Source: Methanolinea sp.
GTDB lineage: Archaea; Halobacteriota; Methanomicrobia; Methanomicrobiales; Methanospirillaceae
DNA: 64,000 bases
Assembly: GCA_018263335.1 (NCBI GenBank)
Contig: JADFCY010000008.1
Span: 1-64,000, forward strand
Direction of reading: 5' to 3'
Made by a program: the position numbers and the translations under genes. Positions within the stretch are counted from its first letter, which is position 1; each line of letters opens with the position of its first letter. Shown here piece after piece: positions 1-64,000 of the stretch. The notes below the pieces were generated by a model that was not told where the DNA came from, made no database searches, and was given only the letters and a program-made list of their open reading frames with translations.

Positions 1-171
1 GGGCCTCTTTACCCTGCCTGCAGCCTGGGCATGCATGAACTTCTCTGCCCCGATGGCACATGCGTTGTAAATATCTTCGATCTTCTTGCCATCGTCAGAT
101 ACGATGACCTCCAGGTCATCGCACAGCGTTCCGCAGAACGGACAGATCACATCAGTGACTGATTGGGACAT
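1..171 (-). CDS. fwdB: Formylmethanofuran dehydrogenase subunit B, N-terminal fragment
   Basis: Subunit B is the molybdopterin-type catalytic subunit that reduces CO2 onto methanofuran in the first step of methanogenesis. Only the first 57 residues lie in the window; the gene runs off the left edge. The fragment begins with ATG directly after the fwdD stop, with no gap. It contains the signature CPFCGTLCDDLEV near residue 10, which is typical of FwdB/FmdB, and a further Cys near residue 42. The sequence cannot tell the tungsten (Fwd) form from the molybdenum (Fmd) form. fwdA and fwdC are expected just outside the window. Confidence 0.85.
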   Translation of the reverse strand, partial: MSQSVTDVICPFCGTLCDDLEVIVSDDGKKIEDIYNACAIGAEKFMHAQAAGRVKRP

Positions 172-573
172 TCAGGCTTCACCCCTGCATTTCTTCTGAA
201 CGAGTTCAACGGAGCTGAGCACCTTCTCGTTCATCGCGATCTCAACTTCGATAGGGGTTCCCTTAAAGGTAGGCATCCCGGTAGAGTAGGTGTTCGGGTT
301 GACCACCGAGTTAGCCCATGGTCCCATCGGGATGTAGGCAAGGCCTGGGTGGGGGCCCTGGGTGGCCTCCACCGCCTTTACCACCACATCCCCGTACTTG
401 CTCGTGACACGGACGTTTGTCCCTCGCCAGGCGCCGAGTTTCTTCAAGTCCGACGGATCCATCTCGATGATGCCGCAGGCTTTGGTATAGGCGTCCTTCT
501 CCTTTCCGCCTTCCATGGCCACTCCCTGCTGTATGGAGCGGCCGGTAATCAGGTTAAGTGCTACTTTGGCCAA
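172..573 (-). CDS. fwdD: Formylmethanofuran dehydrogenase subunit D
   Basis: A 133-residue protein of the molybdopterin-dinucleotide-binding fold that completes the cofactor pocket of FwdB. The start MAKVALNLITGRSIQQG and the segment CGIIEMDPSDLKKLG followed by VRVTSKYGDVVVKA are typical of FwdD, and the length fits the family. It lies between mvhD (14-bp gap) and fwdB (abutting), so it is part of the same transcript. Fwd and Fmd versions cannot be separated here. Confidence 0.9.
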   Translation of the reverse strand: MAKVALNLITGRSIQQGVAMEGGKEKDAYTKACGIIEMDPSDLKKLGAWRGTNVRVTSKYGDVVVKAVEATQGPHPGLAYIPMGPWANSVVNPNTYSTGMPTFKGTPIEVEIAMNEKVLSSVELVQKKCRGEA

Positions 574-587
574 TGTCTATCCCCCGA

Positions 588-1013
588 TCAGTGCCCGAAC
601 TCTTTCAACGGGCTGGGGCCAAGGCTGGTGACGGTGTCGACGACGTCTTTTACGACCACCGCCCACTTGGCGCCCTCGGATGCAGACACGAAGGTCATGC
701 GCAGCCGCTTGTCCTCAAGCCCGATGTTCTTGAGCAGGCTCTTTAATATGAACATCCTCTTCGCAGCCTTGTAGTTGCCCTCGAGGTAGTGGCAGTCGCC
801 GAAGTGGCAGCCTGAGACGAGCACCCCGTCTGCGCCATCAATGAAGGCCTTCATGATGAAGAGGGGGTCCACCCTCCCGGTACACATGACCCTGACGATA
901 CGGATGTCAGGGGGGTACTGGGTACGGGCGCTCCCTGCGAGGTCTGCACCGGCATACGAGCACCAGTTGCAGATGATCCCGAGGATCTGGGGTTTCCATT
1001 CTTTTTCTGCCAT
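588..1013 (-). CDS. mvhD: F420-non-reducing hydrogenase-type iron-sulfur subunit D (MvhD)
   Basis: MvhD carries a [2Fe-2S] cluster and passes electrons to HdrA in the electron-bifurcating heterodisulfide reductase complex. The 141 residues include the N-terminal CNWCSYAGADLAG motif and a later Cys group (VSGCHFGDCHY) expected of the family. Its start codon shares one base with the hdrA stop (TAATG). No mvhA or mvhG hydrogenase genes are present in the window. In Methanomicrobiales MvhD is often served by formate dehydrogenase or an F420-reducing enzyme instead; applying that here is inference. Confidence 0.92.
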   Translation of the reverse strand: MAEKEWKPQILGIICNWCSYAGADLAGSARTQYPPDIRIVRVMCTGRVDPLFIMKAFIDGADGVLVSGCHFGDCHYLEGNYKAAKRMFILKSLLKNIGLEDKRLRMTFVSASEGAKWAVVVKDVVDTVTSLGPSPLKEFGH

Positions 1014-3133
1014 TACTGCTCACCTCCAAGGAGGAAGGCATCTATCTGCGCCACGATCTGCGGGGTGGCAAAGTGCTGCATCCATATGGCTCCGCCAGGG
1101 CAGAACCCTCCGCAGGTGCCGCAGCCCTTGCACTTGGCCTCCGTCACCTGCATGACCTTCCTGCCGTCCTTCTCCACGAGAGACAGCGCCTGGTAGGGGC
1201 AGAGGTTCACGCACATGCCGCAGCCTGCGCACTTCTCCTCGATGCACTGGGCAAAGTAGGGCTCAAGCTCCACTTCTCCCATGTGGATCGGGATGCTTGC
1301 GGCCGAGGCGGCTCCTTCCGCGGATGCCACGGTGTCGGGGATATCCTTCGGCCCCTGGCAGACACCGGCAAGGAATACTCCTGCAGTGGTGGTCCCGCAC
1401 GGGTTGAGCTTCGGGTGAGCCTCGAGCAGCCACCCATCCATCGATTTCGAGACACCGAAGAGCTTCCGGGTCCGGTCGGTGTCCTCCGATGGCTGGACAG
1501 CGGCGGCGAGGACCACCATGTCCACCTCGAGGTTGATCGGGCGGTTGAGCAGGGTGTCCTCTGCATTGATGATAAGGTTCTTCGTGACCGGGTCTTCGAG
1601 GACGTTTGCGACACGGCCGCGCATGAACTTCGCACCCTCGTCCTGGATGCGGTAGTAGAACTCCTCGTACATCTTCCCGAAGGACCTGATGTCCATGTAG
1701 AAGAGGTAGGGCTGGCAGCCGGGGATCTTCTCGATGATCTGGTGGGCGTGCTTGAGGGAGTACATGCAGCAGAACCTGGAGCAGTATGGCTTGCCTACGC
1801 CGGTGTTGTCACGGGAGCCTGCACAGAGCAGGAAGGCGACCTTCATCGGGGTCTTGCCGTCGCTTGGCCTGACCAGGTGTCCCCCGGTGGGTCCGGATGC
1901 GCAGATCAGCCGCTCGAACTCGAGACTGTTGACAACGTTTTCGTACTTCTTGTATCCCCACTCCTCCTTCTTCTCGATGGGGAACATTTCGTACCCGAGC
2001 GCAAGGACAGCGGTTCCCACCTTGACCTTGACGAGCTCGTCCTTCATCTCGAGGTCGATCGCCTTTTTGTCCCCGCAGGCCTCGACACACAGGCCGCACT
2101 TGACGCAGGAGTCGAAGTCCACGGTATAGATGAGTGGCACGACCTGGGGGTGGTAGATGTAGATGGCCTTCCTTGGCTTCATGCCCATCTCGAAGGGGTT
2201 CGGCTTGATGACCGGGCAGACTGCGTCGCAGTCGCCACAGCCGTTGCAGCCGCCTCCGACTATACCCTTTGCCTCGGCTTCTGCCGGGGTGAGCACCCCG
2301 CGGGCTTTCCGGCGGATGGTGACATCGAAGTTGCCGATGTACCCTTCCACCTCAGCGACCTCGGCATAGGTCATCAGCTCGATGTTCGGGTTCCTGCCGA
2401 CGTCCACCATCTTCGGGGTGAGGATGCACTGCGAGCAGTCGAGCGTCGGGAAGGTCTTGTCGAGCTGGGACATGCGCCCGCCGATGGTCGGGTTCTTCTC
2501 GATGAGATAGGTCTTGATCCCGGCGTTCGCGAGGTCGAGTGCAGCCTGCATGCCGGCGACTCCTGCGCCGACGACCATGGCGGCCTTCTCTACTGGGACG
2601 CTTTTTGGGACCAGGTCCTGGAGGAGAGAGGCTTTTGCGACGGCGATGCGGATCGCGTCCTTTGCCTTGCTTGTCGCCCCCTCGCGGTCGTGCATGTGCA
2701 CCCAGGAGCCCTGTTCGCGGATGTTGGCCATCTCGAAGCGGAACGGGTTCAGGCCTCCGGTCTTCGTCGCGGTCCTGAACGTCGGCTCGTGAAGACGCGG
2801 GGAGCAGGCAGCCACGACGATGCCGGTGAGCTTGTGCTCCTTGATATCGTCCTCGATCTTCTTCTGGCCCGGCGTGGAGCACATGTACTGGTAGTTGTCC
2901 ACGTGGGCCACGTTCGGAAGTGTCTTTACGTATTCCTGTACGGCAGGAATATCCACGGACCCGGCGATATTGGTCCCGCAGTGGCAGATATAGACTCCTA
3001 CGCGGGCGTCTTTGCCCAATGCTTTCTCTGGGGATGCTGCAGGGGCGGCAGTTGCGGGTGCGGCTGCCTTTGCCGCGGCCTTCTTGGTCTCTTTCTTTGC
3101 AGCGGGCTCTTTCTTGGTCTTCTTCTCAGCCAT
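1013..3133 (-). CDS. hdrA: CoB-CoM heterodisulfide reductase subunit A
   Basis: The flavin subunit at which electrons bifurcate between ferredoxin and the CoM-S-S-CoB heterodisulfide. The 706 residues comprise an Ala/Lys-rich head (about 1-40), a CHCGTNIAGSVD motif, a Rossmann FAD site (VVGAGVAGMQAA), the segment LDCSQCILTPKM, and four Cys clusters: CNGCGDCDAVCP, CVKCGLCVEACG, CAGCGMCVNLCP and CKGCGTCGGFCP. At SRFCCMYS, where some methanococci carry selenocysteine, ordinary Cys is used. The Ala/Lys-rich extension before the conserved core is unusual and may be a flexible tether. It sits inside an hdrCBA-mvhD-fwd transcript. Confidence 0.96.
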   Translation of the reverse strand: MAEKKTKKEPAAKKETKKAAAKAAAPATAAPAASPEKALGKDARVGVYICHCGTNIAGSVDIPAVQEYVKTLPNVAHVDNYQYMCSTPGQKKIEDDIKEHKLTGIVVAACSPRLHEPTFRTATKTGGLNPFRFEMANIREQGSWVHMHDREGATSKAKDAIRIAVAKASLLQDLVPKSVPVEKAAMVVGAGVAGMQAALDLANAGIKTYLIEKNPTIGGRMSQLDKTFPTLDCSQCILTPKMVDVGRNPNIELMTYAEVAEVEGYIGNFDVTIRRKARGVLTPAEAEAKGIVGGGCNGCGDCDAVCPVIKPNPFEMGMKPRKAIYIYHPQVVPLIYTVDFDSCVKCGLCVEACGDKKAIDLEMKDELVKVKVGTAVLALGYEMFPIEKKEEWGYKKYENVVNSLEFERLICASGPTGGHLVRPSDGKTPMKVAFLLCAGSRDNTGVGKPYCSRFCCMYSLKHAHQIIEKIPGCQPYLFYMDIRSFGKMYEEFYYRIQDEGAKFMRGRVANVLEDPVTKNLIINAEDTLLNRPINLEVDMVVLAAAVQPSEDTDRTRKLFGVSKSMDGWLLEAHPKLNPCGTTTAGVFLAGVCQGPKDIPDTVASAEGAASAASIPIHMGEVELEPYFAQCIEEKCAGCGMCVNLCPYQALSLVEKDGRKVMQVTEAKCKGCGTCGGFCPGGAIWMQHFATPQIVAQIDAFLLGGEQ

Positions 3134-3148
3134 TCTTGTAACCTCCCT

Positions 3149-4039
3149 TTAAAGCACCTTCTTCAGGAACGGCTCGCAGCTGATGCCGTGAAGGTCAAGT
3201 GCAAGTTCCTGCGGGGTCATTCCCTGGGCCAGGCCCAGCAGTTCACAGTAGTGGAGTACGGGCAGGTTGTAGCTCACGCCGAACTTCTCCTGGATCTCGA
3301 TCTGGCCGCGGTCGAACTGGAGCTGGCAGAACGGGCATACTTCGGTGAGGGCGTCGACCTTTGCCTCCATCAGGTTGATCATCTTCTCGTTCGTGATGTC
3401 GAGTGAGTGGACAAGGTCGTAGCCGCGCACACCGCCCCCGGCTCCGCAGCAGAGCATCTTGTTCCGGTATTCGACCGGCTCTGCGCCCAGTGCCGCGACC
3501 ATCTCCTCCATCCAGGTGGGGTGCTCGGTGGTGCCGAAGTGCCGCTCCTTCCTGGGCTTCATCAGGTGGCAGCCATAGTGGACTGCGATCCGGGTCCCGG
3601 TGAGCGGGACTTTCACGCTGTCCCTGATCTTCTGGACGCCGACAATTGCAGGGTCATAGAAGAGCTCTGCGAGGTGCCATACGTCGATGGTCCCCTTGAA
3701 TTCCATGTCGATGCCCTTCAGCACCTCGTTTACTCCTTCTCGGAGCTCCTTGTGGTGCTTGAGCTTGTGGTTGACCTCCCATATTGACTTGTAGCAGCCG
3801 TTGCAGATGAGTGCGATATCCTTCTTCATCTGCTCGGCAAGTACGAGGTTCCGGGCGGCCATGGCATACCAGACATTGAGGTCAATCGACCCGAACGCAC
3901 CCGGTGCGGGACAGCAGCTTGCACCTTCCAGGTCAAGGAGCTTGATACCCAGTTTTTCGGCAGTTTTATATGAAGCCGATTCGGCGCCGGGGTAACGGTT
4001 CGGGGCGATGCAGCCGAGGAAGAATGCATATTCACGCAT
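3149..4039 (-). CDS. hdrB: CoB-CoM heterodisulfide reductase subunit B
   Basis: The catalytic subunit that reduces CoM-S-S-CoB, using two non-cubane [4Fe-4S] clusters. The 296 residues show both CCG-domain Cys sets: SCCPAPGAF, CNGCYKS, YGCHLMKP, LCCGAGGG and CPFCQLQF. The length matches HdrB of cytosolic HdrABC enzymes; there are no membrane segments, so it is not the HdrDE type. It is preceded by hdrC (6-bp gap) and followed by hdrA (15-bp gap). Confidence 0.95.
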   Translation of the reverse strand: MREYAFFLGCIAPNRYPGAESASYKTAEKLGIKLLDLEGASCCPAPGAFGSIDLNVWYAMAARNLVLAEQMKKDIALICNGCYKSIWEVNHKLKHHKELREGVNEVLKGIDMEFKGTIDVWHLAELFYDPAIVGVQKIRDSVKVPLTGTRIAVHYGCHLMKPRKERHFGTTEHPTWMEEMVAALGAEPVEYRNKMLCCGAGGGVRGYDLVHSLDITNEKMINLMEAKVDALTEVCPFCQLQFDRGQIEIQEKFGVSYNLPVLHYCELLGLAQGMTPQELALDLHGISCEPFLKKVL

Positions 4040-4045
4040 GTGAAC

Positions 4046-4627
4046 TCACCCCTCCCTTTCCTTGACAATACGGTCTGCATTCTTTTTCAGTTCGAAATAG
4101 TCCAGGATATACTGGATGCCTTTTACGTATTTGGGGAATCCGTGTGTGGTTGGCGGATCCGCGGGCAGGCCGAGTTTCTTCCGGGCTGCCCTGTTCACGT
4201 CGTTGTTGGGGACGCCGTGGCCGGTAGTATAGATTGCCTGGACGGTCTTTAAGAAATTGACCGGGATGATGTCCCTCTTGAATGCGAGGTTCCTCATCGC
4301 CATGATGACATCAGTCGGGGCGATGTCCCTTGGGCAGCGGTCCGTGCAGCTGTAGCAGGTGGTGCAGAGCCACAGGTCCGGGTCGGTCAGGGCTTCATCC
4401 TCGAGCCCGAGGAGCCCTCTCCGGACGAATTTGCGGATCCGGTAGGAGCTGCGTGGTGCGGACGGGCAGGACGCGGTGCAGGTCCCGCACTGGTAGCACA
4501 TGTGCGGGATGGTCATCGAGATCTTCTCTACGGTCTTCGTAAACTCTGGATGGCGCTCGTCCTCGTAAAGACGGGTGTCGGCGAGTTTCTTCTCGAGTGC
4601 TTCAGGGTATCCTTTTGTTCTGGCCAT
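4046..4627 (-). CDS. hdrC: CoB-CoM heterodisulfide reductase subunit C
   Basis: A small electron-transfer subunit linking HdrA to HdrB. Its 193 residues hold two [4Fe-4S] motifs, CYQCGTCTASCP and CTTCYSCTDRCP, with the helical flanks typical of HdrC. It lies 9 bp after fwdF in the direction of transcription. The unusual neighbour is the polyferredoxin of formylmethanofuran dehydrogenase, which fits a physical Hdr-Fwd complex. Confidence 0.95.
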   Translation of the reverse strand: MARTKGYPEALEKKLADTRLYEDERHPEFTKTVEKISMTIPHMCYQCGTCTASCPSAPRSSYRIRKFVRRGLLGLEDEALTDPDLWLCTTCYSCTDRCPRDIAPTDVIMAMRNLAFKRDIIPVNFLKTVQAIYTTGHGVPNNDVNRAARKKLGLPADPPTTHGFPKYVKGIQYILDYFELKKNADRIVKEREG

Positions 4628-4636
4628 GTATGTCCC

Positions 4637-5800
4637 TCACGCCTTCTCCATCATCTTGAGCTGGACGCTTCCGGGGGTATCCTCCTTCACCTTGGAGGTC
4701 CTCGGGGTGCACAGCTTCTCCTTGATCTTGTTGAAGAGGTCGGTCTCCTTGCCCTTCACCCGGACACCGGTGCGGTGAAGCCGGATGATGTCCTCACCGG
4801 GGCAGGCATTCACACAGGCACCGCAGAGGATGCAGTAGTCCTTGTTGACGGCGATGGTCGGCTCGATCTTGCCCTTCAAGTCCGCAGCCTTCGGGGGGGT
4901 CGGCAGGTAGATGGCATTCGCGGGGCAGACCTCTACGCAGGTGGAGCAGCCTCCGGGGCACTTCTCGGGGAAGAACTCGATGTCGCCCTCGAAGAGCTTC
5001 TCGACGGTGATGGCCTCTGTCGGGCAGTTCCGGGAGCACCAGGTGCAGGTGCAGCACATCTTCTGGTCGATGTCCACCTCTCCGGGGAGTTTCTTCCCCT
5101 CGATGACCTCGCGCTCGACAGTGATACACTCCTCGGGGCAGAGCTCGACGCAGACCTTGCATGCATCGCAGCGGCTCTCGTCCCAGACGACCTCGCCCTC
5201 GACCTTGCCTGATTCTGCGGTAAACGCCTTGTGCTTCACGTCAATCGCGGGGCATACCGCACCGCAGATGCCGCAGAGGGTGCACTTCTCGTCGTCGACC
5301 TTGAAGGTGATCTTGCTCTTCAGTGCCTCCTGGCGCTCCTTTGCGCCTTCCTTCGCCCCCTCGTACTCGGGGACGTCCCGGACGATGGCCTCGCGGGGGC
5401 ATACCTCCTCGCAGATGGTGCACCGGACGCACTTCTCGTCGTCGATGTCGGCCACCATGTCGTATTGCGGGAATCCTTCCTTCTCCACGATGGGAAGGCG
5501 TTCTTCCCCGTCAATCTTGAGCGTCAGGGCATTGAACGGGCACATCACCACGCAAACGCCGCAGTAGGAGCACTTCACCTCGTCGATGTCGACAGGTGCT
5601 GCGTACCCTACCGCTCCACGGCGGGTCGCACCTACGAGCCCGAGTGCGATGGCCTCCTCGGGGCAGGCCTCCACGCAGATGCCGCACCCGGTGCAGACCT
5701 CGGAGTTGAGCACAAGGTTGTTCACCTGCTGGAGAAGTCTCTGCTCGCAGATGACGTTCACGCCATCCCTCATCTTCTTGAATTTTGGAAACAGTGTCAT
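4637..5800 (-). CDS. fwdF: Polyferredoxin, formylmethanofuran dehydrogenase subunit F
   Basis: A 387-residue polyferredoxin that would wire low-potential electrons from the Hdr core to the CO2-reducing Fwd core. I count eight CxxCxxCxxxCP-type motifs: CTGCGICVEACP, CSYCGVCVVMCP, CVRCTICEEVCP, CTLCGICGAVCP, CDACKVCVELCP, CCTCTWCSRNCP, CPGGCSTCVEVCP (one residue longer) and CILCGACVNACP. Eight clusters and this length fit FwdF. MvhB, another polyferredoxin, is the alternative, but the fwdG and fwdD/B neighbours favour FwdF. Confidence 0.88.
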   Translation of the reverse strand: MTLFPKFKKMRDGVNVICEQRLLQQVNNLVLNSEVCTGCGICVEACPEEAIALGLVGATRRGAVGYAAPVDIDEVKCSYCGVCVVMCPFNALTLKIDGEERLPIVEKEGFPQYDMVADIDDEKCVRCTICEEVCPREAIVRDVPEYEGAKEGAKERQEALKSKITFKVDDEKCTLCGICGAVCPAIDVKHKAFTAESGKVEGEVVWDESRCDACKVCVELCPEECITVEREVIEGKKLPGEVDIDQKMCCTCTWCSRNCPTEAITVEKLFEGDIEFFPEKCPGGCSTCVEVCPANAIYLPTPPKAADLKGKIEPTIAVNKDYCILCGACVNACPGEDIIRLHRTGVRVKGKETDLFNKIKEKLCTPRTSKVKEDTPGSVQLKMMEKA

Positions 5801-5834
5801 GGGGTATCCTCACGATTCTCCTGTAGTCACACGT

Positions 5835-6098
5835 TCATACCTTGGCCTCTGAGGGCACCGCTCCCCGGCCTGCCAGCCTTATCACGTCATGCGGACAGGC
5901 TTCGACGCAGACTCCACATCCGGCGCACAACTCTGACTTAAAATCGAGAATCATGGCCTTTCCGTGCCTCACCCTGTAGATCTTCTCGTTTGTTGCGGGA
6001 TCCACGGTGAAGAGTTCGAGTGCATCGACGGGGCATGCCACCACACAGTTGTTGCAACCGGTACAACGGTCCATGTTCACGTGTAATGCAAATGCCAT
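5835..6098 (-). CDS. fwdG: Ferredoxin-type subunit G of formylmethanofuran dehydrogenase
   Basis: An 87-residue protein with two [4Fe-4S] motifs, CTGCNNCVVACP near residue 12 and CAGCGVCVEACP near residue 57. It is the first gene of the minus-strand operon, 34 bp before fwdF. Position and size match FwdG, which shuttles electrons to the catalytic core. A generic 2[4Fe-4S] ferredoxin cannot be excluded on sequence alone. The leader upstream contains a 16-bp perfect palindrome and an AT-rich promoter region. Confidence 0.8.
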   Translation of the reverse strand: MAFALHVNMDRCTGCNNCVVACPVDALELFTVDPATNEKIYRVRHGKAMILDFKSELCAGCGVCVEACPHDVIRLAGRGAVPSEAKV

Positions 6099-6116
6099 TC
6101 TTTTTCACGCACCAGC

Positions 6117-6132
6117 TTTCAATCGATTGAAA
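6117..6132. promoter_or_regulatory. 16-bp perfect palindrome in the fwd/hdr leader
   Basis: TTTCAATCGATTGAAA is a perfect inverted repeat 19 bp upstream of the fwdG start. A TATA-like box on the minus strand (TTTATCTATATA, about 6159-6170) lies further upstream, so the palindrome would fall near or just after the transcription start, a typical repressor or activator site. Tfx of Methanothermobacter is known to bind downstream of the fmdECB promoter; a link to this site is inference. Confidence 0.5.
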
Positions 6133-6524
6133 AATCGACTAAAAAACAATAGTTAACGTATATAGATAAACCTGTCTGATTTTTCCGGCCGAATTGGGAA
6201 AAACGTGCATGTGAAGGTAAAAAATAAGAGTTAACTCATCTCAAAAATCAACAACAAAAATCTTAAAAACCCCGTAAATTGCTGCGTTTTCACCGGTCAT
6301 GACTATTCAAAAAGTCAAATAAAAATGTTTATAGCCAGGGTTACCATTGGTGAGGGAAACTTTTATCCTGAATGAAAAAATCCCTCGCTTTTGAGCCAGT
6401 CCCAACCCCAGGTCCCGTGACCTCAACGGTTGAATCCGGTATCCATCAGGCCCTGTGCGGGACTATTTAGAAAATTTCTTCTGCAATCATCATGGTACCC
6501 ATTCTCCATAAGGAGAATAATTGC
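6133..6524. promoter_or_regulatory. Divergent promoter region between fwdG and ftr
   Basis: About 390 bp without a gene and much richer in A/T than the flanks. On the minus strand the best box A candidate lies near 6159-6170. On the plus strand TGTTTATAG at 6328-6336 is a plausible box A for ftr. I see no structured RNA or small ORF that I can support. Confidence 0.45.
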
Positions 6525-7409
6525 ATGCAATTGAACGGTGTAACTATCGACGACACGTACGCGGAGGCGTTTCCGACATGGATTGCCCGCGTGATCATCA
6601 CTGCGGTGACAGAGGAATGGGCAAAGAAAGCGGCCACCGAGGCGACGGGTTTTGCCACGTCCGCCATTGGCTGCCCCTGCGAGGCGGGGATCGAATCGGT
6701 GCTCCGCCCGGACGAGACGCCTGATGGAAGGCCGGGGGTATCGATCCTCATCTGCGCATCAAAGAAGAAACTCAAAGAGCAGGTCGTCGAGCGCCTGGCG
6801 GAGTGCGTCCTCACCTCTCCCACCACCGCAGTCTTCAACGGGCTCGCCGGCACCGAAGAGAAGATACCGGTCAAGCTGCACTTCTTCGGCGATGGCCACG
6901 AGTACCAGAAGGAAGTGGGAGGCCGCAAATGCTGGGTCATCCCGATCATGGAGGGTGAATATGTCGGCGAAGAGGAATTCGGGATCGTCAAAGGCGTCGC
7001 GGGCGGCAATTTCTTCGTGATGGGGGAGAACCAGATGGCGGCCCTCATGGGGGCCCAGGCGGCATCGGACGCAATTGCAAGTGTGAAAGGGGTCATCACG
7101 AGCTTCCCGGGAGGGGTTGTTGCGAGTGGCTCGAAGGTGGGGTCAAACAAGTACAAGTTCATGCCAGCGAGCACGAACGAGAAGTACTGTCCCACCCTCC
7201 GCGAGAAGGTACCCGACAGCAAGGTGCCTGCGGGGATCACTGCCGTGTATGAGATCGTCATCGACGGCCTTGACGAGAAGGCCGTCTCCGAGGCGATGGC
7301 CAAGGGGATCAAGGCTGCCGTCAAAGTCCCGGGAGTCAAGTTCATCAGCGCCGGGAACTTCGGAGGCTCTCTCGGGCCGTTCAGGATCGACCTGCACAAG
7401 ATCCTCTGA
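6525..7409 (+). CDS. ftr: Formylmethanofuran:tetrahydromethanopterin formyltransferase
   Basis: Ftr moves the formyl group from methanofuran to tetrahydromethanopterin, the second step of CO2 reduction. The 294 residues match the family length. Recognisable segments are the N-terminal VTIDDTYAEAFPTW, GFATSAIGCPCEAG and the C-terminal ISAGNFGGSLGPF. I start at ATG 6525, which has an AGGAG ribosome site at 6511-6515; an upstream in-frame ATG at 6492 lacks one. It is divergent from the fwd/hdr operon, whose product it consumes. Confidence 0.95.
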   Translation: MQLNGVTIDDTYAEAFPTWIARVIITAVTEEWAKKAATEATGFATSAIGCPCEAGIESVLRPDETPDGRPGVSILICASKKKLKEQVVERLAECVLTSPTTAVFNGLAGTEEKIPVKLHFFGDGHEYQKEVGGRKCWVIPIMEGEYVGEEEFGIVKGVAGGNFFVMGENQMAALMGAQAASDAIASVKGVITSFPGGVVASGSKVGSNKYKFMPASTNEKYCPTLREKVPDSKVPAGITAVYEIVIDGLDEKAVSEAMAKGIKAAVKVPGVKFISAGNFGGSLGPFRIDLHKIL

Positions 7410-7441
7410 CCCCCTCTCTTTCTCTCGTTTGAACTCGATCG

Positions 7442-7454
7442 ATTTTTTTTTATA
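7442..7454 (+). promoter_or_regulatory. T-run and box A between ftr and the marker-11 operon
   Basis: An oligo-T tract running into TATAG. It can end ftr transcription and, as TTTATAG at 7448-7454, can serve as box A for the next operon. Initiation about 25 bp downstream would give the marker-11 transcript a leader of roughly 200 nt. That leader has short GC hairpins such as GGGGAACATCCCC but no ORF I can support. Confidence 0.4.
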
Positions 7455-7679
7455 GCTTATTGCCGGATATTTTGTTCACGAAAATTTCGGTGACAAAAAG
7501 CAGCCGCTGTTTGCGACCTCCATGTTGATACCCCGCAGGGTCCGTGCCTCAAAAAAAAGGGGGCGTCCCCGCAACGGAAGGGGAACATCCCCCTCTCGCG
7601 GGCGTGAAGGGGTGGAGGACCGCGACACACTCCCCTGTGTCCGGCAGACCTGCACAGGGCACCGTCCCCCAGGTGGATC

Positions 7680-8597
7680 ATGAAGAATCCCGGAAGAGAA
7701 GATCCCGAGGGCCTCAGTGACCCGTACATCATCCGGTATCCCGAGATCGTGGCATTGTCCTCGCGTGACGGGCACCAGGTGGAACTGGTGGAGTTCTTCG
7801 AGTGCGTGGGCGGGGCCATGTGGGCCCGCCTCCACTATGCAAAGAGCCCCCTCGTTCATTCGGTCCGCACGGTGGGGGGCAGTACCCGGTACCTCCTCTC
7901 CCCCGGAAGGGTGGACCTCGCGCTTGAGGGTTCACGGTTCCCGGCCGGCATCTGCGGCGTTGAGGTGGAGGAGAGCGAGATTGCAATCTCTTACATCGGG
8001 CTCGGGGGAGGCGGCGTGGGTGCTTCGGGCTGCCGCTCCCTCGCGGGGGGAGTGATCCGCACGGAATGCGACCCATCAGGAGGCGGAAAGAAGGCGGGGG
8101 CCACCATATGGCTTCCGCGCCGCGAACGCATCCTCATCGGCGTCGACGACACCGACACCCCTGAAGAGGGGGCCACGTGGACCCTCTGCCACAACATCGC
8201 ACGTGCGGTCCAGGACGAGTACTCCCGCTACCTCTCCCATACTATCGTGCAGCTCTTCCCGGTCCCCTACCGGACCAAGAACTGCGTCGCGGTGGTGTGC
8301 GAGTTCGCGAGCAGTGATCCGACGCGCCTGGTCTCCTCCTTTCACCGGCTCCTCGAACGCCATACTCTCTCAGAGAAGACCGGGATGGCGGTCTTCTGCG
8401 GCTTCGACCCCGCTCCCCTTTCCGACTACGGGTGGGCGGTCAAGCGCGGGGAGGTGAACCCGGACCGCCTCGCGGCGCTGAGAGGATTGCCCCTTGCGCG
8501 TATCATGGAGGGGAGGGGGGTCATCGGGGCAGTCGCGGCCATACCATTCTCAACCCGTTACGAGGAGGCGCTGCAGCTGTGCGATGGAAGATGCTGA
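7680..8597 (+). CDS. Methanogenesis marker protein 11
   Basis: A 305-residue protein found in methanogens, of unproven function. The centre (residues 153-170) carries IGVDDTDTPEEGATWTLC, close to the GIDDTD motif of the kinase-like domain of TiaS, the archaeal tRNA-Ile2 agmatinylcytidine synthase. An ATP-using enzyme is therefore plausible. The N-terminal 145 residues are unlike TiaS. It opens an operon of eight overlapping genes for coenzyme B synthesis, and its last 7 bases overlap the radical SAM gene. A role in coenzyme B formation is inference from context. Confidence 0.8.
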   Translation: MKNPGREDPEGLSDPYIIRYPEIVALSSRDGHQVELVEFFECVGGAMWARLHYAKSPLVHSVRTVGGSTRYLLSPGRVDLALEGSRFPAGICGVEVEESEIAISYIGLGGGGVGASGCRSLAGGVIRTECDPSGGGKKAGATIWLPRRERILIGVDDTDTPEEGATWTLCHNIARAVQDEYSRYLSHTIVQLFPVPYRTKNCVAVVCEFASSDPTRLVSSFHRLLERHTLSEKTGMAVFCGFDPAPLSDYGWAVKRGEVNPDRLAALRGLPLARIMEGRGVIGAVAAIPFSTRYEEALQLCDGRC

Positions 8598-9550
8598 AAG
8601 CCCGGCTGCTCTCGGAGGGGACCGCCCGGCTTGAAGGTGTACCCGGCAACGGGTATGTCTCGGCATCCACCGCGGGACCCGGTGCAGGAGGCCCCGGGTC
8701 GGTCTTCTTCTCCCTCGGAGGGAAGCGTGTCCGCCTGGCCCTTGACCCAGAGAGCAGCATCCGCATCTTCCACAGGGGGGCAGGACTTGCGACGCTCTAT
8801 GTGGATGGGAAAGAGATAGAAGGCGTCATTGAGCCAATCGCCCTCCACTGCCCGCGGCAGGCATACCTCACGGTGAGCAGCGGGTGCATCTTCTCCTGCA
8901 GGTACTGCGAGGTCCCCGGCCACCCGCAGCGGAGAAAGTCAGTCGATGAGATCGTGGCCATGGTGGAAGGGGTCGCGGACCGGATAGATGCCATCTCCCT
9001 GACAAGCGGCGTGATGGGGAGCGTGGAGGAGGAGGAGGAATACGTCCTCGGTGTCGTCCGCAGGCTCGCTCGCTTCGGTATCCCCATCGGGGTCTCGATC
9101 TACCCGACCAAAGAGAGCGCAGAGAGGCTCCATGCCCTCGGTGTCGTGGAGGTGAAGTTCAACGTGGAGACCGCAACCGACGCGCTCTTTGCGCGGATGT
9201 GCCCGGGACTCTCCCGGGACGACATATGGCAGGCACTCGGAAAGTCCGTTCCCCTTTTTGGGAAAAACCACGTCTTCTCGAACCTTATCATCGGCCTCGG
9301 CGAGACAGACGAAGAGGTGGGGGGCTGCATACACGCCCTCACGCGGATGGGCGTGATCCCGGTGATCCGCCCGCTCTCGCCGGCGGCCGGGTGCAGGGGA
9401 TACCGGCGGCCGTCGAAGGAGCGGATCCTCGCGGTCAACCGTATCCACGCAGACGCACTGCACAGGGCAGGCCTTGATCCGGGTGCGGCCATGACCATGT
9501 GCGTTGCGTGCACGGGGTGCGACCTGGTCCCGGGGAGGGACGATACATGA
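8591..9550 (+). CDS. Radical SAM protein of the coenzyme B operon
   Basis: A 319-residue radical SAM enzyme with SGCIFSCRYCEVPG; the CxxxCxxC cysteines are C99, C103 and C106. A second cysteine group, CVACTGC, lies about 15 residues from the C terminus and could hold an auxiliary cluster. The start is ATG 8591, overlapping the marker-11 end; the stop overlaps the next ATG (ATGA). Substrate unknown. Placed between marker 11 and the aks genes, it is a candidate for forming the thiol of 7-mercaptoheptanoate, since sulfur-inserting radical SAM enzymes use an extra cluster. That is inference. It is not the Mmp10 type, which has a different Cys pattern. Confidence 0.75.
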   Translation: MLKARLLSEGTARLEGVPGNGYVSASTAGPGAGGPGSVFFSLGGKRVRLALDPESSIRIFHRGAGLATLYVDGKEIEGVIEPIALHCPRQAYLTVSSGCIFSCRYCEVPGHPQRRKSVDEIVAMVEGVADRIDAISLTSGVMGSVEEEEEYVLGVVRRLARFGIPIGVSIYPTKESAERLHALGVVEVKFNVETATDALFARMCPGLSRDDIWQALGKSVPLFGKNHVFSNLIIGLGETDEEVGGCIHALTRMGVIPVIRPLSPAAGCRGYRRPSKERILAVNRIHADALHRAGLDPGAAMTMCVACTGCDLVPGRDDT

Positions 9551-10836
9551 GAGGGTACGAAGCACTTGCAGAGGCGATCCTGGCAGCCACAGACCGGCAG
9601 TACATGGTCCCCGGCTATCCCATCACTGAGCTTTCGGCCCTCACCAGGGCAGAGATGGTGATCAACGAGAAGACCGGGCTTGAGTATGCACTCGGCGATT
9701 CGCTTGCGGGGAGAAGGGCAGCGCTTATTGTGAAGAACGTGGGCGTCAACGCCTGCGTAGACCCGCTCCTCCAGGCAACCGCCCAGGGACTCGTCGGGGG
9801 GGTGCTGCTGGTGGCAGGGGACGACCCGGATGCAGTGGGCTCCCAGACCTCGCAGGACACCCGGATCATAGGGGAGCTCGCTGAGATTCCCGTGATCGAG
9901 CCGGATGCGGGCACGGCCTTCCGGGCGGTGGAGGCCGCGCTCCAGGCGTCAGAGGAGTTCTCCAGGGTGGCGATGCTCCGGGTGACCCCCGGTTTCCTCG
10001 AGGCGGAGGTCACCGACAGCCGCGTGTCCCGGAGGGATTTCCAGGGCCGGCTCTCGGACAGGAGCTTCACGATGCACGGGAGGGTAACCGCCTCCCGCGC
10101 CCTCTTCAGGAAGATGCAGGGATGGTCGGATGCCTCGCCGCTGAACACCTGGGCGGGCGAGCCGGTGGGAGCGGGGCCAAAGCCCGGAAAAAGCCGCGTC
10201 GTCACGGTCTTCCCGCCGCCGTCAAGGCTTGCAGAGTACCGAGAAGTCAGGGAAGCAGGCCTCACATTCGTAAAAGATCACTGCAGGCACCAGATCCTCC
10301 CCGACGAAGAGGGAAGGGCGTCACCCCAGACCCTTGAGGAACGGGGGTATTACCGGACATTCTGCCGGGACTGCCCGTTCAAGCCGGTAATCGCGCTCAT
10401 GCAGGACCTTGGGATGCGCCCGGTCTGCGATGCCGGGTGCGTTGTGCTGGCGATGAATCCCCCCTATCGTATCGGGGTGGCGAGCTACGGGATGGGGTCG
10501 AGCGTGGGCGTGGCGGCCAGGAGCACGGGGGTTGCCCTCACCGGGGACTACGCGTTTCTCCACAGCGGGATCAACGCGCTGATGGACGTGTACGAGAAGG
10601 GGCTTCCCCTCCTCTGCGTAATCCTGGATAACCGCTGTGCCGCAATGACCGGCAAGCAGCCCTCGCTCCCTGTCGAGCGGTACCTCGGCTGGGCAGCCCC
10701 GCAATTCGTCGAGGTGCATGAGACGGGAAGAATACGGGACCTGCTGCAGGACGCCGCAAGGCCCAGAGTGGTCGTGATCAGGGGAACATGCCCGGAGGGG
10801 CAGGAACATGAGATCGTGGCATATCGAGATATGTGA
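9547..10836 (+). CDS. IorA-like thiamine pyrophosphate enzyme (candidate 2-oxo acid decarboxylase)
   Basis: A 429-residue relative of the indolepyruvate:ferredoxin oxidoreductase alpha subunit. The N-terminal domain has PGYPITELS (residues 22-30). The TPP domain has GDYAFLHSG (333-341) and LDNRCAAMTGKQP (360-372). Cys pairs C273/C276 and C294/C298 match IorA positions. It lacks the C-terminal double [4Fe-4S] ferredoxin domain of IorA, and no beta-subunit gene is nearby, so oxidative activity looks unlikely. The start ATG overlaps the upstream stop, and its end overlaps aksA by 29 bp. Non-oxidative decarboxylation of 2-oxosuberate is a reasonable proposal. Confidence 0.7.
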   Translation: MRGYEALAEAILAATDRQYMVPGYPITELSALTRAEMVINEKTGLEYALGDSLAGRRAALIVKNVGVNACVDPLLQATAQGLVGGVLLVAGDDPDAVGSQTSQDTRIIGELAEIPVIEPDAGTAFRAVEAALQASEEFSRVAMLRVTPGFLEAEVTDSRVSRRDFQGRLSDRSFTMHGRVTASRALFRKMQGWSDASPLNTWAGEPVGAGPKPGKSRVVTVFPPPSRLAEYREVREAGLTFVKDHCRHQILPDEEGRASPQTLEERGYYRTFCRDCPFKPVIALMQDLGMRPVCDAGCVVLAMNPPYRIGVASYGMGSSVGVAARSTGVALTGDYAFLHSGINALMDVYEKGLPLLCVILDNRCAAMTGKQPSLPVERYLGWAAPQFVEVHETGRIRDLLQDAARPRVVVIRGTCPEGQEHEIVAYRDM

Positions 10837-11938
10837 TGTCACCCTTCGAGACGGGGAGCAGACCCCGGGGGTCTCCTTCACGTGCGAGGAGAAGACAAGG
10901 ATTGCAGAAGTACTGGACAAGATAGGAGTGGAGGTCATCGAGGCCGGGTTCCCGGCAACCTCTCCCTACGAGAAGCGCTGCGTGAGTGCGGTTGCGTCGC
11001 TCGGGCTCGATGCCCGCATCTGCTGCCTGGCAAGGGCGCGGAAGGCAGACGTGGACGCCGCGATCGAGGCGGGCGTCGACATGGTGAGCATCTTCATGCC
11101 CACGTCTGACCTGCACATCCGGCACAAGTTCCATGCACCGAGGGAGAAGGTGCTTGGGGATTCCCTCGAGATGGTGGACTACACCCACGATCACGGGCTC
11201 GAAGTCAGGTTCGCCGCGGAGGATGCCTCAAGGACGGATCTTTCGTTCCTCCTGGAGGTATACAGGCAGGGCGAAGAGCACGGGGCCGACCTCCTCTCCT
11301 TTGCAGATACCGTCGGTGCGCTTTCCCCCCTGCAGATGTTTCGGACCATGAAGAAGATCGTGAAGGCCGTGCACAGGCCGGTCTGCGCACACTGCCACAA
11401 CGACATGGGGATGGCGACAGCCAACACCCTTGCCGCCGCCGAGGCAGGGGCATTCCAGCTTCACACGACGGTGAACGGGATCGGGGAGAGGGCAGGGAAC
11501 GCTGCGCTCGAGGAGGTGCTCGTCGGGCTCTACATGAAGGGAGGGGTCCGGCGCTACGACCTCTCCCACCTCGCCTCCCTCTCGGAGATGGTCGCCCACT
11601 ACTCCGGGGTCAAGGTTGATTGTCTGAAGCCCGTGGTGGGCGACCATGCCTTCCGCCACGAGAGCGGCATCCATATCGCCGCGATCCTGGAAGACCCCGA
11701 GACCTACGAGTATTTCCCGCCTGAACTCGTCGGGGCCACCCGGAAGTTCACCCTTGGCAAGCACACAGGAAAGAAGGCGCTCGAGCACGAGGTGGCCCGC
11801 CTCGGGTACCACCTCCCCGAGAAGCAGCTCTGCCAGGTGCTCGAGATGGTCAAGGACCGCGGGGAGAAGAAGGTCGATCTCACAGACGAGACCTTAATCG
11901 ACCTCATCAAGCAGGTGATGGGGGGGCCGCCGCTGTGA
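10808..11938 (+). CDS. aksA: Homocitrate synthase AksA
   Basis: AksA condenses acetyl-CoA with 2-oxoglutarate and its chain-extended homologues, leading to 2-oxosuberate for coenzyme B. The 376 residues contain the HMGL-like motifs CDVTLRDGEQTPGVSF, HCHNDMGMATANTLAA and VNGIGERAGNAALEE, and the C-terminal HESGIHIAAIL. Relatives are 2-isopropylmalate and citramalate synthases. The directly linked homoaconitase and dehydrogenase genes favour AksA. A short protein end after the catalytic domain, without a full regulatory domain, also fits AksA. Confidence 0.85.
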   Translation: MRSWHIEICDVTLRDGEQTPGVSFTCEEKTRIAEVLDKIGVEVIEAGFPATSPYEKRCVSAVASLGLDARICCLARARKADVDAAIEAGVDMVSIFMPTSDLHIRHKFHAPREKVLGDSLEMVDYTHDHGLEVRFAAEDASRTDLSFLLEVYRQGEEHGADLLSFADTVGALSPLQMFRTMKKIVKAVHRPVCAHCHNDMGMATANTLAAAEAGAFQLHTTVNGIGERAGNAALEEVLVGLYMKGGVRRYDLSHLASLSEMVAHYSGVKVDCLKPVVGDHAFRHESGIHIAAILEDPETYEYFPPELVGATRKFTLGKHTGKKALEHEVARLGYHLPEKQLCQVLEMVKDRGEKKVDLTDETLIDLIKQVMGGPPL

Positions 11939-13149
11939 GCACTCTTTCGGAGCGGATACTCGGGGCACCCGCAGGGGACTACGTGGACCGCCAGGTTGAC
12001 CGTGCCTACGTGCACGACGGGACGGGCGTCCTGACGCTTGAGGCATGGAGGGCCATGGAGGCCGGAGCGCCGGCCAGGCCTGGGCGCTGTTATGTCCTCT
12101 TTGACCATATCGTGCCGGCCAACAACTCGGTCACTGCCGGGCTGCAGCACGACCTGCGCATGTTTGCCCGGCAGCAGGGGTTCCATTTTACCGACGTGGG
12201 GGATGGGATCTGCCACCAGCTGATGGGCGAGGGGATCGCGCTCCCCGGCGAGATCATGGTGGGAGCAGACTCGCATACCTGCACCCTCGGGGCATTCGGG
12301 GCGTTTGCCACGGGGGTCGGTGCAACCGACATGGCCGCCATCTGGGCAGAGGGAGGGACATGGTTTCGTGTCCCCGAGACCATCGCCATGCGGATGCGGG
12401 GAGCCCTGTCCGGGCCCGCGGAGGCAAAAGACCTTGCCCTCACCTACGTAGGCAGGCTCTCCATGGACGGCGCAACCTACCGTTCACTCGAGTTCGTGGG
12501 AGACGGCGTCGCGTCTCTCTCAATTGAGTCCCGGATGACCCTCTCCAACCTGGCGGTCGAGACCGGGGCGAAGGCCGGTCTCTTCTACGCAGACGGCTCG
12601 ACATGCAGGTACCTCGGGGCCTACGGTCACCGGGTCAATCCGCAGGAGCCGGAAGAGTGCTGCTACGAGAGGGAACTCCACTTTGACCTGGGAGAGGTCG
12701 TGCCGGTCGTCGCGGTCCCGCCGAGGGTAGATTGCGTAAAACCGGTCGCAGAGATGGAAGGGAAGCCGCTCGACCAGGTATTCGTCGGCACCTGCACCAA
12801 CGGGCGGTTCGAGGATCTCTCCCGGTTTGCCGCGCTAATCCGGGGAGAGAAGGTGAAGGTCCGCACGCTCATTGCACCCGCGTCAAGGAGCGTCCTTGAA
12901 AGGGCCACGGAAACGGGAATCCTCGCGACCCTGGTCAGGGCAGGTTGCACCATCCTTCCGCCCGGGTGTGGGCCGTGCCTCGGCGCCCACCAGGGGGTGC
13001 TCGGCGAGGGGGAGGTCTGCCTCTCCACTGCGAACCGTAACTTCAAAAACCGCATGGGAGTGGGCGGCGAGATCTACCTCGGGTCCGTTGCCACTGCCGC
13101 GGCGAGTGCGCGCGCGGGTTTCCTCGCGGCCCCGGAGGCCACGCCATGA
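11935..13149 (+). CDS. aksD: Homoaconitase large subunit
   Basis: A 404-residue aconitase-family protein that isomerises homocitrate-type acids with AksE. It shows FDHIVPANN, GADSHTCTLGAFGAFATGVG and the [4Fe-4S] cysteines in VGTCTNGR and ILPPGCGPCLG. The start is GTG overlapping the aksA stop (GTGA). Leucine-pathway isopropylmalate isomerase (LeuC) is the close alternative; the operon supports the coenzyme B role. Confidence 0.85.
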   Translation: MSTLSERILGAPAGDYVDRQVDRAYVHDGTGVLTLEAWRAMEAGAPARPGRCYVLFDHIVPANNSVTAGLQHDLRMFARQQGFHFTDVGDGICHQLMGEGIALPGEIMVGADSHTCTLGAFGAFATGVGATDMAAIWAEGGTWFRVPETIAMRMRGALSGPAEAKDLALTYVGRLSMDGATYRSLEFVGDGVASLSIESRMTLSNLAVETGAKAGLFYADGSTCRYLGAYGHRVNPQEPEECCYERELHFDLGEVVPVVAVPPRVDCVKPVAEMEGKPLDQVFVGTCTNGRFEDLSRFAALIRGEKVKVRTLIAPASRSVLERATETGILATLVRAGCTILPPGCGPCLGAHQGVLGEGEVCLSTANRNFKNRMGVGGEIYLGSVATAAASARAGFLAAPEATP

Positions 13150-13616
13150 AGATCGAGGGGCGTGCACTCTGCCTCGGGCTGGATATCGACACCGACGTGA
13201 TCATCGCGGGGCGCTACCTGCGGACCAAAGACAGGTCGGAGTGGGCAAGGCACGCATTTGAAGACCTGGACCCCTCCCTTGCCCAGCGCCTGGAGGGGAC
13301 GGTGATCATCGCCGGCAAAAACTTCGGGTGCGGCTCTTCCCGCGAGCAGGCGGCCATCGCCCTGAAGGAGGCAGGGGTGAGAGGGGTGATTGCGCCCAGT
13401 TTCGCCCGCATCTTCTTCAGGAACGCCATCAACATCGGCCTTCCAGTCATCGAGTGCGAATGCACCTGCAGTGACAACGAGGCAGTCAGTGCAGACCCGG
13501 GAACCGGAGCGGTGACGATCGGAACGCACACGTATCACACGCGCCCGCTCTCACCCCGCATGCTCGAGATACTCTCAGCCGGGGGGCTGGTCGCATACTG
13601 GAGGGGCAGGCGGTGA
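13146..13616 (+). CDS. aksE: Homoaconitase small subunit
   Basis: A 156-residue swivelling-domain partner of AksD. It has DIDTDVIIAGRYL at the N terminus and NFGCGSSREQAAIALK, the substrate-binding motif of this family. It overlaps aksD by ATGA and the next gene by GTGA, so translational coupling is likely. LeuD is the alternative family member. Confidence 0.86.
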   Translation: MKIEGRALCLGLDIDTDVIIAGRYLRTKDRSEWARHAFEDLDPSLAQRLEGTVIIAGKNFGCGSSREQAAIALKEAGVRGVIAPSFARIFFRNAINIGLPVIECECTCSDNEAVSADPGTGAVTIGTHTYHTRPLSPRMLEILSAGGLVAYWRGRR

Positions 13617-14416
13617 TCTTCCCCCGCCAGTGCAAGGAAGTGGGGCATGCGTCAACGCGCCCATGCGGGGAGAAGGTGTATTTCCTCTCCCGTTACCTCG
13701 TCCACGAGACGGGAGAAGGCCCGGAACTGCTGGAGGTCCTCCCCGAAGAGGAAGAAGGCGGCCTGATGCGCTCTGTGAGAGAAGTGCGGGTGCTCGCGGC
13801 TCCCGGGGAGGTGACGGTCCACAGAGAAAAGGTCCAGATCCATGATCGCGCCCTGCTGGTCAGGCTGGCGATGGAGTCCGGGACCCGGTGCACCATATTC
13901 ACCGGCCTCGATGAGCACATGACGTTCGTCATGGATCCCGATATCAGGGAATTCCAGACGGTCCACGTCTACGATATCACCCCCCCGCGGCCGAGCCTCT
14001 CCGCTGCGATCCGCGAGCTCGAAGCAGCAGGGCTCTTTGGCGACCTCGATGTCGTCTTCGCGCACTCCCTGCGGGACATCTCAAGCCTTGGCGCAGACAT
14101 TTACCCGTGCAGGGCCGCAGGGTTTGCCCGGACCCTCGATGCCGATCCCCTGCGGGGAGGAGAGACGGTCGCGGGGTGCATGACCGGCGCGATGCTCGCC
14201 CGGGAGTGCTACGGGGACGATTTCGGGATGGTCGAGATCTGCCCCCTGAAGATGGTACGCGCTGAACCGTTCATTGCCAGGTGCTGCCGGAAGGAGCGCG
14301 AGGGCATCGGGGTCTACGACGGGAAGTTTGGAGCCGTCGTGCACTGGGGTGCAAGCCCATCCCAGATCTCCCGGGCGGTATGCAGCCTCCTCGAACAATG
14401 GAGGGAACTGGCATGA
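13613..14416 (+). CDS. Unknown conserved protein inside the aks operon
   Basis: A 267-residue soluble protein that I do not recognise. It starts with GTG overlapping the aksE stop and ends with a stop overlapping the aksF ATG, so it is firmly within the operon. Visible points: an N-terminal Cys, a central ITPPRPSLSAAIRELE stretch, and a Cys-rich C-terminal half (CMTGAMLAREC, EICPLKMV, ARCCRKE). No signal peptide or membrane segment. The position between the isomerase and dehydrogenase genes suggests a role in chain elongation or in a later coenzyme B step; this is inference. Confidence 0.8.
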   Translation: MIFPRQCKEVGHASTRPCGEKVYFLSRYLVHETGEGPELLEVLPEEEEGGLMRSVREVRVLAAPGEVTVHREKVQIHDRALLVRLAMESGTRCTIFTGLDEHMTFVMDPDIREFQTVHVYDITPPRPSLSAAIRELEAAGLFGDLDVVFAHSLRDISSLGADIYPCRAAGFARTLDADPLRGGETVAGCMTGAMLARECYGDDFGMVEICPLKMVRAEPFIARCCRKEREGIGVYDGKFGAVVHWGASPSQISRAVCSLLEQWRELA

Positions 14417-15384
14417 GGGTCGCCGTGGCCGAGGGCGACGGGATTGGGCACGAGGTCATCCCGGTTGCAAAGAGGGCGCTCGAGGTGCTCCGCCCCGACA
14501 TCGAGTTCTTCCCGGTCGAAGTGGGGTACGGGAGGTGGGAGCGGACCGGCCAGGCGATCACAGACGATGAACTCCGGGAGTTTGCGTCAGCCGATGCCAT
14601 ACTCTTCGGGGCGGTGACCACCCCTCCCTCTCCTGACTACCGGAGTGTCATCGTGCGCATCCGAAAAGAACTCGACCTCTACGCAAACCTCCGGCCGGTG
14701 TGGGGCAATGGGTTCGATATCAAAATCGTCCGCGAGAACACCGAGGGGCTTTACTCGGGCGTGGAGAAGATCGAACACGACTCGGCCTGCACCGTGCGCT
14801 GCATCACGAGGAGGGGGAGCGAGCGGATCGCGAGGTTTGCGTGCGGGTTGGCGCAAAAGAGGGCAGGCATCACTATAGGCCACAAGGCAAACGTCCTCAA
14901 GTCAGACGTCTTCTTCCGCGAGATCTGCATCGCCGAGGCGGCGGCTGCAGGCGTTGCCTGGAAAGAGTGCTACATCGATGCCCTCTGTCTCGACATCCTC
15001 CAGCACCCGGAGCGGTACGATGTCATCGTGACCACCAACATGTTCGGCGATATCCTCTCTGACGTCGCGGCGTACCTCGTGGGGGGCCTCGGCCTCCTGC
15101 CGAGCGGAAACATCGGGGATCGGCATGCGCTCTTTGAGCCTGTCCACGGAAGCGCCCCCGATATCGCCGGGAAGAACCTCGCAAACCCGATAGCGGCGCT
15201 CCGGAGTGCTGCCATGCTGCTAGAGCACCGGGCGAATGACCCGGAGGCTGCAGACAAGATCGAGAAAGCGATCAACGCGGTCCGTGCACGCGGTGTCATG
15301 ACCAGGGACCTGGGCGGAAATCATGGTACCGTGGAATTCGGAAATGAGGTTATCAGAGAGTTGGAATCGATGATCAGGAATTAG
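14413..15384 (+). CDS. aksF: Isohomocitrate dehydrogenase AksF
   Basis: A 323-residue member of the isocitrate/isopropylmalate dehydrogenase family that oxidatively decarboxylates homoisocitrate-type acids. It has the N-terminal VAVAEGDGIGHEVIP, substrate motif VRENTEGLYSG, the metal-site segment TTNMFGDILSD and the cofactor loop EPVHGSAPDIAGK. The ATG at 14413 overlaps the previous stop; a longer reading frame back to 14281 lacks homology. LeuB is the alternative. Last gene of the operon. Confidence 0.87.
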   Translation: MRVAVAEGDGIGHEVIPVAKRALEVLRPDIEFFPVEVGYGRWERTGQAITDDELREFASADAILFGAVTTPPSPDYRSVIVRIRKELDLYANLRPVWGNGFDIKIVRENTEGLYSGVEKIEHDSACTVRCITRRGSERIARFACGLAQKRAGITIGHKANVLKSDVFFREICIAEAAAAGVAWKECYIDALCLDILQHPERYDVIVTTNMFGDILSDVAAYLVGGLGLLPSGNIGDRHALFEPVHGSAPDIAGKNLANPIAALRSAAMLLEHRANDPEAADKIEKAINAVRARGVMTRDLGGNHGTVEFGNEVIRELESMIRN

Positions 15385-15404
15385 CCCTGCATTTTTTCGG
15401 GATG

Positions 15405-15414
15405 TTTTATATAA
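15405..15414 (+). promoter_or_regulatory. Box A promoter for the receiver gene
   Basis: TTTTATATAA is a near-ideal archaeal TATA box. Initiation about 25-27 bp downstream falls at 15435-15440, right at the start of the following gene, so a leaderless or nearly leaderless mRNA is predicted. Confidence 0.7.
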
Positions 15415-15441
15415 TGTGCCTCTCAAAGGGACATAGTGAAT

Positions 15442-15813
15442 ATGGGAAAAGTGCTCCTTGTCGATGATTCCGAGCTCACCCGTTACCTCCTGAGCCAGAT
15501 ACTCATCTCGGGGGGCCACGAGGTGGTGGGAGAGGCAAGCGACGGGATAGAGGCACTCCAGAAGGTCAGGGAGACCAGCCCCGACGTGGTCATCCTTGAC
15601 GTGATCATGCCCAAGATGAGGGGTCCCGAGACCCTCGAGGAGATCAGGAAGATCAGCCCTGCAACAAGGGTGATCATCTGTTCCGGCGATCACCAGGAGC
15701 ACACCATCAGGGACGTCGTAAAGAAGGGTGCATCGGGGTTTATCATCAAGCCTTTCAAGAAAGAGGCGGTCCTCCAGGAGGTAAATAGTGTCCTTGCGGG
15801 GCAGGTGCCCTGA
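15442..15813 (+). CDS. Stand-alone CheY-like response regulator receiver
   Basis: A single receiver domain of 123 residues with LLVDDSE (acidic pair), VVILDVIMPK (phospho-acceptor Asp), ICSGD and IKPFKK (conserved Lys). There is no output domain and no histidine kinase beside it, so the partner is unknown. I start at ATG 15442; a GTG six bases earlier is possible. It has its own strong box A and is transcribed apart from the aks operon. Confidence 0.88.
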   Translation: MGKVLLVDDSELTRYLLSQILISGGHEVVGEASDGIEALQKVRETSPDVVILDVIMPKMRGPETLEEIRKISPATRVIICSGDHQEHTIRDVVKKGASGFIIKPFKKEAVLQEVNSVLAGQVP

Positions 15814-15892
15814 TCTTTTCCCCCTCCCCCGATATCCTTGAGAAGGCCTCCATACCAATCCTTTTTTTCCCGCCGGCTCCTGATCTGAAGGT

Positions 15893-16783
15893 ATGCCATC
15901 CGCCAGTTCCAGGAGTGCCAGGACCCCCACGATCAGGGTCGGCGTGCATGTCTCCATCGCCGGATCGATCGCGCTCGCGGTGACCCGGGCTGCAGAGGCA
16001 GGCTGCAACACATTCCAGATATTCTCCCGGAACCCGAGGGGATGGGGATACCGGGACCTCTCTATTGAGGATACGGCACAATTCAGGGAAGCCCTTTCAA
16101 ATTCCGGCATCTCCCCGGTCTTTGACCACATGCCCTACCTCCCGAACCTTGCCACTCCAAGGGAGGAGATATACGAGAAGTCGTGCGCGGCCCTTACCGC
16201 AGAACTCCTCCGGTGCGGCACCCTCGGCATCCCATTCCTCGTCACGCATCTTGGGCATCACCTCGGCGAGGGCATCGGGGGAGGGAAGACCCGGGTCATC
16301 CGGGCCGTCAACCTCGCACTGGGAGCCGCACCAAACGGCGTCATGCTCCTCCTCGAGAATACCGCCGGCGAGAAGAACGGGGTGGGGAGCACCTTTGAGG
16401 ATATCAGGGAGGTGATGGACGGGATCGAATTCCCCGAACGAACAGGCGTCTGCTTCGACACCTGCCATGCCTACGGCGCGGGGTACGACCTCCGCACGCC
16501 TGAGGGACTCGGCGAGACCCTGGACCGGCTCGACGAGGTCATCGGGCATGCACACGTCCGCCTCATCCACCTCAACGATTCAAAGGGGGACCTGGGAAGC
16601 GGCCTCGACCGGCACGAGCACATCGGCCTTGGGTCAATCGGGGAGGAAGCCTTCGCTCACATGCTTCAATTGGACTTCTTCAGGAAAAGGCCGCTCATCT
16701 GCGAGACCCCCGTCGACGGACGGAGGGATGACAGGGGCAATATCAGGAAGGTTTGGGAACTGGCGGGAGCGGAAGGAGACTAA
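15893..16783 (+). CDS. nfo: Endonuclease IV (AP endonuclease)
   Basis: A TIM-barrel metal enzyme that cleaves DNA at abasic sites in base-excision repair. The 296 residues include VHVSIAGSIALAV, NTFQIFSRNPRGW, LLLENTAGEKNG, GVCFDTCHAYGAGYD and LIHLNDSKGDLGSGLDRHEHIGLG, which supply the zinc ligands (His, Glu, Asp). The length fits the family. It has no operon partner; a rho-independent-like hairpin lies about 135 bp downstream. Confidence 0.93.
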   Translation: MPSASSRSARTPTIRVGVHVSIAGSIALAVTRAAEAGCNTFQIFSRNPRGWGYRDLSIEDTAQFREALSNSGISPVFDHMPYLPNLATPREEIYEKSCAALTAELLRCGTLGIPFLVTHLGHHLGEGIGGGKTRVIRAVNLALGAAPNGVMLLLENTAGEKNGVGSTFEDIREVMDGIEFPERTGVCFDTCHAYGAGYDLRTPEGLGETLDRLDEVIGHAHVRLIHLNDSKGDLGSGLDRHEHIGLGSIGEEAFAHMLQLDFFRKRPLICETPVDGRRDDRGNIRKVWELAGAEGD

Positions 16784-16917
16784 AAAAACCCGCTGCCAGG
16801 TGGCGCATGCGGGTAACGACCGGGGGGAGGGGACGCCCTCTCTGCTCGAAGTTCCAGCGTCTTCCCGTGAGTCAGGGGAGTGGAGCCATCGCTCTGTTGG
16901 TGCTGCCTCTGCGAATG

Positions 16918-16940
16918 AAACCCCTATATCGGGGTTTTTT
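16918..16940 (+). terminator. Hairpin plus T-run downstream of nfo
   Basis: AAACCCC (16918-16924) pairs with GGGGTTT (16931-16937) around a 6-base loop and is followed by more T. It resembles an intrinsic terminator and lies in the otherwise empty 288-bp gap between nfo and the convergent DUF2997 gene. Confidence 0.6.
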
Positions 16941-17071
16941 CATGGCAGGAAGCGCGAGTGCTTCCCTTCAACTGGAAAAAATCTTCCCCGGGGCCCTTTT
17001 TTTGACCTTTTAAGGTGGTATCCCCCGCACTCCTGAACATACCTTCCTCCTTTCATATCGCACCATAAGGT

Positions 17072-17305
17072 TTATGGCCTCCTCAGGCCCGCCTTCTCGG
17101 GCAGGCAATCAGGGACCATCGCGCCCTCGGAAGAACAATAGAACTCCGGTGTATGCGTCCTTTCTACCAGGTCTCCGAGCTGTTCTTCAAGCGCTCTCGT
17201 GAGCTCCAGGCACTTCGTCCCGGTCGCTCCCTTCACCGAGACTGCCACCTGGCCGTCCCTGCCAATTACTATCTCAAGTTCCTGCATATCCATTGTGATC
17301 GTCAC
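17072..17305 (-). CDS. DUF2997 small protein
   Basis: A 77-residue protein with the DUF2997 pattern: a beta-strand VIGRDGQVAVSVKGATGTKCLELT followed by a helix EEQLGDLVERTHTPEF. Families DUF2997 and DUF1257 (Ycf35) often accompany Ycf46-type AAA proteins in cyanobacteria, and here both occur in one cluster. It is the last gene, 1 bp after the Hsp70-like gene. Function unknown; the Cys in the TKCLEL segment is a conserved feature of the family as I know it. Confidence 0.75.
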   Translation of the reverse strand: MTITMDMQELEIVIGRDGQVAVSVKGATGTKCLELTRALEEQLGDLVERTHTPEFYCSSEGAMVPDCLPEKAGLRRP

Positions 17306-17306
17306 C

Positions 17307-18899
17307 TCATACCAGCCGTACCACCGGGCAATCCTTCATCACCACGTGGCCGCTCCGGGTGTCACAGGCAGTGACAAGAAGCCTCTTGTTCTCGTCAAGC
17401 GAGAAAGAGATCTCGAACCGGGACTCGTCCCGCATTGCCGGCGGGTGTGCGGGGATGAAGAAGGGGGCGTTCTCGTTCATCCAGAAGGCCTCCCTCCTCT
17501 CCCGCTCTTCGTCTGGGAGATCCACGAGCCGCACCCCTCCCCCGGGGTCGCTCACAAGCTCCCGCTGTGCCGCCGCGTCTCCTCCTTTCGCCTTTCCCAT
17601 CTCGTATATGGGAACACCCATCTGGGCCTGGCCATCGTAGGTTGCGCGTATGAGGAGGCGGGCCACGGGGCGCTTGCTGGGGTACGGGTCTCCCTGCCTG
17701 ACGAGCGTCCGGAACTCGTGAGTCCCTGTCCGCGAGTTCCAGAACCGCAGGGCATAGTCGTGCTGTACATGGTCGTCAAGGTCGATCCCGGCTGCACATG
17801 CTGCCGCCCCCCGGGCGACCGTCACGAGGGGGTGGTCATAGCGTATCTTCTCCCTCCCGAACCGGTGCTCAAGCGCCTTTTTGATGGCCGGGACCTGGCT
17901 GCATCCTCCCACCATGACGACGCCAGCGAGGTCCTCTTCTGAAAATCCCCGCGCGTATGCCCCCTGGAGCGCCCTCTGAATTGTGGCGTTCAGGCGGGGA
18001 AAGACCCCTCTCTTCTCAAGCAGCCCCACAAACTCGTCCCTCGTGTAGGGTGTCGAGAATTCCCGTCCTTCCCCCGAAATATGCCGGACGGAGATCTCAG
18101 TCTCATTCTCGAAAGAGAGCATCTCCTTTGCGCGCTCGCAGGCAGAGAGGAGGGGGCGGGAGAGCGCCTTTCCTTCCGGTCCACCAAAGGCATGCCAAAA
18201 TCTCTCGCGGATATCCTCAAAGATCCACTGGTCGATGCGCATCCCGCCGAGATCCTCCCCCGCTTTTCCAAGCACCCTGCAACGGCGGCCCTGGCCGCAC
18301 TCCCCCTCCTCGAGGCGGACCACCGAGACATCGAGGGTCCCGCCCCCCATGTCAAAGAGCATGAACACCTCCCCGGGCCTGAGGGCAAGGCCCGATGCCA
18401 CCGCAGCGGCGGTCGCCTCGTCCACGACCCGCACCCTTCCAATCCCCGCGGAACCGGCAAGAGAGATCACCCAGTCCTGGTAATGCTCAAATGACTCGAC
18501 TGGCACCGGAAAGACCGCCTCGATCTCCCCGTCGCCCGCCTCTGCCGGGAGTGTTGAGAGGACTGCCCCGAGGAAATCGGCACCCGCTTCCATGTAACTC
18601 CTGCTCCCGCCCGGGAGCGGCACCCTGACAGGGCTCCGCGTGGAGATGTAGTGCTTCATCCAGCGGACCGTTGCGGGGGAGTCAAGCAGGCCAAGGTCGT
18701 TTACCTGCTGCCCTATCCACCTCGTCCCGCCCTCCCCGTAATGGATGAGTGAAGGGATCTGCGCCATGCCCCCCTGGTCGTCCCTGCATTGCCGGGACCA
18801 CCCGGGGATCGCGAGCACCCGGGCAGAGCCAAGGGTTTCGTCCCAGCAGGCAAGCACCGTGTTGGAAGTGCCAAAATCCACCGCAACCCTACACGGCAT
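17307..18899 (-). CDS. Hsp70-family protein
   Basis: A 530-residue DnaK relative, shorter than the usual 610-640. The ATPase domain has VAVDFGTSNTVLACW (phosphate 1), LFDMGGGTLDVSVVRLE (phosphate 2) and VVMVGGCSQVPAIKKALE (adenosine). The C-terminal ~150 residues form a shortened beta-type substrate domain without the helical lid. It is not canonical DnaK: no dnaJ or grpE is near, and it is embedded in a WD40/AAA/Ycf35 cluster. The start overlaps the WD40 gene end by 11 bp. It may be a dedicated chaperone or a nucleotide switch for that system. Confidence 0.85.
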   Translation of the reverse strand: MPCRVAVDFGTSNTVLACWDETLGSARVLAIPGWSRQCRDDQGGMAQIPSLIHYGEGGTRWIGQQVNDLGLLDSPATVRWMKHYISTRSPVRVPLPGGSRSYMEAGADFLGAVLSTLPAEAGDGEIEAVFPVPVESFEHYQDWVISLAGSAGIGRVRVVDEATAAAVASGLALRPGEVFMLFDMGGGTLDVSVVRLEEGECGQGRRCRVLGKAGEDLGGMRIDQWIFEDIRERFWHAFGGPEGKALSRPLLSACERAKEMLSFENETEISVRHISGEGREFSTPYTRDEFVGLLEKRGVFPRLNATIQRALQGAYARGFSEEDLAGVVMVGGCSQVPAIKKALEHRFGREKIRYDHPLVTVARGAAACAAGIDLDDHVQHDYALRFWNSRTGTHEFRTLVRQGDPYPSKRPVARLLIRATYDGQAQMGVPIYEMGKAKGGDAAAQRELVSDPGGGVRLVDLPDEERERREAFWMNENAPFFIPAHPPAMRDESRFEISFSLDENKRLLVTACDTRSGHVVMKDCPVVRLV

Positions 18900-21741
18900 G
18901 GTGACTCACCCCGTTCCGGGTCACCCCGCTGATTTCCGGCTCCTCGACGATCTCAATGTCGTACGGTCCGGCAGGCATCCCCGATCCGCCATACGCGATG
19001 CTGTGGCGGAACTTTCCTGCAAGGAGCCGCTCGAGGAACTTCCACTGCCCGGCCTGCCCTGGAGCGAGCTCCCGCGTGATGCAGGACTGGACATACGCGA
19101 TATCCGCAGGGGTGGTCTCGCACATCGGCCTGGTCCAGGGGATCCCAAAAGTTCTGAGTGACCCGTCCCTGCCCGCAGCCGCCATCATGTGCAGGGATGG
19201 GAGCAGGCAGATGCCATTTCGGGCGTCGGCGCTTGCCACGCGGGTGCGGATGAGTCTGCCCCCGGGGAGCGAGAAGAGGGAGAGTGTTCCGCCATCGACT
19301 GCGCATGCGAGGAGACTTCCGTCGGGGTGCACCGAGAGTGAACGGACTCTCCCCGCGTGGCCCGGGATCGTCTTGAGGGGTTCGCCGGAGGGCATGCTCC
19401 ACAGCCTGACGGTCCGGTCCCAGCTCCCGGTTGCAAGGACCCTCCCGTCCCCCGTGATCCCGAGGCACGAGACCACGTGCGAATGCCCTTTCATGCGGGC
19501 ATGCATCTGCCCTGACTCAAGGTCCCACGCGATTGCGGTCCGGTCATGGGACCCGCTCACCAGGAACGGGCCGGAAGGCGAGAACGCGAGCGAGGTGACC
19601 GGGCTCTCGTGTCCCACGAGCGAGGTGATCGGCTCTCCTGCGGGAAGTGACCAGAGCCGGACCGAGCCGTCCCATCCTCCGCTTGCAAGGAGAGTTCCGT
19701 CCCGGTTGATTGCAAGGGCACGGACCCCGCCCACGTGCCCGTCGAGGGTTGCGCGTAGCGAGCCTGTAACAAGGTCCCAGAGCGAGACCCTGCCATCATC
19801 ATCCCCGCACACGGCCATGGTTCCCGAAGGGGTGAGTGCGAGGGACTCGATCCTCCCGCAAAAGAGGTTGAGGGTATGCACCAGTTCTCGTGTCCCTGTC
19901 TCCCATACCGTGAGCACGCCGCCCTCGCACCCGCAGGCGATGAGTTCTCCTCCCGGGGTTGAGGCAAGGCAGTGGATCGGTGTGCCGGGCCCCCGCATGA
20001 TCGTCTGCAGCTCACCGGAAGAAAGCGCCCACAGTTTTGCAGTCCCATCCCACCCGGCACTTGTCACCCGCGTCCCCGCCCTGTCGACTTCGAGGAGCCG
20101 GACCATTCCATCGTGGGCCTTTTTCACCTGGACCCTCTCTTTTTCCGGGAGGGACCATGTGTGGAGGGAGCCGTCTCGGCACCCCGCAATGATGAAGTCT
20201 GCTTCAGGGTGGAGTGCAAGCGACGTGATCCCCTGCCCCGGGACTTCAAGGCGGTTCACCACTTCTCCCGAGATGAGCGAGACCAGGACGGCAGTGTGGT
20301 CATCTGTGGCAAGCGCAGCGAAATTGCCGCCCGGAACAGCGCACCATGCGATGAACCGGCGTGGAGTGGTCGGCACGAGGGTGCGGAGCGTGCCGTCCAA
20401 AGAATTCCAGGAACGGAATGTCCCCTTCTCGTCGATCCCTGCCAGGATCGCCCCGCCGCAGCAGAAGACGAGGCCCCGGATGGCATCCCCGGTCCCCGCG
20501 ATCTCGATGTACTGCCCTCCATTTCTCCATATTCCTGCAGTCCCATCCCTGCAGCCGGAAGCAATCATCTCACCGTGGGCTGCAACGGCCGTGACCGCTC
20601 CGCGATGGACACTCCTCCGCTGCTCGCCGCTGCAGTCCGGCCAGTTCCATGAGCAGACAGACCCGTCACTCCCTCCCGAGCACAGTGTCTCGCCCCCTGG
20701 AGCGAAGGCAACCGAGGTGACGGGTGCGCCATGAGCATGCAGCGTTCGGATGTGGGCGCCGCCCCCGATTTCCACGATCCTGATTGACCCGTCCCCTGCC
20801 CCGATTGCGAGGGCACGTCCATCGGGACTGCATGCGATCGCCGTGGCGCTTCCGCCCGCAGGTCTGCCGGAAGAGAGGAGTACACCTTTGGGGAGGGACC
20901 ACTGGCACAGGGTGCCGCCGCAGCTCAGGGTCGCAAGGTGCGCTCCATCAGGAGACAATACGGCGATATCGATCCTTCCGGCCGGACCCGTGAGTTCGCC
21001 TGAAGCAGGCTGCGGCGGGTCTGGATATTCCCACCTCTCCGGGGCCAGGGCGAGGAGATCCTTCCAGAGCAGGAGGTCCCCCTCCGGTGGCTTCCACCCG
21101 GACAGACGGAGGACCTGCACCGCCTCGACCACTCTCTCGATCGGTGCGAGGAAGAGGAGCGCATAGATCTCATCCCATTGACTCTCCCGCCGGCACCCTT
21201 CCAGGTGGGCTCCCCAGTCTTCAGGTGACCACCCTCCGGCCTCGGGACGGCGCGCGAGGGCACAACAGAGGCCGACCATCCCTCTCTCCCGGGCAGCAGC
21301 GAGCGCCCTGGCTCGCACATGGGGCAGAGCACCGGTGAGTGCCTCTGTCAGGAGCGGATGACTCTCGAGGGGGTCGAGCTCCTGCCATGCCTCTGCCTGC
21401 CCGGAGAGGAAATAAAAGAGCGCCTGCTTCTCCCTGCTGCGGGGGCGGTATCCCTGTTCCAGTGCGATGCGTGTGAGGCAGGGGTCCCCGTCCACGATTA
21501 CGCGGTCGCAGAGCGCGTCGATCGCCTCGTGCGAAACGAGGGAAGTGAGACACTCCCTGGCCAATCTCCTCACTTCAGGGTATGGTGATTCGGCCAGCGC
21601 ACGGCAGAGGGCATGGACGGCTCTTCGGTCTCCGCCCCTGGCAGCGGCTGCGAGCTGCATTGCCGCAGACGACCTCGCAAACCTCCCGAAAAGGGGTGCG
21701 CGGCATGAGATCCCCCCCAGCATCCGGGCCATTGAGGGCAT
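18889..21741 (-). CDS. HEAT-like/WD40 double beta-propeller protein
   Basis: A 950-residue protein. Residues 1-260 look helical and HEAT-like (EVRRLARECLTSLV, VRARALAAARERG). From about residue 270, some 14-15 WD40 repeats follow, each ending in motifs such as DGSVRLWSLP, DRTVRLWSMP or DGRVSLWDLV, enough for two seven-bladed propellers. About 110 residues after the last blade are unique. I start at ATG 21741, with GGTGA seven bases upstream; a start at 21780 would add 13 residues and overlap the AAA gene. It is likely the scaffold of the cluster. Confidence 0.85.
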   Translation of the reverse strand: MPSMARMLGGISCRAPLFGRFARSSAAMQLAAAARGGDRRAVHALCRALAESPYPEVRRLARECLTSLVSHEAIDALCDRVIVDGDPCLTRIALEQGYRPRSREKQALFYFLSGQAEAWQELDPLESHPLLTEALTGALPHVRARALAAARERGMVGLCCALARRPEAGGWSPEDWGAHLEGCRRESQWDEIYALLFLAPIERVVEAVQVLRLSGWKPPEGDLLLWKDLLALAPERWEYPDPPQPASGELTGPAGRIDIAVLSPDGAHLATLSCGGTLCQWSLPKGVLLSSGRPAGGSATAIACSPDGRALAIGAGDGSIRIVEIGGGAHIRTLHAHGAPVTSVAFAPGGETLCSGGSDGSVCSWNWPDCSGEQRRSVHRGAVTAVAAHGEMIASGCRDGTAGIWRNGGQYIEIAGTGDAIRGLVFCCGGAILAGIDEKGTFRSWNSLDGTLRTLVPTTPRRFIAWCAVPGGNFAALATDDHTAVLVSLISGEVVNRLEVPGQGITSLALHPEADFIIAGCRDGSLHTWSLPEKERVQVKKAHDGMVRLLEVDRAGTRVTSAGWDGTAKLWALSSGELQTIMRGPGTPIHCLASTPGGELIACGCEGGVLTVWETGTRELVHTLNLFCGRIESLALTPSGTMAVCGDDDGRVSLWDLVTGSLRATLDGHVGGVRALAINRDGTLLASGGWDGSVRLWSLPAGEPITSLVGHESPVTSLAFSPSGPFLVSGSHDRTAIAWDLESGQMHARMKGHSHVVSCLGITGDGRVLATGSWDRTVRLWSMPSGEPLKTIPGHAGRVRSLSVHPDGSLLACAVDGGTLSLFSLPGGRLIRTRVASADARNGICLLPSLHMMAAAGRDGSLRTFGIPWTRPMCETTPADIAYVQSCITRELAPGQAGQWKFLERLLAGKFRHSIAYGGSGMPAGPYDIEIVEEPEISGVTRNGVSHHAV

Positions 21742-21748
21742 GAATGAT

Positions 21749-23317
21749 TCACCGCTCGCCGGGAGAGAGAACCGGTTCAAGGCGTATCGAACCCCCCGGG
21801 ACTCCGGCAGGAGACGATGGCGGGGATGCCGAAAGGGCCCTGCCCTCGGTCAGCCACGCCCGGAGTCCGCCGATGATCTCCTTCTGGGAGATCGAGAGCG
21901 GCACCTGTGCACCCAGCGCGGCAAGGATGTCTCCGGTGCAAACCCGCCGCATCTCCTGGTTGAACGCATGGTACATGGCATCGATGACAGTCTGCTCGAT
22001 CTCGGCACCCACGTATCCCTCAGACGCCCTTGCAAGGTGATCCAGGTCGAAATCATCCGGAAGAAGCCCCCTCCTCCGCAGGTGGACCGAGAAGATCTCC
22101 CTGCGCTCCGCGACAGAGGGGAGGTCGAGGAAGAACACCTCGTCAAACCGACCCTTGCGGAGGAGCTCGGGGGGGAGTGCAGAGATGTCGTTTGCAGTGG
22201 CCACCACGAAACAGGGAGAGGTCTTGTCCTGCATCCAGGTGAGGATGCTCGCAAATACCCGCTGGCTGGTCCCCGAGTCCCCGTTTCCAAACGAGAAAGC
22301 CTTCTCCATCTCGTCGATCCAGAGGATGCAGGGAGAGATGGTCTCGGCGAGCGCAAGGGCGCGGCGCGTCCGCTCCTCCGACTCCCCCACATAACTCCCA
22401 AAGAGCGCTCCCACGTCGAGACGGAGCAGCGGGAGCCTCCACATCCCGGCAATCATCTTGGCCGTGAGGCTCTTTCCTGTCCCGGGAATTCCTATCAGCG
22501 CGATACCCTTGGGGGAAGGCAGTCCGTATTCCCTCGCCTCGCGTGAAAAGGCCCGCTCCCTGAGGCGGAGCCACTCCTTGAGCACCGCGAGGCCTCCCAC
22601 GTTCTCCGCGGTCTCTGTGGCGCTGTAGAACTCGAGTGCCTCGCTCTGGGAGAGGATGTCCTTCTTCTCCGAGACGACGGCGTCGATGTCGCGGTCATCG
22701 AGCCGCCCGTGACGGACGATCGCCTTCGCAAACGACCTGCATGCCTGGTTGAGCGTCATCCCGAGCGCGGCCTGTATCAACTTCTCGCGACCGAGGGGAG
22801 TGAGCGAATCGCCGACCCCGCTCCCCCTCAGCAGCCGGTCGAGCTCCTGCTCAAGCTCCCTTGCAGACGGCGGCGGCACGTGGAGCACCACTGCATCGTC
22901 GCGTATCTCGTCAGGCACCCTCAAGGAAGGGGTGACCACCACCATCGTCCTCCGGGTAAACCGCAACTTCTGGGCAAGGTTCCGGAGCCTTCGTTTTACA
23001 CCGGGATTTCCCCAGAACTCGTGGAAGTCCTTGAGTACGATGACGGCCGCCTCGTCGGTCTTCTCGATCTCTTCAAGGGCAACGAGCGGGTCTCTCGCAG
23101 GAGATCCCCTGCCTGCCCCACATCCTGGCCCCGAGAACCCTTCTGCAATGTCCCAGGCCAAAAAAGGTCTTTTGGGAGAGAAACGGCTGCATACCTCCTG
23201 CAGCATGCGCATCGCCCTCTCCTCCTCCGGGGTATGCAGGATGAGGAGCGTGATGCGTGCACGGAGGCAGAGGTCTATCTGGAATGGGATATCCTGCTCT
23301 CCGCCGAGGGGACTCAT
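21749..23317 (-). CDS. Ycf46-like AAA ATPase
   Basis: A 522-residue AAA protein. The N-terminal domain (TPEEERAMRMLQEV, FLAWDIAEGF) is characteristic of Ycf46, a plastid and cyanobacterial family. The AAA module has Walker A GIPGTGKS (276-283), Walker B ILWIDEMEKA (331-340), sensor 1 ATAND (373-377) and arginine finger region LLRKGRFDE. No protease motif. I start at ATG 23317, overlapping the DUF1257 stop by ATGA; a longer reading frame upstream is low-complexity and lies in the DUF1257 gene. Probably a protein-remodelling motor. Confidence 0.87.
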   Translation of the reverse strand: MSPLGGEQDIPFQIDLCLRARITLLILHTPEEERAMRMLQEVCSRFSPKRPFLAWDIAEGFSGPGCGAGRGSPARDPLVALEEIEKTDEAAVIVLKDFHEFWGNPGVKRRLRNLAQKLRFTRRTMVVVTPSLRVPDEIRDDAVVLHVPPPSARELEQELDRLLRGSGVGDSLTPLGREKLIQAALGMTLNQACRSFAKAIVRHGRLDDRDIDAVVSEKKDILSQSEALEFYSATETAENVGGLAVLKEWLRLRERAFSREAREYGLPSPKGIALIGIPGTGKSLTAKMIAGMWRLPLLRLDVGALFGSYVGESEERTRRALALAETISPCILWIDEMEKAFSFGNGDSGTSQRVFASILTWMQDKTSPCFVVATANDISALPPELLRKGRFDEVFFLDLPSVAERREIFSVHLRRRGLLPDDFDLDHLARASEGYVGAEIEQTVIDAMYHAFNQEMRRVCTGDILAALGAQVPLSISQKEIIGGLRAWLTEGRALSASPPSSPAGVPGGSIRLEPVLSPGER

Positions 23318-23709
23318 GCCCACCTCCTGACCACGATGCGGATACTGCCGTCCTCCTGCTTCACCTCTTCGACCATGGTGTAGCCCTCCCTCACGGCCTG
23401 TTCGTGCACCATCCTCCTTGCGTATTCCTGCTGGAGGCGTGGATAGTCCCTGCGCAATCTCTCGAGGACTTTCCTGTCCGCGCCCTTCACCCCCCACGAG
23501 TCTGCAAGGAGGTCGTAGCACCCGTCGGCGTTCTGGACAAACCCTACGCCGAACCCATCCCTTCCTGCAACCGCGAGGTCGACCTGCTGCACGCCGTGGT
23601 ATCCCCTGACGTATCCCCCGCACTCGACCTGGTAGCCCATCTCCTCAAGGCACTGTGCAAGGACTGATGAGTCCCTGAAGGCCGTCTTCACCCGGGAAAA
23701 ATGCGACAT
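23314..23709 (-). CDS. DUF1257 protein (Ycf35-like)
   Basis: A 131-residue protein starting MSHFSRVKTAFRD, the recognised opening of the DUF1257/Ycf35 family, with QVDLAVAGRDGFGVGF and a C-terminal strand GSIRIVVRRW. Ycf35 is encoded in some algal plastids and in cyanobacteria; its biochemical role is not established. It is coupled to the AAA gene through ATGA and follows the radical SAM gene by 3 bp. Confidence 0.82.
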   Translation of the reverse strand: MSHFSRVKTAFRDSSVLAQCLEEMGYQVECGGYVRGYHGVQQVDLAVAGRDGFGVGFVQNADGCYDLLADSWGVKGADRKVLERLRRDYPRLQQEYARRMVHEQAVREGYTMVEEVKQEDGSIRIVVRRWA

Positions 23710-23712
23710 GGG

Positions 23713-24297
23713 TCAGGCACACCTCCGCCCGCAGGAGAGAATGATCCTCTCCGGGAACCCGGTGGTGGTCACTTCGCCCCCGCGTCCGATGGTAAACTCG
23801 ACACCGGTCCCCTCCTCTCCTCTTCCATGACCAGGCGCGATCCTACCCGAGAGCGGGATCATCTCCTGGTTTGCGGAGGCGCAGAGCGAGGACTGGGTGC
23901 GGCATTCACGGACGAAGGGCCCTGCGACGAGGAGGTCGGTCTCCTCAAGAAGCGCCTTCCAGTCCTTTCTGCGGCTTGACAGGAGTGTCTCTGCCGGGTA
24001 CCCGCTGAACGTGACAACTGACCCCCCCGACTCGCGGATCATCCTCCCGAGAGCGGCAAGGGGGGCTGCCTGGCAGAACGGCTCACCGCCAGAGAACGTC
24101 ACTCCCGCTATCCCGGGGACGGCGAGGATGCGTGCTGCCAGGTCATCCTCAGTGACGAGCCACTTTTTCGCAAATGACCACAGGTCCCGGTTGAAGCAGC
24201 CCTGGCACCTGAGGGGGCAGCCCTGGACCCATACTACCGCCCGGAGGCCGGGGCCGTTCACCCCTGACCGCTCGAGAAACCCTGCACAATTGATCAT
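23713..24297 (-). CDS. NrdG-like radical SAM protein of the Ycf35/Ycf46 cluster
   Basis: A 194-residue radical SAM protein with QGCPLRCQGCFNRDLW (CxxxCxxC cluster) and VTFSGGEPFCQAAPL (GGEP motif), resembling activating enzymes such as NrdG. No anaerobic ribonucleotide reductase gene is adjacent, so its target is likely another protein or substrate of the cluster. I start at ATG 24297, with GGGGTG upstream; the reading frame extends to 24462 without homology. First gene of the six-gene cluster. Confidence 0.82.
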   Translation of the reverse strand: MINCAGFLERSGVNGPGLRAVVWVQGCPLRCQGCFNRDLWSFAKKWLVTEDDLAARILAVPGIAGVTFSGGEPFCQAAPLAALGRMIRESGGSVVTFSGYPAETLLSSRRKDWKALLEETDLLVAGPFVRECRTQSSLCASANQEMIPLSGRIAPGHGRGEEGTGVEFTIGRGGEVTTTGFPERIILSCGRRCA

Positions 24298-24670
24298 GTG
24301 GCCTGCACCCCGCATGAGCCGGGATGGGTACTCCATTCCCGCAGTATTGCCTCCCCCTGAATCATGAAAAGAGAGGTTTCCTGCCAGCATGGTATAAGTC
24401 CTTCTCTCTGCGGCCGTATTTCTCCAAAAAAGTATTACGAAGGTATTACTTAGGTATTGCAAAAACAGTGATCCCCCGTACCCCTCGCGCGGGCAAGATC
24501 AGGCGTAAAAAGAGGATTGAGGGCATAATATTTTCTCAATCAGAATTTGAGATTCGCTCCTTGGTATTCTATAAGAGTGATCAAGCCCTCCACTTTCTCT
24601 CATTTTCATTTCTTAAGGCATACCAAAGCGCCGCATGATATTATGAACGCTCTCTGCAAATGAGTATACA
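24298..24670. other. Divergent intergenic region, radical SAM cluster / endA
   Basis: A gap of 373 bp. It holds the GTATTRC iterons, an inverted repeat GATTGAG (24515-24521)/CTCAATC (24535-24541), and a plus-strand box A candidate TTCTATAAG near 24567-24575 for endA. I find no small gene. Confidence 0.5.
24432..24460. promoter_or_regulatory. Three iteron-like direct repeats
   Basis: GTATTAC, GTATTAC and GTATTGC occur at 24432, 24443 and 24454, exactly 11 bp apart, so they lie on one face of the helix. They sit about 135 bp upstream of the radical SAM start and 210 bp upstream of endA, in an AT-rich gap. A minus-strand TATA-like CTTATACC lies between them and the radical SAM gene. This looks like an operator for the cluster. 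Confidence 0.6.
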
Positions 24671-25678
24671 GTGAAAGCCACTTTTGACGGGAGGTGGGTA
24701 TGGGTTGGATCTGATGGCCGGGCACTCTACGACCAGAGCGGCTATGGCCGGCCCGAGAAGGACGGAATAAAGCTTGCGCCCGAGGAGGCGCTGTACCTCG
24801 TCCACCGGGGACGGCTCGACGTTGCAGGGCATCCTTTCGACCGGTTCCTGGCGGTCTGTGCGGAGAAGCCCAATTTCCTGCGGAGTTACCTCGTGTACCG
24901 GGATATAAGGGAGAGGGGATACGTCATACAGACCGGGCCGCACGATTTCCGTGTCTTCAGGAGGGGACAGAGGCCCGGCACGGGCCAGTCCCAGTACATG
25001 GTCCGGGTCATCTCCGAGAGAGACATGATCGACTTCTCACGCCTCGTAAGAGAGGCAACCGCCTCGCTCAACCTCAGGAAGCAGCACGTCCTCGCGGTGG
25101 TCGACGACGAGAACGAACTGACCTACTACGAGGTGAAGATGCCCACGCTCCCGCGGATTGATCATGAGGCAGCCGAAGGGAACTTCAGGGGGGAACTTGT
25201 CGGGAAGTACGCAATCGTCCGCGCTGCCGGACCCATGGCTGCAATCCCGGCCACATTCGGGATGCAGCTTGACCCGGAGCGGCTGGTGCTTGCCCCCCTC
25301 GAGATCCTCAACCTGATGCATTCCGGCCGGCTCACCCTTTACGGCAACGGCGAGCCCATAGACCCCGGGGAGTACCACCGGATGGCAGAGGAGTCTGACC
25401 CCGAGTTCCCTGTGAAGGTGGCAGTCTACGACGATCTGAGGTCCCGCGGCTTCGTCCCGAGGACCGGTTACAAGTTCGGCCACCATTTCCGCGTCTATTC
25501 AGGGAAAAAAGTCCATTCAGAGATGCTGGTCCAGGCTCTCCCGGCAGGGGCGGCCCTCCCGATGAGCGCCATCTCGAGATCCGTCCGCCTGGCTCACAGT
25601 GTGAAAAAGAAGATGTTGTTCGGATGCGAACATACACAAGGAATCCAGTATGTGGAATTTGCCCGGATAAAACTGTGA
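24671..25678 (+). CDS. endA: tRNA-splicing endonuclease
   Basis: It cuts introns out of tRNA at bulge-helix-bulge sites. At 335 residues it is the fused, two-unit type: an N-terminal half resembling a degenerate unit and a C-terminal catalytic unit. The triad lies in TGYKFGHHFRVY (Tyr, His) and SVKKKMLFG (Lys). The start is GTG 24671; the ATG at 24659 is out because its frame stops at once. It heads a run of tRNA-related genes and is followed 11 bp later by trpS. Confidence 0.93.
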   Translation: MKATFDGRWVWVGSDGRALYDQSGYGRPEKDGIKLAPEEALYLVHRGRLDVAGHPFDRFLAVCAEKPNFLRSYLVYRDIRERGYVIQTGPHDFRVFRRGQRPGTGQSQYMVRVISERDMIDFSRLVREATASLNLRKQHVLAVVDDENELTYYEVKMPTLPRIDHEAAEGNFRGELVGKYAIVRAAGPMAAIPATFGMQLDPERLVLAPLEILNLMHSGRLTLYGNGEPIDPGEYHRMAEESDPEFPVKVAVYDDLRSRGFVPRTGYKFGHHFRVYSGKKVHSEMLVQALPAGAALPMSAISRSVRLAHSVKKKMLFGCEHTQGIQYVEFARIKL

Positions 25679-25689
25679 GTAGGTAACCC

Positions 25690-26946
25690 ATGCAGGCACC
25701 TTTAAACCCCTGGTCCAGCCAGCAGTCCGACGATATCGAGAAACTTTTCACCATGTTTGGCATCGAGCCGATCGCAAGCATCGAAGGGATCCTCCCCTGC
25801 GTGCCGTCGTTCATCAGACGCGGCGTCGTGGTCGGCCACCGCGACTATCGCCAGATCGCAGAGGCAATAAGGGACAGGAGGCCCTTTCACGTCCTGACCG
25901 GGTTCATGCCCTCCGGCCACCCCCACCTCGGACACCTGATGGTGATGAAAGAGGTGGTATGGCACGTGGAGCAGGGCGGGACGGGGTATATCACCATTGC
26001 GGACAGGGAAGCCCACGCGGTGCGTGACATCCCCTGGACGAAATGCGACGAGTACGGGAGGGAGTACCTGGAGTGCCTGTATGCGCTTGGATACCGGGGG
26101 CATACCTACTTCCAGAGCAGGAACAGGCAGCTGGCGGACCTTGCGTTCGAGGCGGCGACCAGGGTGAACTTCTCGGAACTCCAGGCGATCTACGGCTTCT
26201 CGGACGAGACCGCGCTTGCCCATGCCGAGAGCGTGATCACCCAGGTTGCCGATATCCTCTACCCCCAGGTGCACAGCACCCCCGCTCCCACGATCGTTCC
26301 GGTCGGCATCGACCAGGACCCTCACATCCGGCTTACGAGGGGTGTCGCCCACAAGCTCCGGATGTTCACGGTGGAGGAGAGGGACGGGTACATCAGTGTC
26401 CGGTCCAAGAACGCCCCTTCCGCAGCCCTCGAAGAAGTGCACCGGCGGTTTGCAGGGTCCAGGAAATATGAAGGACACGTCGACATCCCCGGGGGGCGGT
26501 GCAGCGATGTCAGCGCAACGGTGCGCCAGATCGAGATCGGGCATGGAGGCTACGGGTTCTTCACGCCTTCTTCGACCTACCACCGGTTCATCCCCGGCCT
26601 CCAGGGAGGAAAGATGTCAAGCAGCGTCCCAGAGAGCACCATCACATTCACGGAGCCCGACAACGTGGTGAGAAAGAAGGTGATGGCCGCGCTCACCGGC
26701 GGCCGGCCGACGCTCGCAGAGCAGAAGGAGCAGGGCGGCGAGCCGGACCGCTGCCCCCTCTTCCTGTTGAACCTCTTCCACATGGTAAATGACGATGGAG
26801 AGCTCGCCGAACTACGCAGGCGCTGCCTCGAGGGTGAGATGATGTGCGGGCAGTGCAAGAAGGAGACCGCAGAACGGGTGCTGGCCTTTGTCCGGGACTT
26901 CCGCGAGAGGATGGAGGCAGTGGCGCACCTCGTGAAGGTGGAGTGA
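25690..26946 (+). CDS. trpS: Tryptophan--tRNA ligase
   Basis: A class I synthetase of 418 residues, the archaeal long form. It has the HIGH-like signature PSGHPHLGHLM, FVGIDQDPH-like text VGIDQDPHIRLTRG, and the KMSKS-like GGKMSSSVPES. The C-terminal CGQCKKETAERV is typical of archaeal TrpRS. It lies between endA and pheS (1-bp gap), in a probable translation operon. Confidence 0.95.
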   Translation: MQAPLNPWSSQQSDDIEKLFTMFGIEPIASIEGILPCVPSFIRRGVVVGHRDYRQIAEAIRDRRPFHVLTGFMPSGHPHLGHLMVMKEVVWHVEQGGTGYITIADREAHAVRDIPWTKCDEYGREYLECLYALGYRGHTYFQSRNRQLADLAFEAATRVNFSELQAIYGFSDETALAHAESVITQVADILYPQVHSTPAPTIVPVGIDQDPHIRLTRGVAHKLRMFTVEERDGYISVRSKNAPSAALEEVHRRFAGSRKYEGHVDIPGGRCSDVSATVRQIEIGHGGYGFFTPSSTYHRFIPGLQGGKMSSSVPESTITFTEPDNVVRKKVMAALTGGRPTLAEQKEQGGEPDRCPLFLLNLFHMVNDDGELAELRRRCLEGEMMCGQCKKETAERVLAFVRDFRERMEAVAHLVKVE

Positions 26947-26947
26947 T

Positions 26948-28396
26948 ATGGACCTGTCGCTGAACGAAAAAAGGCTCTTGAAAGTCCTCGAGAAGATAAA
27001 GAAAGGAGATCCGGCTACCCTTGCCGCCCAAATGGACACGACGGCCGAGTCGGTGATCCAGTTTGCCCTGCTGCTGGAAGGCCGGGGTCTTGCCAGGGTG
27101 GAGAAGAAGGTCGATACCACCTATCACCTCACGGAAGAGGGAGCAAGGTATGCAAGGGAAGGCCTGCCCGAGCGCCAGATGCTGAATAGTTTCAAAGACC
27201 GCATCCCCATCTCCGACCTCACAACGCACCCCCTCTCCCGGGTCGGGATGGGCCAGATGCGAAAGAAAGGATGGGTGGCGATCCGCGACGGGATGGTGGA
27301 GAAGACCGGGAGGGATGCACCCGGGGAGGACGAGATCGCCCTCGCCGATCTCTCGCGGGGGGGCGAGGGAATCGCCCTGCTCCTGAAGAGGGGGCTCATC
27401 TGCGAGAACCAGGTGACGGTCTACCTGATCACCGTCACGCCCGAAGGGGAGGCCCTTGCAGCGAAGGGACTGGATCTCGTGGAGGAGGTGGGGACCCTCA
27501 CGCGCGAGCAGATCACAGGCGGCGCCTGGAAGGACCTTCGCCTCAGGCGCTACAGCCTGGAGACCCTGCCAAGGAAGATCTACCCCGGGAAAGTCCACCC
27601 GTACCAGAGACTCCTTGACGAGATGCGGCAGATCCTCCTCGAGATGGGGTTTGCAGAGATTTACGGCGGACTGGTGCAGAGTTCGTTCTGGAACTTCGAT
27701 GCCCTCTTCCAGCCCCAGGACCACCCTGCCCGCGAGATGCAGGACACCTTCTTCCTGAAAGAGCACGTCCCGGTCCCCCGGGGGTATGAGAAAGTGAGAG
27801 ATATGCACCTCCACGGCGGCACCACCTCGTCGACGGGATGGGGGGGCCACTGGAGCCGGGAGAAGGCAGAGCAGTGCGTGCTTCGCACCCACACGACAAG
27901 CCTCTCCATCCAGCACCTCGTCGCTCACCCGGAGCCCCCTGTCAAGGTCTTCTGCATCGGCCGGGTCTACAGGAGGGAGTCCATCGACTCCACGCACCTG
28001 GCAGAATTCGAGCAGCTGGAGGGGATCGTCATGGACCGGGACGTCACGTTTCGCCATCTCCTCGGGTTCCTGAAGGAGTTTTACGGGCGCATGGGCTTTC
28101 TGGACGTGAGGTTTCGGCCCGGGTACTTCCCCTACACCGAGCCTTCCGTCGAACCCGAGGTCTACGTCGACGGGCTTGGCTGGGTAGAGATGGGGGGCGC
28201 CGGAATCTTCAGGGAGGAGGTGCGTGCCCCGTGGGGGGTCTCCCATCCCGTGCTGGCATGGGGCCTCGGCGTCAGCCGGGTCGCGATGCTGCGCCTTGGG
28301 TTAAAAGACCTCCGGCAACTCTACCGGACCGACATCGACCTTGTGAGGGAGACGCCCTCCTGGCGGCAGACCAGTGAGATCCGGGGGGGACAGTGA
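26948..28396 (+). CDS. pheS: Phenylalanine--tRNA ligase alpha subunit
   Basis: The class II catalytic subunit, 482 residues, in archaeal/eukaryal form with N-terminal winged-helix repeats (residues 1-200). The catalytic core has [19 protein letters not shown] (motif 1), [14 protein letters not shown] and FEQLEG (motif 2), and [12 protein letters not shown] (motif 3). It is followed by pheT one base later. Confidence 0.95.
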
Positions 28397-28397
28397 G

Positions 28398-30038
28398 ATG
28401 GCAGTGATCACTCTTCACTACCGTTACCTGGAGAGGCTGGTGGGATGCGACAGGGCAACGATCCTCGAACGCCTTCCCATGATAGGCTCTGACATCGAAC
28501 GCATAGACGAGGACCACGTCGACGTGGAGTTCTTCCCTTCCCGCCCGGACCTCTTCTCGGTGGAGGGGGTTGCGAGGGCAATGAGGGGCTTCCTCGGCCT
28601 TGAGACGGGGCTCCCCGAGTACAGGGTCACACCGTCCGGTATCAGCTTCTCGGTCGACCCTGGGCTGGCCTCGATACGCCCGTACCTGGGGACCGCGGTG
28701 ATCAGGGGGATCACGCTCGACGAGGAGTCGATACTCTCGCTCATGGGCCTCCAGGAGGCGCTTCACTGGGCTCTGGGCCGCGGCAGGAGCAAGGTCGCAA
28801 TCGGGATCCATGACCTCGACCGCGTGACGCCGCCGTTTCGTTACATTGCCGAGGAGCGCACGAGGGCATTCGTGCCGCTGGACTACGACCGTGAGATGAC
28901 CATGGAAGAGATCCTGGATGAGCACCCCAAGGGGCGTGCGTATGCCGCGATTGTCCGGGACTTCCCAAGGTTCCCCCTCATCGTGGACGCCTGCAACCAG
29001 GTCCTCTCGTTCCCCCCCATCATCAACGGAGAGCTGACCCGCGTGACCGCAGATTCGAGAAACCTCCTCCTTGATACGACGGGCACCGATGAACGGGCCG
29101 TCATGACCGCCGTCAACATCATCTGCACCGCGCTTGCCGATGCCGGGGGGAGGATCGAGAGCGTTCTCGTCTCCGGCTCCCACGTCCCGACCCTTGCCCC
29201 GTCCACCCGGGTGGTGAGCGCCCGCGAGTGCAGCGCCCTCCTCGGCGTCGAATTCACCCCCACCGAACTCTCCCTCCTCCTGCAGAGGATGCGGTTCGCC
29301 GCGGAACCGGCGGGGGATGACGGGATCAGGGTCACGGTACCCTGTTATCGGGCAGACATCATGCACGACTGGGATATCTTCGAGGATGCGGCCATCGCGT
29401 ACGGGTACGAGAACTTTGGGGCCGAACTTCCCCCCACTTTCACGATTGGGCAGGCACACCCTGTCATGGCCATCGCGTCGACGGTCCGCTCGCTCGGCAC
29501 GGGCCTTGGGTACCAGGAAGTGATCCCGTTCACGCTGACCAGTGAGAGGGTGATGTACCAGAAGATGCAGCGCCCTTATGCACAAGAGACCCTCGGGGTC
29601 CTTCATCCCATCAGCGAAGAGAACACCATCGTGCGGACCGCGATACTGCCGCTCCTCATCGAGATGCTCCAGTTCAACCGGCACCGCGAACTCCCGCAGC
29701 GGCTCTTTGCCGTGGGAGACGTGGTCGAGGGCCTCGAAACCTTCCAGAAATCTGCATTTGTCTCGCTCCACCCTGCCGCTGACTTCTCCGAGGCCTACGC
29801 GGTGGCAGATGCCCTCTGCAGGGAATTGTCCATTCCCTATACCGCAGAGGAGTCAGGGGACCCCGCTTTCATCCAGGGGAGGAGGGGGCGCCTCGTGGCG
29901 AATGGCTGCACGGTCGGGACCTTCGGGGAGATCCACCCTGCAGTGCTGAATGCATTCGAACTCGAGCACCCTGTTGCAGCGGTGGAGATCGACCTCAGAG
30001 CCGTACCGGGATACCCCTCCGGGCAAGGTACTCCTTGA
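28398..30038 (+). CDS. pheT: Phenylalanine--tRNA ligase beta subunit
   Basis: A 546-residue partner of PheS with the archaeal short architecture: B3/B4 editing domain (about 90-260), B5 domain and the inactive catalytic-like fold, and no EMAP-type N-terminal domain. The C-terminal [25 protein letters not shown] is typical. I start at ATG 28398 ([12 protein letters not shown]). The 3' end overlaps the 3' end of convergent hisF by 44 bp. Confidence 0.95.
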
Positions 30039-30801
30039 CCTGGCGGACGGTCATCTCCCCGTAGTGAAATACGCTTGCGGCAAGGCACGCGTCCGCTTTC
30101 CCACTGACGAACCCTTCGTAGAAGTGCTCGAGCGTGCCGACCCCTCCGCTGGCGATGACCGGTATCCCCACCGCATCGGAGATCGCCGCGGTGATGGGGA
30201 TATCGAACCCGTTCTTCGTCCCATCCGTCTCCATGCTGGTGAGGAGGATCTCGCCTGCCCCGCGCTCCTCGGCTTCCCTGGCCCAGGTGACGGCATCGAT
30301 CCCGGTGGGCTTGCTCCCCCCGTAGATCACCACCTCGTACCAGCAGGTCCTGCCGTCGGGCAGTGCCACCGGGGTGGCATCGGGGTTTGCCGTAAAGTTC
30401 CTCCTCACGTCCTCTGCAAGGACGATGCACTGGGTGCCGAACTTCTCGGCCCCCCTGGAGAGGAGGGAGGGGTCATGCACGGCGCTCGTATTGATGCTCA
30501 CCTTGTCGGCCCCGGCACGGAGGATCTGCTGGATGTCCTCGACCGAGCGGATACCCCCTCCGACGGTAAGGGGAAGGAAGAGCTGGTCCGCGGCCCGCTC
30601 GATCACCTCGATGATGGTCCCGCGCTGCTCTTTCGATGCGGTGATGTCAAGGAACACCACCTCGTCTGCGCCCTGCTCGTTGTACCGCTGGGCGAGCTCC
30701 ACCGGGTCTCCCGCGTCCCGGAGCTCCAGGAAGTGGGTCCCCTTCACTACCCTCCCGCCCTTCAGGTCAAGGCAGGGGATGATGCGACGGGTAAGCGTCA
30801 T
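29995..30801 (-). CDS. hisF: Imidazole glycerol phosphate synthase, cyclase subunit
   Basis: HisF closes the imidazole ring in histidine synthesis, using ammonia from HisH. The 268-residue TIM barrel has [16 protein letters not shown] at the N terminus, [19 protein letters not shown], the catalytic Asp in [14 protein letters not shown], and [11 protein letters not shown]. No other his gene is in the window. Its tail overlaps pheT on the other strand. Confidence 0.96.
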
Positions 30802-30938
30802 AGGGAGAGTGTGGGTGGGGAGGGATTATCAGGGTTATGACACGCACCACCCGGGGTTTTATCACTCTTGCAGGGGGAATTTCTTAAAGAGAAATGCCGG
30901 GGCGGGAGAGTGATTTTCCCCGGCGGGATCACGAGTCC

Positions 30939-32165
30939 ATGGAGACCGGAGAGAAGAAGATGACATGGGCCCGGCAGTTCATGCCGGTGCTTGCATCCAT
31001 ACGCGAGGAGTTCACCCGGGAACTTCCGTTCCGCGGGATGCGAATAGGGATGGCCCTTCACGTCGAGGCAAAGACCGCATGCCTCGTGGAGGCTCTGGCC
31101 GCCGGAGGCGCAGAGGTATACATCACCGGCTGCAACCCGCTCAGCACGCAGGACGACGTCGCGGATGCGCTCGGGCAGGTTGGGGGCGTGCACTGCTACG
31201 CGAAGCGCGGTGCAACGACAGAGGAATACTACGCGGCCATTGACCGGGTGCTGGATGCGAGGCCCCAGGTGACCATTGACGACGGCATGGACCTCATCCA
31301 CCGGCTCCATACCACGAGGACGGACCTCATCCCCGGTGTCATCGGGGGGTGCGAGGAGACCACGACGGGAGTGCACCGGCTCCGCGCAATGGCGAGGGAA
31401 GAGAAGCTCCGGTTCCCGGTCATCGCGGTGAATGACACCCCCATGAAACGGTTCTTTGACAACGTCCATGGAACGGGGGAGAGCGCGCTCGCGGCGATCA
31501 TGCTCACCACAAACATGCTGATTGCCGGCAAAGCCGTGGTGGTCGCAGGGTACGGGTTCTGCGGGAGGGGGCTTGCGAAAAAGCTCCACGGGCTCGGGGC
31601 CCGGGTCATCGTCACCGAGGTTGACCCACGCCGGGCGCTGGAGGCCTACATGGACGGCTTCCTTGTCATGCCCATGGATGCGGCCGCAGAGGCGGGGGAG
31701 CTGTTCATCACCACCACCGGGAACACCTCGGTGATCACCTCCCGGCACTTCCGGAAGATGCGGCCGGGGGCAGTCCTTGCAAATGCCGGGCATTTCAACG
31801 TCGAGATCGATGTGAAGTGGCTGGAGTCACACGCAAAAGCGGTGACAAGGCGTGACGGGATCGACACGTACCACCTGGATGGAAAAGACATCCACGTGCT
31901 CGCGGAAGGCCGCCTGGTGAACCTGGCAATCCCCAAGGGGATGGGCCACCCCATCGAGGTCATGGACCTGAGTTTCGCCCTGCAGGCCCTCTGTGCCCGC
32001 CACATTGTCCTCAACGGAAAGAAGATGCCTCCGGGGGTCTACGAAGTCCCGGGAGAGATCGATTCCCAGGTTGCAACAAAGAAACTCACCTCACTTGGCC
32101 TCGCCATCGACGAACTGACGAAAGAACAGAAGGATTACCTCTCGGGCTGGGAGACCGGCACCTGA
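30939..32165 (+). CDS. ahcY: Adenosylhomocysteinase family (possible S-inosylhomocysteine hydrolase)
   Basis: The 408-residue enzyme hydrolyses the SAM by-product. Motifs: MPVLASIREEF, CNPLSTQDDVADAL, VIGGCEETTTGVHRL, the NAD site VVVAGYGFCGRGLA, and HPIEVMDLSFALQA. In Methanocaldococcus the homologue was shown to prefer S-inosylhomocysteine, after deamination by DadD, so the true substrate here may be that. I start at ATG 30939, giving an N terminus like methanococcal AhcY; ATG 30894 and ATG 30960 are possible. A box A candidate TTTTATC lies at 30857-30863. Confidence 0.9.
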   Translation: METGEKKMTWARQFMPVLASIREEFTRELPFRGMRIGMALHVEAKTACLVEALAAGGAEVYITGCNPLSTQDDVADALGQVGGVHCYAKRGATTEEYYAAIDRVLDARPQVTIDDGMDLIHRLHTTRTDLIPGVIGGCEETTTGVHRLRAMAREEKLRFPVIAVNDTPMKRFFDNVHGTGESALAAIMLTTNMLIAGKAVVVAGYGFCGRGLAKKLHGLGARVIVTEVDPRRALEAYMDGFLVMPMDAAAEAGELFITTTGNTSVITSRHFRKMRPGAVLANAGHFNVEIDVKWLESHAKAVTRRDGIDTYHLDGKDIHVLAEGRLVNLAIPKGMGHPIEVMDLSFALQALCARHIVLNGKKMPPGVYEVPGEIDSQVATKKLTSLGLAIDELTKEQKDYLSGWETGT

Positions 32166-33016
32166 TCCTCCTGCCTCTCCCCCGTGAGTGCCGCGCGGGC
32201 ACAAAAGAGGTATTCCTGAGCGTAGCCGGCATACATGCCATAGTGAGACCTCCCGAACCTGCTGCACTGGTCATAGGTGCGAAGGGACTCCCCTCCTGGA
32301 TACCTGGTCCGGAGGATGCGCTGGATCCAGACGTCGACAGGGAATGCCTCTTTTTTCCCGAATGCAAAGAGGAGGACGCAGTCAGCGACTTTCCTCCCCA
32401 CTCCCTTGAGACGCATCAGATCTCTTCTCGCGTCCTCGTAACAGAGCCCGGCGATCCGCCCTTCCCAGCCGCGGTCTTCTGCGATCGCCTTTGCAGTCTC
32501 CTTCAGGTAAGGAGCCCGGTATCCCAGGCGGCATTCGGCAATGCGGCATGGATCGCTGGAAGCGATCGCCTCTGCCGTCGGGAACGTGTAAAATTCACCA
32601 CGGTCTCCGGTGACATGTTCCCCGAAGCAGCGGCAGAGAAGGGATATCCGCCGCCTGATCCCCGGTATATTGGCATAAGTGGCGATGATGTAGGACGCAA
32701 GGCACTCCCAGGCCGGCTGCCGGACGATGCGGAGGCCGCGGGACATAGATATGGCGGCATGAACGAGAGGGTCCCTGTCAATGGAGGAGATGATGCCGGG
32801 CAGGTCCTCGTCGAGCTGGAAATAGGCCCGGATGAACTGCGTGTCTGCCCCCTCGAAGATGAGCGAGCAGCCCTGCTGGCTGATTCGGATAAGGGAATCT
32901 CCGACGATCCCGTTCCACGCTCCCGTTTCGTCCCGCTCCCACCGGAAGACCTGGCCGCAGGAGAGAGTCAGGTCAAGGTCAAACGGCTGATCGGATCGAA
33001 GCCTGAATGCCGGCAC
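32135..33016 (-). CDS. ogg: 8-oxoguanine DNA glycosylase, OGG1 type
   Basis: A HhH-GPD glycosylase of 293 residues that removes 8-oxoguanine from DNA. The N-terminal OGG domain has LTLSCGQVFRW. The helix-hairpin-helix is LKGVGRKVADCVLLFAFGK, with the catalytic Lys in GRKVADC, and the catalytic Asp is in FPVDVWIQR. Its 3' end overlaps that of ahcY by 31 bp on the other strand. A stand-alone repair gene. Confidence 0.92.
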   Translation of the reverse strand: MPAFRLRSDQPFDLDLTLSCGQVFRWERDETGAWNGIVGDSLIRISQQGCSLIFEGADTQFIRAYFQLDEDLPGIISSIDRDPLVHAAISMSRGLRIVRQPAWECLASYIIATYANIPGIRRRISLLCRCFGEHVTGDRGEFYTFPTAEAIASSDPCRIAECRLGYRAPYLKETAKAIAEDRGWEGRIAGLCYEDARRDLMRLKGVGRKVADCVLLFAFGKKEAFPVDVWIQRILRTRYPGGESLRTYDQCSRFGRSHYGMYAGYAQEYLFCARAALTGERQEDQVPVSQPER

Positions 33017-33221
33017 GTGTGATCACCATGATGCAACTCTCATCTGGTTTTCGCCTTCTAAATGGTGGCGGTTGAGGTAGCTGCGAGGAATGGGGGTACG
33101 CCCGATGGGAATGGAAAAACTCCGGCCATCTCCCGTGATTACAATCGCCCGGATACCCCGCGCGGCTGGGACCAGAGTCCAGGAGAACTAGAAGGCCCCC
33201 TGCCACACTCTTTCACCCCGC

Positions 33222-33243
33222 AAACCGCAGGGTTTTTTACATA
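33222..33243 (+). promoter_or_regulatory. Hairpin/T-run merging with a box A
   Basis: AAACC (33222-33226) and GGTTT (33231-33235) form a short hairpin followed by T residues. The same T-run continues as TTTTTTACATAC, a possible box A whose expected initiation site coincides with ATG 33264. It could end stray upstream transcription and start a leaderless mRNA. Confidence 0.35.
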
Positions 33244-33263
33244 CAGTCCCTCATCTCTTGCCT

Positions 33264-33590
33264 ATGGAATTGAACGAAGTTCTGCGGGCATTTCTCGAGG
33301 GTGGAGAAGACTGGGAGCGGAAGAATACCTCGGTGAAGGGGGTCTCTCTCATCAAGCTCCCAGGCACCAAGTCAAGGGCGCCTTCGCTTGCAATCGAGAT
33401 CAACCCGGTCAACGAGAAGGGCGCACCCATGAAGAAGAAGGGTGTGATGATCATGAGCGCCGTCGAACTCTCGGCGTTCCGCGAGATCTTCTCCAATCCA
33501 AAAGTCGATGGCCTGATCAGGAGCATCGAGGAGATAACCCCTGGGAAGAAAGGCCAGAAGAGTGGTCCTGAAGATATCCTGGAGATATGA
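33264..33590 (+). CDS. Small conserved protein of unknown function
   Basis: A 108-residue acidic/basic mixed protein starting MELNEVLRAFLEGG. I do not recognise the family by name. It has a KGVSLIKLP strand, a central KKKGVMIMSAVELSAFREIF helix and a charged tail; no Cys and no membrane segment. The layout suggests a small single-domain fold. It may be leaderless, given the box A spacing. A TTG six bases upstream is less likely as start. Confidence 0.65.
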   Translation: MELNEVLRAFLEGGEDWERKNTSVKGVSLIKLPGTKSRAPSLAIEINPVNEKGAPMKKKGVMIMSAVELSAFREIFSNPKVDGLIRSIEEITPGKKGQKSGPEDILEI

Positions 33591-33786
33591 CCGAATCGAT
33601 GGATTGATTCCCACAGGGATGGTCCACCCCCCCGCATCCCTGGCAGCCATGAGGGAAGACGGCTCCCTGCCCCAAAAGTTCCCAGGCAGGATGCAGGCTC
33701 TCCCCCCGCGTTCCCTTGCTCTCACCGCCCGGCGGGGATAAGGATTTATTTTCCCGGTGAGATGTAAGAGAGAGGCAGTTTTTTTT

Positions 33787-34290
33787 ATGAGGCAGTGTTC
33801 GCAGGCGAAGACCCTGCCGCAGAAAAAGAAGGGAAAAGATCCCCTGTATGGGCTCTGGCCACTGTGCATTCTCTGTGCACTCCTCCTTTTTGCAGGGTGC
33901 ACCGAAGACGCCGGCCCGCCTGGTGAGAAGCCGGAGCCTCCCGGCGTCCTGATCGAATATTCCAGGAGTGGCGGTATCGCCGGGGTCATGGATTACGCAG
34001 TCGTCTTCAGTGACGGGTGGGTGGTGTACAACTCCACTTACCATGGGACGGGAGGGTTCACCCTTGGAGCCGCGGACATGGACCTCCTCCGGGGCCTGAT
34101 ACGCGATGCCGATATCCCGGGTCTCGAGGACAACTATCCCGCACCAGTGCCGGGAGCTGATTATTACGCATACAGGATTATCGTCGGAAACAGGACGATT
34201 TCCACGGAGACCACGGGTATCCCCCCGCCACTGGTTCCGGTCATCACCACCATGGACGAACTCATCTCCAGGCACGGGGCGTCTTCCTGA
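33787..34290 (+). CDS. Putative lipoprotein
   Basis: A 167-residue protein with a basic head, a hydrophobic stretch LWPLCILCALLLFAG and a Cys right after it (FAGC), as in a lipobox, then an acidic/proline-rich linker. The soluble domain (about 45-165) has DYAVVFSDGWVVYNSTY and a YAYRIIVGNRTIST segment, likely beta-rich. It is probably anchored on the outside of the membrane. I start at ATG 33787; an upstream in-frame ATG at 33757 is possible. A box A-like GATTTATTTTC lies at about 33741-33751. Function unknown. Confidence 0.65.
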   Translation: MRQCSQAKTLPQKKKGKDPLYGLWPLCILCALLLFAGCTEDAGPPGEKPEPPGVLIEYSRSGGIAGVMDYAVVFSDGWVVYNSTYHGTGGFTLGAADMDLLRGLIRDADIPGLEDNYPAPVPGADYYAYRIIVGNRTISTETTGIPPPLVPVITTMDELISRHGASS

Positions 34291-34314
34291 TCGATCGAAT
34301 CCTTCCGCGACCCG

Positions 34315-34506
34315 CTAGAGTTCCATGACCCAGCGGGCATCGTACCGTGTCCCGCATTCGGGGCAGATCAGGACAACCCTGAAGTGGGGATGCCCGGCCG
34401 CGATACGGTGGAGCGAGGTGTGAAACCCGCGGTCGTACCCGCAGGTTCGGCACTGGCGGAATTCATCGGCAATTGCCACATGGTGAATCTCTTCCGATAC
34501 TGGCAT
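34315..34506 (-). CDS. Small zinc-ribbon protein
   Basis: A 63-residue protein starting MPVSEEIHHVAIADEF, with CRTCG and CPECG pairs about 30 residues apart, as in a zinc ribbon. The reading frame continues upstream to 34602, but the extra part has low-complexity character and overlaps nifB, so I use ATG 34506. Probably a nucleic-acid or protein-binding adaptor. It is 92 bp downstream of nifB on the same strand. Confidence 0.6.
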   Translation of the reverse strand: MPVSEEIHHVAIADEFRQCRTCGYDRGFHTSLHRIAAGHPHFRVVLICPECGTRYDARWVMEL

Positions 34507-34598
34507 AACCCGTTCTTCTGCGGGGGAAGAGAAAAAGGGATGTGGAGGTGAGATGCGGCGCCGAACGAAAAAGGGAGAGAGAGAAGGAGTATCTCCGT

Positions 34599-35492
34599 TC
34601 AATCGTGATAGAGGCAGGACTGGACGTCCTGGCCCAGCCGGCCGACTGCATCAGACCTGCAGCGCTGGCAGTGCCTCATCTGGCGGACATACTTTGCGCA
34701 TTCGTCCTGCATCTTCCTCTTCATCTCTGGCGTAGGCGGGGCGATGTGGGAGAACCGGTACTGGGCGATGAGAGGGATGACATTGAAATTGTATACTCCC
34801 ATCTCCCCTGCCTTTTTGGCAATTTCCGGGATGTGCTCGTCATTGATGCCGGGGATGTAGACTGTGTTGATCTTCACGATCATCTTGCGCTCGATTGCCA
34901 TCTCTATCCCCTTCAGCTGGTTCTCAAGGAGTATCTTCGCACCCTCGACACCCTCGTACCGTTTTCCCTTGTAGTCCACGAACTGGTAGATCTTTGCACC
35001 GATCTCGGGATCGATCGCGTTGAGGGTGACAGTCAGGTTCCCCACGTCGTACTTGTGGAGCAGGTCAATCTTGTCGGGCAGGAGAAGTCCGTTTGTGCTC
35101 AGGCACTTGATCACGTTCGGAAACTCCTCCTTCAGGAGGCGGAGCGTTTCAAACGTGCCTTCGTTTGCAAGCGGCTCGCCGGGGCCGGCGATCCCGACGA
35201 CCTTGATGTACGGGAACTTCTGGATCGCCTCGCGGACCAGTTCTACTGCCTCCTGTGGATTGAGCACCTTTGAGGTGACGCCCGGGCGGCTCTCGTTCAC
35301 GCAGTCAAAATCCCTCACGCAGTAGTTGCACTGGATGTTGCATTTCGGTGCGACCGGCACGTGGCAACGCCCGAATGCATGGCACGCCTTCTCCGAGAAG
35401 CAGGGGTGTTCGCGTATCTTACGGAGCTGTTCGGGGTCCCACTGCACCTTCTTCCCTGCCACATCGGCGACCTTGTATTCATTCTCTGCCAT
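34599..35492 (-). CDS. nifB: NifB-type radical SAM protein
   Basis: NifB fuses [4Fe-4S] clusters and inserts carbide to form the NifB-cofactor of nitrogenase. The 297 residues show HPCFSEKACHAFGRCHVPVAPKCN, the radical SAM motif CNIQCNYC, ESRPGVTS, AGPGEPLAN and a Cys-rich end (CQRCRSDAVG). It is the short archaeal form without the C-terminal NafY-like domain. I start at ATG 35492, with GGGGAG upstream. No nifHDKEN is in the window; nifB also occurs in methanogens lacking nitrogenase. A minus-strand box A (TATTTATC) lies near 35550. Confidence 0.88.
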   Translation of the reverse strand: MAENEYKVADVAGKKVQWDPEQLRKIREHPCFSEKACHAFGRCHVPVAPKCNIQCNYCVRDFDCVNESRPGVTSKVLNPQEAVELVREAIQKFPYIKVVGIAGPGEPLANEGTFETLRLLKEEFPNVIKCLSTNGLLLPDKIDLLHKYDVGNLTVTLNAIDPEIGAKIYQFVDYKGKRYEGVEGAKILLENQLKGIEMAIERKMIVKINTVYIPGINDEHIPEIAKKAGEMGVYNFNVIPLIAQYRFSHIAPPTPEMKRKMQDECAKYVRQMRHCQRCRSDAVGRLGQDVQSCLYHD

Positions 35493-35673
35493 CTCTCTCT
35501 CCCCGCGCCCTTCCATGCGGCGCGTTTTGTTAATTGTGAGGGTTGGCATGATAAATACAATTCGATTCAGGAATGTGCGCACCGTTTTTTCCCGATTGTC
35601 CCGGAGATCGGAGGGGCGCGCACTGGGGCGAGCCCGCAGGAATTATTGCGGATCAGGTGCAACCGGAGAGAAT

Positions 35674-36252
35674 ATGAGGAGATCAGATCGCCCCGCGAGA
35701 GGATCGGGTGGACTCCCTCTTACCACGGCCGCATTTTGCCTTGTACTGCTTGTTGTGCTTGGTGCAGGGTGCAGCACCACTTCCGGGGTAGTAAGGGGAG
35801 ATACCGTCCGTGTCTATTACACGGTCTCTTTTCCCGGGACCCCGCCATTTGAGGGCAACCTGAATGGAACCCCCCTCGAGTTCACGGTCGGTGACGGAAC
35901 GGTCATCCGGGGATTCGACCAGGCATTGATAGGGATGCAACCGGGTGAAACAAAGACCGTAACGGTCTCTCCGGAGGACGGGTACGGGCTCAGGAACGAG
36001 ACCCTGGTGAGAGAAGTTGATACCGCGACCGCACTCGCGTTCATCCAGAACCTTGACAGGATGGGAACGAGCCGCGTCCGTCTCTTCCCGGGCATGGAAC
36101 CGGTGTTTGAATACACGTTTCCCGGCAATGTCGTCGTGCACTACACTTTTTACAACATTTCCGAGCAATCCACCACCATCGACCAGAACCATCCACTGGC
36201 AGGAAAGGACCTCGTCTTCACCATAACGCTCGAAGAGATCGGCAAGAAGTGA
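35674..36252 (+). CDS. FKBP-type peptidyl-prolyl isomerase, lipoprotein
   Basis: A 192-residue SlyD-like FKBP for folding exported proteins. It has a basic start, the hydrophobic stretch FCLVLLVVLGAG and a lipobox Cys (GAGC). The FKBP core has GDTVRVYYTVSF, EFTVGDGTVIRGFDQALIGMQPGE and SPEDGYG. An insert-in-flap chaperone domain follows, and the end is HPLAGKDLVFTITLEEI. I start at ATG 35674, with GGAG upstream. Likely anchored outside the membrane. Confidence 0.88.
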   Translation: MRRSDRPARGSGGLPLTTAAFCLVLLVVLGAGCSTTSGVVRGDTVRVYYTVSFPGTPPFEGNLNGTPLEFTVGDGTVIRGFDQALIGMQPGETKTVTVSPEDGYGLRNETLVREVDTATALAFIQNLDRMGTSRVRLFPGMEPVFEYTFPGNVVVHYTFYNISEQSTTIDQNHPLAGKDLVFTITLEEIGKK

Positions 36253-36260
36253 GGAAAGAG

Positions 36261-36297
36261 GGGTCACCCTCCAAAGTCCCCCCTCCTCCGGTGACCC
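36261..36297. terminator. Hairpin after the FKBP gene
   Basis: GGGTCACC (36261-36268) pairs with GGTGACCC (36290-36297); the 21-base loop is C-rich. It starts 8 bp after the FKBP stop and may protect or end the mRNA. A second inverted repeat, GGTGCAAT/ATTGCACC, lies at 36370-36400. Confidence 0.4.
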
Positions 36298-36435
36298 ATT
36301 TGTTACGACCCGGCAGGAAAGGGCGTGTTCTCCAAAGGAATGGCAATACAGGGATTATCTCTCAAAAAAGGTGCAATTTTCGCATGACCTGGATTGCACC
36401 GGGGCGGGCTGCCCGATGCGATCCGATACCTTTTT

Positions 36436-36450
36436 TATCACAATGTGATA
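36436..36450. promoter_or_regulatory. Palindrome overlapping a box A
   Basis: TATCACAATGTGATA is a perfect palindrome around a single central base. It overlaps TTTTTTATCA (36431-36440), which looks like a box A. A regulator bound here would block TBP. The only downstream frame is a 9-codon ORF at 36483-36512, so any product would be an RNA or micro-peptide. Confidence 0.4.
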
Positions 36451-37276
36451 TCTCATTCTGGTGTACCGAGAAGCGCCCCGCAATGGAAAGCCTGGAGTAC
36501 TGCCTATATTGATGCCACCTTGATTGTATAGTGCTTTTTCAGGCAGGCGTCGCCCGCTGAACGGTGCACCAAAAAATCCATTTCATCTTCTTCTATATAA
36601 ATTACATCGTTCAAAGTGATTTTTCCGGGTTTCTTTTGGCACGCGTCTGACGCTTTACGACCGAATCGTCAATCGGGAGCCTTATGGTCATGCAAGTACA
36701 AAAAACCTCGTTTAGGCTTCAGAAACAAGAATAAAGCATTTTTATCGATATTTTTACGAACGCCAAAATTCGCTCATCTCATCATTTCAGGCAGAGTGAG
36801 GAGACCGATTCACCATGGAACGCATAAACGTCGCCTTTTTTTCAAGTGAAATCCGGGTGGTGCCGCAGTTTCTCCTATTTAAAGATTCCTTTCGGATGAG
36901 GCGTGCAGAGAGAACAGGGAGCGCTTTGACAATCGATCCGGCTATCCATCCCCTGCCTGATCATGAGGTGTCCCGCAGGTGAAGGCAATCCCCTTCCAGG
37001 CGTACGGGGCATCTCACCAGGCCGGGGTGGCGACACCTCCGTGTGGAACACTGCACAAGATGTGCCAAAAAGAGCCAATTGAGATCAACAATGAATTCCG
37101 CGAGGGTGCCTTTTGCACCATGCCGGACCTCTCCGGTACTGGTCCTGTTCCCTTGAAACCCAGGGTGGGAACTCGTACCCGGCTACCCGGCGGCGGTAGG
37201 ATGCAATGCGTGTCCCGATTTCCGCCCCGCCCGTGGCGTATCGCACGCGACCCCTGCAGGGCACACGGTGGAACAG

Positions 37277-37350
37277 TGGGCCCGGCCGGATTCGAACCGG
37301 CGACCTCCGCCGTGTAAGGGCGACGTCATAACCGACTAGACCACGGGCCC
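37277..37350 (-). tRNA. tRNA-Val (anticodon UAC)
   Basis: The minus strand folds into a complete cloverleaf of 74 nt. The acceptor GGGCCCG pairs with CGGGCCC, the D-arm holds GTCTAGTCGGTTATGAC, the anticodon stem TCGCC/GGCGG encloses CTTACAC, and the T-arm is GCCGG-TTCGAAT-CCGGC. The anticodon TAC reads GUA. The 3' CCA is not encoded. There is no intron. A box A-like TTTAATA on the minus strand near 37383-37390 is correctly placed upstream. Confidence 0.96.
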
Positions 37351-37504
37351 AGATTTGCCTGAAAGATTCAACGGTGTGGGTATTAAACTCATCCATCGGG
37401 TTTTTTTCCACCGCGTCAGCAGGAGATCATCGTCGGTCCACCGGGTCAGGCGGACATGGGGGATGGGCATATCAGGTATTGATCGGGTATCCTTATGGGA
37501 GTCA

Positions 37505-38209
37505 TCAGGAGTCCGCACGGAAGACCGCGTGAATCTCCTCCCTGGGAAGGTATTCGCCCCGTACCCGGAGTGTCCAGGAGACCCTCTCGATCGAGATGAG
37601 ACAAAGGTTCGAAAAGAGGGCCGGGACCTCGGCGAGGGAGAAATAGTGGGTGAAGGTCCCGTCGCCGCGGAGGAACGTCATCTCTTCGATCTCCTCTCCT
37701 TTCCCGGCGCGAAAGTCCGCAGCAGAGAAGACGCGAAGGTAGACGTAACCGCCGCGCCTGATCACTCTCTCCACCTCGTTGCATATCTCTCTTCTCTGCC
37801 TGACTGAGGCGTGGCCGAGGATGTGAAAGAGGAGCACCGCATCGAATGATCCCGCGCGGTACGGCATCCTGGATGCATCGGCCGACAACAGGTGGACGCA
37901 CCCGTGTCCAAAAAACCGGGATGCGCAGATCCGGATCGCCTCCCGGGAGAAGTCAAATGCCACCACTTCGGGGCAGCGTGTCCCGGAATCCGGGGGACTG
38001 TCCCGTTCGCCAACGATGGCGGCCAGGCTCTTCCCGTCGCCGCATCCGGCGTCGAGCACCCTCTCGTGGGGATGAAATGAAGGCAGCCTGCAGTGACCCC
38101 TGGCCCATCGCCGCCCCCTCATCGCGTAGTCGGCGTCCCATGCCTCCCGCAAAGCGTCCATCTCTGGAAGTGTTCTCCCGGATGCATCAACAGTCTTTCT
38201 TTGGGGCAA
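37505..38209 (-). CDS. Class I SAM-dependent methyltransferase
   Basis: A 234-residue methyltransferase of the type-11 fold. Motif I is VLDAGCGDGKSLAAI, motif II region VVAFDFSREAIRIC, and SFDAVLLFHILGHA and RGGYVYLRVFS follow in order. The C-terminal 50 residues, EEMTFLRGDGTFTHYFS, may shape the substrate site. The substrate cannot be told; small molecules or lipids are possible. It stands alone, 94 bp from mch on the same strand. ATG 38161 is an alternative start. Confidence 0.8.
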   Translation of the reverse strand: MPQRKTVDASGRTLPEMDALREAWDADYAMRGRRWARGHCRLPSFHPHERVLDAGCGDGKSLAAIVGERDSPPDSGTRCPEVVAFDFSREAIRICASRFFGHGCVHLLSADASRMPYRAGSFDAVLLFHILGHASVRQRREICNEVERVIRRGGYVYLRVFSAADFRAGKGEEIEEMTFLRGDGTFTHYFSLAEVPALFSNLCLISIERVSWTLRVRGEYLPREEIHAVFRADS

Positions 38210-38303
38210 TTGTGCGAGAATGAATCCGGGCTCATTCGCATGATACCCGGACCGGAAAACCAGGCACTCCCTTTTTAGTGACAGGAAAAAAAGAGAACGT
38301 GGG

Positions 38304-39248
38304 TCAGATGAGCCCGAATGACTTGAGGGCCACGTCGGGGTTTACGGCGCCGCAGTGGTAGACCACGCCCTCGGAGATCTCGTTGATCACGACTTCAGCC
38401 GGGGAGAAGAGCGAGGTATCGATCTTGTAGAAGTCGTACCCTGCTTCCTTGAAGATCTCGTTGAAGGGCTTTCCGTATCCCTTGGACTTGTTGCTTGGGA
38501 TCTTCTCGAGGTAGTCCTTGATCTCGGGTGCCTTCATGGTCAGCATGATCCTTCCATGGTATATGGTGGCGTCGTTTGTCACACCCATCGCAAGTTTCGG
38601 GCCCCGGACCGGGGGAAGGGGTGCGCATCCGAATGCCGCGACAACCTTGCGGGTGTCAAAGTGGAGCTCGTTCAGCTTGTAGATGGCAGTCTCCACGCAA
38701 CGGCCGGCGACCTGTATGGAACCCACGATCGAGGCCGTGGGGGCAACCACGGCGCAGACGTTGCTCACGTCGATATGGCAGTCCTCTGCGATCTTCTCCA
38801 TGACCTCTCCATTGGGGAGGTGGTCGCTCTCGAGGGCGATGACCGCCGAGTCAAAATCGTCCTCGTACTCGATCACTTCGTAGGTGTGCTTGGGCTTGAG
38901 GGAGAGAGCCCTTGCAGGTCCACTGCCCATGGCGAAGTAGTTATTGTGCTTGATCGTCCATCCTGCCTTCTGTGCGCCGAGGCAGGATACGGAGGGGAAG
39001 TCTGTGAACACATCGATGAAAGGAATGGGGAAATCCTTGATGCTGGCCATCCTGAAATTGACCTCTCCAAGTCCTCCCATGCAGATCTCGGTGAAGGCGC
39101 GGCCGGCTGCATACCCTCCCCGTGTGCTTACCCCGCAATCGATGATCCGTGCGCCGTTATCAAGTTCATGGTAGGCAGCGTTGAATTCTTCGGCGTATTC
39201 CGCCAGGTTTTCAAAAATCTCTAAAGCAAGTTCGTTTACACTGAGCAC
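38304..39248 (-). CDS. mch: Methenyltetrahydromethanopterin cyclohydrolase
   Basis: Mch converts formyl- to methenyl-tetrahydromethanopterin, the third step of CO2 reduction. The 314 residues carry ARIIDCGVSTRGGYAAGRAF, ICMGGLGEV, FGCAPLPPV, GVTNDATIYHG and GVVYHCGAVNPDVALKSFG. I choose the GTG start at 39248 (LSVNELALEIF), because GGGGG lies about seven bases upstream and the N terminus then resembles other Mch proteins; ATG 39269 would add seven residues. A box A (TTTTATAAAA, 39311-39320) fits this transcript. Confidence 0.93.
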   Translation of the reverse strand: MLSVNELALEIFENLAEYAEEFNAAYHELDNGARIIDCGVSTRGGYAAGRAFTEICMGGLGEVNFRMASIKDFPIPFIDVFTDFPSVSCLGAQKAGWTIKHNNYFAMGSGPARALSLKPKHTYEVIEYEDDFDSAVIALESDHLPNGEVMEKIAEDCHIDVSNVCAVVAPTASIVGSIQVAGRCVETAIYKLNELHFDTRKVVAAFGCAPLPPVRGPKLAMGVTNDATIYHGRIMLTMKAPEIKDYLEKIPSNKSKGYGKPFNEIFKEAGYDFYKIDTSLFSPAEVVINEISEGVVYHCGAVNPDVALKSFGLI

Positions 39249-39310
39249 GTGGAGTACCCCCTTTACCATAGAACATAGCAGCAGAAGTGATAAGAGTTAT
39301 CAAATGATCG

Positions 39311-39320
39311 TTTTATAAAA
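39311..39320 (-). promoter_or_regulatory. Box A for mch
   Basis: TTTTATAAAA, just past the end of orc1, about 25 bp upstream of a likely initiation site near 39290. This leaves a short leader that contains the G-rich ribosome site for the GTG start of mch. Confidence 0.55.
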
Positions 39321-39323
39321 AGA

Positions 39324-40487
39324 TCAGGAGAGATATTCGATTATTCTCGCCGGGTCGTATCTCAGGCTGATCACCCTCGTGCGGCCTTTCCCGTCGCGGT
39401 ATTCGAGGTTTACGAGTCGCATCGCGTCGAACTTCTTCACTATCTCGTAAAAGCGCGTGTAGCCGACTCCGGACTCATCTTTTACCGCCTTGTAGACCTC
39501 CCCTGCATTCATCTCCCCTCCTTCGCCGGCATGGGTGGCAAGGGTGAGGAGCAGGGCTTTCTCCTCTGCCTTGAGGGACTTCACCGAGTATGCCAGGTGA
39601 AGGTAGCGCGATACCTTGTAGGCACCGCAGATGTCCTCCGTCTCGATCACCCGGCTTGCCCGCTTCTCTGCGTTCAACGCGGCCCGTTTCAGCAGGTCGA
39701 CTCCCACTCTCAAATCCCCGCTCTTCTGGGTCTGCTCGACCACGAGATCGAACATGGGGGGCGGGAGGCATCCGGGGTAGAGCCCCTGCATCACCCGTTC
39801 GCTGATGATGCTTTTTACCTCCTCCATGGTGTAGGGAGGGAAGTAGATCTCTGTGGGGCGGAAGACCGAGGATACCCGCGCATCAACCTCCCGCGCGATA
39901 TCCACGTCCATGTCGCTGACGATCATGATCACTCCCACTCTCGTCCCGGGATACGCCTCGTGAGAGCGGAGGAGCGTGTAGAGCACCTTGTTTATCTCGT
40001 TCTCGTAGAGGAGGTAGTTGGCGTCATCGAGCGCCACCAGGAGCACCTGCTCCTCCTTTGCGAGGATCCTCGCAATCGCATCAAAGACCTGCTTGAAGGA
40101 CGTCCCTGACGAGGGGGGCAGATGCCCCGAGAGCCTCCGGTAGATCTGGGAGAAGATGGCGAACTTGGTGTTGTCGATCTGGCAGTTGACATGGATGGGG
40201 ACAAGTCTCTTCGTGGTCTCCTCTATCTCTGCAAAAAGTTTCTTGACGCTGGTGGTCTTGCCTGTCCCCGGCAGGCCGCGGCAGATGGTGTTGAGGGGCC
40301 GGCCTCCCCGCAGTCCTGGCCTGATCTGGAACGCGAGTTCGCGCATCTGTGTCTCCCGGAAATTGAACTGCTCGGGGACGTAATCGATCTCAAACACCTC
40401 CGGGTCGCGAAAGAGGGTCTCATCCCACATCAGGAGGTTCTTCTTCACCAGGGCAACACCTTCTGTATCCGGTTCAATGCGATTCAC
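39324..40487 (-). CDS. orc1: Orc1/Cdc6 replication initiator
   Basis: An AAA+ initiator of 387 residues that binds the origin and helps load MCM. Walker A is GLPGTGKTTSVKK, Walker B is LLVALDDANYLL, and sensor 1 is IMIVSDMD. A C-terminal winged helix (about 305-387, YTRFYEIVKKFDAMRLV) binds DNA. Archaeal origins usually lie beside such genes; here the gene is flanked closely on both sides, and the nearest large AT-rich gap is 36253-37276. It follows a small Zn protein by 3 bp, probably co-transcribed. Confidence 0.93.
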   Translation of the reverse strand: MNRIEPDTEGVALVKKNLLMWDETLFRDPEVFEIDYVPEQFNFRETQMRELAFQIRPGLRGGRPLNTICRGLPGTGKTTSVKKLFAEIEETTKRLVPIHVNCQIDNTKFAIFSQIYRRLSGHLPPSSGTSFKQVFDAIARILAKEEQVLLVALDDANYLLYENEINKVLYTLLRSHEAYPGTRVGVIMIVSDMDVDIAREVDARVSSVFRPTEIYFPPYTMEEVKSIISERVMQGLYPGCLPPPMFDLVVEQTQKSGDLRVGVDLLKRAALNAEKRASRVIETEDICGAYKVSRYLHLAYSVKSLKAEEKALLLTLATHAGEGGEMNAGEVYKAVKDESGVGYTRFYEIVKKFDAMRLVNLEYRDGKGRTRVISLRYDPARIIEYLS

Positions 40488-40490
40488 CCC

Positions 40491-40985
40491 TCAGACTTTT
40501 TTGAGGCACTTCCTGCACAGGACCCTGCTTGCAAAGAGCATGCTCATCTTCTGCTCCGCCTGGTTCATTGGTGCACCGCATTCCTCGCAGGTTATGGCCC
40601 CCGGTCCGGCCCCCTTCCCGACCGCAGGGACTGGAGAAGGGGGGCTGCGCGGCGCGGGTGATGTCGCCGCGGGCACCTCTGCCGGAGCGGGCGATGCAGC
40701 GGGCGCAGCGCCTGCAGACACGCGCTCCTCCCCCATTCCAGGGGTTTCGGGGACCAGGTCGGGCTCCTCTCCCGCAGGGGGGAGGACACGGCGCCGGAAG
40801 CTCTCTATCCTCTCGGCGGTTGCCGGGTCACCGCGCCCGTAGGTCCCGAGCACATCTGAGAGGAACCTGGCAAGGTCGCGGGCATCCCCGAGGTCCTTCA
40901 CCTCCCCGTTCACTTCGAGGCGGAGGTTCTCGTAGTGCTCCAGGTTCACCGTGATCCCGATGGTGAGGGTCCTTGGCCCGCTCAT
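40491..40985 (-). CDS. Unknown protein with C-terminal zinc site
   Basis: A 164-residue protein in three parts: an N-terminal domain (1-70, LTIGITVNLEHYENLRLEV), a long Pro/Ala/Glu linker (about 72-130), and a C-terminal Cys motif CEECGAPM...CRKCLKK that should bind zinc. I do not recognise a family. Its position directly before orc1, with a 3-bp gap, makes a link to replication or DNA binding conceivable, but this is inference. Confidence 0.65.
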   Translation of the reverse strand: MSGPRTLTIGITVNLEHYENLRLEVNGEVKDLGDARDLARFLSDVLGTYGRGDPATAERIESFRRRVLPPAGEEPDLVPETPGMGEERVSAGAAPAASPAPAEVPAATSPAPRSPPSPVPAVGKGAGPGAITCEECGAPMNQAEQKMSMLFASRVLCRKCLKKV

Positions 40986-41049
40986 AGTACCATACTAGCG
41001 CGGCACATTCTAATGAAAGTGCCTCCCCGCACCGCCATCGCGGGAGATA

Positions 41050-42582
41050 TCATGCAACGGTGACCACCGCGCCGGAATTCCTGGCCCTGGTGAGGAGTAT
41101 GCGGCCGCCCCCCAGTGAGGGGATGACCTCCCTTGCGGCACTCTCCACGTCATGCATCCGCCCCTCTCCTATGGCGTATACCGTGGGACCAAACGAACTC
41201 AGCCCCGCAGCCGCAGCGCCGGCATCCCGCATCGCCTCCATGAGGTCCGCGATACGGGGTGGCTGCAACTGGTTCTCCACCCTCTTGAACCCGAGTTCCT
41301 GCATCCTGTTGATGGCAGACCCAAAAAGGTCAAGGTCCTCCTCTGCAAGGCCCGGGAGGAGGGACACCATTGCCAGGTGGCAGAGTTCGCGCACCTCCTC
41401 GAGCGGCACCGGGCAGTACCGGAGGAAGAGATCTCTCTCGGCTCCACCGCTCGCCCCGGGGGAAACCTCCGGGATAACCAGCAGGATCTTCCAGGCCTCC
41501 GGAAAATCGCGCCGGAGGATCACTTCGGGCGGACGGACTCCCTGCGAGGCCGAGGAAGGGAGGAACGCAGTCTTGTCACGGGTTGCTCCAAACGAGTGTC
41601 CGCCGTCGATGATGAACCCCCCGCCACCAAAGGACGCGGTCCCGATCCCCGAAGTCCCCCCCCGCCCGGTCATGCGCGCCAGGTCCCTGGCAGTCCATTC
41701 CTGCCCGTAAAGGCGGCAGAGTGCACACGCAGCCGAGAGGGCGAGTTGAGTCCCCCTGCCGAGGCCTGCGTGGCCGGGGAATTGCGCCTGGATGGTGAAC
41801 TCTGCGGCGCCGGGGAGGTTGAGGGAGCCGGAGACCGACCTTGCAGCCGCAAGTACCCGCTCCCGTGCGTCCGCATCGCCGCCTTCCGCAAGAAACGTCT
41901 CGCTCTGCCTTGCCAAGACAACGAGTCGGGGCTCGTCGAGTGCAAGCCCTATTCCCCCGTCAATCCTCCCAAGCGATCCGTTCATGTCGAGGAGCCCCAA
42001 ATGCAGCCGAGAAGGCGCGTCGATCACCACCCTCATCTCCCCGGAAAAGAGGAAAGCGGGGAAGATCTCCTCGATGTGGATCAGGGGGTGCTCCTGGTGG
42101 ATGATGCGGTACTGCCGGGAGAGGAACCTCGGCTTGCCCGAGAGCCCGAATGACGCGGCGACAGGCGCTTCCCTCTGGCCGGCAGACATCTTCACGATCT
42201 CCCTCCGCGTCTCCAGCCGGTGCTGCTCGAGGATCCTCCCAATCGGGGTATCGGCACGCATCAGGTCCTCCCGGAATGACGGCGAGAGTCGGGAGAGTGG
42301 CGTGTAGGACTCCGCGTAGATGAGGGTCTCCCCGGTACGGGTATTCTTCAGTTCCACGATGCGGTGGTTGACCTCCTGGCCCAGTGGAACGGCCAGCATC
42401 TCTGCAACCTGCGGGCTTGCCGCTTCCACCGTCTGCAGAAGGGTGGTGATGGTGACCGGGGCTCCGGTCGCAAGCTCGAGGATCCTTGTGACTGATCCGT
42501 CGGTCCCGAGGAGGACCCTCTGGAGGGGGGTGAGCGGCCCTGCCACCCGCTCGAGCTCGGCAAACAGCCATGACTCGTTCAT
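41050..42582 (-). CDS. mptG: Chorismate lyase-like / beta-RFAP synthase fusion (methanopterin synthesis)
   Basis: A 510-residue two-domain protein. Residues ~5-170 resemble DUF98/UbiC-like chorismate pyruvate-lyases (LTPLQRVLLGTDGSVTRILE, RADTPIGRILEQHRLETRRE). Residues ~185-510 are beta-ribofuranosylaminobenzene 5'-phosphate synthase of the GHMP fold (DAPSRLHLGLLDMNG, GLGRGTQLALSAA, GRGGTSGIGTASFGGGGF). RFAP synthase joins 4-hydroxybenzoate (or 4-aminobenzoate) to PRPP; a chorismate lyase would supply 4-hydroxybenzoate. The fusion thus links two consecutive steps. I start at ATG 42582; the frame extends to 42615. The single-domain MptG is about 330 residues. Confidence 0.85.
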   Translation of the reverse strand: MNESWLFAELERVAGPLTPLQRVLLGTDGSVTRILELATGAPVTITTLLQTVEAASPQVAEMLAVPLGQEVNHRIVELKNTRTGETLIYAESYTPLSRLSPSFREDLMRADTPIGRILEQHRLETRREIVKMSAGQREAPVAASFGLSGKPRFLSRQYRIIHQEHPLIHIEEIFPAFLFSGEMRVVIDAPSRLHLGLLDMNGSLGRIDGGIGLALDEPRLVVLARQSETFLAEGGDADARERVLAAARSVSGSLNLPGAAEFTIQAQFPGHAGLGRGTQLALSAACALCRLYGQEWTARDLARMTGRGGTSGIGTASFGGGGFIIDGGHSFGATRDKTAFLPSSASQGVRPPEVILRRDFPEAWKILLVIPEVSPGASGGAERDLFLRYCPVPLEEVRELCHLAMVSLLPGLAEEDLDLFGSAINRMQELGFKRVENQLQPPRIADLMEAMRDAGAAAAGLSSFGPTVYAIGEGRMHDVESAAREVIPSLGGGRILLTRARNSGAVVTVA

Positions 42583-42659
42583 GCCACACCAGTGATGGTG
42601 ACGGGGGGATACCAATCTTTCCCCCCGGGAGATCTCGTCTCGCGGGCGTGCCTGCCTGA

Positions 42660-43823
42660 TCAGCCCTTCGAAAAGAGGTGAGGGAGAAAGTCCGGCCCCT
42701 CCATCAGAGCGGAGTTCTCCCTTCTGGCCTCCTTCTCAGAAAACGATCGGCAACAGTGCTCCCCCTTTCCTGACACCGCGAAGGGCACCGGGTCGCGGGA
42801 ATGTGTCCGGGTCCGTATCGGCGTCGGGTGGTCGGGCAGGACGGCGATTACCCCCCGGAACTCCTGCATGATGGTGCCTATCATCTCATCGAGCCGCTCG
42901 ATGGCGGTCACCTTCTCTTCCACGCTCCCGAGGTGGCCGGCCTCATCGGGAGCCTCGACGTGGACGTAGACGAAGTCCAGGCGTTCCAGCGCCGAGAGCG
43001 CGTAGCGCGCCTTTGCCTGGTAGTCGGTGTCCAGGTAGCCTGTGGCACCGGGGACTTCGATGACCTCCATCCCTGCACACCTGCCTATGCCTTTGAGGAG
43101 GTCGACTGCGGAGATGATCCCGCCCCGCATGCCGTACTTCTCATGGAAAGGCGGGAGCGCAGGAACCCTGCCGCCGCTCCATGGCCATACCTGGGTTGCA
43201 GGCGGGAGTCCGCGGGATACCCTGTCCCTGTTCACGGGATGTCCTGCAAATACCCTCTCTGATGCGTGCATGCACTCAAGGAGGAGGGGCGCGTCCCTCC
43301 CGGAGGGGAGATGGAGTGCGACCTCCTGGCCCACGATATCGTGGGGAGGGACGGTCGTCGCCCCTCCTGCATCCGGAAGTACGAGGAGGTTGCGGTAGCT
43401 CACGCCGGGATAGACCTGCGCCCGAGACAACTCCCGCCCAAGGGAGGAGAGGAGCAGAGCCCCTTCCGCGCTCGTGATGTGCCCTGCAGAGAAGTCTTCC
43501 ATGATCCCATCCCTGATGGTGACGAGGTTGCAGCGGTAGGCCATGTCGGTATTCCGAAGGGATATCCCGATGCTTGCCGCCTCGAGCGGGCCTCTGCCGG
43601 TATAGTAGCGGAGGGGGTCGTAGCCGAGGATAGAGAGGTTGGCGATATCGGACCCGGCCTCGCACCCTTCGGGGACGGTCCTCAAAAGGCCGCAGGAACC
43701 TTCCCTTGCGATGCGGTCCATGTTCGGGGTCCGCGCCGCCTCAAGGGGCGTCCGGCCAAAAAGCTCAGGGACAGGCTCGTCCGCCATCCCGTCTCCGAGC
43801 ACAACCAGGTACTTCTTCTTCAT
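42660..43823 (-). CDS. apgM: Cofactor-independent phosphoglycerate mutase, archaeal type
   Basis: Interconverts 3- and 2-phosphoglycerate in gluconeogenesis/glycolysis. The 387-residue alkaline-phosphatase-fold enzyme starts MKKKYLVVLGDGMADEP. It has EAGSDIANLSILGYDP (catalytic Ser), VYVHVEAPDEAGHLG and VLPDHPTPIRTRTHSRDPVPF, supplying metal ligands. I start at ATG 43823; the frame goes further upstream without homology. A related homoserine kinase family exists, but the length and motifs fit apgM. Confidence 0.9.
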   Translation of the reverse strand: MKKKYLVVLGDGMADEPVPELFGRTPLEAARTPNMDRIAREGSCGLLRTVPEGCEAGSDIANLSILGYDPLRYYTGRGPLEAASIGISLRNTDMAYRCNLVTIRDGIMEDFSAGHITSAEGALLLSSLGRELSRAQVYPGVSYRNLLVLPDAGGATTVPPHDIVGQEVALHLPSGRDAPLLLECMHASERVFAGHPVNRDRVSRGLPPATQVWPWSGGRVPALPPFHEKYGMRGGIISAVDLLKGIGRCAGMEVIEVPGATGYLDTDYQAKARYALSALERLDFVYVHVEAPDEAGHLGSVEEKVTAIERLDEMIGTIMQEFRGVIAVLPDHPTPIRTRTHSRDPVPFAVSGKGEHCCRSFSEKEARRENSALMEGPDFLPHLFSKG

Positions 43824-43848
43824 GTCAGTCCTGCATTCAATAGCCCTT

Positions 43849-44796
43849 TCAGGGGATGACGCCAGTATCCCGTAACAGCGCCCGTGTCGCCTCCCGGACC
43901 GCAGCCTCAGAATTGAGGGCAGGCCGCCACCCAAGCGACTTGAGCTTCTCAACCGAGAGGAGCATCCTTGGGACGTCTCCCACCCATCCCCGGTCGCCGC
44001 CGGTGTACCGGAAGGAGACATCCCGGAGCCCCATCTCGGCGGCCACTATCGACGCGATCGAGGTCACGTCGATCCAGTCCTCGGTCCCGATATTGAAGCA
44101 GGAGAAGGGTTCATTGGTGCGGCTGACGGCAAAGAGGACGGCATCCACGCATGCCGACACCGAACAATAGGACTTCTGCTGCCTGCCATCGCCGAGTATC
44201 TCCAGCTCGCTGGGATTTGCCCGCAATTTGTGGACAAAGTCCCAGATGACCCCGTGGTTGCTCCGCTCCCCGATGATGTTTGCGAACCGGAACACCCACG
44301 ATCTCCAGCCGTAGGTATGGGCGTACCCCGAGATCATCGCCTCGCAGGCGAGTTTCGTTGCTCCATAGATGGATATGGGCTGCATCCCGGGGTACTCCTC
44401 GGGCGTCGGGATGACCCTGGCCTCCCCGTACACTGTCGACGTGGAGGTGAACACAATCTCGCTGCACCCGGCCTGCCGCATTGCCTCGAGCACCCTCACT
44501 GTCGCCGTCACATTCTGGTCATATACCGACGCCGGGTTGCCCGCGCTCGCCCGGACATCCGGATCCGCGGCGAGGTGGTAGACCCGGTCAGCATCCCGGA
44601 TGGCATCCTGCCAGCCGTCCCCGAGGAGATCGCTCCTCACGAGCCTGGCGGCACCGGAATCGAGATGCGTCGTGATATTCCGGAGATCCCCGGTAGAGAG
44701 GTTGTCGATGACGGTGACCTCGTCGCCCCGTGCAACCAGGGCATCAACAAGGTGCGACCCGATGAACCCCGCTCCTCCTGTGACGACTGCTTTCAA
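43849..44796 (-). CDS. NAD-dependent nucleotide-sugar epimerase/dehydratase
   Basis: An extended SDR enzyme of about 315 residues, like UDP-glucose 4-epimerase. It has VTGGAGFIGSHLVDAL (NAD site), VYHLAADPDVRAS, FTSTSTVYGEA, the YxxxK pair in SIYGATKLACEAM, and RFANIIGERS. It probably supplies sugars for surface glycans. I start at TTG 44796, preceded by AGGGG with six-base spacing; the ATG at 44844 lies upstream of the likely box A and would not be on the transcript. Confidence 0.82.
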   Translation of the reverse strand: MKAVVTGGAGFIGSHLVDALVARGDEVTVIDNLSTGDLRNITTHLDSGAARLVRSDLLGDGWQDAIRDADRVYHLAADPDVRASAGNPASVYDQNVTATVRVLEAMRQAGCSEIVFTSTSTVYGEARVIPTPEEYPGMQPISIYGATKLACEAMISGYAHTYGWRSWVFRFANIIGERSNHGVIWDFVHKLRANPSELEILGDGRQQKSYCSVSACVDAVLFAVSRTNEPFSCFNIGTEDWIDVTSIASIVAAEMGLRDVSFRYTGGDRGWVGDVPRMLLSVEKLKSLGWRPALNSEAAVREATRALLRDTGVIP

Positions 44797-44821
44797 GGCA
44801 TTCCCCTTCTTCCCTGTAATC

Positions 44822-44835
44822 AATATTAAACGTCT
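44822..44835. promoter_or_regulatory. Shared bidirectional box A
   Basis: The minus strand reads GTTTAATATT and the plus strand AATATTAAAC. Initiation about 25 bp away falls near 44805 on the minus strand (short leader for the epimerase) and near 44853 on the plus strand, at the GTG of the DUF368 gene. One element may therefore serve both genes. Confidence 0.45.
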
Positions 44836-44853
44836 CTGTCTCATACTAAAGGT

Positions 44854-45741
44854 GTGGTTTCAAGAATCGATGCACCGCAGGGCGTCCTGATCGTGCTCAA
44901 GGGGGTGCTCATGGGCATGTGCGACATCATTCCCGGAGTCTCCGGCGGCACCATCGCTCTGATTACAGGGATCTACGAGCGCCTTATCTCGGCGATCGGC
45001 AGCATCAGTGTGGCGCCTGTCAGCGCGCTCATCCGCGGGAGGAGAGAGGAGGCAGTCGAGGCAATAACCCGGATCGATCCTGTCTTTCTTGGCATTCTCC
45101 TGTCAGGAATCGGCATCGGGTTGCTCGCAATGTCAAGGGTCGTCCTCGCACTCCTCGAGACTGCCCCTGCCCTGACATACGCGTTCTTCTTTGGCTTGAT
45201 CGTCGCCTCCTCGGTCCTGATTGCCTACCGCATCGAGCAGTGGGACGCGGTCATTGCCACCGTGTGGGTCGCCCTGGGCCTCGCTGCCGGGTATCTCATC
45301 GGCGGCCTTGGGCAGTCGGGGCTTGGCCATTCGCTACCGGTGCTCTTTGTTACGGGTTTCATTGCCCTGTGTGCCATGATCCTGCCGGGTGTTTCAGGGG
45401 CATACCTCACCCTGGTCATGAACCAGTACGAGTACCTCCTCTCGGCAATTGCCCGCATCGACGTTCTTCCCCTCGCCGTCTATATTGCGGGGGGTGCGGC
45501 GGGCATCATATCTATGAGCCGCGTCCTGAAGGTGATCCTGCGCACCTATCACACCCAGTCGCTGGCGTTTCTCACCGGGCTGATGCTTGGCTCAACGAGG
45601 ATGATGTATGACCGGATCGTCGCTGCGGGAGGGACAGTCTCCTCGGTCTTCATCCCATGTGCGGCAGGGGTGCTCCTGGTCCTCCTCTTTGAACTCGCTC
45701 TCCGCCACTTTTCTTCACGCGGGATGAATCCCCATGCATGA
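44854..45741 (+). CDS. DUF368 membrane protein (polyprenyl-phosphate transporter family)
   Basis: A polytopic membrane protein of 295 residues with about eight hydrophobic segments and the duplicated signature MCDIIPGVSGGTIALITGIYE and MILPGVSGAYLTLVMNQYE. Bacterial DUF368 proteins recycle undecaprenyl phosphate across the membrane; in archaea a dolichyl-phosphate role is likely by analogy. It fits with the divergent sugar epimerase. The GTG at 44854 coincides with a predicted transcription start, so it may be leaderless. Confidence 0.87.
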   Translation: MVSRIDAPQGVLIVLKGVLMGMCDIIPGVSGGTIALITGIYERLISAIGSISVAPVSALIRGRREEAVEAITRIDPVFLGILLSGIGIGLLAMSRVVLALLETAPALTYAFFFGLIVASSVLIAYRIEQWDAVIATVWVALGLAAGYLIGGLGQSGLGHSLPVLFVTGFIALCAMILPGVSGAYLTLVMNQYEYLLSAIARIDVLPLAVYIAGGAAGIISMSRVLKVILRTYHTQSLAFLTGLMLGSTRMMYDRIVAAGGTVSSVFIPCAAGVLLVLLFELALRHFSSRGMNPHA

Positions 45742-45813
45742 CCGGTGCATGGGGAACAGGGCACCCAGGAGGATCGATATGATATATTCAGAAGCACGCC
45801 AAAGGATACTGCG

Positions 45814-46689
45814 ATGTTCATCGGGATAGACCACGGGACCTCGGCACTTCGCTTCTCGGCGGGAAAAGGGCGGCGGTTCAAGGTTCCGCGGGAGGATGCG
45901 GTCTCATTCTGTATGGAGGACCTCTCCAGACTCGCGCCTCCCGACGAGATCGAGGGGATCGCCCTCACATACTCTATGGGTGACAACTTCTCGGCAATCA
46001 CGCCCCTGCATCTCCTTGTAAACCGCGGCCTCGTCAGCAGGGAAGGGGCCGGAAAGCATACGGGGGGCGGGACCCGCGTCTTCGACCAGGTCTTACAAAG
46101 CGGCATCCCCGCGGTCGCCATCCCCGGCCTTCACCGCGGGTCCCCCACCGATCCGCGCTTTTTTGTGTATTCCCACCAGGCCAGCCCGGAGAAGGTCGGG
46201 ATTGCGTTCAACGTGGTCCAGGATCTCGGCGCTGACGTGGTGGTATCGGACGTGAGCTCGAATACAGTCACCATCCTGGTGAAGGGTGGGCGCCTGGTGG
46301 GTGCCCTCGATGCCTGTATCTTTGCTCCCGGCACCGAGCACGGGGCGCTTGATGTGGACGCCATCCGGAGGGTGGACCGCTGCGAGACGACCGCAAACGA
46401 GGCCTTTCTCCATGCAGGGGTATCCCACACCCTTCCCCCCGCGGACCGTGTTCCCGCACTGGCACTCTTTTCCGCCATGGAGTGCGCCGCACTCCTTGTA
46501 CTTGCCCCCGGCGCCCGCGTCGCCCTCGCAGGCACCATGGCACCGGTGATTGCAGCCGAAGTGAGATCCCTTCTCGGAAGAGAGGTCTCTGTCTACGACG
46601 AATGGTGCGCAGCGGACGGCCTTGCCCTCATCGCAGAGAAGGTCTTCTCCGGGGCCAGGGACATCCTGGGCCTCGGGGTGCGTTCCTGA
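45814..46689 (+). CDS. Methanogenesis marker protein 12
   Basis: A 291-residue protein of a methanogen-specific family, function unknown. It starts MFIGIDHGTSALRFSAG, like the phosphate-binding loop of ASKHA (sugar kinase/Hsp70) folds, and has EGIALTYSMGDN and ALAGTMAPVIAAEV further on. A nucleotide-binding role is plausible. I start at ATG 45814 (AAAGGA upstream); the frame runs back to 45745 without homology. It precedes the por operon. Confidence 0.83.
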   Translation: MFIGIDHGTSALRFSAGKGRRFKVPREDAVSFCMEDLSRLAPPDEIEGIALTYSMGDNFSAITPLHLLVNRGLVSREGAGKHTGGGTRVFDQVLQSGIPAVAIPGLHRGSPTDPRFFVYSHQASPEKVGIAFNVVQDLGADVVVSDVSSNTVTILVKGGRLVGALDACIFAPGTEHGALDVDAIRRVDRCETTANEAFLHAGVSHTLPPADRVPALALFSAMECAALLVLAPGARVALAGTMAPVIAAEVRSLLGREVSVYDEWCAADGLALIAEKVFSGARDILGLGVRS

Positions 46690-46811
46690 TACAGGCTCTT
46701 CTCACCCGCGTCATTTCATCCCTGGTCGCGTGCACGATGTCTGGGTCTTTTCGATCATGCCCCGCGTGAAATCTCAACATTTTAGTATGATTAATCATGT
46801 AAAATTATACT

Positions 46812-47363
46812 GTGATTTCTTTGCGCGAGCTGCGTATTCATGGCCGCGGTGGACAGGGTTCGGTCACCGCCGCAGAACTGATCGCCGTGGCGGCATTCGC
46901 AGGCGGGGTGTATGCCCAGGCGTTTCCGGCCTTCGGGGTGGAGCGCAGGGGCGCACCGGTCCAGGCGTTCGTCCGGTTCGATAACCAGAAGGTCCGGTTG
47001 AGAAGCCAGGTGTACGAGCCCGATTACATCATTGTGCAGGACAGCACCCTGATCCGGGACGTGAACGTATTCCAGGGCCTCAAGAAAGGCGGGATCGTGA
47101 TCGTGAACACCGAGAAGGCGCTCACCTATCCGATCCCCGAAGGGGTGAAGGTCATCACCATCGACGCCACGTCAGTAGCCCTGAAGCACCTGGGGCTTCC
47201 GATCACCAACACCACCCTTATGGGGGCGTTTGCCGCCGCAAGCGGGGAGATCGCGCTGCCCGCGCTCGAGGGCGCGATCCGCCAGAGGTTCCCGGGAGAG
47301 CTGGCGGACAAGAACATTGCCGCAGCCCGCGAGGCGTTCGAGTTCGTAAAGGGGGTGTCCTGA
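46812..47363 (+). CDS. porC: Pyruvate:ferredoxin oxidoreductase gamma subunit
   Basis: Pyruvate synthase makes pyruvate from acetyl-CoA, CO2 and reduced ferredoxin for carbon assimilation. The 183-residue gamma subunit has IHGRGGQGSVTAAELIA and FPAFGVERRGAPVQAFVR. The start is GTG 46812 (or TTG 46821). A box A-like CATTTTAGTATG near 46777-46788 would give an almost leaderless mRNA. First gene of porCDAB. Confidence 0.93.
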   Translation: MISLRELRIHGRGGQGSVTAAELIAVAAFAGGVYAQAFPAFGVERRGAPVQAFVRFDNQKVRLRSQVYEPDYIIVQDSTLIRDVNVFQGLKKGGIVIVNTEKALTYPIPEGVKVITIDATSVALKHLGLPITNTTLMGAFAAASGEIALPALEGAIRQRFPGELADKNIAAAREAFEFVKGVS

Positions 47364-47366
47364 GCC

Positions 47367-47627
47367 ATGGCACTCGGTCTGGGGTGCTCGGCGAAGCCGG
47401 GCAGGGCAAAAGAGAACAGAACGGGCTCATGGCGGACGTTCCGACCCGAGTTCCTCCACGAGAAGTGCACGAAATGCGGCCTGTGCTCCCTGGTCTGCCC
47501 GGAGGGCTGCATCGGGGAGGACGCCGAAGGCCAGCCTGTCCCCGACTACGATTACTGCAAAGGGTGCGGCCTCTGTGCGGAGGAGTGCCCGAGCCAGGCC
47601 ATCGAGATGAAGAAGGAGGAGAAGTAA
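47367..47627 (+). CDS. porD: Pyruvate:ferredoxin oxidoreductase delta (ferredoxin) subunit
   Basis: An 86-residue 2[4Fe-4S] ferredoxin subunit with CTKCGLCSLVCP and CKGCGLCAEECP. The N-terminal part (GRAKENRTGSWRTFRPEF) is the docking segment usual for PorD. It is 3 bp after porC and 1 bp before porA. Confidence 0.93.
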   Translation: MALGLGCSAKPGRAKENRTGSWRTFRPEFLHEKCTKCGLCSLVCPEGCIGEDAEGQPVPDYDYCKGCGLCAEECPSQAIEMKKEEK

Positions 47628-47628
47628 G

Positions 47629-48786
47629 ATGATGGAGTTCATGGAAGGGTCTCACGCGGTGGCCCACTCGGTGAAGCACTGCCGCCCCGAGGTCATCGCG
47701 GCATATCCTATCACGCCGCAGACCCACATCGTGGAGGCACTGGCAGAGATGGTCGCCAACTGCCACCTTGACGCCGAGTACATCACGGTGGAGAGCGAGT
47801 TTTCAGCCCTCTCCGCGTGCCTCGGGGCAAGTGCGGCCGGATCGAGGGTCTACTCCGCCACCACCTCGCAGGGGCTGGCCCTGATGTTCGAGGTCTGCTT
47901 CAACTGTGCAGGGATGCGCATGCCTGTCGTGATGTCCATCGTCAACAGGGCGCTGGGTGCTCCGCTCTCTATCTGGAACGACCAGCAGGACTCAATATCT
48001 TTGCGGGATTCCGGGTGGCTCCAGTTCTATGCAGAGGACAACCAGGAGGCGGCCGATCTCCACTACCTGGCATATAAGGTCGCCGAGGACAGAAACGTCC
48101 TCCTTCCCGCGTTCGTCTGCTTCGATGGGTTCATCCTCTCCCATACTTACGAGCCGGTCGACATGCTCACGCAGGAGCAGGTGGACAGCTACCTCCCCAA
48201 GTACACTCCTGTCCAGCGCCTGGACAGCGCGGACCCCATCTCATTCGGCCTCTTTGCCTCCCCTGAGTACTACATGGAGTTCCGTTACCAGATCGACCAG
48301 GCGGTGAAGGGAGCTGCAAAGACGATCGCTTCGGCAGGAAGGGAGTTTGGGGAGATGTTCGGAAGGGATTACGGCGACCTCGTCGAATCATACCGTCTCG
48401 AGGACGCGGACTGTGCGATCGTGGCAATGGGATCGATCTGCGGGACTGTCAAGGATGCGATCGACGAGATGCGAAAGGACAATAAGAAGGTCGGCCTCCT
48501 CCGCCTCCGCAGTTTCAGGCCGTTCCCCCATAAAGAGGTGAGAGCGGCACTCTCCGGCGTGAATTGCGTCGCGGTGCTCGACAAGAACGTCTCGCTTGGT
48601 ACCAAGGGGGCGGTCGCTCTCGAAGTCAGGGATGCGCTCTACGGGCAGCAGGTGCCCGTGCTCGACTACATCATAGCCCTTGGAGGAAGGGACGTGCGGA
48701 AGAAGGATATCAGGGCCGTGGTGGACATGGCCGGACAGGGCAAGGGAGACCTTTTCTATGGTCTCCGCCAGGAGTTGGTGTCATGA
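47629..48786 (+). CDS. porA: Pyruvate:ferredoxin oxidoreductase alpha subunit
   Basis: A 385-residue subunit with [26 protein letters not shown] (residues 5-30), domain I of the family, followed by the domain II region [35 protein letters not shown] near residue 300 is typical. The order C-D-A-B and the sequences fit pyruvate synthase rather than the 2-oxoisovalerate or 2-oxoglutarate enzymes. Confidence 0.93.
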
Positions 48787-49676
48787 CGGGAGAATCATGC
48801 GGGCTCTTCGAGTACGGGCACCGGGCGTGCGGTGGCTGCGCGGCTGCCATGGCCGCGAGGACCATTCTTGATGCCGCCGGAAAGGACACCATCATTGTCT
48901 CGGCAACGGGATGCATGGAGGTCTTCTCTACCCCATACCCCGATACCGCGTGGAAGGTCCCCTGGATCCACTCGCTCTTCGAGAACAACTCGGCGGTTGC
49001 GTCCGGCATTGTGGCCTCCCTGAAGAAACAGGGCAGGAAAGAGAAGGTGATTGCGCTCGGCGGTGACGGTGCCACATTCGACATCGGCATCCTCTGCCTC
49101 TCGGGTGCGTTTGAGCGGGGCCATGACTTTGTCTACATCTGCTACGACAACGAGGCCTACATGAACACCGGCATCCAGCGGTCGGGTGCGACCCCGTACG
49201 ATGCGAGCACCACCACGAGCCCTGCAGGAAAATGCTCAATGGGGAACCGCCGCCCGAAGAAGGACCTTCCCATGATACTCGCAGCCCATGGTGCACCTTA
49301 CGTGGCGACTGCGTCTGTCGCCTACCTCCCAGACCTGAAGAAGAAGGTCGAGAAAGCCCTTGCGACTGAGGGGCCCTGCTACCTGCAGGTCCATGCCCCC
49401 TGCTGCACGGGGTGGGGATTCGAGGGCGAGAAGACCATGGCCATCGGTAAACTCGCCATCGAGACGGGGCTCTGGGTCAATTACGAGATGGAGGATGGGA
49501 AGGTGACCCGGGTGAAGAAGGTGGTGAGAAAGCCGGTGGAGGTGTACCTCAAGGAGCAGCGCAGGTTCCGCCACCTCTTCAAACCGAAACCAAACGAGAC
49601 AGAGATCGCAAAAATACAGGCGGTTGCCGACCGGAACGCGGAGCGTTTCGGGATTGACATCAAGTTGAAGAAGTAA
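48783..49676 (+). CDS. porB: Pyruvate:ferredoxin oxidoreductase beta subunit
   Basis: The TPP-binding subunit of 297 residues. It has [27 protein letters not shown] (cluster Cys), [13 protein letters not shown] (TPP GDG), [14 protein letters not shown] and [10 protein letters not shown]. The start overlaps the porA stop (ATGA). A T-run at 49689-49696 just downstream may end the operon. Confidence 0.94.
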
Positions 49677-49784
49677 CTCGCCCCCTCCTTTTTTTTCATG
49701 GTCATCCCCTCCGCCGTAAGTTTCCCCAGGGGGCATATGGGGGGCTTTTGGCGCTTCAGATGCTCCATTCATCAGATCCCCGCG

Positions 49785-50399
49785 CTATTCCCTCTTCTTC
49801 ATGCTGAAAAGGAACGGGACAAGCATTACCACTGCGACGATGATCCAGAAATTGGCGAAGATATACAGCAGGTTCTCCCGGCCCTCGTCATAGAACCGGA
49901 TCTCAGCGGTCCGGGTGGAATTCCAGGCGACGGTGATCCCCCCTTCCGGGGAATCGAGGACGACCCCCCCCTGGCTGATCATCCCAAGGGCAGGGTTCCG
50001 CACATCGAGGCCGGGGGGGAGAAAGACGCTCACCTGGCGGGGTGCCTCAAACGTGGCGTGAAAGTGGTTGTCACGCACCGGTCCCTGGAATGAGAGGGAA
50101 TAATTGCCCCTTTCGAATATGATGGCAGTATTTCCACTCCACTCAAATTGGCAGGGGTCGCAGTCACCCGAAAGCATCACCTCAGATGCTCTCAATGGAC
50201 TGCGCTCGCCAAGCATCCCCGTTTCGTAGAACTCGAAACGATCTGCGTCCACGAGATCAAGTGATGCGCGATACGACGTCCCGTTCTGGGCGATCCAGTA
50301 CTCTGCCCCAAGCCCCGCAGCCGGCGCGATTGTCAGGAGCGCTGCAAGGCAGAGAGTAACGAGGGCAGATCTGCATCGATCTCCAGTGGAGGCTCGCAT
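49785..50399 (-). CDS. Exported, membrane-anchored protein of unknown function
   Basis: A 204-residue protein with a signal-like hydrophobic stretch (ALVTLCLAALLTIAPAAG) and one C-terminal transmembrane helix (IFANFWIIVAVVMLVPFLF) followed by KKRE. The body between should lie outside the cell; it has a CDPC pair and a proline-bounded FLPPGLDVRNPALG segment. It overlaps the thrC 3' end by 67 bp on the same strand. I start at ATG 50399; ATG 50450 is possible. I do not recognise a function. Confidence 0.7.
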   Translation of the reverse strand: MRASTGDRCRSALVTLCLAALLTIAPAAGLGAEYWIAQNGTSYRASLDLVDADRFEFYETGMLGERSPLRASEVMLSGDCDPCQFEWSGNTAIIFERGNYSLSFQGPVRDNHFHATFEAPRQVSVFLPPGLDVRNPALGMISQGGVVLDSPEGGITVAWNSTRTAEIRFYDEGRENLLYIFANFWIIVAVVMLVPFLFSMKKRE

Positions 50400-51541
50400 T
50401 GCCTGATCACCGTCTCCGGGTCTTTCAGCAGGTGCCCGGTCACCACGCATACAATCTTCTCGTCGCGGTCGATTGCGCCCATATCGCGGAGTCTTTTCAC
50501 TCCGGCAACCGAGGCCGCAGACGCGGGCTCGACCCCGATCCCCTCCTTTCGTGCGAGGTCGCGCTGCATGGACAGGATCTCCCCATCGGTCACGGACTCG
50601 GCGGTCCCACCGGTCTTCCGTATCGCGGCAAGTGCCTTCTCGGCATTGACGGGTGCGCCTATGCGGATGGCAGTCGCAACTGTCTCGGGATTTGCGTCGG
50701 GGATCACCTCGGGCAGTCCCTCGTGTATTGCCCTGACGACGGGGCTCGACCCGGATGCCTGGATCCCGGTCATCATCGGGATCCTGTCCATTCTTCCAAG
50801 CGTCATAAGCTCGGTGAAGCCCTTGTAGACTGCCGAGATGTTACCGGCGTTTCCGACGGGCAGCACCATGCGGTCAGGCACCTCTCCCAGCTGGTCAAGG
50901 GCCTCGAACCCGATCGTCTTCTGTCCTTCCAGGCGGAAAGGGTTGACAGAGTTGAGGAGATAGAGACCATGGGAGAGGCAGAGCTCGTGAACCATCTCAA
51001 GTGCCTTGTCGAAGTTCCCGCGGATCGAGAGGACCCGTGCACCGTGCATCAGGGCCTGCGCCACCTTTCCGAGTGCAACTTTTCCGGCCGGCAGGAGCAC
51101 GACCGCAGGGATGCCGGCCTTCGCGGCATAGGCAGCGAGACTCGCAGAGGTGTTGCCGGTGCTCGCGCAGGCAACGGAAGTCCTGCCGAGCTGCAGCGCC
51201 ATGCTCACGCCGACTGTCATGCCTCGGTCCTTGAACGAACCGGTGGGGTTCATCCCCTCGTGCTTGGCGTAGAGGTGGGGGACTCCGATCTCCTCTCCGA
51301 TGCGTGAGAGGTGGTAGAGGGGTGTCCCCCCTTCCTGGAGCGAGACCGGCTCAATCGAGACCGGGAGGATCTCGCGGTATCGCCAGACCGAGAGCGGCCG
51401 CCTTTTCCATGCAGCCAGGTCGACGTCGATGGTCTCGAGGTCGTATTCCACCGCCAGCAGGTGGCCGCAGCGCGTGCACTGGTATAGTATCTCGTCAGGC
51501 GGGAACGACTCCCCGCATTCTACGCACACGAGACGGTACAT
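50333..51541 (-). CDS. thrC: Threonine synthase
   Basis: A PLP enzyme that makes threonine from O-phosphohomoserine. The 402 residues open with a zinc-ribbon-like pair (CVECG...CTRCG), as in archaeal ThrC, followed by EGGTPLYHL, the PLP Lys in NPTGSFKDRGMTVG, and ACASTGNTSASLAAY. The end is VCVVTGHLLKDPETV. I start at ATG 51541; the frame extends to 51721 as unrelated low-complexity sequence. Confidence 0.93.
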   Translation of the reverse strand: MYRLVCVECGESFPPDEILYQCTRCGHLLAVEYDLETIDVDLAAWKRRPLSVWRYREILPVSIEPVSLQEGGTPLYHLSRIGEEIGVPHLYAKHEGMNPTGSFKDRGMTVGVSMALQLGRTSVACASTGNTSASLAAYAAKAGIPAVVLLPAGKVALGKVAQALMHGARVLSIRGNFDKALEMVHELCLSHGLYLLNSVNPFRLEGQKTIGFEALDQLGEVPDRMVLPVGNAGNISAVYKGFTELMTLGRMDRIPMMTGIQASGSSPVVRAIHEGLPEVIPDANPETVATAIRIGAPVNAEKALAAIRKTGGTAESVTDGEILSMQRDLARKEGIGVEPASAASVAGVKRLRDMGAIDRDEKIVCVVTGHLLKDPETVIRQCEPPLEIDADLPSLLSALQRS

Positions 51542-51665
51542 GGATATACATTGTGCGTCCAGAGGGGAAAAAGGAGGTGCCCGGGAAGGGAAAAGACGCC
51601 GGTCTCCGGCCACAATTCGGCTCTCAGGAGAGAAGGGAGCCGGGCTTTCCAGCCCGCAGGACGAA

Positions 51666-52478
51666 TCACCGGTCCCTTGCCGTCCCCTCGGGTCTTTTCT
51701 CCGGAGATGGCCCGAGGTCATCGCGCCTGTCCCTTGCGACAGGGAGCGCAGCCCTCACCCGCTCGACATATTCCCGGTCGATCTCGCATGAGATGAGCGC
51801 CATGTCCTGCCCGGCGCGAACGAGGAGACCACCGGTCGGGTCCGCAACCAGGGAGCCGCCGCCGTACAGGTCGACCGGGGTGATCCCGGTAGTATTGATT
51901 CCTGCGACGTAGACCTGGTATTCGAGCGCCCGGGCCCGGATAAAGAGTTCCCAGTGCTGGAGCCGGGCTTGCGGCCAGGCCGCAGGAACGAGAACCGCGT
52001 GGACACCCGCGTCCGCGTACAGCCGGAAGAGGGAGGTGAAACGCAGGTCATAGCAGATGGCAAGCCCGCACTCCACTCCGCCAAGGGAAAAAGTGGCAAT
52101 GGCGTCTCCCCGGCTGTAATGCATATCCTCGGATGCCGGGGAGAAGAGGTGGCACTTGGCGTAGGTAGAGAGAATCTCCCCTCCGGAGGAGACCACCACG
52201 CACGTATTCCTCGGTTTTGCCCCGCTCTCTTCGCGGAATGAACCCAGGATTGCGATAGAATACTCTTCGGCGAGCGAACGCAGTCTCCGCGTGATGGGCC
52301 CGTCGATCCCCTGCACGTGCAGGGTCGACTCCGGGTCCCATCCGGTGGCGAACTGCTCGGGGAAACAGATGAGGTCACCCCCGCCCCGTGATGCCCTGGC
52401 GATGCACGGCTCCACCTTCTCCAGGGTGGCCTCCGGGTCCTCCCAGACGCTTGCGACCTGGGCGCAGAAGAGTTTCAT
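51666..52478 (-). CDS. Carbon-nitrogen hydrolase (nitrilase family)
   Basis: A 270-residue amidase with the Glu-Lys-Cys triad: Glu in ICFPEQFATGW, Lys in STYAKCHLF and Cys in GLAICYDLRF. The closest functional types are omega-amidase and Nit1/Nit2-like metabolite-repair enzymes. The exact substrate cannot be read. It lies 124 bp upstream of thrC on the same strand; a link to threonine metabolism is not evident. Confidence 0.85.
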   Translation of the reverse strand: MKLFCAQVASVWEDPEATLEKVEPCIARASRGGGDLICFPEQFATGWDPESTLHVQGIDGPITRRLRSLAEEYSIAILGSFREESGAKPRNTCVVVSSGGEILSTYAKCHLFSPASEDMHYSRGDAIATFSLGGVECGLAICYDLRFTSLFRLYADAGVHAVLVPAAWPQARLQHWELFIRARALEYQVYVAGINTTGITPVDLYGGGSLVADPTGGLLVRAGQDMALISCEIDREYVERVRAALPVARDRRDDLGPSPEKRPEGTARDR

Positions 52479-52619
52479 ACCATTGGTGTGGGAGGCAGGG
52501 ATATTTTGATATTTCTGGTGCTGCCAGGAGAGATGCCGCCGCCACGACTACAGGGTTACCTGTCGGTCTTCGCTCTTTATGGTTTTCAACAGCGGGGAGT
52601 AAAAAATCCACTTCCTGAT

Positions 52620-54230
52620 GATACGGGATAGGTTGCGGGAAGCGCAACTGTATCAAAGCGGATAATGACAGATACCCAGCACTGGCGTTATCGTGCTTCG
52701 GGGATGCCACAGTGGCGGGGCGGAATTGCGGGAGAGTGCGGTTTGTTCCATGATGGAAACAGGGTTGAAGGGAACTTGTGACCGGAGGGGGGAGAATCCC
52801 CCCTCCAGACCACCCCCCGATACGCGATAGGTTGCGGGCAGGGTGGATGTGGAATCTCGTGATTCCAAAATCGTCCCCAGCACTGGCGTTATCGCATTTC
52901 GGGGATGCCACAGTGGCGGGGCGAAGCCCCAAGAACGTCATCGTGAGTGAGTGCGGTTAGGTTTCATCTTGGAAACGGGCTTGACCTGAGCCTTGTGACT
53001 GGAGTGGGGAGAATCCCCCCTCCAGGCCACCCCCCGAAACGCGATAGTCTGCAAGAAGAGCAAACTGGGAAACCTCGGATAATGACAAATATCCAGCACT
53101 GGCGCTATCGCGTTTCGGGGATGCCACAGTGGCGGGGCGAAGCCCCAAGAACGTCATCGTGAGTGAGTGCGGTCTGTCTCATCATGGAAACAGGGTTGAC
53201 CGGAGCCTTGTGACTGGAGGGGGGAGAATCCCGCTCCAGACCACCCCCCGATACGCGAAAGGTTGCGGGCAGGGTGGATGGGGGGTCTCGTGATTCCGAA
53301 CTCTTCCCCAGCACTGGCGCTATCGCGCTTCGGGGATGCCACAGTGGCGGGGCGAAGCCCCAAGAACGTCATCGTGAGTGAGAGCGGTTAGGGTTCATCA
53401 TGGAAACAGAGTTGACCTGAGCCTTGTGACTGGAGGGGGGAGAATCCCCCCTCCAGACCACCCCCCGAAACGCGATAGGTTGCGGGCAAGGTGAATGGGG
53501 AATCTCGTGATTCCGAACTCCCCTCAGCACCAACTCTTATCGCGCTTCGGGGATGCCACAGTGGGGGGCGAAGCCCCAAGAACGTCATTGTGAGTGAGTG
53601 CGGTCTGTCTCATCATGGAAACAGGGTTGACCTGAGCCTTGTGACTGGAGGGGGGAGAATCCCCCCTCCAGGCCACCCCCCGAAACGCGATAGGTTGCAA
53701 GAAGAGCAAACTGGGAAACCTCGGATAATGACAAATACCCAGCACTGGCGCTATCGCGCTTCGGGGATGCCACAGTGGGGGGGCGAAGCCCCAAGAACGT
53801 AATCGTGGGTGAGAGCGGTTAGGTTTCATCATGGAAACAGGGTTGACCGGAGCCTTGTAACTGGAGGGGGGAGAATCCTGCTCCAGGTCACCCCCCGATA
53901 CGCGATAGTCTGCAAGAAGAGCAAACTGGAAAACCTTGGATAATGACAGATACCCAGCACTGGCTCTATCGCGCTTCGGGGATGCCACAGTGGCGGGGCG
54001 AAGCCCCAAGAACGTCATCGTGAGTGAGTGCGGTTAGGTTTCATCTTGGAAACAGGCTTGACCGGAACCTGTGACTGGAGGGGGGAGAATCCCGCTCCAG
54101 ACCACCCCCGATACGCGATAGGTTTCGGGCAGGGTGAATGGGGAATCTCGTGATTCCGAACTCTTCCCCAGCACTGGTTCTATCGCATTTCGGGGATGCT
54201 AATGTGGGGAGGGCGTTATTGCAAAAGATT
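52620..54230. repeat. Tandem array of eight ~215-bp structured repeats
   Basis: The anchor GGGATGCCAC recurs at 52701, 52902, 53118, 53333, 53550, 53764, 53979 and, as GGGATGCTAA, 54193: spacing 201 then 214-217 bp. Each unit carries a GGGGC-GAA-GCCCC hairpin, a GCCACAGTGGC element and a long stem, CTGGAGGGGGG with CCCCCCTCCAG (for example 53430-53456). Before each anchor lies one of two alternative ~50-bp segments: A, with GGAATCTCGTGATTCC, or B, with AAGAAGAGCAAACTGG and GATAATGACA. Order: B A B A A B B A. The outer copies are the most diverged. Short minus-strand ORFs arise in each unit but look incidental. Function unknown. Confidence 0.9.
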
Positions 54231-54404
54231 GCGGTTCTGATATCAGAAACAGGCCCTGCATCGTAGGATTTCTCCAATCCAGAAAAGCTTGTGCACGGAC
54301 GTGCGAAATGGAGGTCGGAAAGTAGCATACCAGAGAAGTTGGGTTTCAAAGACTTATGGGATGAAAAATGCTTGATGTAATGCGGGAGGGAAAAAAGGAA
54401 TGGG

Positions 54405-54854
54405 TCACTCGTAGAGGACCGGTTCATCCACCCGCTTGTAGGTGACGATCTCGGTTGCGGGGAAGTGGATGGCGATCTCGCGGGCAGCGCTCGCGGGGGA
54501 GTCGGACGCGTGGATCACGTTTCTCCCGATGTCCATCGCAAGGTCCCCACGGATGGTCCCGGGGGCAGCCTCCGCCGGGTTCGTCGCGCCGACGATGCGC
54601 CTGACCACTGCCGCGGCATCCCTGCCTTCCCAGACCATCAGGAAGCAGGGACCGCTCTCTATGTAGTGGCGGAGCGAGGGGAAGAACGGCTTCTCCAGGT
54701 GCTCCCTGTACTGTTCCATGACCCTCTTCTCGGGCAGTCTCTCGAGGCGCGCCGCGACGAGCTTCAAGCCCTTCTGCTCGAGGCGCGTGATCACCTCGCC
54801 GATGAGCCCCCTGGCAACGCCGTCAGGCTTGACCATGACGAAGGTGCGATCCAT
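54405..54854 (-). CDS. ndk: Nucleoside diphosphate kinase
   Basis: Balances NTP pools by phosphate transfer through a histidine. The 149 residues start [17 protein letters not shown], and the active-site His is in [10 protein letters not shown]. Length and motifs are typical. I use ATG 54854; a GTG at 54866 that overlaps the rpl24e stop would add four residues. Grouping with the three ribosomal genes is a common archaeal arrangement. Confidence 0.95.
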
Positions 54855-54862
54855 GGAAAGGC

Positions 54863-55054
54863 TCACTCCTTCCCCATCGCCTTTCTACCGGCCTGGGTCC
54901 ACGGGACCCTCCGGGATGCCCGGCCAAGCCTGAAGTTGTTCTGGCACTTGGTGCTGCAGAAGTAAAAGACCGTGCCGTCCCTCCGGACAAACATCTTACC
55001 GGTCCCCGGCTCGATTGCGTCCCCGCAGAAACTGCAGTTTCTCTGTTCGACCAT
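54863..55054 (-). CDS. rpl24e: Ribosomal protein L24e
   Basis: A 63-residue zinc-binding 50S protein with [21 protein letters not shown] and [12 protein letters not shown] (CxxC...CxxxC). Normal length for archaeal L24e. It sits between rps28e (7-bp gap) and ndk. Confidence 0.95.
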
Positions 55055-55061
55055 GATCTCT

Positions 55062-55271
55062 TCACCGCCGGGAGAGCTTCTTGGCCTCGCGCTCGGTCTC
55101 CAGCAGCATCAGCACGTCCCCCTCGCGGATGGGTCCGACCGTGTTGCGGGTGATGATCCGGCCCTTGTTGTTGCCGTCGAGGATCCTGCATTTCACCTGC
55201 ATGGCCTCGCCATGCATCCCGGTGGAGCCGATCACTTCGATCACCTCTGCGGGAGTTCCTTCGTCTGCCAT
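55062..55271 (-). CDS. rps28e: Ribosomal protein S28e
   Basis: A 69-residue 30S protein of OB fold, with [21 protein letters not shown] and [22 protein letters not shown], the conserved C-terminal block. It is part of the archaeal L7Ae-S28e-L24e-Ndk cluster. Confidence 0.96.
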
Positions 55272-55278
55272 GGCCCGC

Positions 55279-55647
55279 TCACGCTCTCAGATCGGCGACC
55301 TGTTTTGCAATCTCGTCGATCATTTCCTTGGATTTCCCGGGCTTGACGATGGCAGCAGCAGCAGATCCCACGTCCAGCCCGCTCGCGGTGCCGATGTCGT
55401 TCTGCTTGTTGATGAAGATGAACGGGATCTTCTTCTCCTCGCAGAGCGGCGGAAGGTGCATGACAATCTCTTCCGGCTCCACATCGGCTCCGATCAGCAC
55501 AAGCGAGGCGATACTGCGCTCGATTGCCTTCGTCGCCTCGTTCGACCCCTTCTTGATCTTCCCTGTGTCCCTGGCGACCTCCAGGGCTTCGAGGGCCTTG
55601 TTCTGAATCTCTTCAGAAACCTGGAATTTCACGTATGTCTTTGCCAT
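55279..55647 (-). CDS. rpl7ae: Ribosomal protein L7Ae
   Basis: A kink-turn-binding protein of the large subunit, which also serves in box C/D and H/ACA RNPs and RNase P. The 122 residues include [25 protein letters not shown] and [13 protein letters not shown]. First gene of the operon. The leader has GGTGA just before the ATG, and a minus-strand box A, ACCTTTATG, lies near 55740-55748. Confidence 0.96.
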
Positions 55648-55739
55648 AACTCACCTCATTCAGGAGTAGCGTAAATCTCCCTCATCACTCATCAGTCAGT
55701 GACGACGATGTAGCCATATCATTTCGACAGATGCAGACA

Positions 55740-55748
55740 TAAAGGTTT
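55740..55748 (-). promoter_or_regulatory. Box A for the ribosomal protein operon
   Basis: The minus strand reads ACCTTTATG. This gives a transcript starting near 55718 and a leader of about 70 nt before rpl7ae. Confidence 0.4.
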
Positions 55749-55786
55749 GGAAGATCGCGGTTTTCCACCGGATTTCAGGCCGGAAA

Positions 55787-57912
55787 TCAGCCGGGAAGGG
55801 CGAAAATCTGGACCCCTGCGCGGTCGTACACGGGAAATAGCCCGGCTTCGTGTACCCTGACTGCATACTTCTCCCGCTCGAGGTCTCCCACGTATATGTG
55901 GGTTGCATTGTACGCCCGCATCAGGGACTCCGTGCGGTCGGGATGCTCGTACATGGTTCTGACGTCCTCAATCCGTCTCCCATACCACCCGTCTGTATCA
56001 TCGCGCCACATGAACTCGTGGAACGACCATCCCAGCACGGCCGGGATGCCAGTAAAGGATGAGATCCGGGAATAGTAGGTGTAATCACCCCCTATTGCCT
56101 CCACGATTCCGTGAACACCAGGGAGGCCCCGAAGGAATGCGACTGCTTCCGCATCGCCGGGATAGGCTGAGTTCAAGTATTCAAGCCCGTCCAGCGTCGC
56201 GCCCCTGTATGGCGAGTCGAGGGGAAGGACAAGAGGTGTGACCAGCAGGAAGACGGATACTGCGATCAGTGCCGCCCTGCCAAGCCATACCGGAGATCGG
56301 ATTGCGCCAACCCGCCGGTCAAGCATGTCTGCGAGCATCGCACACGAGGAGGCACCCATCAGCAGCCAGGCAGAGATATAGAACTTGAAGATGGTGTTCA
56401 TCCGGTAGTAGGTGTCCCCCATGTTGTCCATGAGGTAGAATACCTCGCACATGATGACGATGGAGAGCCCGAGAATTGCAAGCACTTCCGATGGGCTTCT
56501 CGTCCGCCTGCAAAGGAGATAGACGAGCGGGATGGCGGCGAGAGCGGCTGCGCCATGCCCTGAAAGCCAGATAACAAGCGGGACGAGAAGGAGAAGGGGC
56601 CGCTTCCATATATCCCGGTACAGGTAGAGGACCATGATGAACAGGAAAAGGCCGTGCACCAGGAGGAAATCCGCAGGACCGGTCGGGGTATGCACAAAGC
56701 CCACCCCCTGGATGCCCCGGGTGTTCATCTGGAAGTAAAACGGGAGGTAGAGGAGGACAGAGAGAACCGGGACGAGGAAGAGGAATGCAGCCGGGTGTCC
56801 CGATATCTTTTGAAGGGCACCGGCATCGCCTCGCTCCATTTTTCGATCTCTTCCTCCCAGGAGGCCGAGGACGCCTGCGACTGCCCTCGTTGTTGCCGAG
56901 CGGAGGATCTCAAGGTTCGGGGCACCGGGAGGAGGAGACGGTGTTCCCCCTTTGTACCATATCACGAGGCCGATGAGGACTGTCACTGGGGCATAGACGA
57001 GCACGTCCCATGTGTTGATGAGCGGCATGGCACCGAGGCTGAGTGCCGCCAAGAGAATGACTGCCAGTCGATCCCGTGGCCCGAGGGATTGCCAGCGGCT
57101 CCAGGCATAGACGAGGATGAAGAGAAAGAGCACCTGGTTGAAGATCCCAATCACGTGGGGATGAACGTCTCCCCACAGGAACGAGAAGAGGGGATACTCG
57201 TTGATGGTGTCGGGAATGGTCCGGGTGCTGTCCCAGAAGACAGTCCCCAGGCTCTTCCCCTGCATGACCTGCCAGAGAAAGGACGGGTTTGGGACAAGGA
57301 ATGTGGCAAGGGTGAGGTATGCGAACCGTCGCACGAGGAGGCGTCCCAGCGCGTACATCATCATCGCAGAGAGCCCGAGCACAGTCGGCAGTGCCAGGTT
57401 GAAAGTGATATACGAAGGCACCCCGCTCACGATTCCCAGCGCACCGATCATCCAGTATCCAAAGTAATAGTAGACATCCAGGTATCCTCCCAGGAACCAC
57501 GGGTCAAGCGGGGGAACGACCGGCACCCGCATGATAGAGGCGAGAAACGCGTGGTCCATGAACTTCTCTGCATACGAGATGCTCGGGTTGACGAACCTCA
57601 CGCTCACCATCGCAAAGAAGAAGAGCAGGAAGAGGAACACCCACACCCCCTGGCCCTCGAATGCGTTTTTCGCGTATTCGCCTTTCCACGCGGCCCGCAG
57701 AAAGAGAACCGCGAAGGGGACGACTGCGATAAGTATCGGGAGGCGAAGGAGCCCGCAATACCAGGAGAGGAGAGAGAAGGCAAGGACGGATGCCGGGAAA
57801 GAGACAGGGTAGGCGAACTCCCGGAATGAACCTTTCAGGTACGGCCAGAGGGCGAGGTGGAGGAAGAAGAGCAGCAGCAGCCAGGAGATGACTGCCAGTG
57901 CCTGGAATTCAT
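55787..57912 (-). pseudogene. DUF2298 membrane protein with an apparent frameshift at its start
   Basis: A large polytopic membrane protein of the DUF2298 (YYY-motif) family, probably a GT-C-like glycosyltransferase working on lipid-linked sugars. The open frame contains DPWFLGGYLDVYYYFGYW, WGDVHPHVIGIFNQ and MGDTYYRMNTIFKFY. An uninterrupted in-frame hydrophobic extension (FQALAVISWLLLLFFLHLAL) reaches 57910, but it has no ATG, GTG or TTG before 57646. The ATG at 57912, which overlaps the flippase stop as ATGA, is one base out of frame. Adding one T to AATTCC would give MNFQALAVISW. This is either a sequencing error or a recent mutation. From a GTG at 57646 the frame still codes for 619 residues. 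Confidence 0.7.
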
Positions 57913-58880
57913 ACCCCGCCAGGTTTTATCCCTCCGAATCGCTTCTCGAAGGCGCTCTTTATACTTTCCAGGACCCAGCCGCCAAAATAATAGATGGAGG
58001 CGATCCCGCCGCCGAGCGTGATGAGGTTCTTGACCAGGTGATCGACGACTGCGATCATCGCCGCGTCTGCGGCAGGGACTCCCGCGAGCGTGAAGGTGAG
58101 GGCAAGGGCAAGCTCGTATGTCCCAACCCCGCCGGGGGTGAGGGGAACTGCCTTCACGAGGTTTCCCACCACGATCGCGAGGACCACCACTGCGAAGGGT
58201 ATCACTTCCTGGAACATCATGACGATAAAGACGCACACTGTCACGTCCATAAGCCATATGAGGATGGAACTGCCGGAAAGGAAGATCACTGCCCTTGCCG
58301 AAAGAGACGCATCCTTTATCTGCTCCATGATGGTGAGCAGGGTCCGGATGATCCTGTTCTCAGATGTATGCTTCCCGGCAAAGAGGAGGACCGCGAAGAA
58401 TACTGCCCCGGCTGCGAGGGGAAGCAGGATGAGGGTATAGAACCAGTCGGGGACGTCCAGGACAAACAGGAGGGATATGGCCCCGAGAAGGGCAACCGTC
58501 ACGATGTCAAAGACCCGCTCCACGACAAGCGATGAGATTCCCTTCGAGACAGGGGCGTGCTTCTCGTGCCCGAGGATGAAGATCCTGACCAGGTCGCCGA
58601 GACGTGCGGGCACGATGAGGTTTGCGGTCTGCGATACGAAGATGCACGCCGTGGAGAAGTTGACTCCGACGGGAATCCCGAGCGAAGCGAGGATGCTCCG
58701 GTACCGAATTCCCCTCACCCACCAGGCGGCCAGGCATACGAGCGAGGCAAGGAGCAGGTAGTACCATACGGCGTGCTCCAGGGCGACAAGGAGATCGTCC
58801 CATATGCGAAAGAGCATGAACGCGATGATCCCCACGGCAATCGCGGTGGAGACGATGATGGTGCTAATCTTTCTCCACAT
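57909..58880 (-). CDS. Flippase-like membrane protein (UPF0104/LPG-synthase transmembrane family)
   Basis: A membrane protein of 323 residues with about eight hydrophobic helices. It has AWWVRGIRYRSIL, QTANLIVPARLGDLVRIFIL and KAVPLTPGGVGTYE, the family landmarks. Relatives occur with GT2 enzymes in lipid and glycan synthesis. It overlaps the glycosyltransferase gene by 17 bp. Confidence 0.88.
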   Translation of the reverse strand: MWRKISTIIVSTAIAVGIIAFMLFRIWDDLLVALEHAVWYYLLLASLVCLAAWWVRGIRYRSILASLGIPVGVNFSTACIFVSQTANLIVPARLGDLVRIFILGHEKHAPVSKGISSLVVERVFDIVTVALLGAISLLFVLDVPDWFYTLILLPLAAGAVFFAVLLFAGKHTSENRIIRTLLTIMEQIKDASLSARAVIFLSGSSILIWLMDVTVCVFIVMMFQEVIPFAVVVLAIVVGNLVKAVPLTPGGVGTYELALALTFTLAGVPAADAAMIAVVDHLVKNLITLGGGIASIYYFGGWVLESIKSAFEKRFGGIKPGGV

Positions 58881-59580
58881 GCAGCTGCCACCATAACCTG
58901 AGAACCGCCTTTCCCATCCGGAACACGTCGTTCTTTTTCACCGTTGTCCCGGACCCCTCTCTCCAGCGGACCGGGAACTCGACGACCCGGTACCCTTTCC
59001 GTTGTGATCGTATCAGCACCTCGGTATCCCAGAACCAGTGGGGATCCCGGACAGATGGCAGGAGACCCATGAGGCGGTCCTTCCGGAATGCCTTGAACCC
59101 GCACTGGTGGTCGTAGAGCCGGCTCCCGAGAATTGTGCGCACCAGGAGGTTGTACCCACGGCTTGCGAGCTCCCGGCCGCCGCTCCTCTGGATCGTGCTC
59201 CCGGGCAGGAGGCGGGAGCCTGTAGCGATATCGGCCCCCCCACGGATGGCCCCGATCAACTCGGGGAGGTGGGAGATGTCCGTGGCAAGATCCACGTCGT
59301 AATAGCAGACGATGCCTCCCCTGGCCTCGCCAAATGCCCTGGTGAGGGCCCTGCCCCTGCCCAGCCGTGCATCGCTGTGCAGGAGCCTGATACGGGAGTC
59401 CCGCTGTTCCCATGCCATGACCTCATCCGCGCTTCCGTCAGTGCTCCCGTCTTCGGCGACGATGAGTTCGAAACCCGGGTCGATTTTTGCCAGCGCTTCG
59501 ATTGACCTGGGTATCGCTGTCCGGAGGCTCTCCCTGTCATTGTATACGGGGATGACCGCAGTGACTTCCGTGCCCTCCAT
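58864..59580 (-). CDS. Family 2 glycosyltransferase (polyprenyl-phosphate sugar transferase type)
   Basis: A 238-residue GT-A enzyme. It has VTAVIPVYNDRESL, VAEDGSTDGSADE (nucleotide site), CYYDVDLATDISHLPEL (DXD-like metal site) and DHQCGFKAFRKD, like dolichyl-phosphate mannosyl/glucosyl transferases. No C-terminal membrane segment is present. I start at ATG 59580, one base after the oxidoreductase stop; the frame extends to 59805 without homology. Confidence 0.88.
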   Translation of the reverse strand: MEGTEVTAVIPVYNDRESLRTAIPRSIEALAKIDPGFELIVAEDGSTDGSADEVMAWEQRDSRIRLLHSDARLGRGRALTRAFGEARGGIVCYYDVDLATDISHLPELIGAIRGGADIATGSRLLPGSTIQRSGGRELASRGYNLLVRTILGSRLYDHQCGFKAFRKDRLMGLLPSVRDPHWFWDTEVLIRSQRKGYRVVEFPVRWREGSGTTVKKNDVFRMGKAVLRLWWQLHVEKD

Positions 59581-59581
59581 G

Positions 59582-60808
59582 TCAGGCCCCTTCCTCCCGG
59601 GTGAGCAGGGAGGCGACTTCTTCCCCGGCGCACACGGCTCCCTCCATGCTCCGCTCGGGATAGTTCGGCCCTGAGAACATCCCGGCCAAAAAGAGGCCTT
59701 TCTCCTGGTACGGCAGGACCCGCTCGCGGAATCCGGTGGTATAGAGAGGCCCCGCGAATTGGTCGACTGCCATCCTGTGCCATTTGATCTGGCCCGGCTG
59801 CACATGGAACCTCTGGCAGAAGTCGTCGAGCATCGCCTGGTCTTTCCTCGGAGGGAGGGTGTCCTGGAAGTAGGACGCCAGGTAGACGAGGTGCTCCCCG
59901 TAACGCTCGAGGGGAACGAAGTTGGTGTGGGCGACGACTGCTCCGTACGGGGCCGGGTCTTTCATGTTCAGCCAGTAGATGCCGGATGTGACGTCATGGT
60001 CCAGCGAAAGGAGCATGCACGCTGCCCCCTGGTAAGGGATCCTGGGAAGGTGGGAAAGCACTCCCCCGGGGACGGTGTGAGGGGGGATGGTGGAGATGAC
60101 CGCATCGTACCGCTGGCCGTTCACCCTCCACCCATCGGGCTCCCGGGAGAGCGAGGTTGCCGGGTCCTGGAGCCGTATCACGCAATGCCTCCCCACCTCA
60201 TCCGAGAGTGCGTCGATCAATGTGAAGAATCCCCCCTTCAGGTATCCCAGCCGTTCCCCGGAAAGACCACGGTTGGACCGTATCGCGATACGGCTGACGA
60301 GCCATGCCGCAGAGATCTCGTCCCTCCTGTCACCGAACTTGCTGGCAAGCAGGGGCTCGAAGAACGACCGGTAGGCCCGCTCCCCGATCTCGCGGACAAC
60401 GAAGTCCCTTGCGGTGATCCCATCCAGCGAAGTTGAGTCCATCTTCCCTGCACGCATGGTCAGGAGTGCCAGCCGTATCTTGTCGGTGAAGGATAGCAGG
60501 GGATAGCGAAGGATCTCCACTGGCGAGTTCAGGGGATAGAGGATACCATCAGCGTAGTACCCGCTGGTCCCCTTCAGCCATTCAAGCCTGTCTGCAATGC
60601 GGAGCGATTCCATGAGCGAGAAGAGGCGGGAGTCTCCCGCAAAACAATGATGGTAAAACTCCTCAATGCGGTAGTCCCCGATCTCGTACGATGAAACACA
60701 TCCCCCAAGGCAGCGACGCTTCTCGTAGAGATCCACCTCGTGGTCCCGTCCAAGATGATAGGCCGCAGTAAGGCCTGTCAGGCCTCCGCCAATGATGCAG
60801 ATCCTCAT
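59582..60808 (-). CDS. FAD-dependent amine-oxidase-like oxidoreductase
   Basis: A 408-residue flavoprotein of the protoporphyrinogen oxidase/carotenoid desaturase superfamily. The N-terminal CIIGGGLTGLTAAYHLG binds FAD, followed by EKRRCLGGCVSSYE, and the end is GLFLAGMFSGPNYPERSMEGAV. It heads a four-gene operon with GT2, flippase and DUF2298 genes, as seen in archaeal surface-glycan clusters. The substrate is not evident; an oxidised lipid or sugar carrier is possible. Confidence 0.82.
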   Translation of the reverse strand: MRICIIGGGLTGLTAAYHLGRDHEVDLYEKRRCLGGCVSSYEIGDYRIEEFYHHCFAGDSRLFSLMESLRIADRLEWLKGTSGYYADGILYPLNSPVEILRYPLLSFTDKIRLALLTMRAGKMDSTSLDGITARDFVVREIGERAYRSFFEPLLASKFGDRRDEISAAWLVSRIAIRSNRGLSGERLGYLKGGFFTLIDALSDEVGRHCVIRLQDPATSLSREPDGWRVNGQRYDAVISTIPPHTVPGGVLSHLPRIPYQGAACMLLSLDHDVTSGIYWLNMKDPAPYGAVVAHTNFVPLERYGEHLVYLASYFQDTLPPRKDQAMLDDFCQRFHVQPGQIKWHRMAVDQFAGPLYTTGFRERVLPYQEKGLFLAGMFSGPNYPERSMEGAVCAGEEVASLLTREEGA

Positions 60809-60990
60809 GTCCGGCGCTCAGTATAGGTTGGGAAAAGGGGATGAAAAAGGCTCCGGATTCCAAATATCGCAATTAAATTCAGTTTGCACCAGATGGAAAA
60901 GAAGGAAAGTATTTGAACTCCCGGAAGAAACCATATCCATTGAGGCAATTTGAGCATCCTGCGTAATTTGTGGGCTGGTAGGTCGGTTTC

Positions 60991-62169
60991 ATGAGAATAT
61001 TCTTCATCGGTTTCGGTCAGGCAGGCGGGAAGATCGTGGACATGTTCCTGGAGCAGGACAAGAAACTTGGACGGAACAGCTTCCGGGGCATTGCCGTCAA
61101 TACCGCCCGCACCGACCTGATGGGTTTGAAGCATATCGACATGAAAGACCGCATTCTCATCGGGCAGACTGTTGTCAAGGGCCATGGCGTGGGTACAGAC
61201 AACGCCATGGGGGCAAAGGTCACCTTTGACGAGATTGACAGCATCATCAGTGCGATTGACAAGCGGGGGACCCACGACATTGATGCATTCATGATCGTCG
61301 CGGGGCTCGGCGGGGGCACGGGTTCGGGTGGCACGCCGGTGCTGACGAGGTCGTTGAAGAAGATCTACCGGGAGCCAGTCTACGTTCTCGGCATCCTCCC
61401 TGCACCCGAGGAAGGAAAGCTCTACTCCTACAATGCCGCAAGGAGCCTCGCGACGCTCGTGAAGGAAGCAGACAACACGTTCATCTTTGACAACAGCGCC
61501 TGGAAAAATGAAGGGGAGAGCATTAAATCTGCATTTTCACGGCTGAACGATGAGATCGTCCGAAGGTTTGGCGTCCTCTTCAGGGCAGGGGAGGTGGGGT
61601 CGGCCGGAATCGGGGAGATGGTGGTAGACTCAAGCGAGATCATCAACACTCTCCGGGGTGGCGGAATCACCTCTGTCGGGTATGCGATCACCGAGGTAGT
61701 GACAAAGAAACCGAAGAAAACGGTGGGTGGAATTTTCGATGGGATCAAGGGGTCACTCCGGAAGAAGGATGCGACTGAAGAGGTTCTCCTGGGAGAGGAC
61801 AGGACGGCCAAAGTGATCTCCCTCGTCCGGAGGGCGATGCTTGGCAGGCTCACGCTCCCCTGTGATTTCAGCAGCACCGAGCGTGCGCTTGTGCTGGTCG
61901 CAGGTCCCCCCGATGAACTTGACCGGAAGGGTATCGAGAAGGCCAAGAGCTGGGTCGAGGAGAACATCGCAGGGGTCGAGGTAAGGGGCGGAGATTACCC
62001 CGTGAACAGCAATTTTGTCGCGGCAGTGGTGGTGCTCGCCACGGTAGGAAATGCCCCGCGGATCAAAGAGCTGATGGAGATTGCCCGTTCCACGAGGGAC
62101 GATGCGGCAAAGATCGAGGAGAAGAAACCTCTCTCCTTTGAAGATGAGATTGAACCATTGTTTGAGTGA
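60991..62169 (+). CDS. cetZ: CetZ, tubulin/FtsZ-like GTPase
   Basis: A 392-residue cytoskeletal GTPase. It has FFIGFGQAGGKIVDMF at the N terminus, the tubulin signature GLGGGTGSGGTPVL and NTARTDLMGL. Haloarchaeal CetZ proteins control cell shape; the role in methanogens is less clear. A loop with KKPKKTVGGIFDGIKGSLRKK interrupts the C-terminal domain, perhaps for membrane contact. Its stop overlaps a possible GTG of the next gene, pointing to a joint function. Confidence 0.87.
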   Translation: MRIFFIGFGQAGGKIVDMFLEQDKKLGRNSFRGIAVNTARTDLMGLKHIDMKDRILIGQTVVKGHGVGTDNAMGAKVTFDEIDSIISAIDKRGTHDIDAFMIVAGLGGGTGSGGTPVLTRSLKKIYREPVYVLGILPAPEEGKLYSYNAARSLATLVKEADNTFIFDNSAWKNEGESIKSAFSRLNDEIVRRFGVLFRAGEVGSAGIGEMVVDSSEIINTLRGGGITSVGYAITEVVTKKPKKTVGGIFDGIKGSLRKKDATEEVLLGEDRTAKVISLVRRAMLGRLTLPCDFSSTERALVLVAGPPDELDRKGIEKAKSWVEENIAGVEVRGGDYPVNSNFVAAVVVLATVGNAPRIKELMEIARSTRDDAAKIEEKKPLSFEDEIEPLFE

Positions 62170-62174
62170 TATTC

Positions 62175-63311
62175 ATGAGGAGCTACTGGAAGTGTGTGAC
62201 ATTCATCGCCCTTTTCTGTCTTGTGGTACAGGGCGTTGCAGCAATATCGGTGGGTAACATTGCCATCACGCCCTCAACGGACCTTGTCTCAGGGCAGACC
62301 CAGGTCAGGTCAACCTTTATCATCAATTTCCCCCCCAGCGGAGGGTATACGTTCGACGATGCGAACAGCCTGCAGCTTGCAAGCGAGATGGCCAATCCCA
62401 GCTGGACATATGCGATCGTGCTGGACGGGATCGAGAACCCATCCAAGACTGAAATCGGCCAGAACATCAATATTAACGGCTGGCTCCTCTCGTACCCTTC
62501 AAAGCGTGAACTCTCCATGAAAGTGACCATGGAGGGGCTCGCACCGACCGTGAGCGGCTCCGAAGAGAAGATCGTTATTGCGGTGAGGGAGCTTGACAGC
62601 AGGGGTGCAAAGATCGGAAGTTCCGAGGTGGTCAAGAAGAAGATGGTGATCAACCCTGCCCAGATAGGGGCCTCCATCAGTCAGGCCAAGGACGCGCTCT
62701 CTGCGGTCAGGGGGCAGATTGACCAGCTCATTGCATCAGGCGTTGATGTCTCGCCGGCCGAGCAGAAATACAGCGAAGCCAGTTCCGCTATCCACAGCGC
62801 GGAAACCGCCTCTGATTATTCAAAGGCCCAGCAGTCGTTGAACACCGCCAACGCTGCTATCGCCGAAGCAGAAGTGCTTGCCAGGGAACTGGGAATACAG
62901 AAGGGTATCAATGACGTGGACGCGGTCATTGGGCAGGCGAATGCCCTTATCACCGATTTCAGGGTGAACAGGAGCATGAGTTCCGATCCCCGCCTTACCC
63001 CGATCATCCTCGCCTATGACAATGCTGCAAACCTTGTCAGCACGGCAAAAGACGAACTCTCAAGGAAAGAATACGACCAGGCGGTAGCCAAAACATACGA
63101 TGCCAGGGTGAAGGCAGACGAAGCTCTTGCCGAGGCACTCAAGCTGAAGGAGCAGCTCGATGCGAATCCTTTCGCTGCAGTGGGTACCATGTTTGCCGGA
63201 GTCCTCACCGGGGGGATCGTGATTGTCATTGCGGTGGCGGTAATCGCGGTGGTCGCCGTGATCGCGCTCCTCCTCTTCCGCCGACGCCGGAAATGGGACG
63301 AGTTGGGCTGA
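62175..63311 (+). CDS. Membrane-anchored coiled-coil surface protein linked to cetZ
   Basis: A 378-residue protein with a signal peptide (CVTFIALFCLVVQGVAA), a beta-rich domain (about 25-150), a long helical region rich in Ala, Glu, Gln and Ser (about 165-325, likely coiled coil), a C-terminal transmembrane helix and a basic tail RRRRKWDELG. Most of it would lie outside the membrane. I start at ATG 62175; GTG 62166, overlapping the cetZ stop, would add three residues. It may couple CetZ filaments to the envelope. I do not know the family. Confidence 0.75.
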   Translation: MRSYWKCVTFIALFCLVVQGVAAISVGNIAITPSTDLVSGQTQVRSTFIINFPPSGGYTFDDANSLQLASEMANPSWTYAIVLDGIENPSKTEIGQNININGWLLSYPSKRELSMKVTMEGLAPTVSGSEEKIVIAVRELDSRGAKIGSSEVVKKKMVINPAQIGASISQAKDALSAVRGQIDQLIASGVDVSPAEQKYSEASSAIHSAETASDYSKAQQSLNTANAAIAEAEVLARELGIQKGINDVDAVIGQANALITDFRVNRSMSSDPRLTPIILAYDNAANLVSTAKDELSRKEYDQAVAKTYDARVKADEALAEALKLKEQLDANPFAAVGTMFAGVLTGGIVIVIAVAVIAVVAVIALLLFRRRRKWDELG

Positions 63312-63735
63312 GGCCACATTTTTCCGGCTTTTTTTTGGTTTTTTTCGCGGGAGCACTCCCGATTCCCTTTGTAAATAGAGAGTGTGTGCCTTTCAGAGAA
63401 GCAGGAAGGATGTCTTTTCTAGGGGGACCAAAGTCTTGGGGTGCCCGGGTGAGGGCGCCCTTTTCCCCTGCCGCCTCCCCGGGTACGTGACAGCGTGAGG
63501 TCTGGGTGGTGCAGGGCAACGTGATCCTTCCTTGTCACCAGTCTTGTCCTATCGTGTGGTAGGGATGCACGAGCGTGCAGGGGTATCAGCCCAGAGAGTG
63601 CCATTGTCAGAAAAAGTACGGTCCTTGATCAAGGAGAGAGTTGACCGCTAAAAAAAATGCGGGGGACGGGGAAACGCCGCGGGGGCTTTCCGCCCTTCCA
63701 TTTACCGGACGGACCCGTCGGCCGGAAAAATTTAC
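63312..63735. other. Intergenic region, convergent gene ends
   Basis: About 420 bp with no gene I can support. T-rich tracts at 63330-63349 just after the coiled-coil gene look like a terminator. The rest is GC-mixed and shows no repeats or RNA structure that I can recognise. Confidence 0.5.
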
Positions 63736-64000
63736 CTATGTGAATGAGGGATAGGGTGTGAAGGGAAGGCTGATCCCCGCCTTGTCGTAGAGGCCGGGTT
63801 TTGTGAAGACGTCGATATTGATGCTCCCCATCTTCCCGTCCCGCCTGACATAGTACTCGGGGAGCCTGTTCTCGTTATCATATATCGAGAACCAGTAAGA
63901 GAGCTTGAACGTGTGCTTCTCGTACCCGGTAAGCGAGACAAAACTTGCCTGGTCATGGGTGATCACCATGTCAGGGTTCACGTTGTATATGGTCCCTTCG
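63736..64000 (-). CDS. Unknown protein, C-terminal fragment
   Basis: The last 87 residues of a gene that enters from the right edge. The visible part has THDQASFVSLTGYEKHTFKLS, SIYDNENRLPEYYVRRDGKMG and the end PFTPYPSFT; it looks beta-rich and soluble or extracellular. A GTG at 63981 could start a short protein, but the frame stays open to the edge, so a longer gene is more likely. I do not recognise it. Confidence 0.6.
   Translation of the reverse strand, partial: EGTIYNVNPDMVITHDQASFVSLTGYEKHTFKLSYWFSIYDNENRLPEYYVRRDGKMGSINIDVFTKPGLYDKAGISLPFTPYPSFT

Follow-up and report, generated by a model that had tools for sequence, protein, structure and literature searches.

The window, which is the whole 64,000-nucleotide stretch of Methanolinea sp. 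DNA that was analysed, contains six adjacent genes on the minus strand between 17072 and 24297. The first of these (24297-23713) encodes a 194-aa NrdG-like radical SAM/4Fe-4S single-cluster protein (Pfam Fer4_12 PF13353, 1.1e-30), and is followed by a DUF1257 gene (23709-23314; 131 aa; PF06868, 4.9e-19), an AAA ATPase gene (23317-21749; 522 aa; AAA PF00004, 1.2e-29), a gene for a HEAT/WD40 protein and probable hub (21741-18889; 950 aa; WD40, 2.7e-83), an Hsp70 gene (18899-17307; 530 aa; HSP70, 5.9e-34) and a DUF2997 gene (17305-17072; 77 aa; PF11211, 2.6e-17). The HEAT/WD40 reading frame is given from an ATG, and a TTG at 21780 is a possible alternative start. From the radical SAM gene to DUF2997, the successive junctions are a 3 bp gap, a 4 bp overlap, a 7 bp gap, an 11 bp overlap and a 1 bp gap. 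The profile scores of DUF1257 (68.9 bits against a Pfam cut-off of 22.2) and DUF2997 (62.8 bits against 24.1) place both proteins within their families. All six genes were thus located by Pfam matches and coordinates in the minus-strand cluster that the initial annotation had claimed. Outside the cassette, a xylose-isomerase-like TIM-barrel gene (15893-16783, plus strand) forms the left border in most carriers, and the right border is the tRNA-intron endonuclease gene endA (24671-25678, plus strand; assigned by Pfam and synteny), followed by trpS and pheS.

The AAA protein consists of an N-terminal part without Walker A followed by an intact AAA domain (GIPGTGKS, WIDE, TAN and GRFD), and its Walker A/B, sensor and arginine-finger motifs were invariant in 35 of 35 archaeal carriers. 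Its closest solved relatives are NVL and VCP/Cdc48. The Hsp70 is composed of the ATPase domain and a region reading as SBD-beta, and it lacks the alpha-helical lid, which was absent from all aligned archaeal and bacterial cassette Hsp70s (complete copies of about 511-540 aa). The window copy has intact ATP-binding motifs, as expected of a canonical Hsp70 ATPase. The phosphate-2 motif DxGGGT was kept in only eight carriers (the window, L041, L044, L049, L052, L054, L060 and L063), and the ATPase motifs were eroded in about 24 of the 32 scorable archaeal relatives with the gene retained in place. Among the archaeal and bacterial copies sampled, many residues of the C-terminal region were invariant. 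The eroded nucleotide site makes ATP hydrolysis by Hsp70 unlikely as a general requirement. The earlier proposal that both AAA and Hsp70 supply ATP-driven steps therefore held for AAA, whose motor motifs are intact in every complete copy, and was given up for Hsp70 as a general step. The intact motifs of the AAA protein, set against the mostly lost ATP motif of Hsp70, indicated that AAA is the conserved motor, and Hsp70 is more likely to be a docking or client-binding part.

The radical SAM protein has the motifs of a radical SAM enzyme (CX3CX2C, GGE), and CX3CX2C and SGGEP were intact in the window and in all complete archaeal copies, the exception being a copy cut by a contig end. By eye, its C-terminal hairpin possibly resembles DUF2997. 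The DUF1257 protein has an invariant N-terminal Met-Ser-His and gave an AlphaFold2 model with a pLDDT of 89.8; the fold showed no match in the PDB with E below 0.3, and among viral models only two probable matches, both without a named function. The DUF2997 alignments contained one invariant cysteine; its model was poor (pLDDT 61), and a profile comparison revealed no relation between DUF1257 and DUF2997. The WD40 repeats of the 950-aa protein are strongly backed by Pfam; its HEAT-like N-terminus was read by eye, with no HEAT match there among the Pfam families shown.

The conservation of the cassette in archaea was examined in 199 genomes of the order and in a separate phylum sample of 394 genomes. 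DUF1257 was found in 35 of the 199 and in 18 of the 394, and every carrier belonged to the window's own family of methane-producing archaea (Methanoregulaceae-type). Of the 35 carriers in the order, 34 also had DUF2997, and the last locus is interrupted at a contig end; within the order searched, DUF2997 occurred outside this family in two incomplete genomes only. The gene order radical SAM-DUF1257-AAA-WD40-Hsp70-DUF2997 was observed in 35/35 archaeal loci. All six genes were on a single contig in 32 carriers, and in the three loci truncated at a contig end (L047, L059 and L065) the visible genes kept the standard order. Broken genes among the 32 were the radical SAM gene of L064 (at the contig start), a split Hsp70 in L038 and a split AAA in L046. 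The dN/dS values between close relatives were 0.06-0.33 across all six genes, indicating purifying selection, and together with the constant order in 35 carriers they argue that the linkage is not due to chance.

The cassette adjoins endA-trpS-pheS in 31 of the 35 carriers, which is not the location of a mobile element or defence island, and the TIM-barrel gene lies on the opposite side in many of them. An empty site was found in 11 of 20 cassette-free relatives, where the TIM-barrel gene and endA are separated by 79-511 bp without any remnant. Furthermore, the distances among cassette proteins correlated with those of EndA (r 0.79-0.91). The syntenic site, the empty sites and the EndA-tracking distances together point to old vertical inheritance with losses of the whole unit in this archaeal family, and not to a mobile island.

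Proteins of the cassette evolve at different rates. The median p-distance was 0.30 for AAA, close to that of PheS (0.35), as compared with 0.71 for WD40 and 0.66 for Hsp70, so that AAA is slow-evolving and the other two are fast-evolving. When rates were corrected for species distance, the highest residual correlations involved the WD40 protein (0.66-0.72 with Hsp70 and 0.66-0.70 with DUF1257). The flanking EndA and TIM-barrel pair, which has no known functional link, gave 0.75 under a lighter correction; the test thus discriminates poorly and the WD40 signal is only suggestive. The scaffold role assigned earlier to the WD40 protein is accordingly upheld in part: its strongest correlations fit a hub, and the weakness of the method keeps this assignment at the level of a suggestion.

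The distribution beyond archaea was examined by scanning 84,980 genomes with the DUF1257 alignment and inspecting the best 80 of 574 matches. Methanoregula, Methanolinea and Methanoregulaceae were named among these best 80 and place the window's family. In the same set, AAA, HEAT/WD40, Hsp70, DUF1257, DUF2997 and radical SAM genes lay side by side in Levilinea, Ornatilinea, Anaerolineales and further Chloroflexota. Planctomycetota, Verrucomicrobiota, Obscuribacterales, Myxococcota/Desulfobacterota and Pseudanabaena had sets that were near-complete or partial; radical SAM, Hsp70 or WD40 was missing from the sets of some relatives. DUF1257 is rare in Chloroflexota (5 of 350 genomes), and GrpE accompanies Hsp70 in part of the Chloroflexota cassettes. 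The possibility that the cassette needs a GrpE of its own was considered and set aside: bacterial carriers often have one, and GrpE was present in every archaeal genome examined regardless of the cassette, which allows no inference. The cluster had been described as archaeal, a label that the same gene set in Chloroflexota and the partial sets in further bacterial phyla do not support. The linkage of the genes in other genomes, on which the initial annotation had made its proposal depend, was borne out, as they form a co-inherited unit in archaea and bacteria.

In the AAA tree, which was midpoint-rooted and contains long branches, the archaeal copies formed one clade (100/100) beside the bacterial cassette AAAs within a 100/98 group, and the cyanobacterial Ycf46 and Hodarchaeota copies fell outside this group. 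Judged from this placement, the cassette AAA is of SpoVK/Ycf46 type but branches outside cyanobacterial Ycf46, and its earlier identification with plastid and cyanobacterial Ycf46 as an orthologue was not sustained. The simplest reading would be a single transfer from bacteria to the archaeal family, the midpoint root and the long branches leaving its direction tentative.

Smaller modules of the cassette are also known, and in most settings DUF2997 is an obligate neighbour of DUF1257. Of 80 marine viral contigs, 75 carried the DUF2997-DUF1257 pair alone, and the stretches examined contained no AAA gene; the pair also stands alone in P-SSM2. In Prochlorococcus (L115), the pair is followed by a 4Fe-4S ferredoxin gene and preceded by a HEAT-like protein gene. 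A DUF1257-DUF2997-AAA triad was found in Hodarchaeota and on plasmids of Nostocaceae and Manganitrophus; on a Treponema plasmid, the annotated features included no nearby Ycf46-type AAA and one distant AAA gene. In cyanobacteria, a short DUF1257 gene lies directly downstream of Ycf46. AAA, DUF1257 and DUF2997 are the constant parts, and the full cassette adds the Fe-S/radical SAM protein, Hsp70 (with or without GrpE) and HEAT/WD40. The DUF pair repeatedly has an Fe-S protein as its neighbour: radical SAM in archaea and bacteria, ferredoxin in Prochlorococcus and Fed7 in Synechocystis.

Published work on the cyanobacterial and plastid relatives deals with stress and habitat. In Synechocystis, DUF2997 (ssl1263), ycf35 and fed7 (sll0662) are clustered, and Fed7 binds a DnaJ-like protein and confers protection from oxidative and metal stress and from iron limitation (PMC4284462). 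This group is controlled by SigD (PMC8875361). The slr0373-slr0374(Ycf46)-slr0376 operon is induced by stress, and without Ycf46 the carbonic anhydrase EcaB is less active (PMC7496141). Whether red-algal plastids have ycf35 and ycf46 is correlated with habitat (PMC5940233). A role in metalloenzyme repair or stress is possible for the cassette and is favoured by the data on related cyanobacterial genes (PMC4284462, PMC8875361, PMC7496141).

The locus is a genuine conserved multi-gene unit of known parts. The best-supported reading, tentative and close to an even call in our view, is that it encodes an Fe-S/redox-linked AAA protein-remodelling machine assembled on a WD40 hub, coupled to a client and probably serving under stress. 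A Cdc48/NVL-like AAA hexamer would be the only obligatory motor, served by the DUF1257-DUF2997 pair as an adaptor or as a module that delivers substrates. The HEAT/WD40 protein may hold the DUF pair and the lidless Hsp70, which would present or bind clients through its SBD-beta-like region, its ATP being dispensable in many species. The radical SAM/4Fe-4S protein could contribute a step dependent on redox or radical chemistry, by which oxygen or iron stress is sensed or the client is repaired or modified. Remodelling would thereby be tied to the state of a client of iron-sulfur or radical type, and the likely setting would be oxidative, iron or metal stress. This reading is supported by the constant order in 35 carriers, the all-or-none presence and the empty sites, by the occurrence of the same gene set with GrpE across several bacterial phyla, by an invariant and slow AAA as against fast WD40 and Hsp70, by the WD40 covariation, and by the recurrence of an Fe-S protein near the DUF pair together with the stress data on Fed7, SigD and the Ycf46 operon (PMC4284462, PMC8875361, PMC7496141). 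It is weakened by the fact that the functional hints come from cyanobacterial single-gene relatives, where AAA belongs to another clade and radical SAM is not involved, and by relatives without radical SAM, Hsp70 or WD40.

Alternatively, the NrdG-like enzyme might carry out a radical modification of DUF2997 at its invariant Cys or of DUF1257 at its Met-Ser-His N-terminus, with AAA, Hsp70 and WD40 maturing, loading or recycling the product. The radical SAM gene adjoins DUF1257 or DUF2997 in archaea and in most bacterial cassettes, its motifs are intact, and both putative targets have suitable features, namely a single invariant Cys in the small DUF2997 and an invariant M1-S2-H3 in DUF1257. Against this, the radical SAM protein had the highest dN/dS of the six genes (0.26-0.33), and the pair and triad occur without it in cyanobacteria, plasmids, Hodarchaeota and phages. 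Because of the latter, modification cannot be the core function, and we consider this explanation unlikely.

The defence role that had been entertained earlier would make the cassette a biological-conflict (antiviral) system in which WD40/HEAT senses and AAA/Hsp70 gates an effector. The account of NTPase conflict systems by Kaur et al. 2020 (PMC7159879) describes systems that unite an NTPase chaperone with Hsp70/GrpE, beta-propellers and sometimes radical SAM, so that WD40, HEAT, Hsp70, GrpE and radical SAM parts are common to both. The patchy presence among relatives and the DUF modules on plasmids and phages would also agree with conflict, as would the PADLOC results, in which AAA weakly resembled IetA and the repeat protein weakly resembled a HEAT-ARM model. 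The PADLOC matches of the cassette were, however, generic AAA and WD40 similarities and one marginal viperin match, with none specific to the cassette. The systems of Kaur et al. 2020 have MoxR-vWA or GTPase cores and variable effectors (PMC7159879), whereas the cassette has no vWA, MoxR, GTPase or effector, that is, no recognisable nuclease, pore or NADase, and no hypervariable part. Ycf35 and Ycf46 do not appear in the account, nor do DUF1257 and DUF2997 in its relevant passages. Defence is further opposed by vertical inheritance, in most carriers at a single site next to housekeeping genes, and by the slow evolution of AAA and DUF1257 under purifying selection, and we judge it improbable.

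Still less probable is a complex for activating class III RNR (NrdD) or another glycyl-radical enzyme, in which radical SAM would be the activase and AAA/Hsp70 would act as chaperones for re-activation. The radical SAM protein is closest to NrdG and is the sole small NrdG-type protein of the genome, but its 86 bits against TIGR02491 (NrdG) fall below the equivalog cut-off of 126, and no glycyl-radical gene is linked to it. NrdD was present in 20/20 genomes examined, 11 with the cassette and 9 without, and longer, weakly NrdG-like proteins occurred in both groups of genomes; the activase function is thus not supported. That unrelated housekeeping genes form a loose operon held together by synteny alone, as the likewise syntenic endA-trpS-pheS might suggest, is scarcely credible, since it is contradicted by the co-occurrence of the same gene set in another order across bacterial phyla, and all-or-none presence and loss also speak against it.

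Returning to the AAA remodelling machine, a broader formulation appears possible but rather doubtful to us, that is, an undescribed cross-domain machine in which AAA and DUF1257-DUF2997 adaptors are coupled to radical SAM and Hsp70 (a nucleotide-dead scaffold in most archaeal carriers), with chloroplast Ycf35/Ycf46 and phage DUF2997-DUF1257 as reduced versions. No description of the cassette was found in the open-licence PMC literature, the search having covered such papers only. No biochemical role has been settled for Ycf35 and Ycf46, two proteins conserved among plastids and cyanobacteria, and the cassette supplies proteins of these types with a defined partner set in bacteria and archaea; its comparison also makes the ATPase of Hsp70 look dispensable. 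What was a set of orphan genes would thereby become a complex that can be reconstituted and that yields predictions to be tested in plastid and cyanophage biology, including the role of two small proteins common to chloroplasts and marine viruses.

Among the systems available for comparison, the bacterial cassettes of Levilinea, Ornatilinea and Anaerolineales (L083, L084, L093, L139, L179 and L180) resemble the window in having the six gene types adjacent on one strand, with an AAA about 60% identical, and differ in gene order, in the presence of GrpE in some and in usually having two WD40 genes. No account of these bacterial cassettes was found in the open-licence PMC papers either. The Cdc48/p97 and NVL machines are the nearest solved AAA relatives and share the logic of a motor plus adaptors. 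In the cassette AAA, however, neither a Cdc48 N-domain nor another intact AAA domain was recognised, and its putative adaptors are DUF1257/DUF2997, which are not of ubiquitin type. Cyanobacterial and plastid Ycf46 (slr0374) is similar to the cassette AAA in its degenerate N-terminus, active AAA domain, adjoining DUF1257 gene and stress-responsive operon, but belongs to a separate AAA clade; its DUF1257 is short and without the C-terminal part, and DUF2997, radical SAM, Hsp70 and WD40 genes are not adjacent. In the Synechocystis DUF2997-ycf35-fed7 cluster, a ferredoxin replaces radical SAM and the AAA, Hsp70 and WD40 genes are absent. Like the cassette, this cluster has DUF2997, DUF1257 and an Fe-S protein side by side (PMC4284462, PMC8875361), and Fed7, with its reported stress role, is tied to the Hsp70 world through its DnaJ-like partner.

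The DUF2997 gene was found immediately 5' of the DUF1257 gene in 75 of the 80 marine viral contigs (L191-L270), forming a phage-borne pair, and no AAA gene was present in the stretches examined around the pair in these contigs. In P-SSM2, gp43, which encodes the DNA polymerase, lies just downstream of the same DUF2997-DUF1257 pair. The Treponema succinifaciens plasmid pTRESU01 also encodes a DUF1257 protein (L075, 8001-8408), which lies within a contractile-injection/phage-tail-like operon and has neither DUF2997 nor a Ycf46-type AAA gene among its immediate neighbours.

At one Hodarchaeota locus (L184, 9821-16081), an SbcCD-like pair, made up of a calcineurin-like phosphoesterase and an SMC-like ATPase, comes after the DUF1257-DUF2997-AAA triad. 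On a Pseudanabaena plasmid (L071, 8430-9494), an OLD/SMC-like ATP-binding protein separates DUF1257 from DUF2997, and no radical SAM protein was seen in the neighbourhood of this locus. In the Chloroflexota genome G693 (L181), a WD40 protein and the cassette-type AAA are adjoined by an SprT-like protein.

Among the archaeal carriers of the cassette, the Hsp70 gene is split in L038 and the AAA gene in L046, which may reflect assembly error or early decay.

At a Prochlorococcus locus (L115, 8892-10762), a gene for a HEAT-like protein immediately precedes the DUF2997-DUF1257 pair and one for a 4Fe-4S ferredoxin immediately follows it; this row resembles the cassette in combining HEAT, DUF-pair and Fe-S components.

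Follow-up and report, generated by a model that had tools for sequence, protein, structure and literature searches.

An eight-unit mosaic array in Methanolinea and its probable origin in an order-wide family of intergenic repeats

In a Methanolinea genome (2.03 Mb, 47 contigs, 99% complete), a gene for a nitrilase-like carbon-nitrogen hydrolase (PF00795; 51666-52478, − strand) and a gene for nucleoside diphosphate kinase (NDK; PF00334; 54405-54866, − strand) are separated by a tandem array whose copies share one frame and switch between alternative internal segments. What kind of repeat is this, how did its mosaic arise, and does the cell depend on it? We addressed these questions on a 64-kb stretch of DNA (64,000 nucleotides, hereafter the window) and by comparison with other Methanomicrobiales genomes. 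The explanation that we favour, as probable rather than firm, is that the array is a local expansion of non-coding intergenic repeats found across the Methanomicrobiales, which would be MITE-derived and REP/BIME-like.

Units, hairpins, and loop types of the array

Tandem Repeats Finder detected one tandem array in the window (52734-54199, period 215, score 1937), for which a dimer period of 431 scored slightly above the period of 215. When units were delimited by cuts at the conserved motif CCCCGA[A/T]ACGCGA, the array spanned 52616-54264 and was composed of eight head-to-tail units on the + strand, with a period of 213-217 bp. The two approaches together recovered the eight copies claimed in a preliminary description of this DNA, which had given the period as 214-217 bp and the first copy as 201 bp. 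Six units are full (52815-54105), with lengths of 217, 214, 217, 215, 215, and 213 bp: unit 2 (52815-53031), unit 3 (53032-53245), unit 4 (53246-53462), unit 5 (53463-53677), unit 6 (53678-53892), and unit 7 (53893-54105). Unit 1 (approximately 52616-52814, ~199 bp) is diverged and its 5' hairpin is degenerate; unit 8 (54106 to approximately 54264) is truncated and has TTCTGATATCAGAAACAGGCC as its 3' end.

The largest stem of the unit is P1, of 16 bp (CCCCGAAACGCGATAG / CTATCGCGTTTCGGGG), whose left and right arms lie in unit 3 at 53032-53047 and 53105-53120 (+ strand) and enclose an interchangeable loop (53048-53104, +). The hairpin P3, GGGGC-GAA-GCCCC (53134-53146, + strand, in unit 3), falls within the most conserved core, and the hairpin PT, CTGGAGGGGGGAGAATCCCGCTCCAG (53214-53239, + strand, ahead of unit 4), marks the start of each unit in the register of the family. 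The stem of 11 bp previously regarded as the main one is a real hairpin, with 12 bp, located at the unit junctions, but the largest stem is P1.

The block of ~50 bp reported to alternate in the order B A B A A B B A is the loop enclosed by P1, and the same order was found here, as Y' X Y X X Y Y X. Type X (= A) is carried by units 2, 4, 5, and 8, type Y (= B) by units 3, 6, and 7, and unit 1 has a mosaic loop, Y'. Loops of one type have an identity of 80-95%, and loops of different types one of 46-57%; outside the loop, units are 89-94% identical, irrespective of the loop type carried. Two other variable features were present as described: a second short block with two forms (TTAGGTTTC or TCTGTCTC), and a changed right arm in three copies (CCCGCTCC in units 3 and 7, CCTGCTCC in unit 6). 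Across the units of the array, two features of the tail (CCTG/CCGG and the hairpin arm) are linked to the loop type, and the TTAGGTTTC/TCTGTCTC block is not. Unit 5 combines an X loop with the TCTGTCTC block, which elsewhere accompanies a Y loop, and is therefore recombinant.

The pattern had been attributed to recombination between two parental units. Recombination in the array is supported, since no single history accommodates 288 of the 630 pairs of informative sites, but two parents are too simple a picture, because X and Y are two of at least five recurring loop types that emerged across loci and species when 55 Methanolinea loops were sorted. Type Y occurs at 11 loci in four genomes, the types other than X and Y at three or four loci each, and type X is almost confined to the array of the window. 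Among the Methanolinea loops, the distance between loops and that between frames are nearly independent (correlation of 0.18). Recombination of loop subtypes, together with homogenisation of the frame, explains the mosaic, and special machinery is not needed. The resemblance of the loop blocks to exchangeable cassettes could suggest an integron-like or CRISPR-like platform for recombination or integration; however, the alternative blocks are non-coding and belong to a limited set that recurs, and none of the annotated genes beside the array encodes a recombinase or a Cas protein, which makes such a platform highly improbable.

Distribution of the family and occupancy of orthologous gaps

The preliminary description had proposed looking for units elsewhere in the genome and in relatives. 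The search, carried out with a covariance model of the conserved core, yielded 22 core matches spread over several contigs of the window's genome, and the window itself holds an extra diverged single copy (63478-63623, + strand). Copies were found in 12 of the 13 Methanolinea genomes and in 25 of the 61 Methanomicrobiales genomes. The remaining Methanolinea genome (G007) is nearly complete and has no copy, and the repeat is thus dispensable. The distribution is patchy even within one genus (seven copies in G030, none in G016), and the richest genomes outside Methanolinea hold 43 and at least 52 copies. The core matches in named genomes all belong to Methanomicrobiales, mainly to Methanolinea, Methanoregula, and Methanoregulaceae records, and the repeat had no match in the viral contigs, phages, and plasmids searched. 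The Rfam scan at the gathering score identified only tRNA in the window, and at relaxed thresholds it gave no credible weak match in the array. The array thereby introduces an order-wide family of apparently mobile intergenic repeats of methanogens, which matches no Rfam family and of which the literature searched gave no earlier account in Methanomicrobiales.

Then, we compared the gap between the NDK and nitrilase-like genes among species. It contains eight units in the window's genome (G000), four in G009, at least two in G004, and one in G002; it is without units in G005, G008, G007, and G010. The 3' end of unit 8 (TTCTGATATCAGAAACAGGCC) is common to the orthologous locus of G002 and G009, so the array probably derives from one old insertion. 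The empty orthologous sites are too diverged, and the Methanolinea ends too undefined, for a target duplication to be definable there. Repeats are likewise present, in two to four species each, in three other gaps: one beside the phosphoglycerate kinase gene, one between the genes for an amidohydrolase and an AMP-binding enzyme, and one beside the gene for an RLI-type ABC ATPase. This shows that Methanolinea copies, which lack terminal repeats, persist at orthologous intergenic sites with a variable copy number.

Two side observations are recorded here. One and the same gene gap has repeats of the family in opposite orientations in G002 and in G000/G009 (L022 versus L013), which suggests either that one site received separate insertions or that an inversion took place. 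Furthermore, a stretch of ~540 bp, mostly intergenic, is identical in G000 contig C46 (L013:10801-11340) and G009 contig C67 (L019:5115-5654), although the nitrilase proteins of the two genomes are only 89% identical; this suggests a recent interspecies transfer or a shared or misbinned contig.

The comparison among loci bears on two further explanations. The array lies on a single contig of a metagenome-assembled genome, and contigs of relatives end inside such arrays (C61 and C62 of G009), so its exact copy number may be wrong and an assembly artefact has to be considered. The copies of the array differ from one another, however, and species whose genomes were assembled independently have arrays with shared flanks at this locus, which leaves an artefact scarcely credible. 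The family also accounts for a kind of repeat that tends to interrupt the assembly of these genomes.

The second is that the array serves to organise or segregate the chromosome by binding protein at its palindromes, in line with the role in segregation or replication put forward earlier. The units are palindromic and in tandem, and their sequence is kept at P3 and its flanks. Against this, each genome has many dispersed sites on both strands, the orthologous locus holds from zero to eight copies (8, 4, at least 2, 1, or 0 depending on the Methanolinea species), and the copy-free G007 already suggests normal segregation without any unit. We consider this reading very unlikely for the array, and, since the copy number can fall to zero, an essential chromosomal role in general is unlikely.

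For 43 arrays or copies, from Methanolinea and G019, both neighbouring genes could be resolved, and every one of the 43 is intergenic. Among them, 21 lie in convergent gaps and 5 in divergent gaps, compared with 2 and 6 in a background that is small, being the 20 gaps of one window as called by a simple ORF picker. Where the neighbouring genes are co-directional, the orientation of the repeat relative to them is random.

Terminal repeats, mobility, and comparison with known systems

In G019, a genome of a related genus, the copies are mostly dispersed singly, and their similarity reaches matching inverted ends, GGCTTTGTTGAAA ... TTTCAACARAGCC. Sites of these terminal repeats (TIRs) number 106 in G019 versus 9 in the reversed control, an enrichment of about 12-fold. 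Several genomes of relatives yielded a total of 35 TIR-bounded elements (GGCTYTGTTGAMA) of 246-305 bp, 30 of which hold the core. The 8-mers flanking the 35 elements have an identity of 62%, compared to 35% by permutation (z = 8.3); the other duplication lengths from 3 to 11 reached z values of at most 3.3, and six elements have perfect 8-bp target duplications. At the level of these sequence signatures, the TIRs and 8-bp duplications show that the family moved in related genera as MITE-like DNA transposons without coding capacity. Coherently, the family is short, non-coding, multicopy, and dispersed, as MITEs are. Descent from a known mobile element had been named as what would overturn the preliminary description: a mobile origin is largely what emerged, but no previously named element was found.

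The Methanolinea form is different. The Methanolinea copies, including the array of the window, revealed neither TIRs nor target duplications; the 8 TIR sites of the window's genome, versus 2 in the control, are not a clear enrichment; and the ends of the Methanolinea arrays, when compared, had no common terminal repeat. Here each unit starts at the hairpin PT, and an array comprises 1-8 units. For this reason, we infer the mobility of the window's own form by homology. The family thus exists in two states side by side, as transposons with TIRs in some genera and as tandem arrays without them in others, and the route from a mobile element to a settled repeat is traceable within this family.

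The search for an autonomous partner gave several negative results. Between paired TIRs in G019, only elements of ~160-500 bp without a transposase ORF were recovered. Transposases of the IS6 family (PF13610) and of the IS1595 family (PF12762) were rejected as partners, since both are absent from the copy-rich G019 and G024; the IS6-type ORFs of other Methanomicrobiales and the IS1595-type genes of G000 and G009 lack matching ends. The autonomous partner may have been lost or may belong to another family.

The ends themselves are shared more widely than the core. The strict paired-TIR pattern retrieved a single element, in G049, from another Methanomicrobiales family; this genome has 123 GGCTYTGTTGAMA end sites versus 3 in the control, yet no copy of the core. 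Moreover, G019 contains a second family of elements of ~360 bp with the same ends and another interior (...GAAACGGACATGAACCAGTAAG...; L068, L070, L072, L084). Other MITE families seem to share the GGCTYTGTTGAMA ends.

Members of the IS6 family generate 8-bp duplications and have GG tips and cTGTt/caaa motifs in their TIRs, and IS6 MITEs of 227 and 336 bp have been listed (PMC7986276). The elements of the relatives are similar in being non-coding, TIR-bounded, and flanked by 8-bp target duplications, with GG tips and CTGTTG..AAA at their ends, but the genomes richest in copies have no PF13610, and the Methanolinea copies are in tandem and without TIRs. We take the IS6 resemblance as a lead only.

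Bacterial REP/BIME are intergenic palindromic units of 20-40 bp that form mosaic clusters and tandem arrays, often downstream of a gene or where two genes converge. The family of the window similarly forms intergenic palindromic clusters, with the hairpins PT, P1, and P3; however, its units are of ~215 bp, and the Y1/RAYT transposase (PF01797) is found in none of the 13 Methanolinea genomes. Archaea also have the MITEs of Sulfolobus (mentioned, for example, in PMC3718332), which resemble our family in being short, non-coding, and mobile but belong to a host of another order. Because the window's form has no terminal repeats and no Y1 transposase accompanies it, we filed the array neither with MITEs nor with REP/BIME.

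Pairing constraint and possible roles

On the + strand, units fold better than dinucleotide shuffles (z = −4.4, −2.9, and −3.4). In the model-fitted alignment of 134 copies, 84% of the cells are paired, and the covariation of P1 and P3 is strong, with 151 double changes versus 63 in shuffled and 23-39 in slid alignments. In a structure-blind alignment of 90 Methanolinea copies, the double changes were 58 versus 34 ± 5, with shuffles kept within lineages. After thinning to <80% identity, the covariation of the core became weak (30 versus 22.7 double changes, 41/1000 shuffles). For the hairpin PT, the outer triplets are perfectly complementary in 27 of 44 cases versus 13.6 when shuffled. Tandem copies are related to one another, which raises all these counts somewhat, and overall the covariation is modest. 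Some pairing constraint on the hairpins is likely; it may act on RNA, on single-stranded DNA during transposition, or through the copying of structured master units.

Two further signals were evaluated and set aside. A pseudoknot between GCAC at the loop end and GTGC in GAGTGCGG is uninformative in Methanolinea, where both are invariant; a 7-8-bp pairing in two G032 units is absent from the other units of that genus, and the candidate was dropped. All-against-all mutual information gave a signal mostly due to loop-type linkage, not to base pairs.

An RNA or binding-site function of the family is possible. In one version of this idea, the units would be structured non-coding RNA genes (P1 with its variable loop, P3, and PT), kept in tandem for dosage or loop diversity and captured by the TIR elements of the relatives. 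The excess of double changes in both alignments and the complementarity of the PT triplets would fit, as would the loop types kept across species at separate loci. On the other side stand the weakness of covariation after thinning, the lack of an Rfam family, the random orientation relative to co-directional neighbours, and the nearly complete Methanolinea genome without a copy; we hold this reading to be possible but unlikely. A related and quite doubtful proposal is that the host has domesticated, in the Methanolinea arrays, a structured RNA (or hairpin element) of transposon origin, whose constant scaffold would carry one of a few conserved loop modules of ~50 nt, swapped by recombination among units and loci.

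In the local-expansion explanation that we prefer, a repeat inserted between the NDK and nitrilase-like genes of an ancestor would have been amplified through slippage or unequal recombination. Recombination among units as well as among loci would then have homogenised the frame and reshuffled the loop subtypes, giving B A B A A B B A. The hairpin covariation above shuffles is more than a purely neutral relic needs, and this counts against the explanation. The kept hairpins and the preference for convergent gaps may reflect the tolerance of harmless insertions or, alternatively, a mild role at 3' ends, for example in the termination or protection of transcripts from the two strands.

Finally, another dispersed hairpin repeat, with a sequence close to CCGCCGCCCCCGAAGGGCGCCCCGGCGGCGGATCAG, recurs in Methanomicrobiales genomes (L064, L069, and L104).
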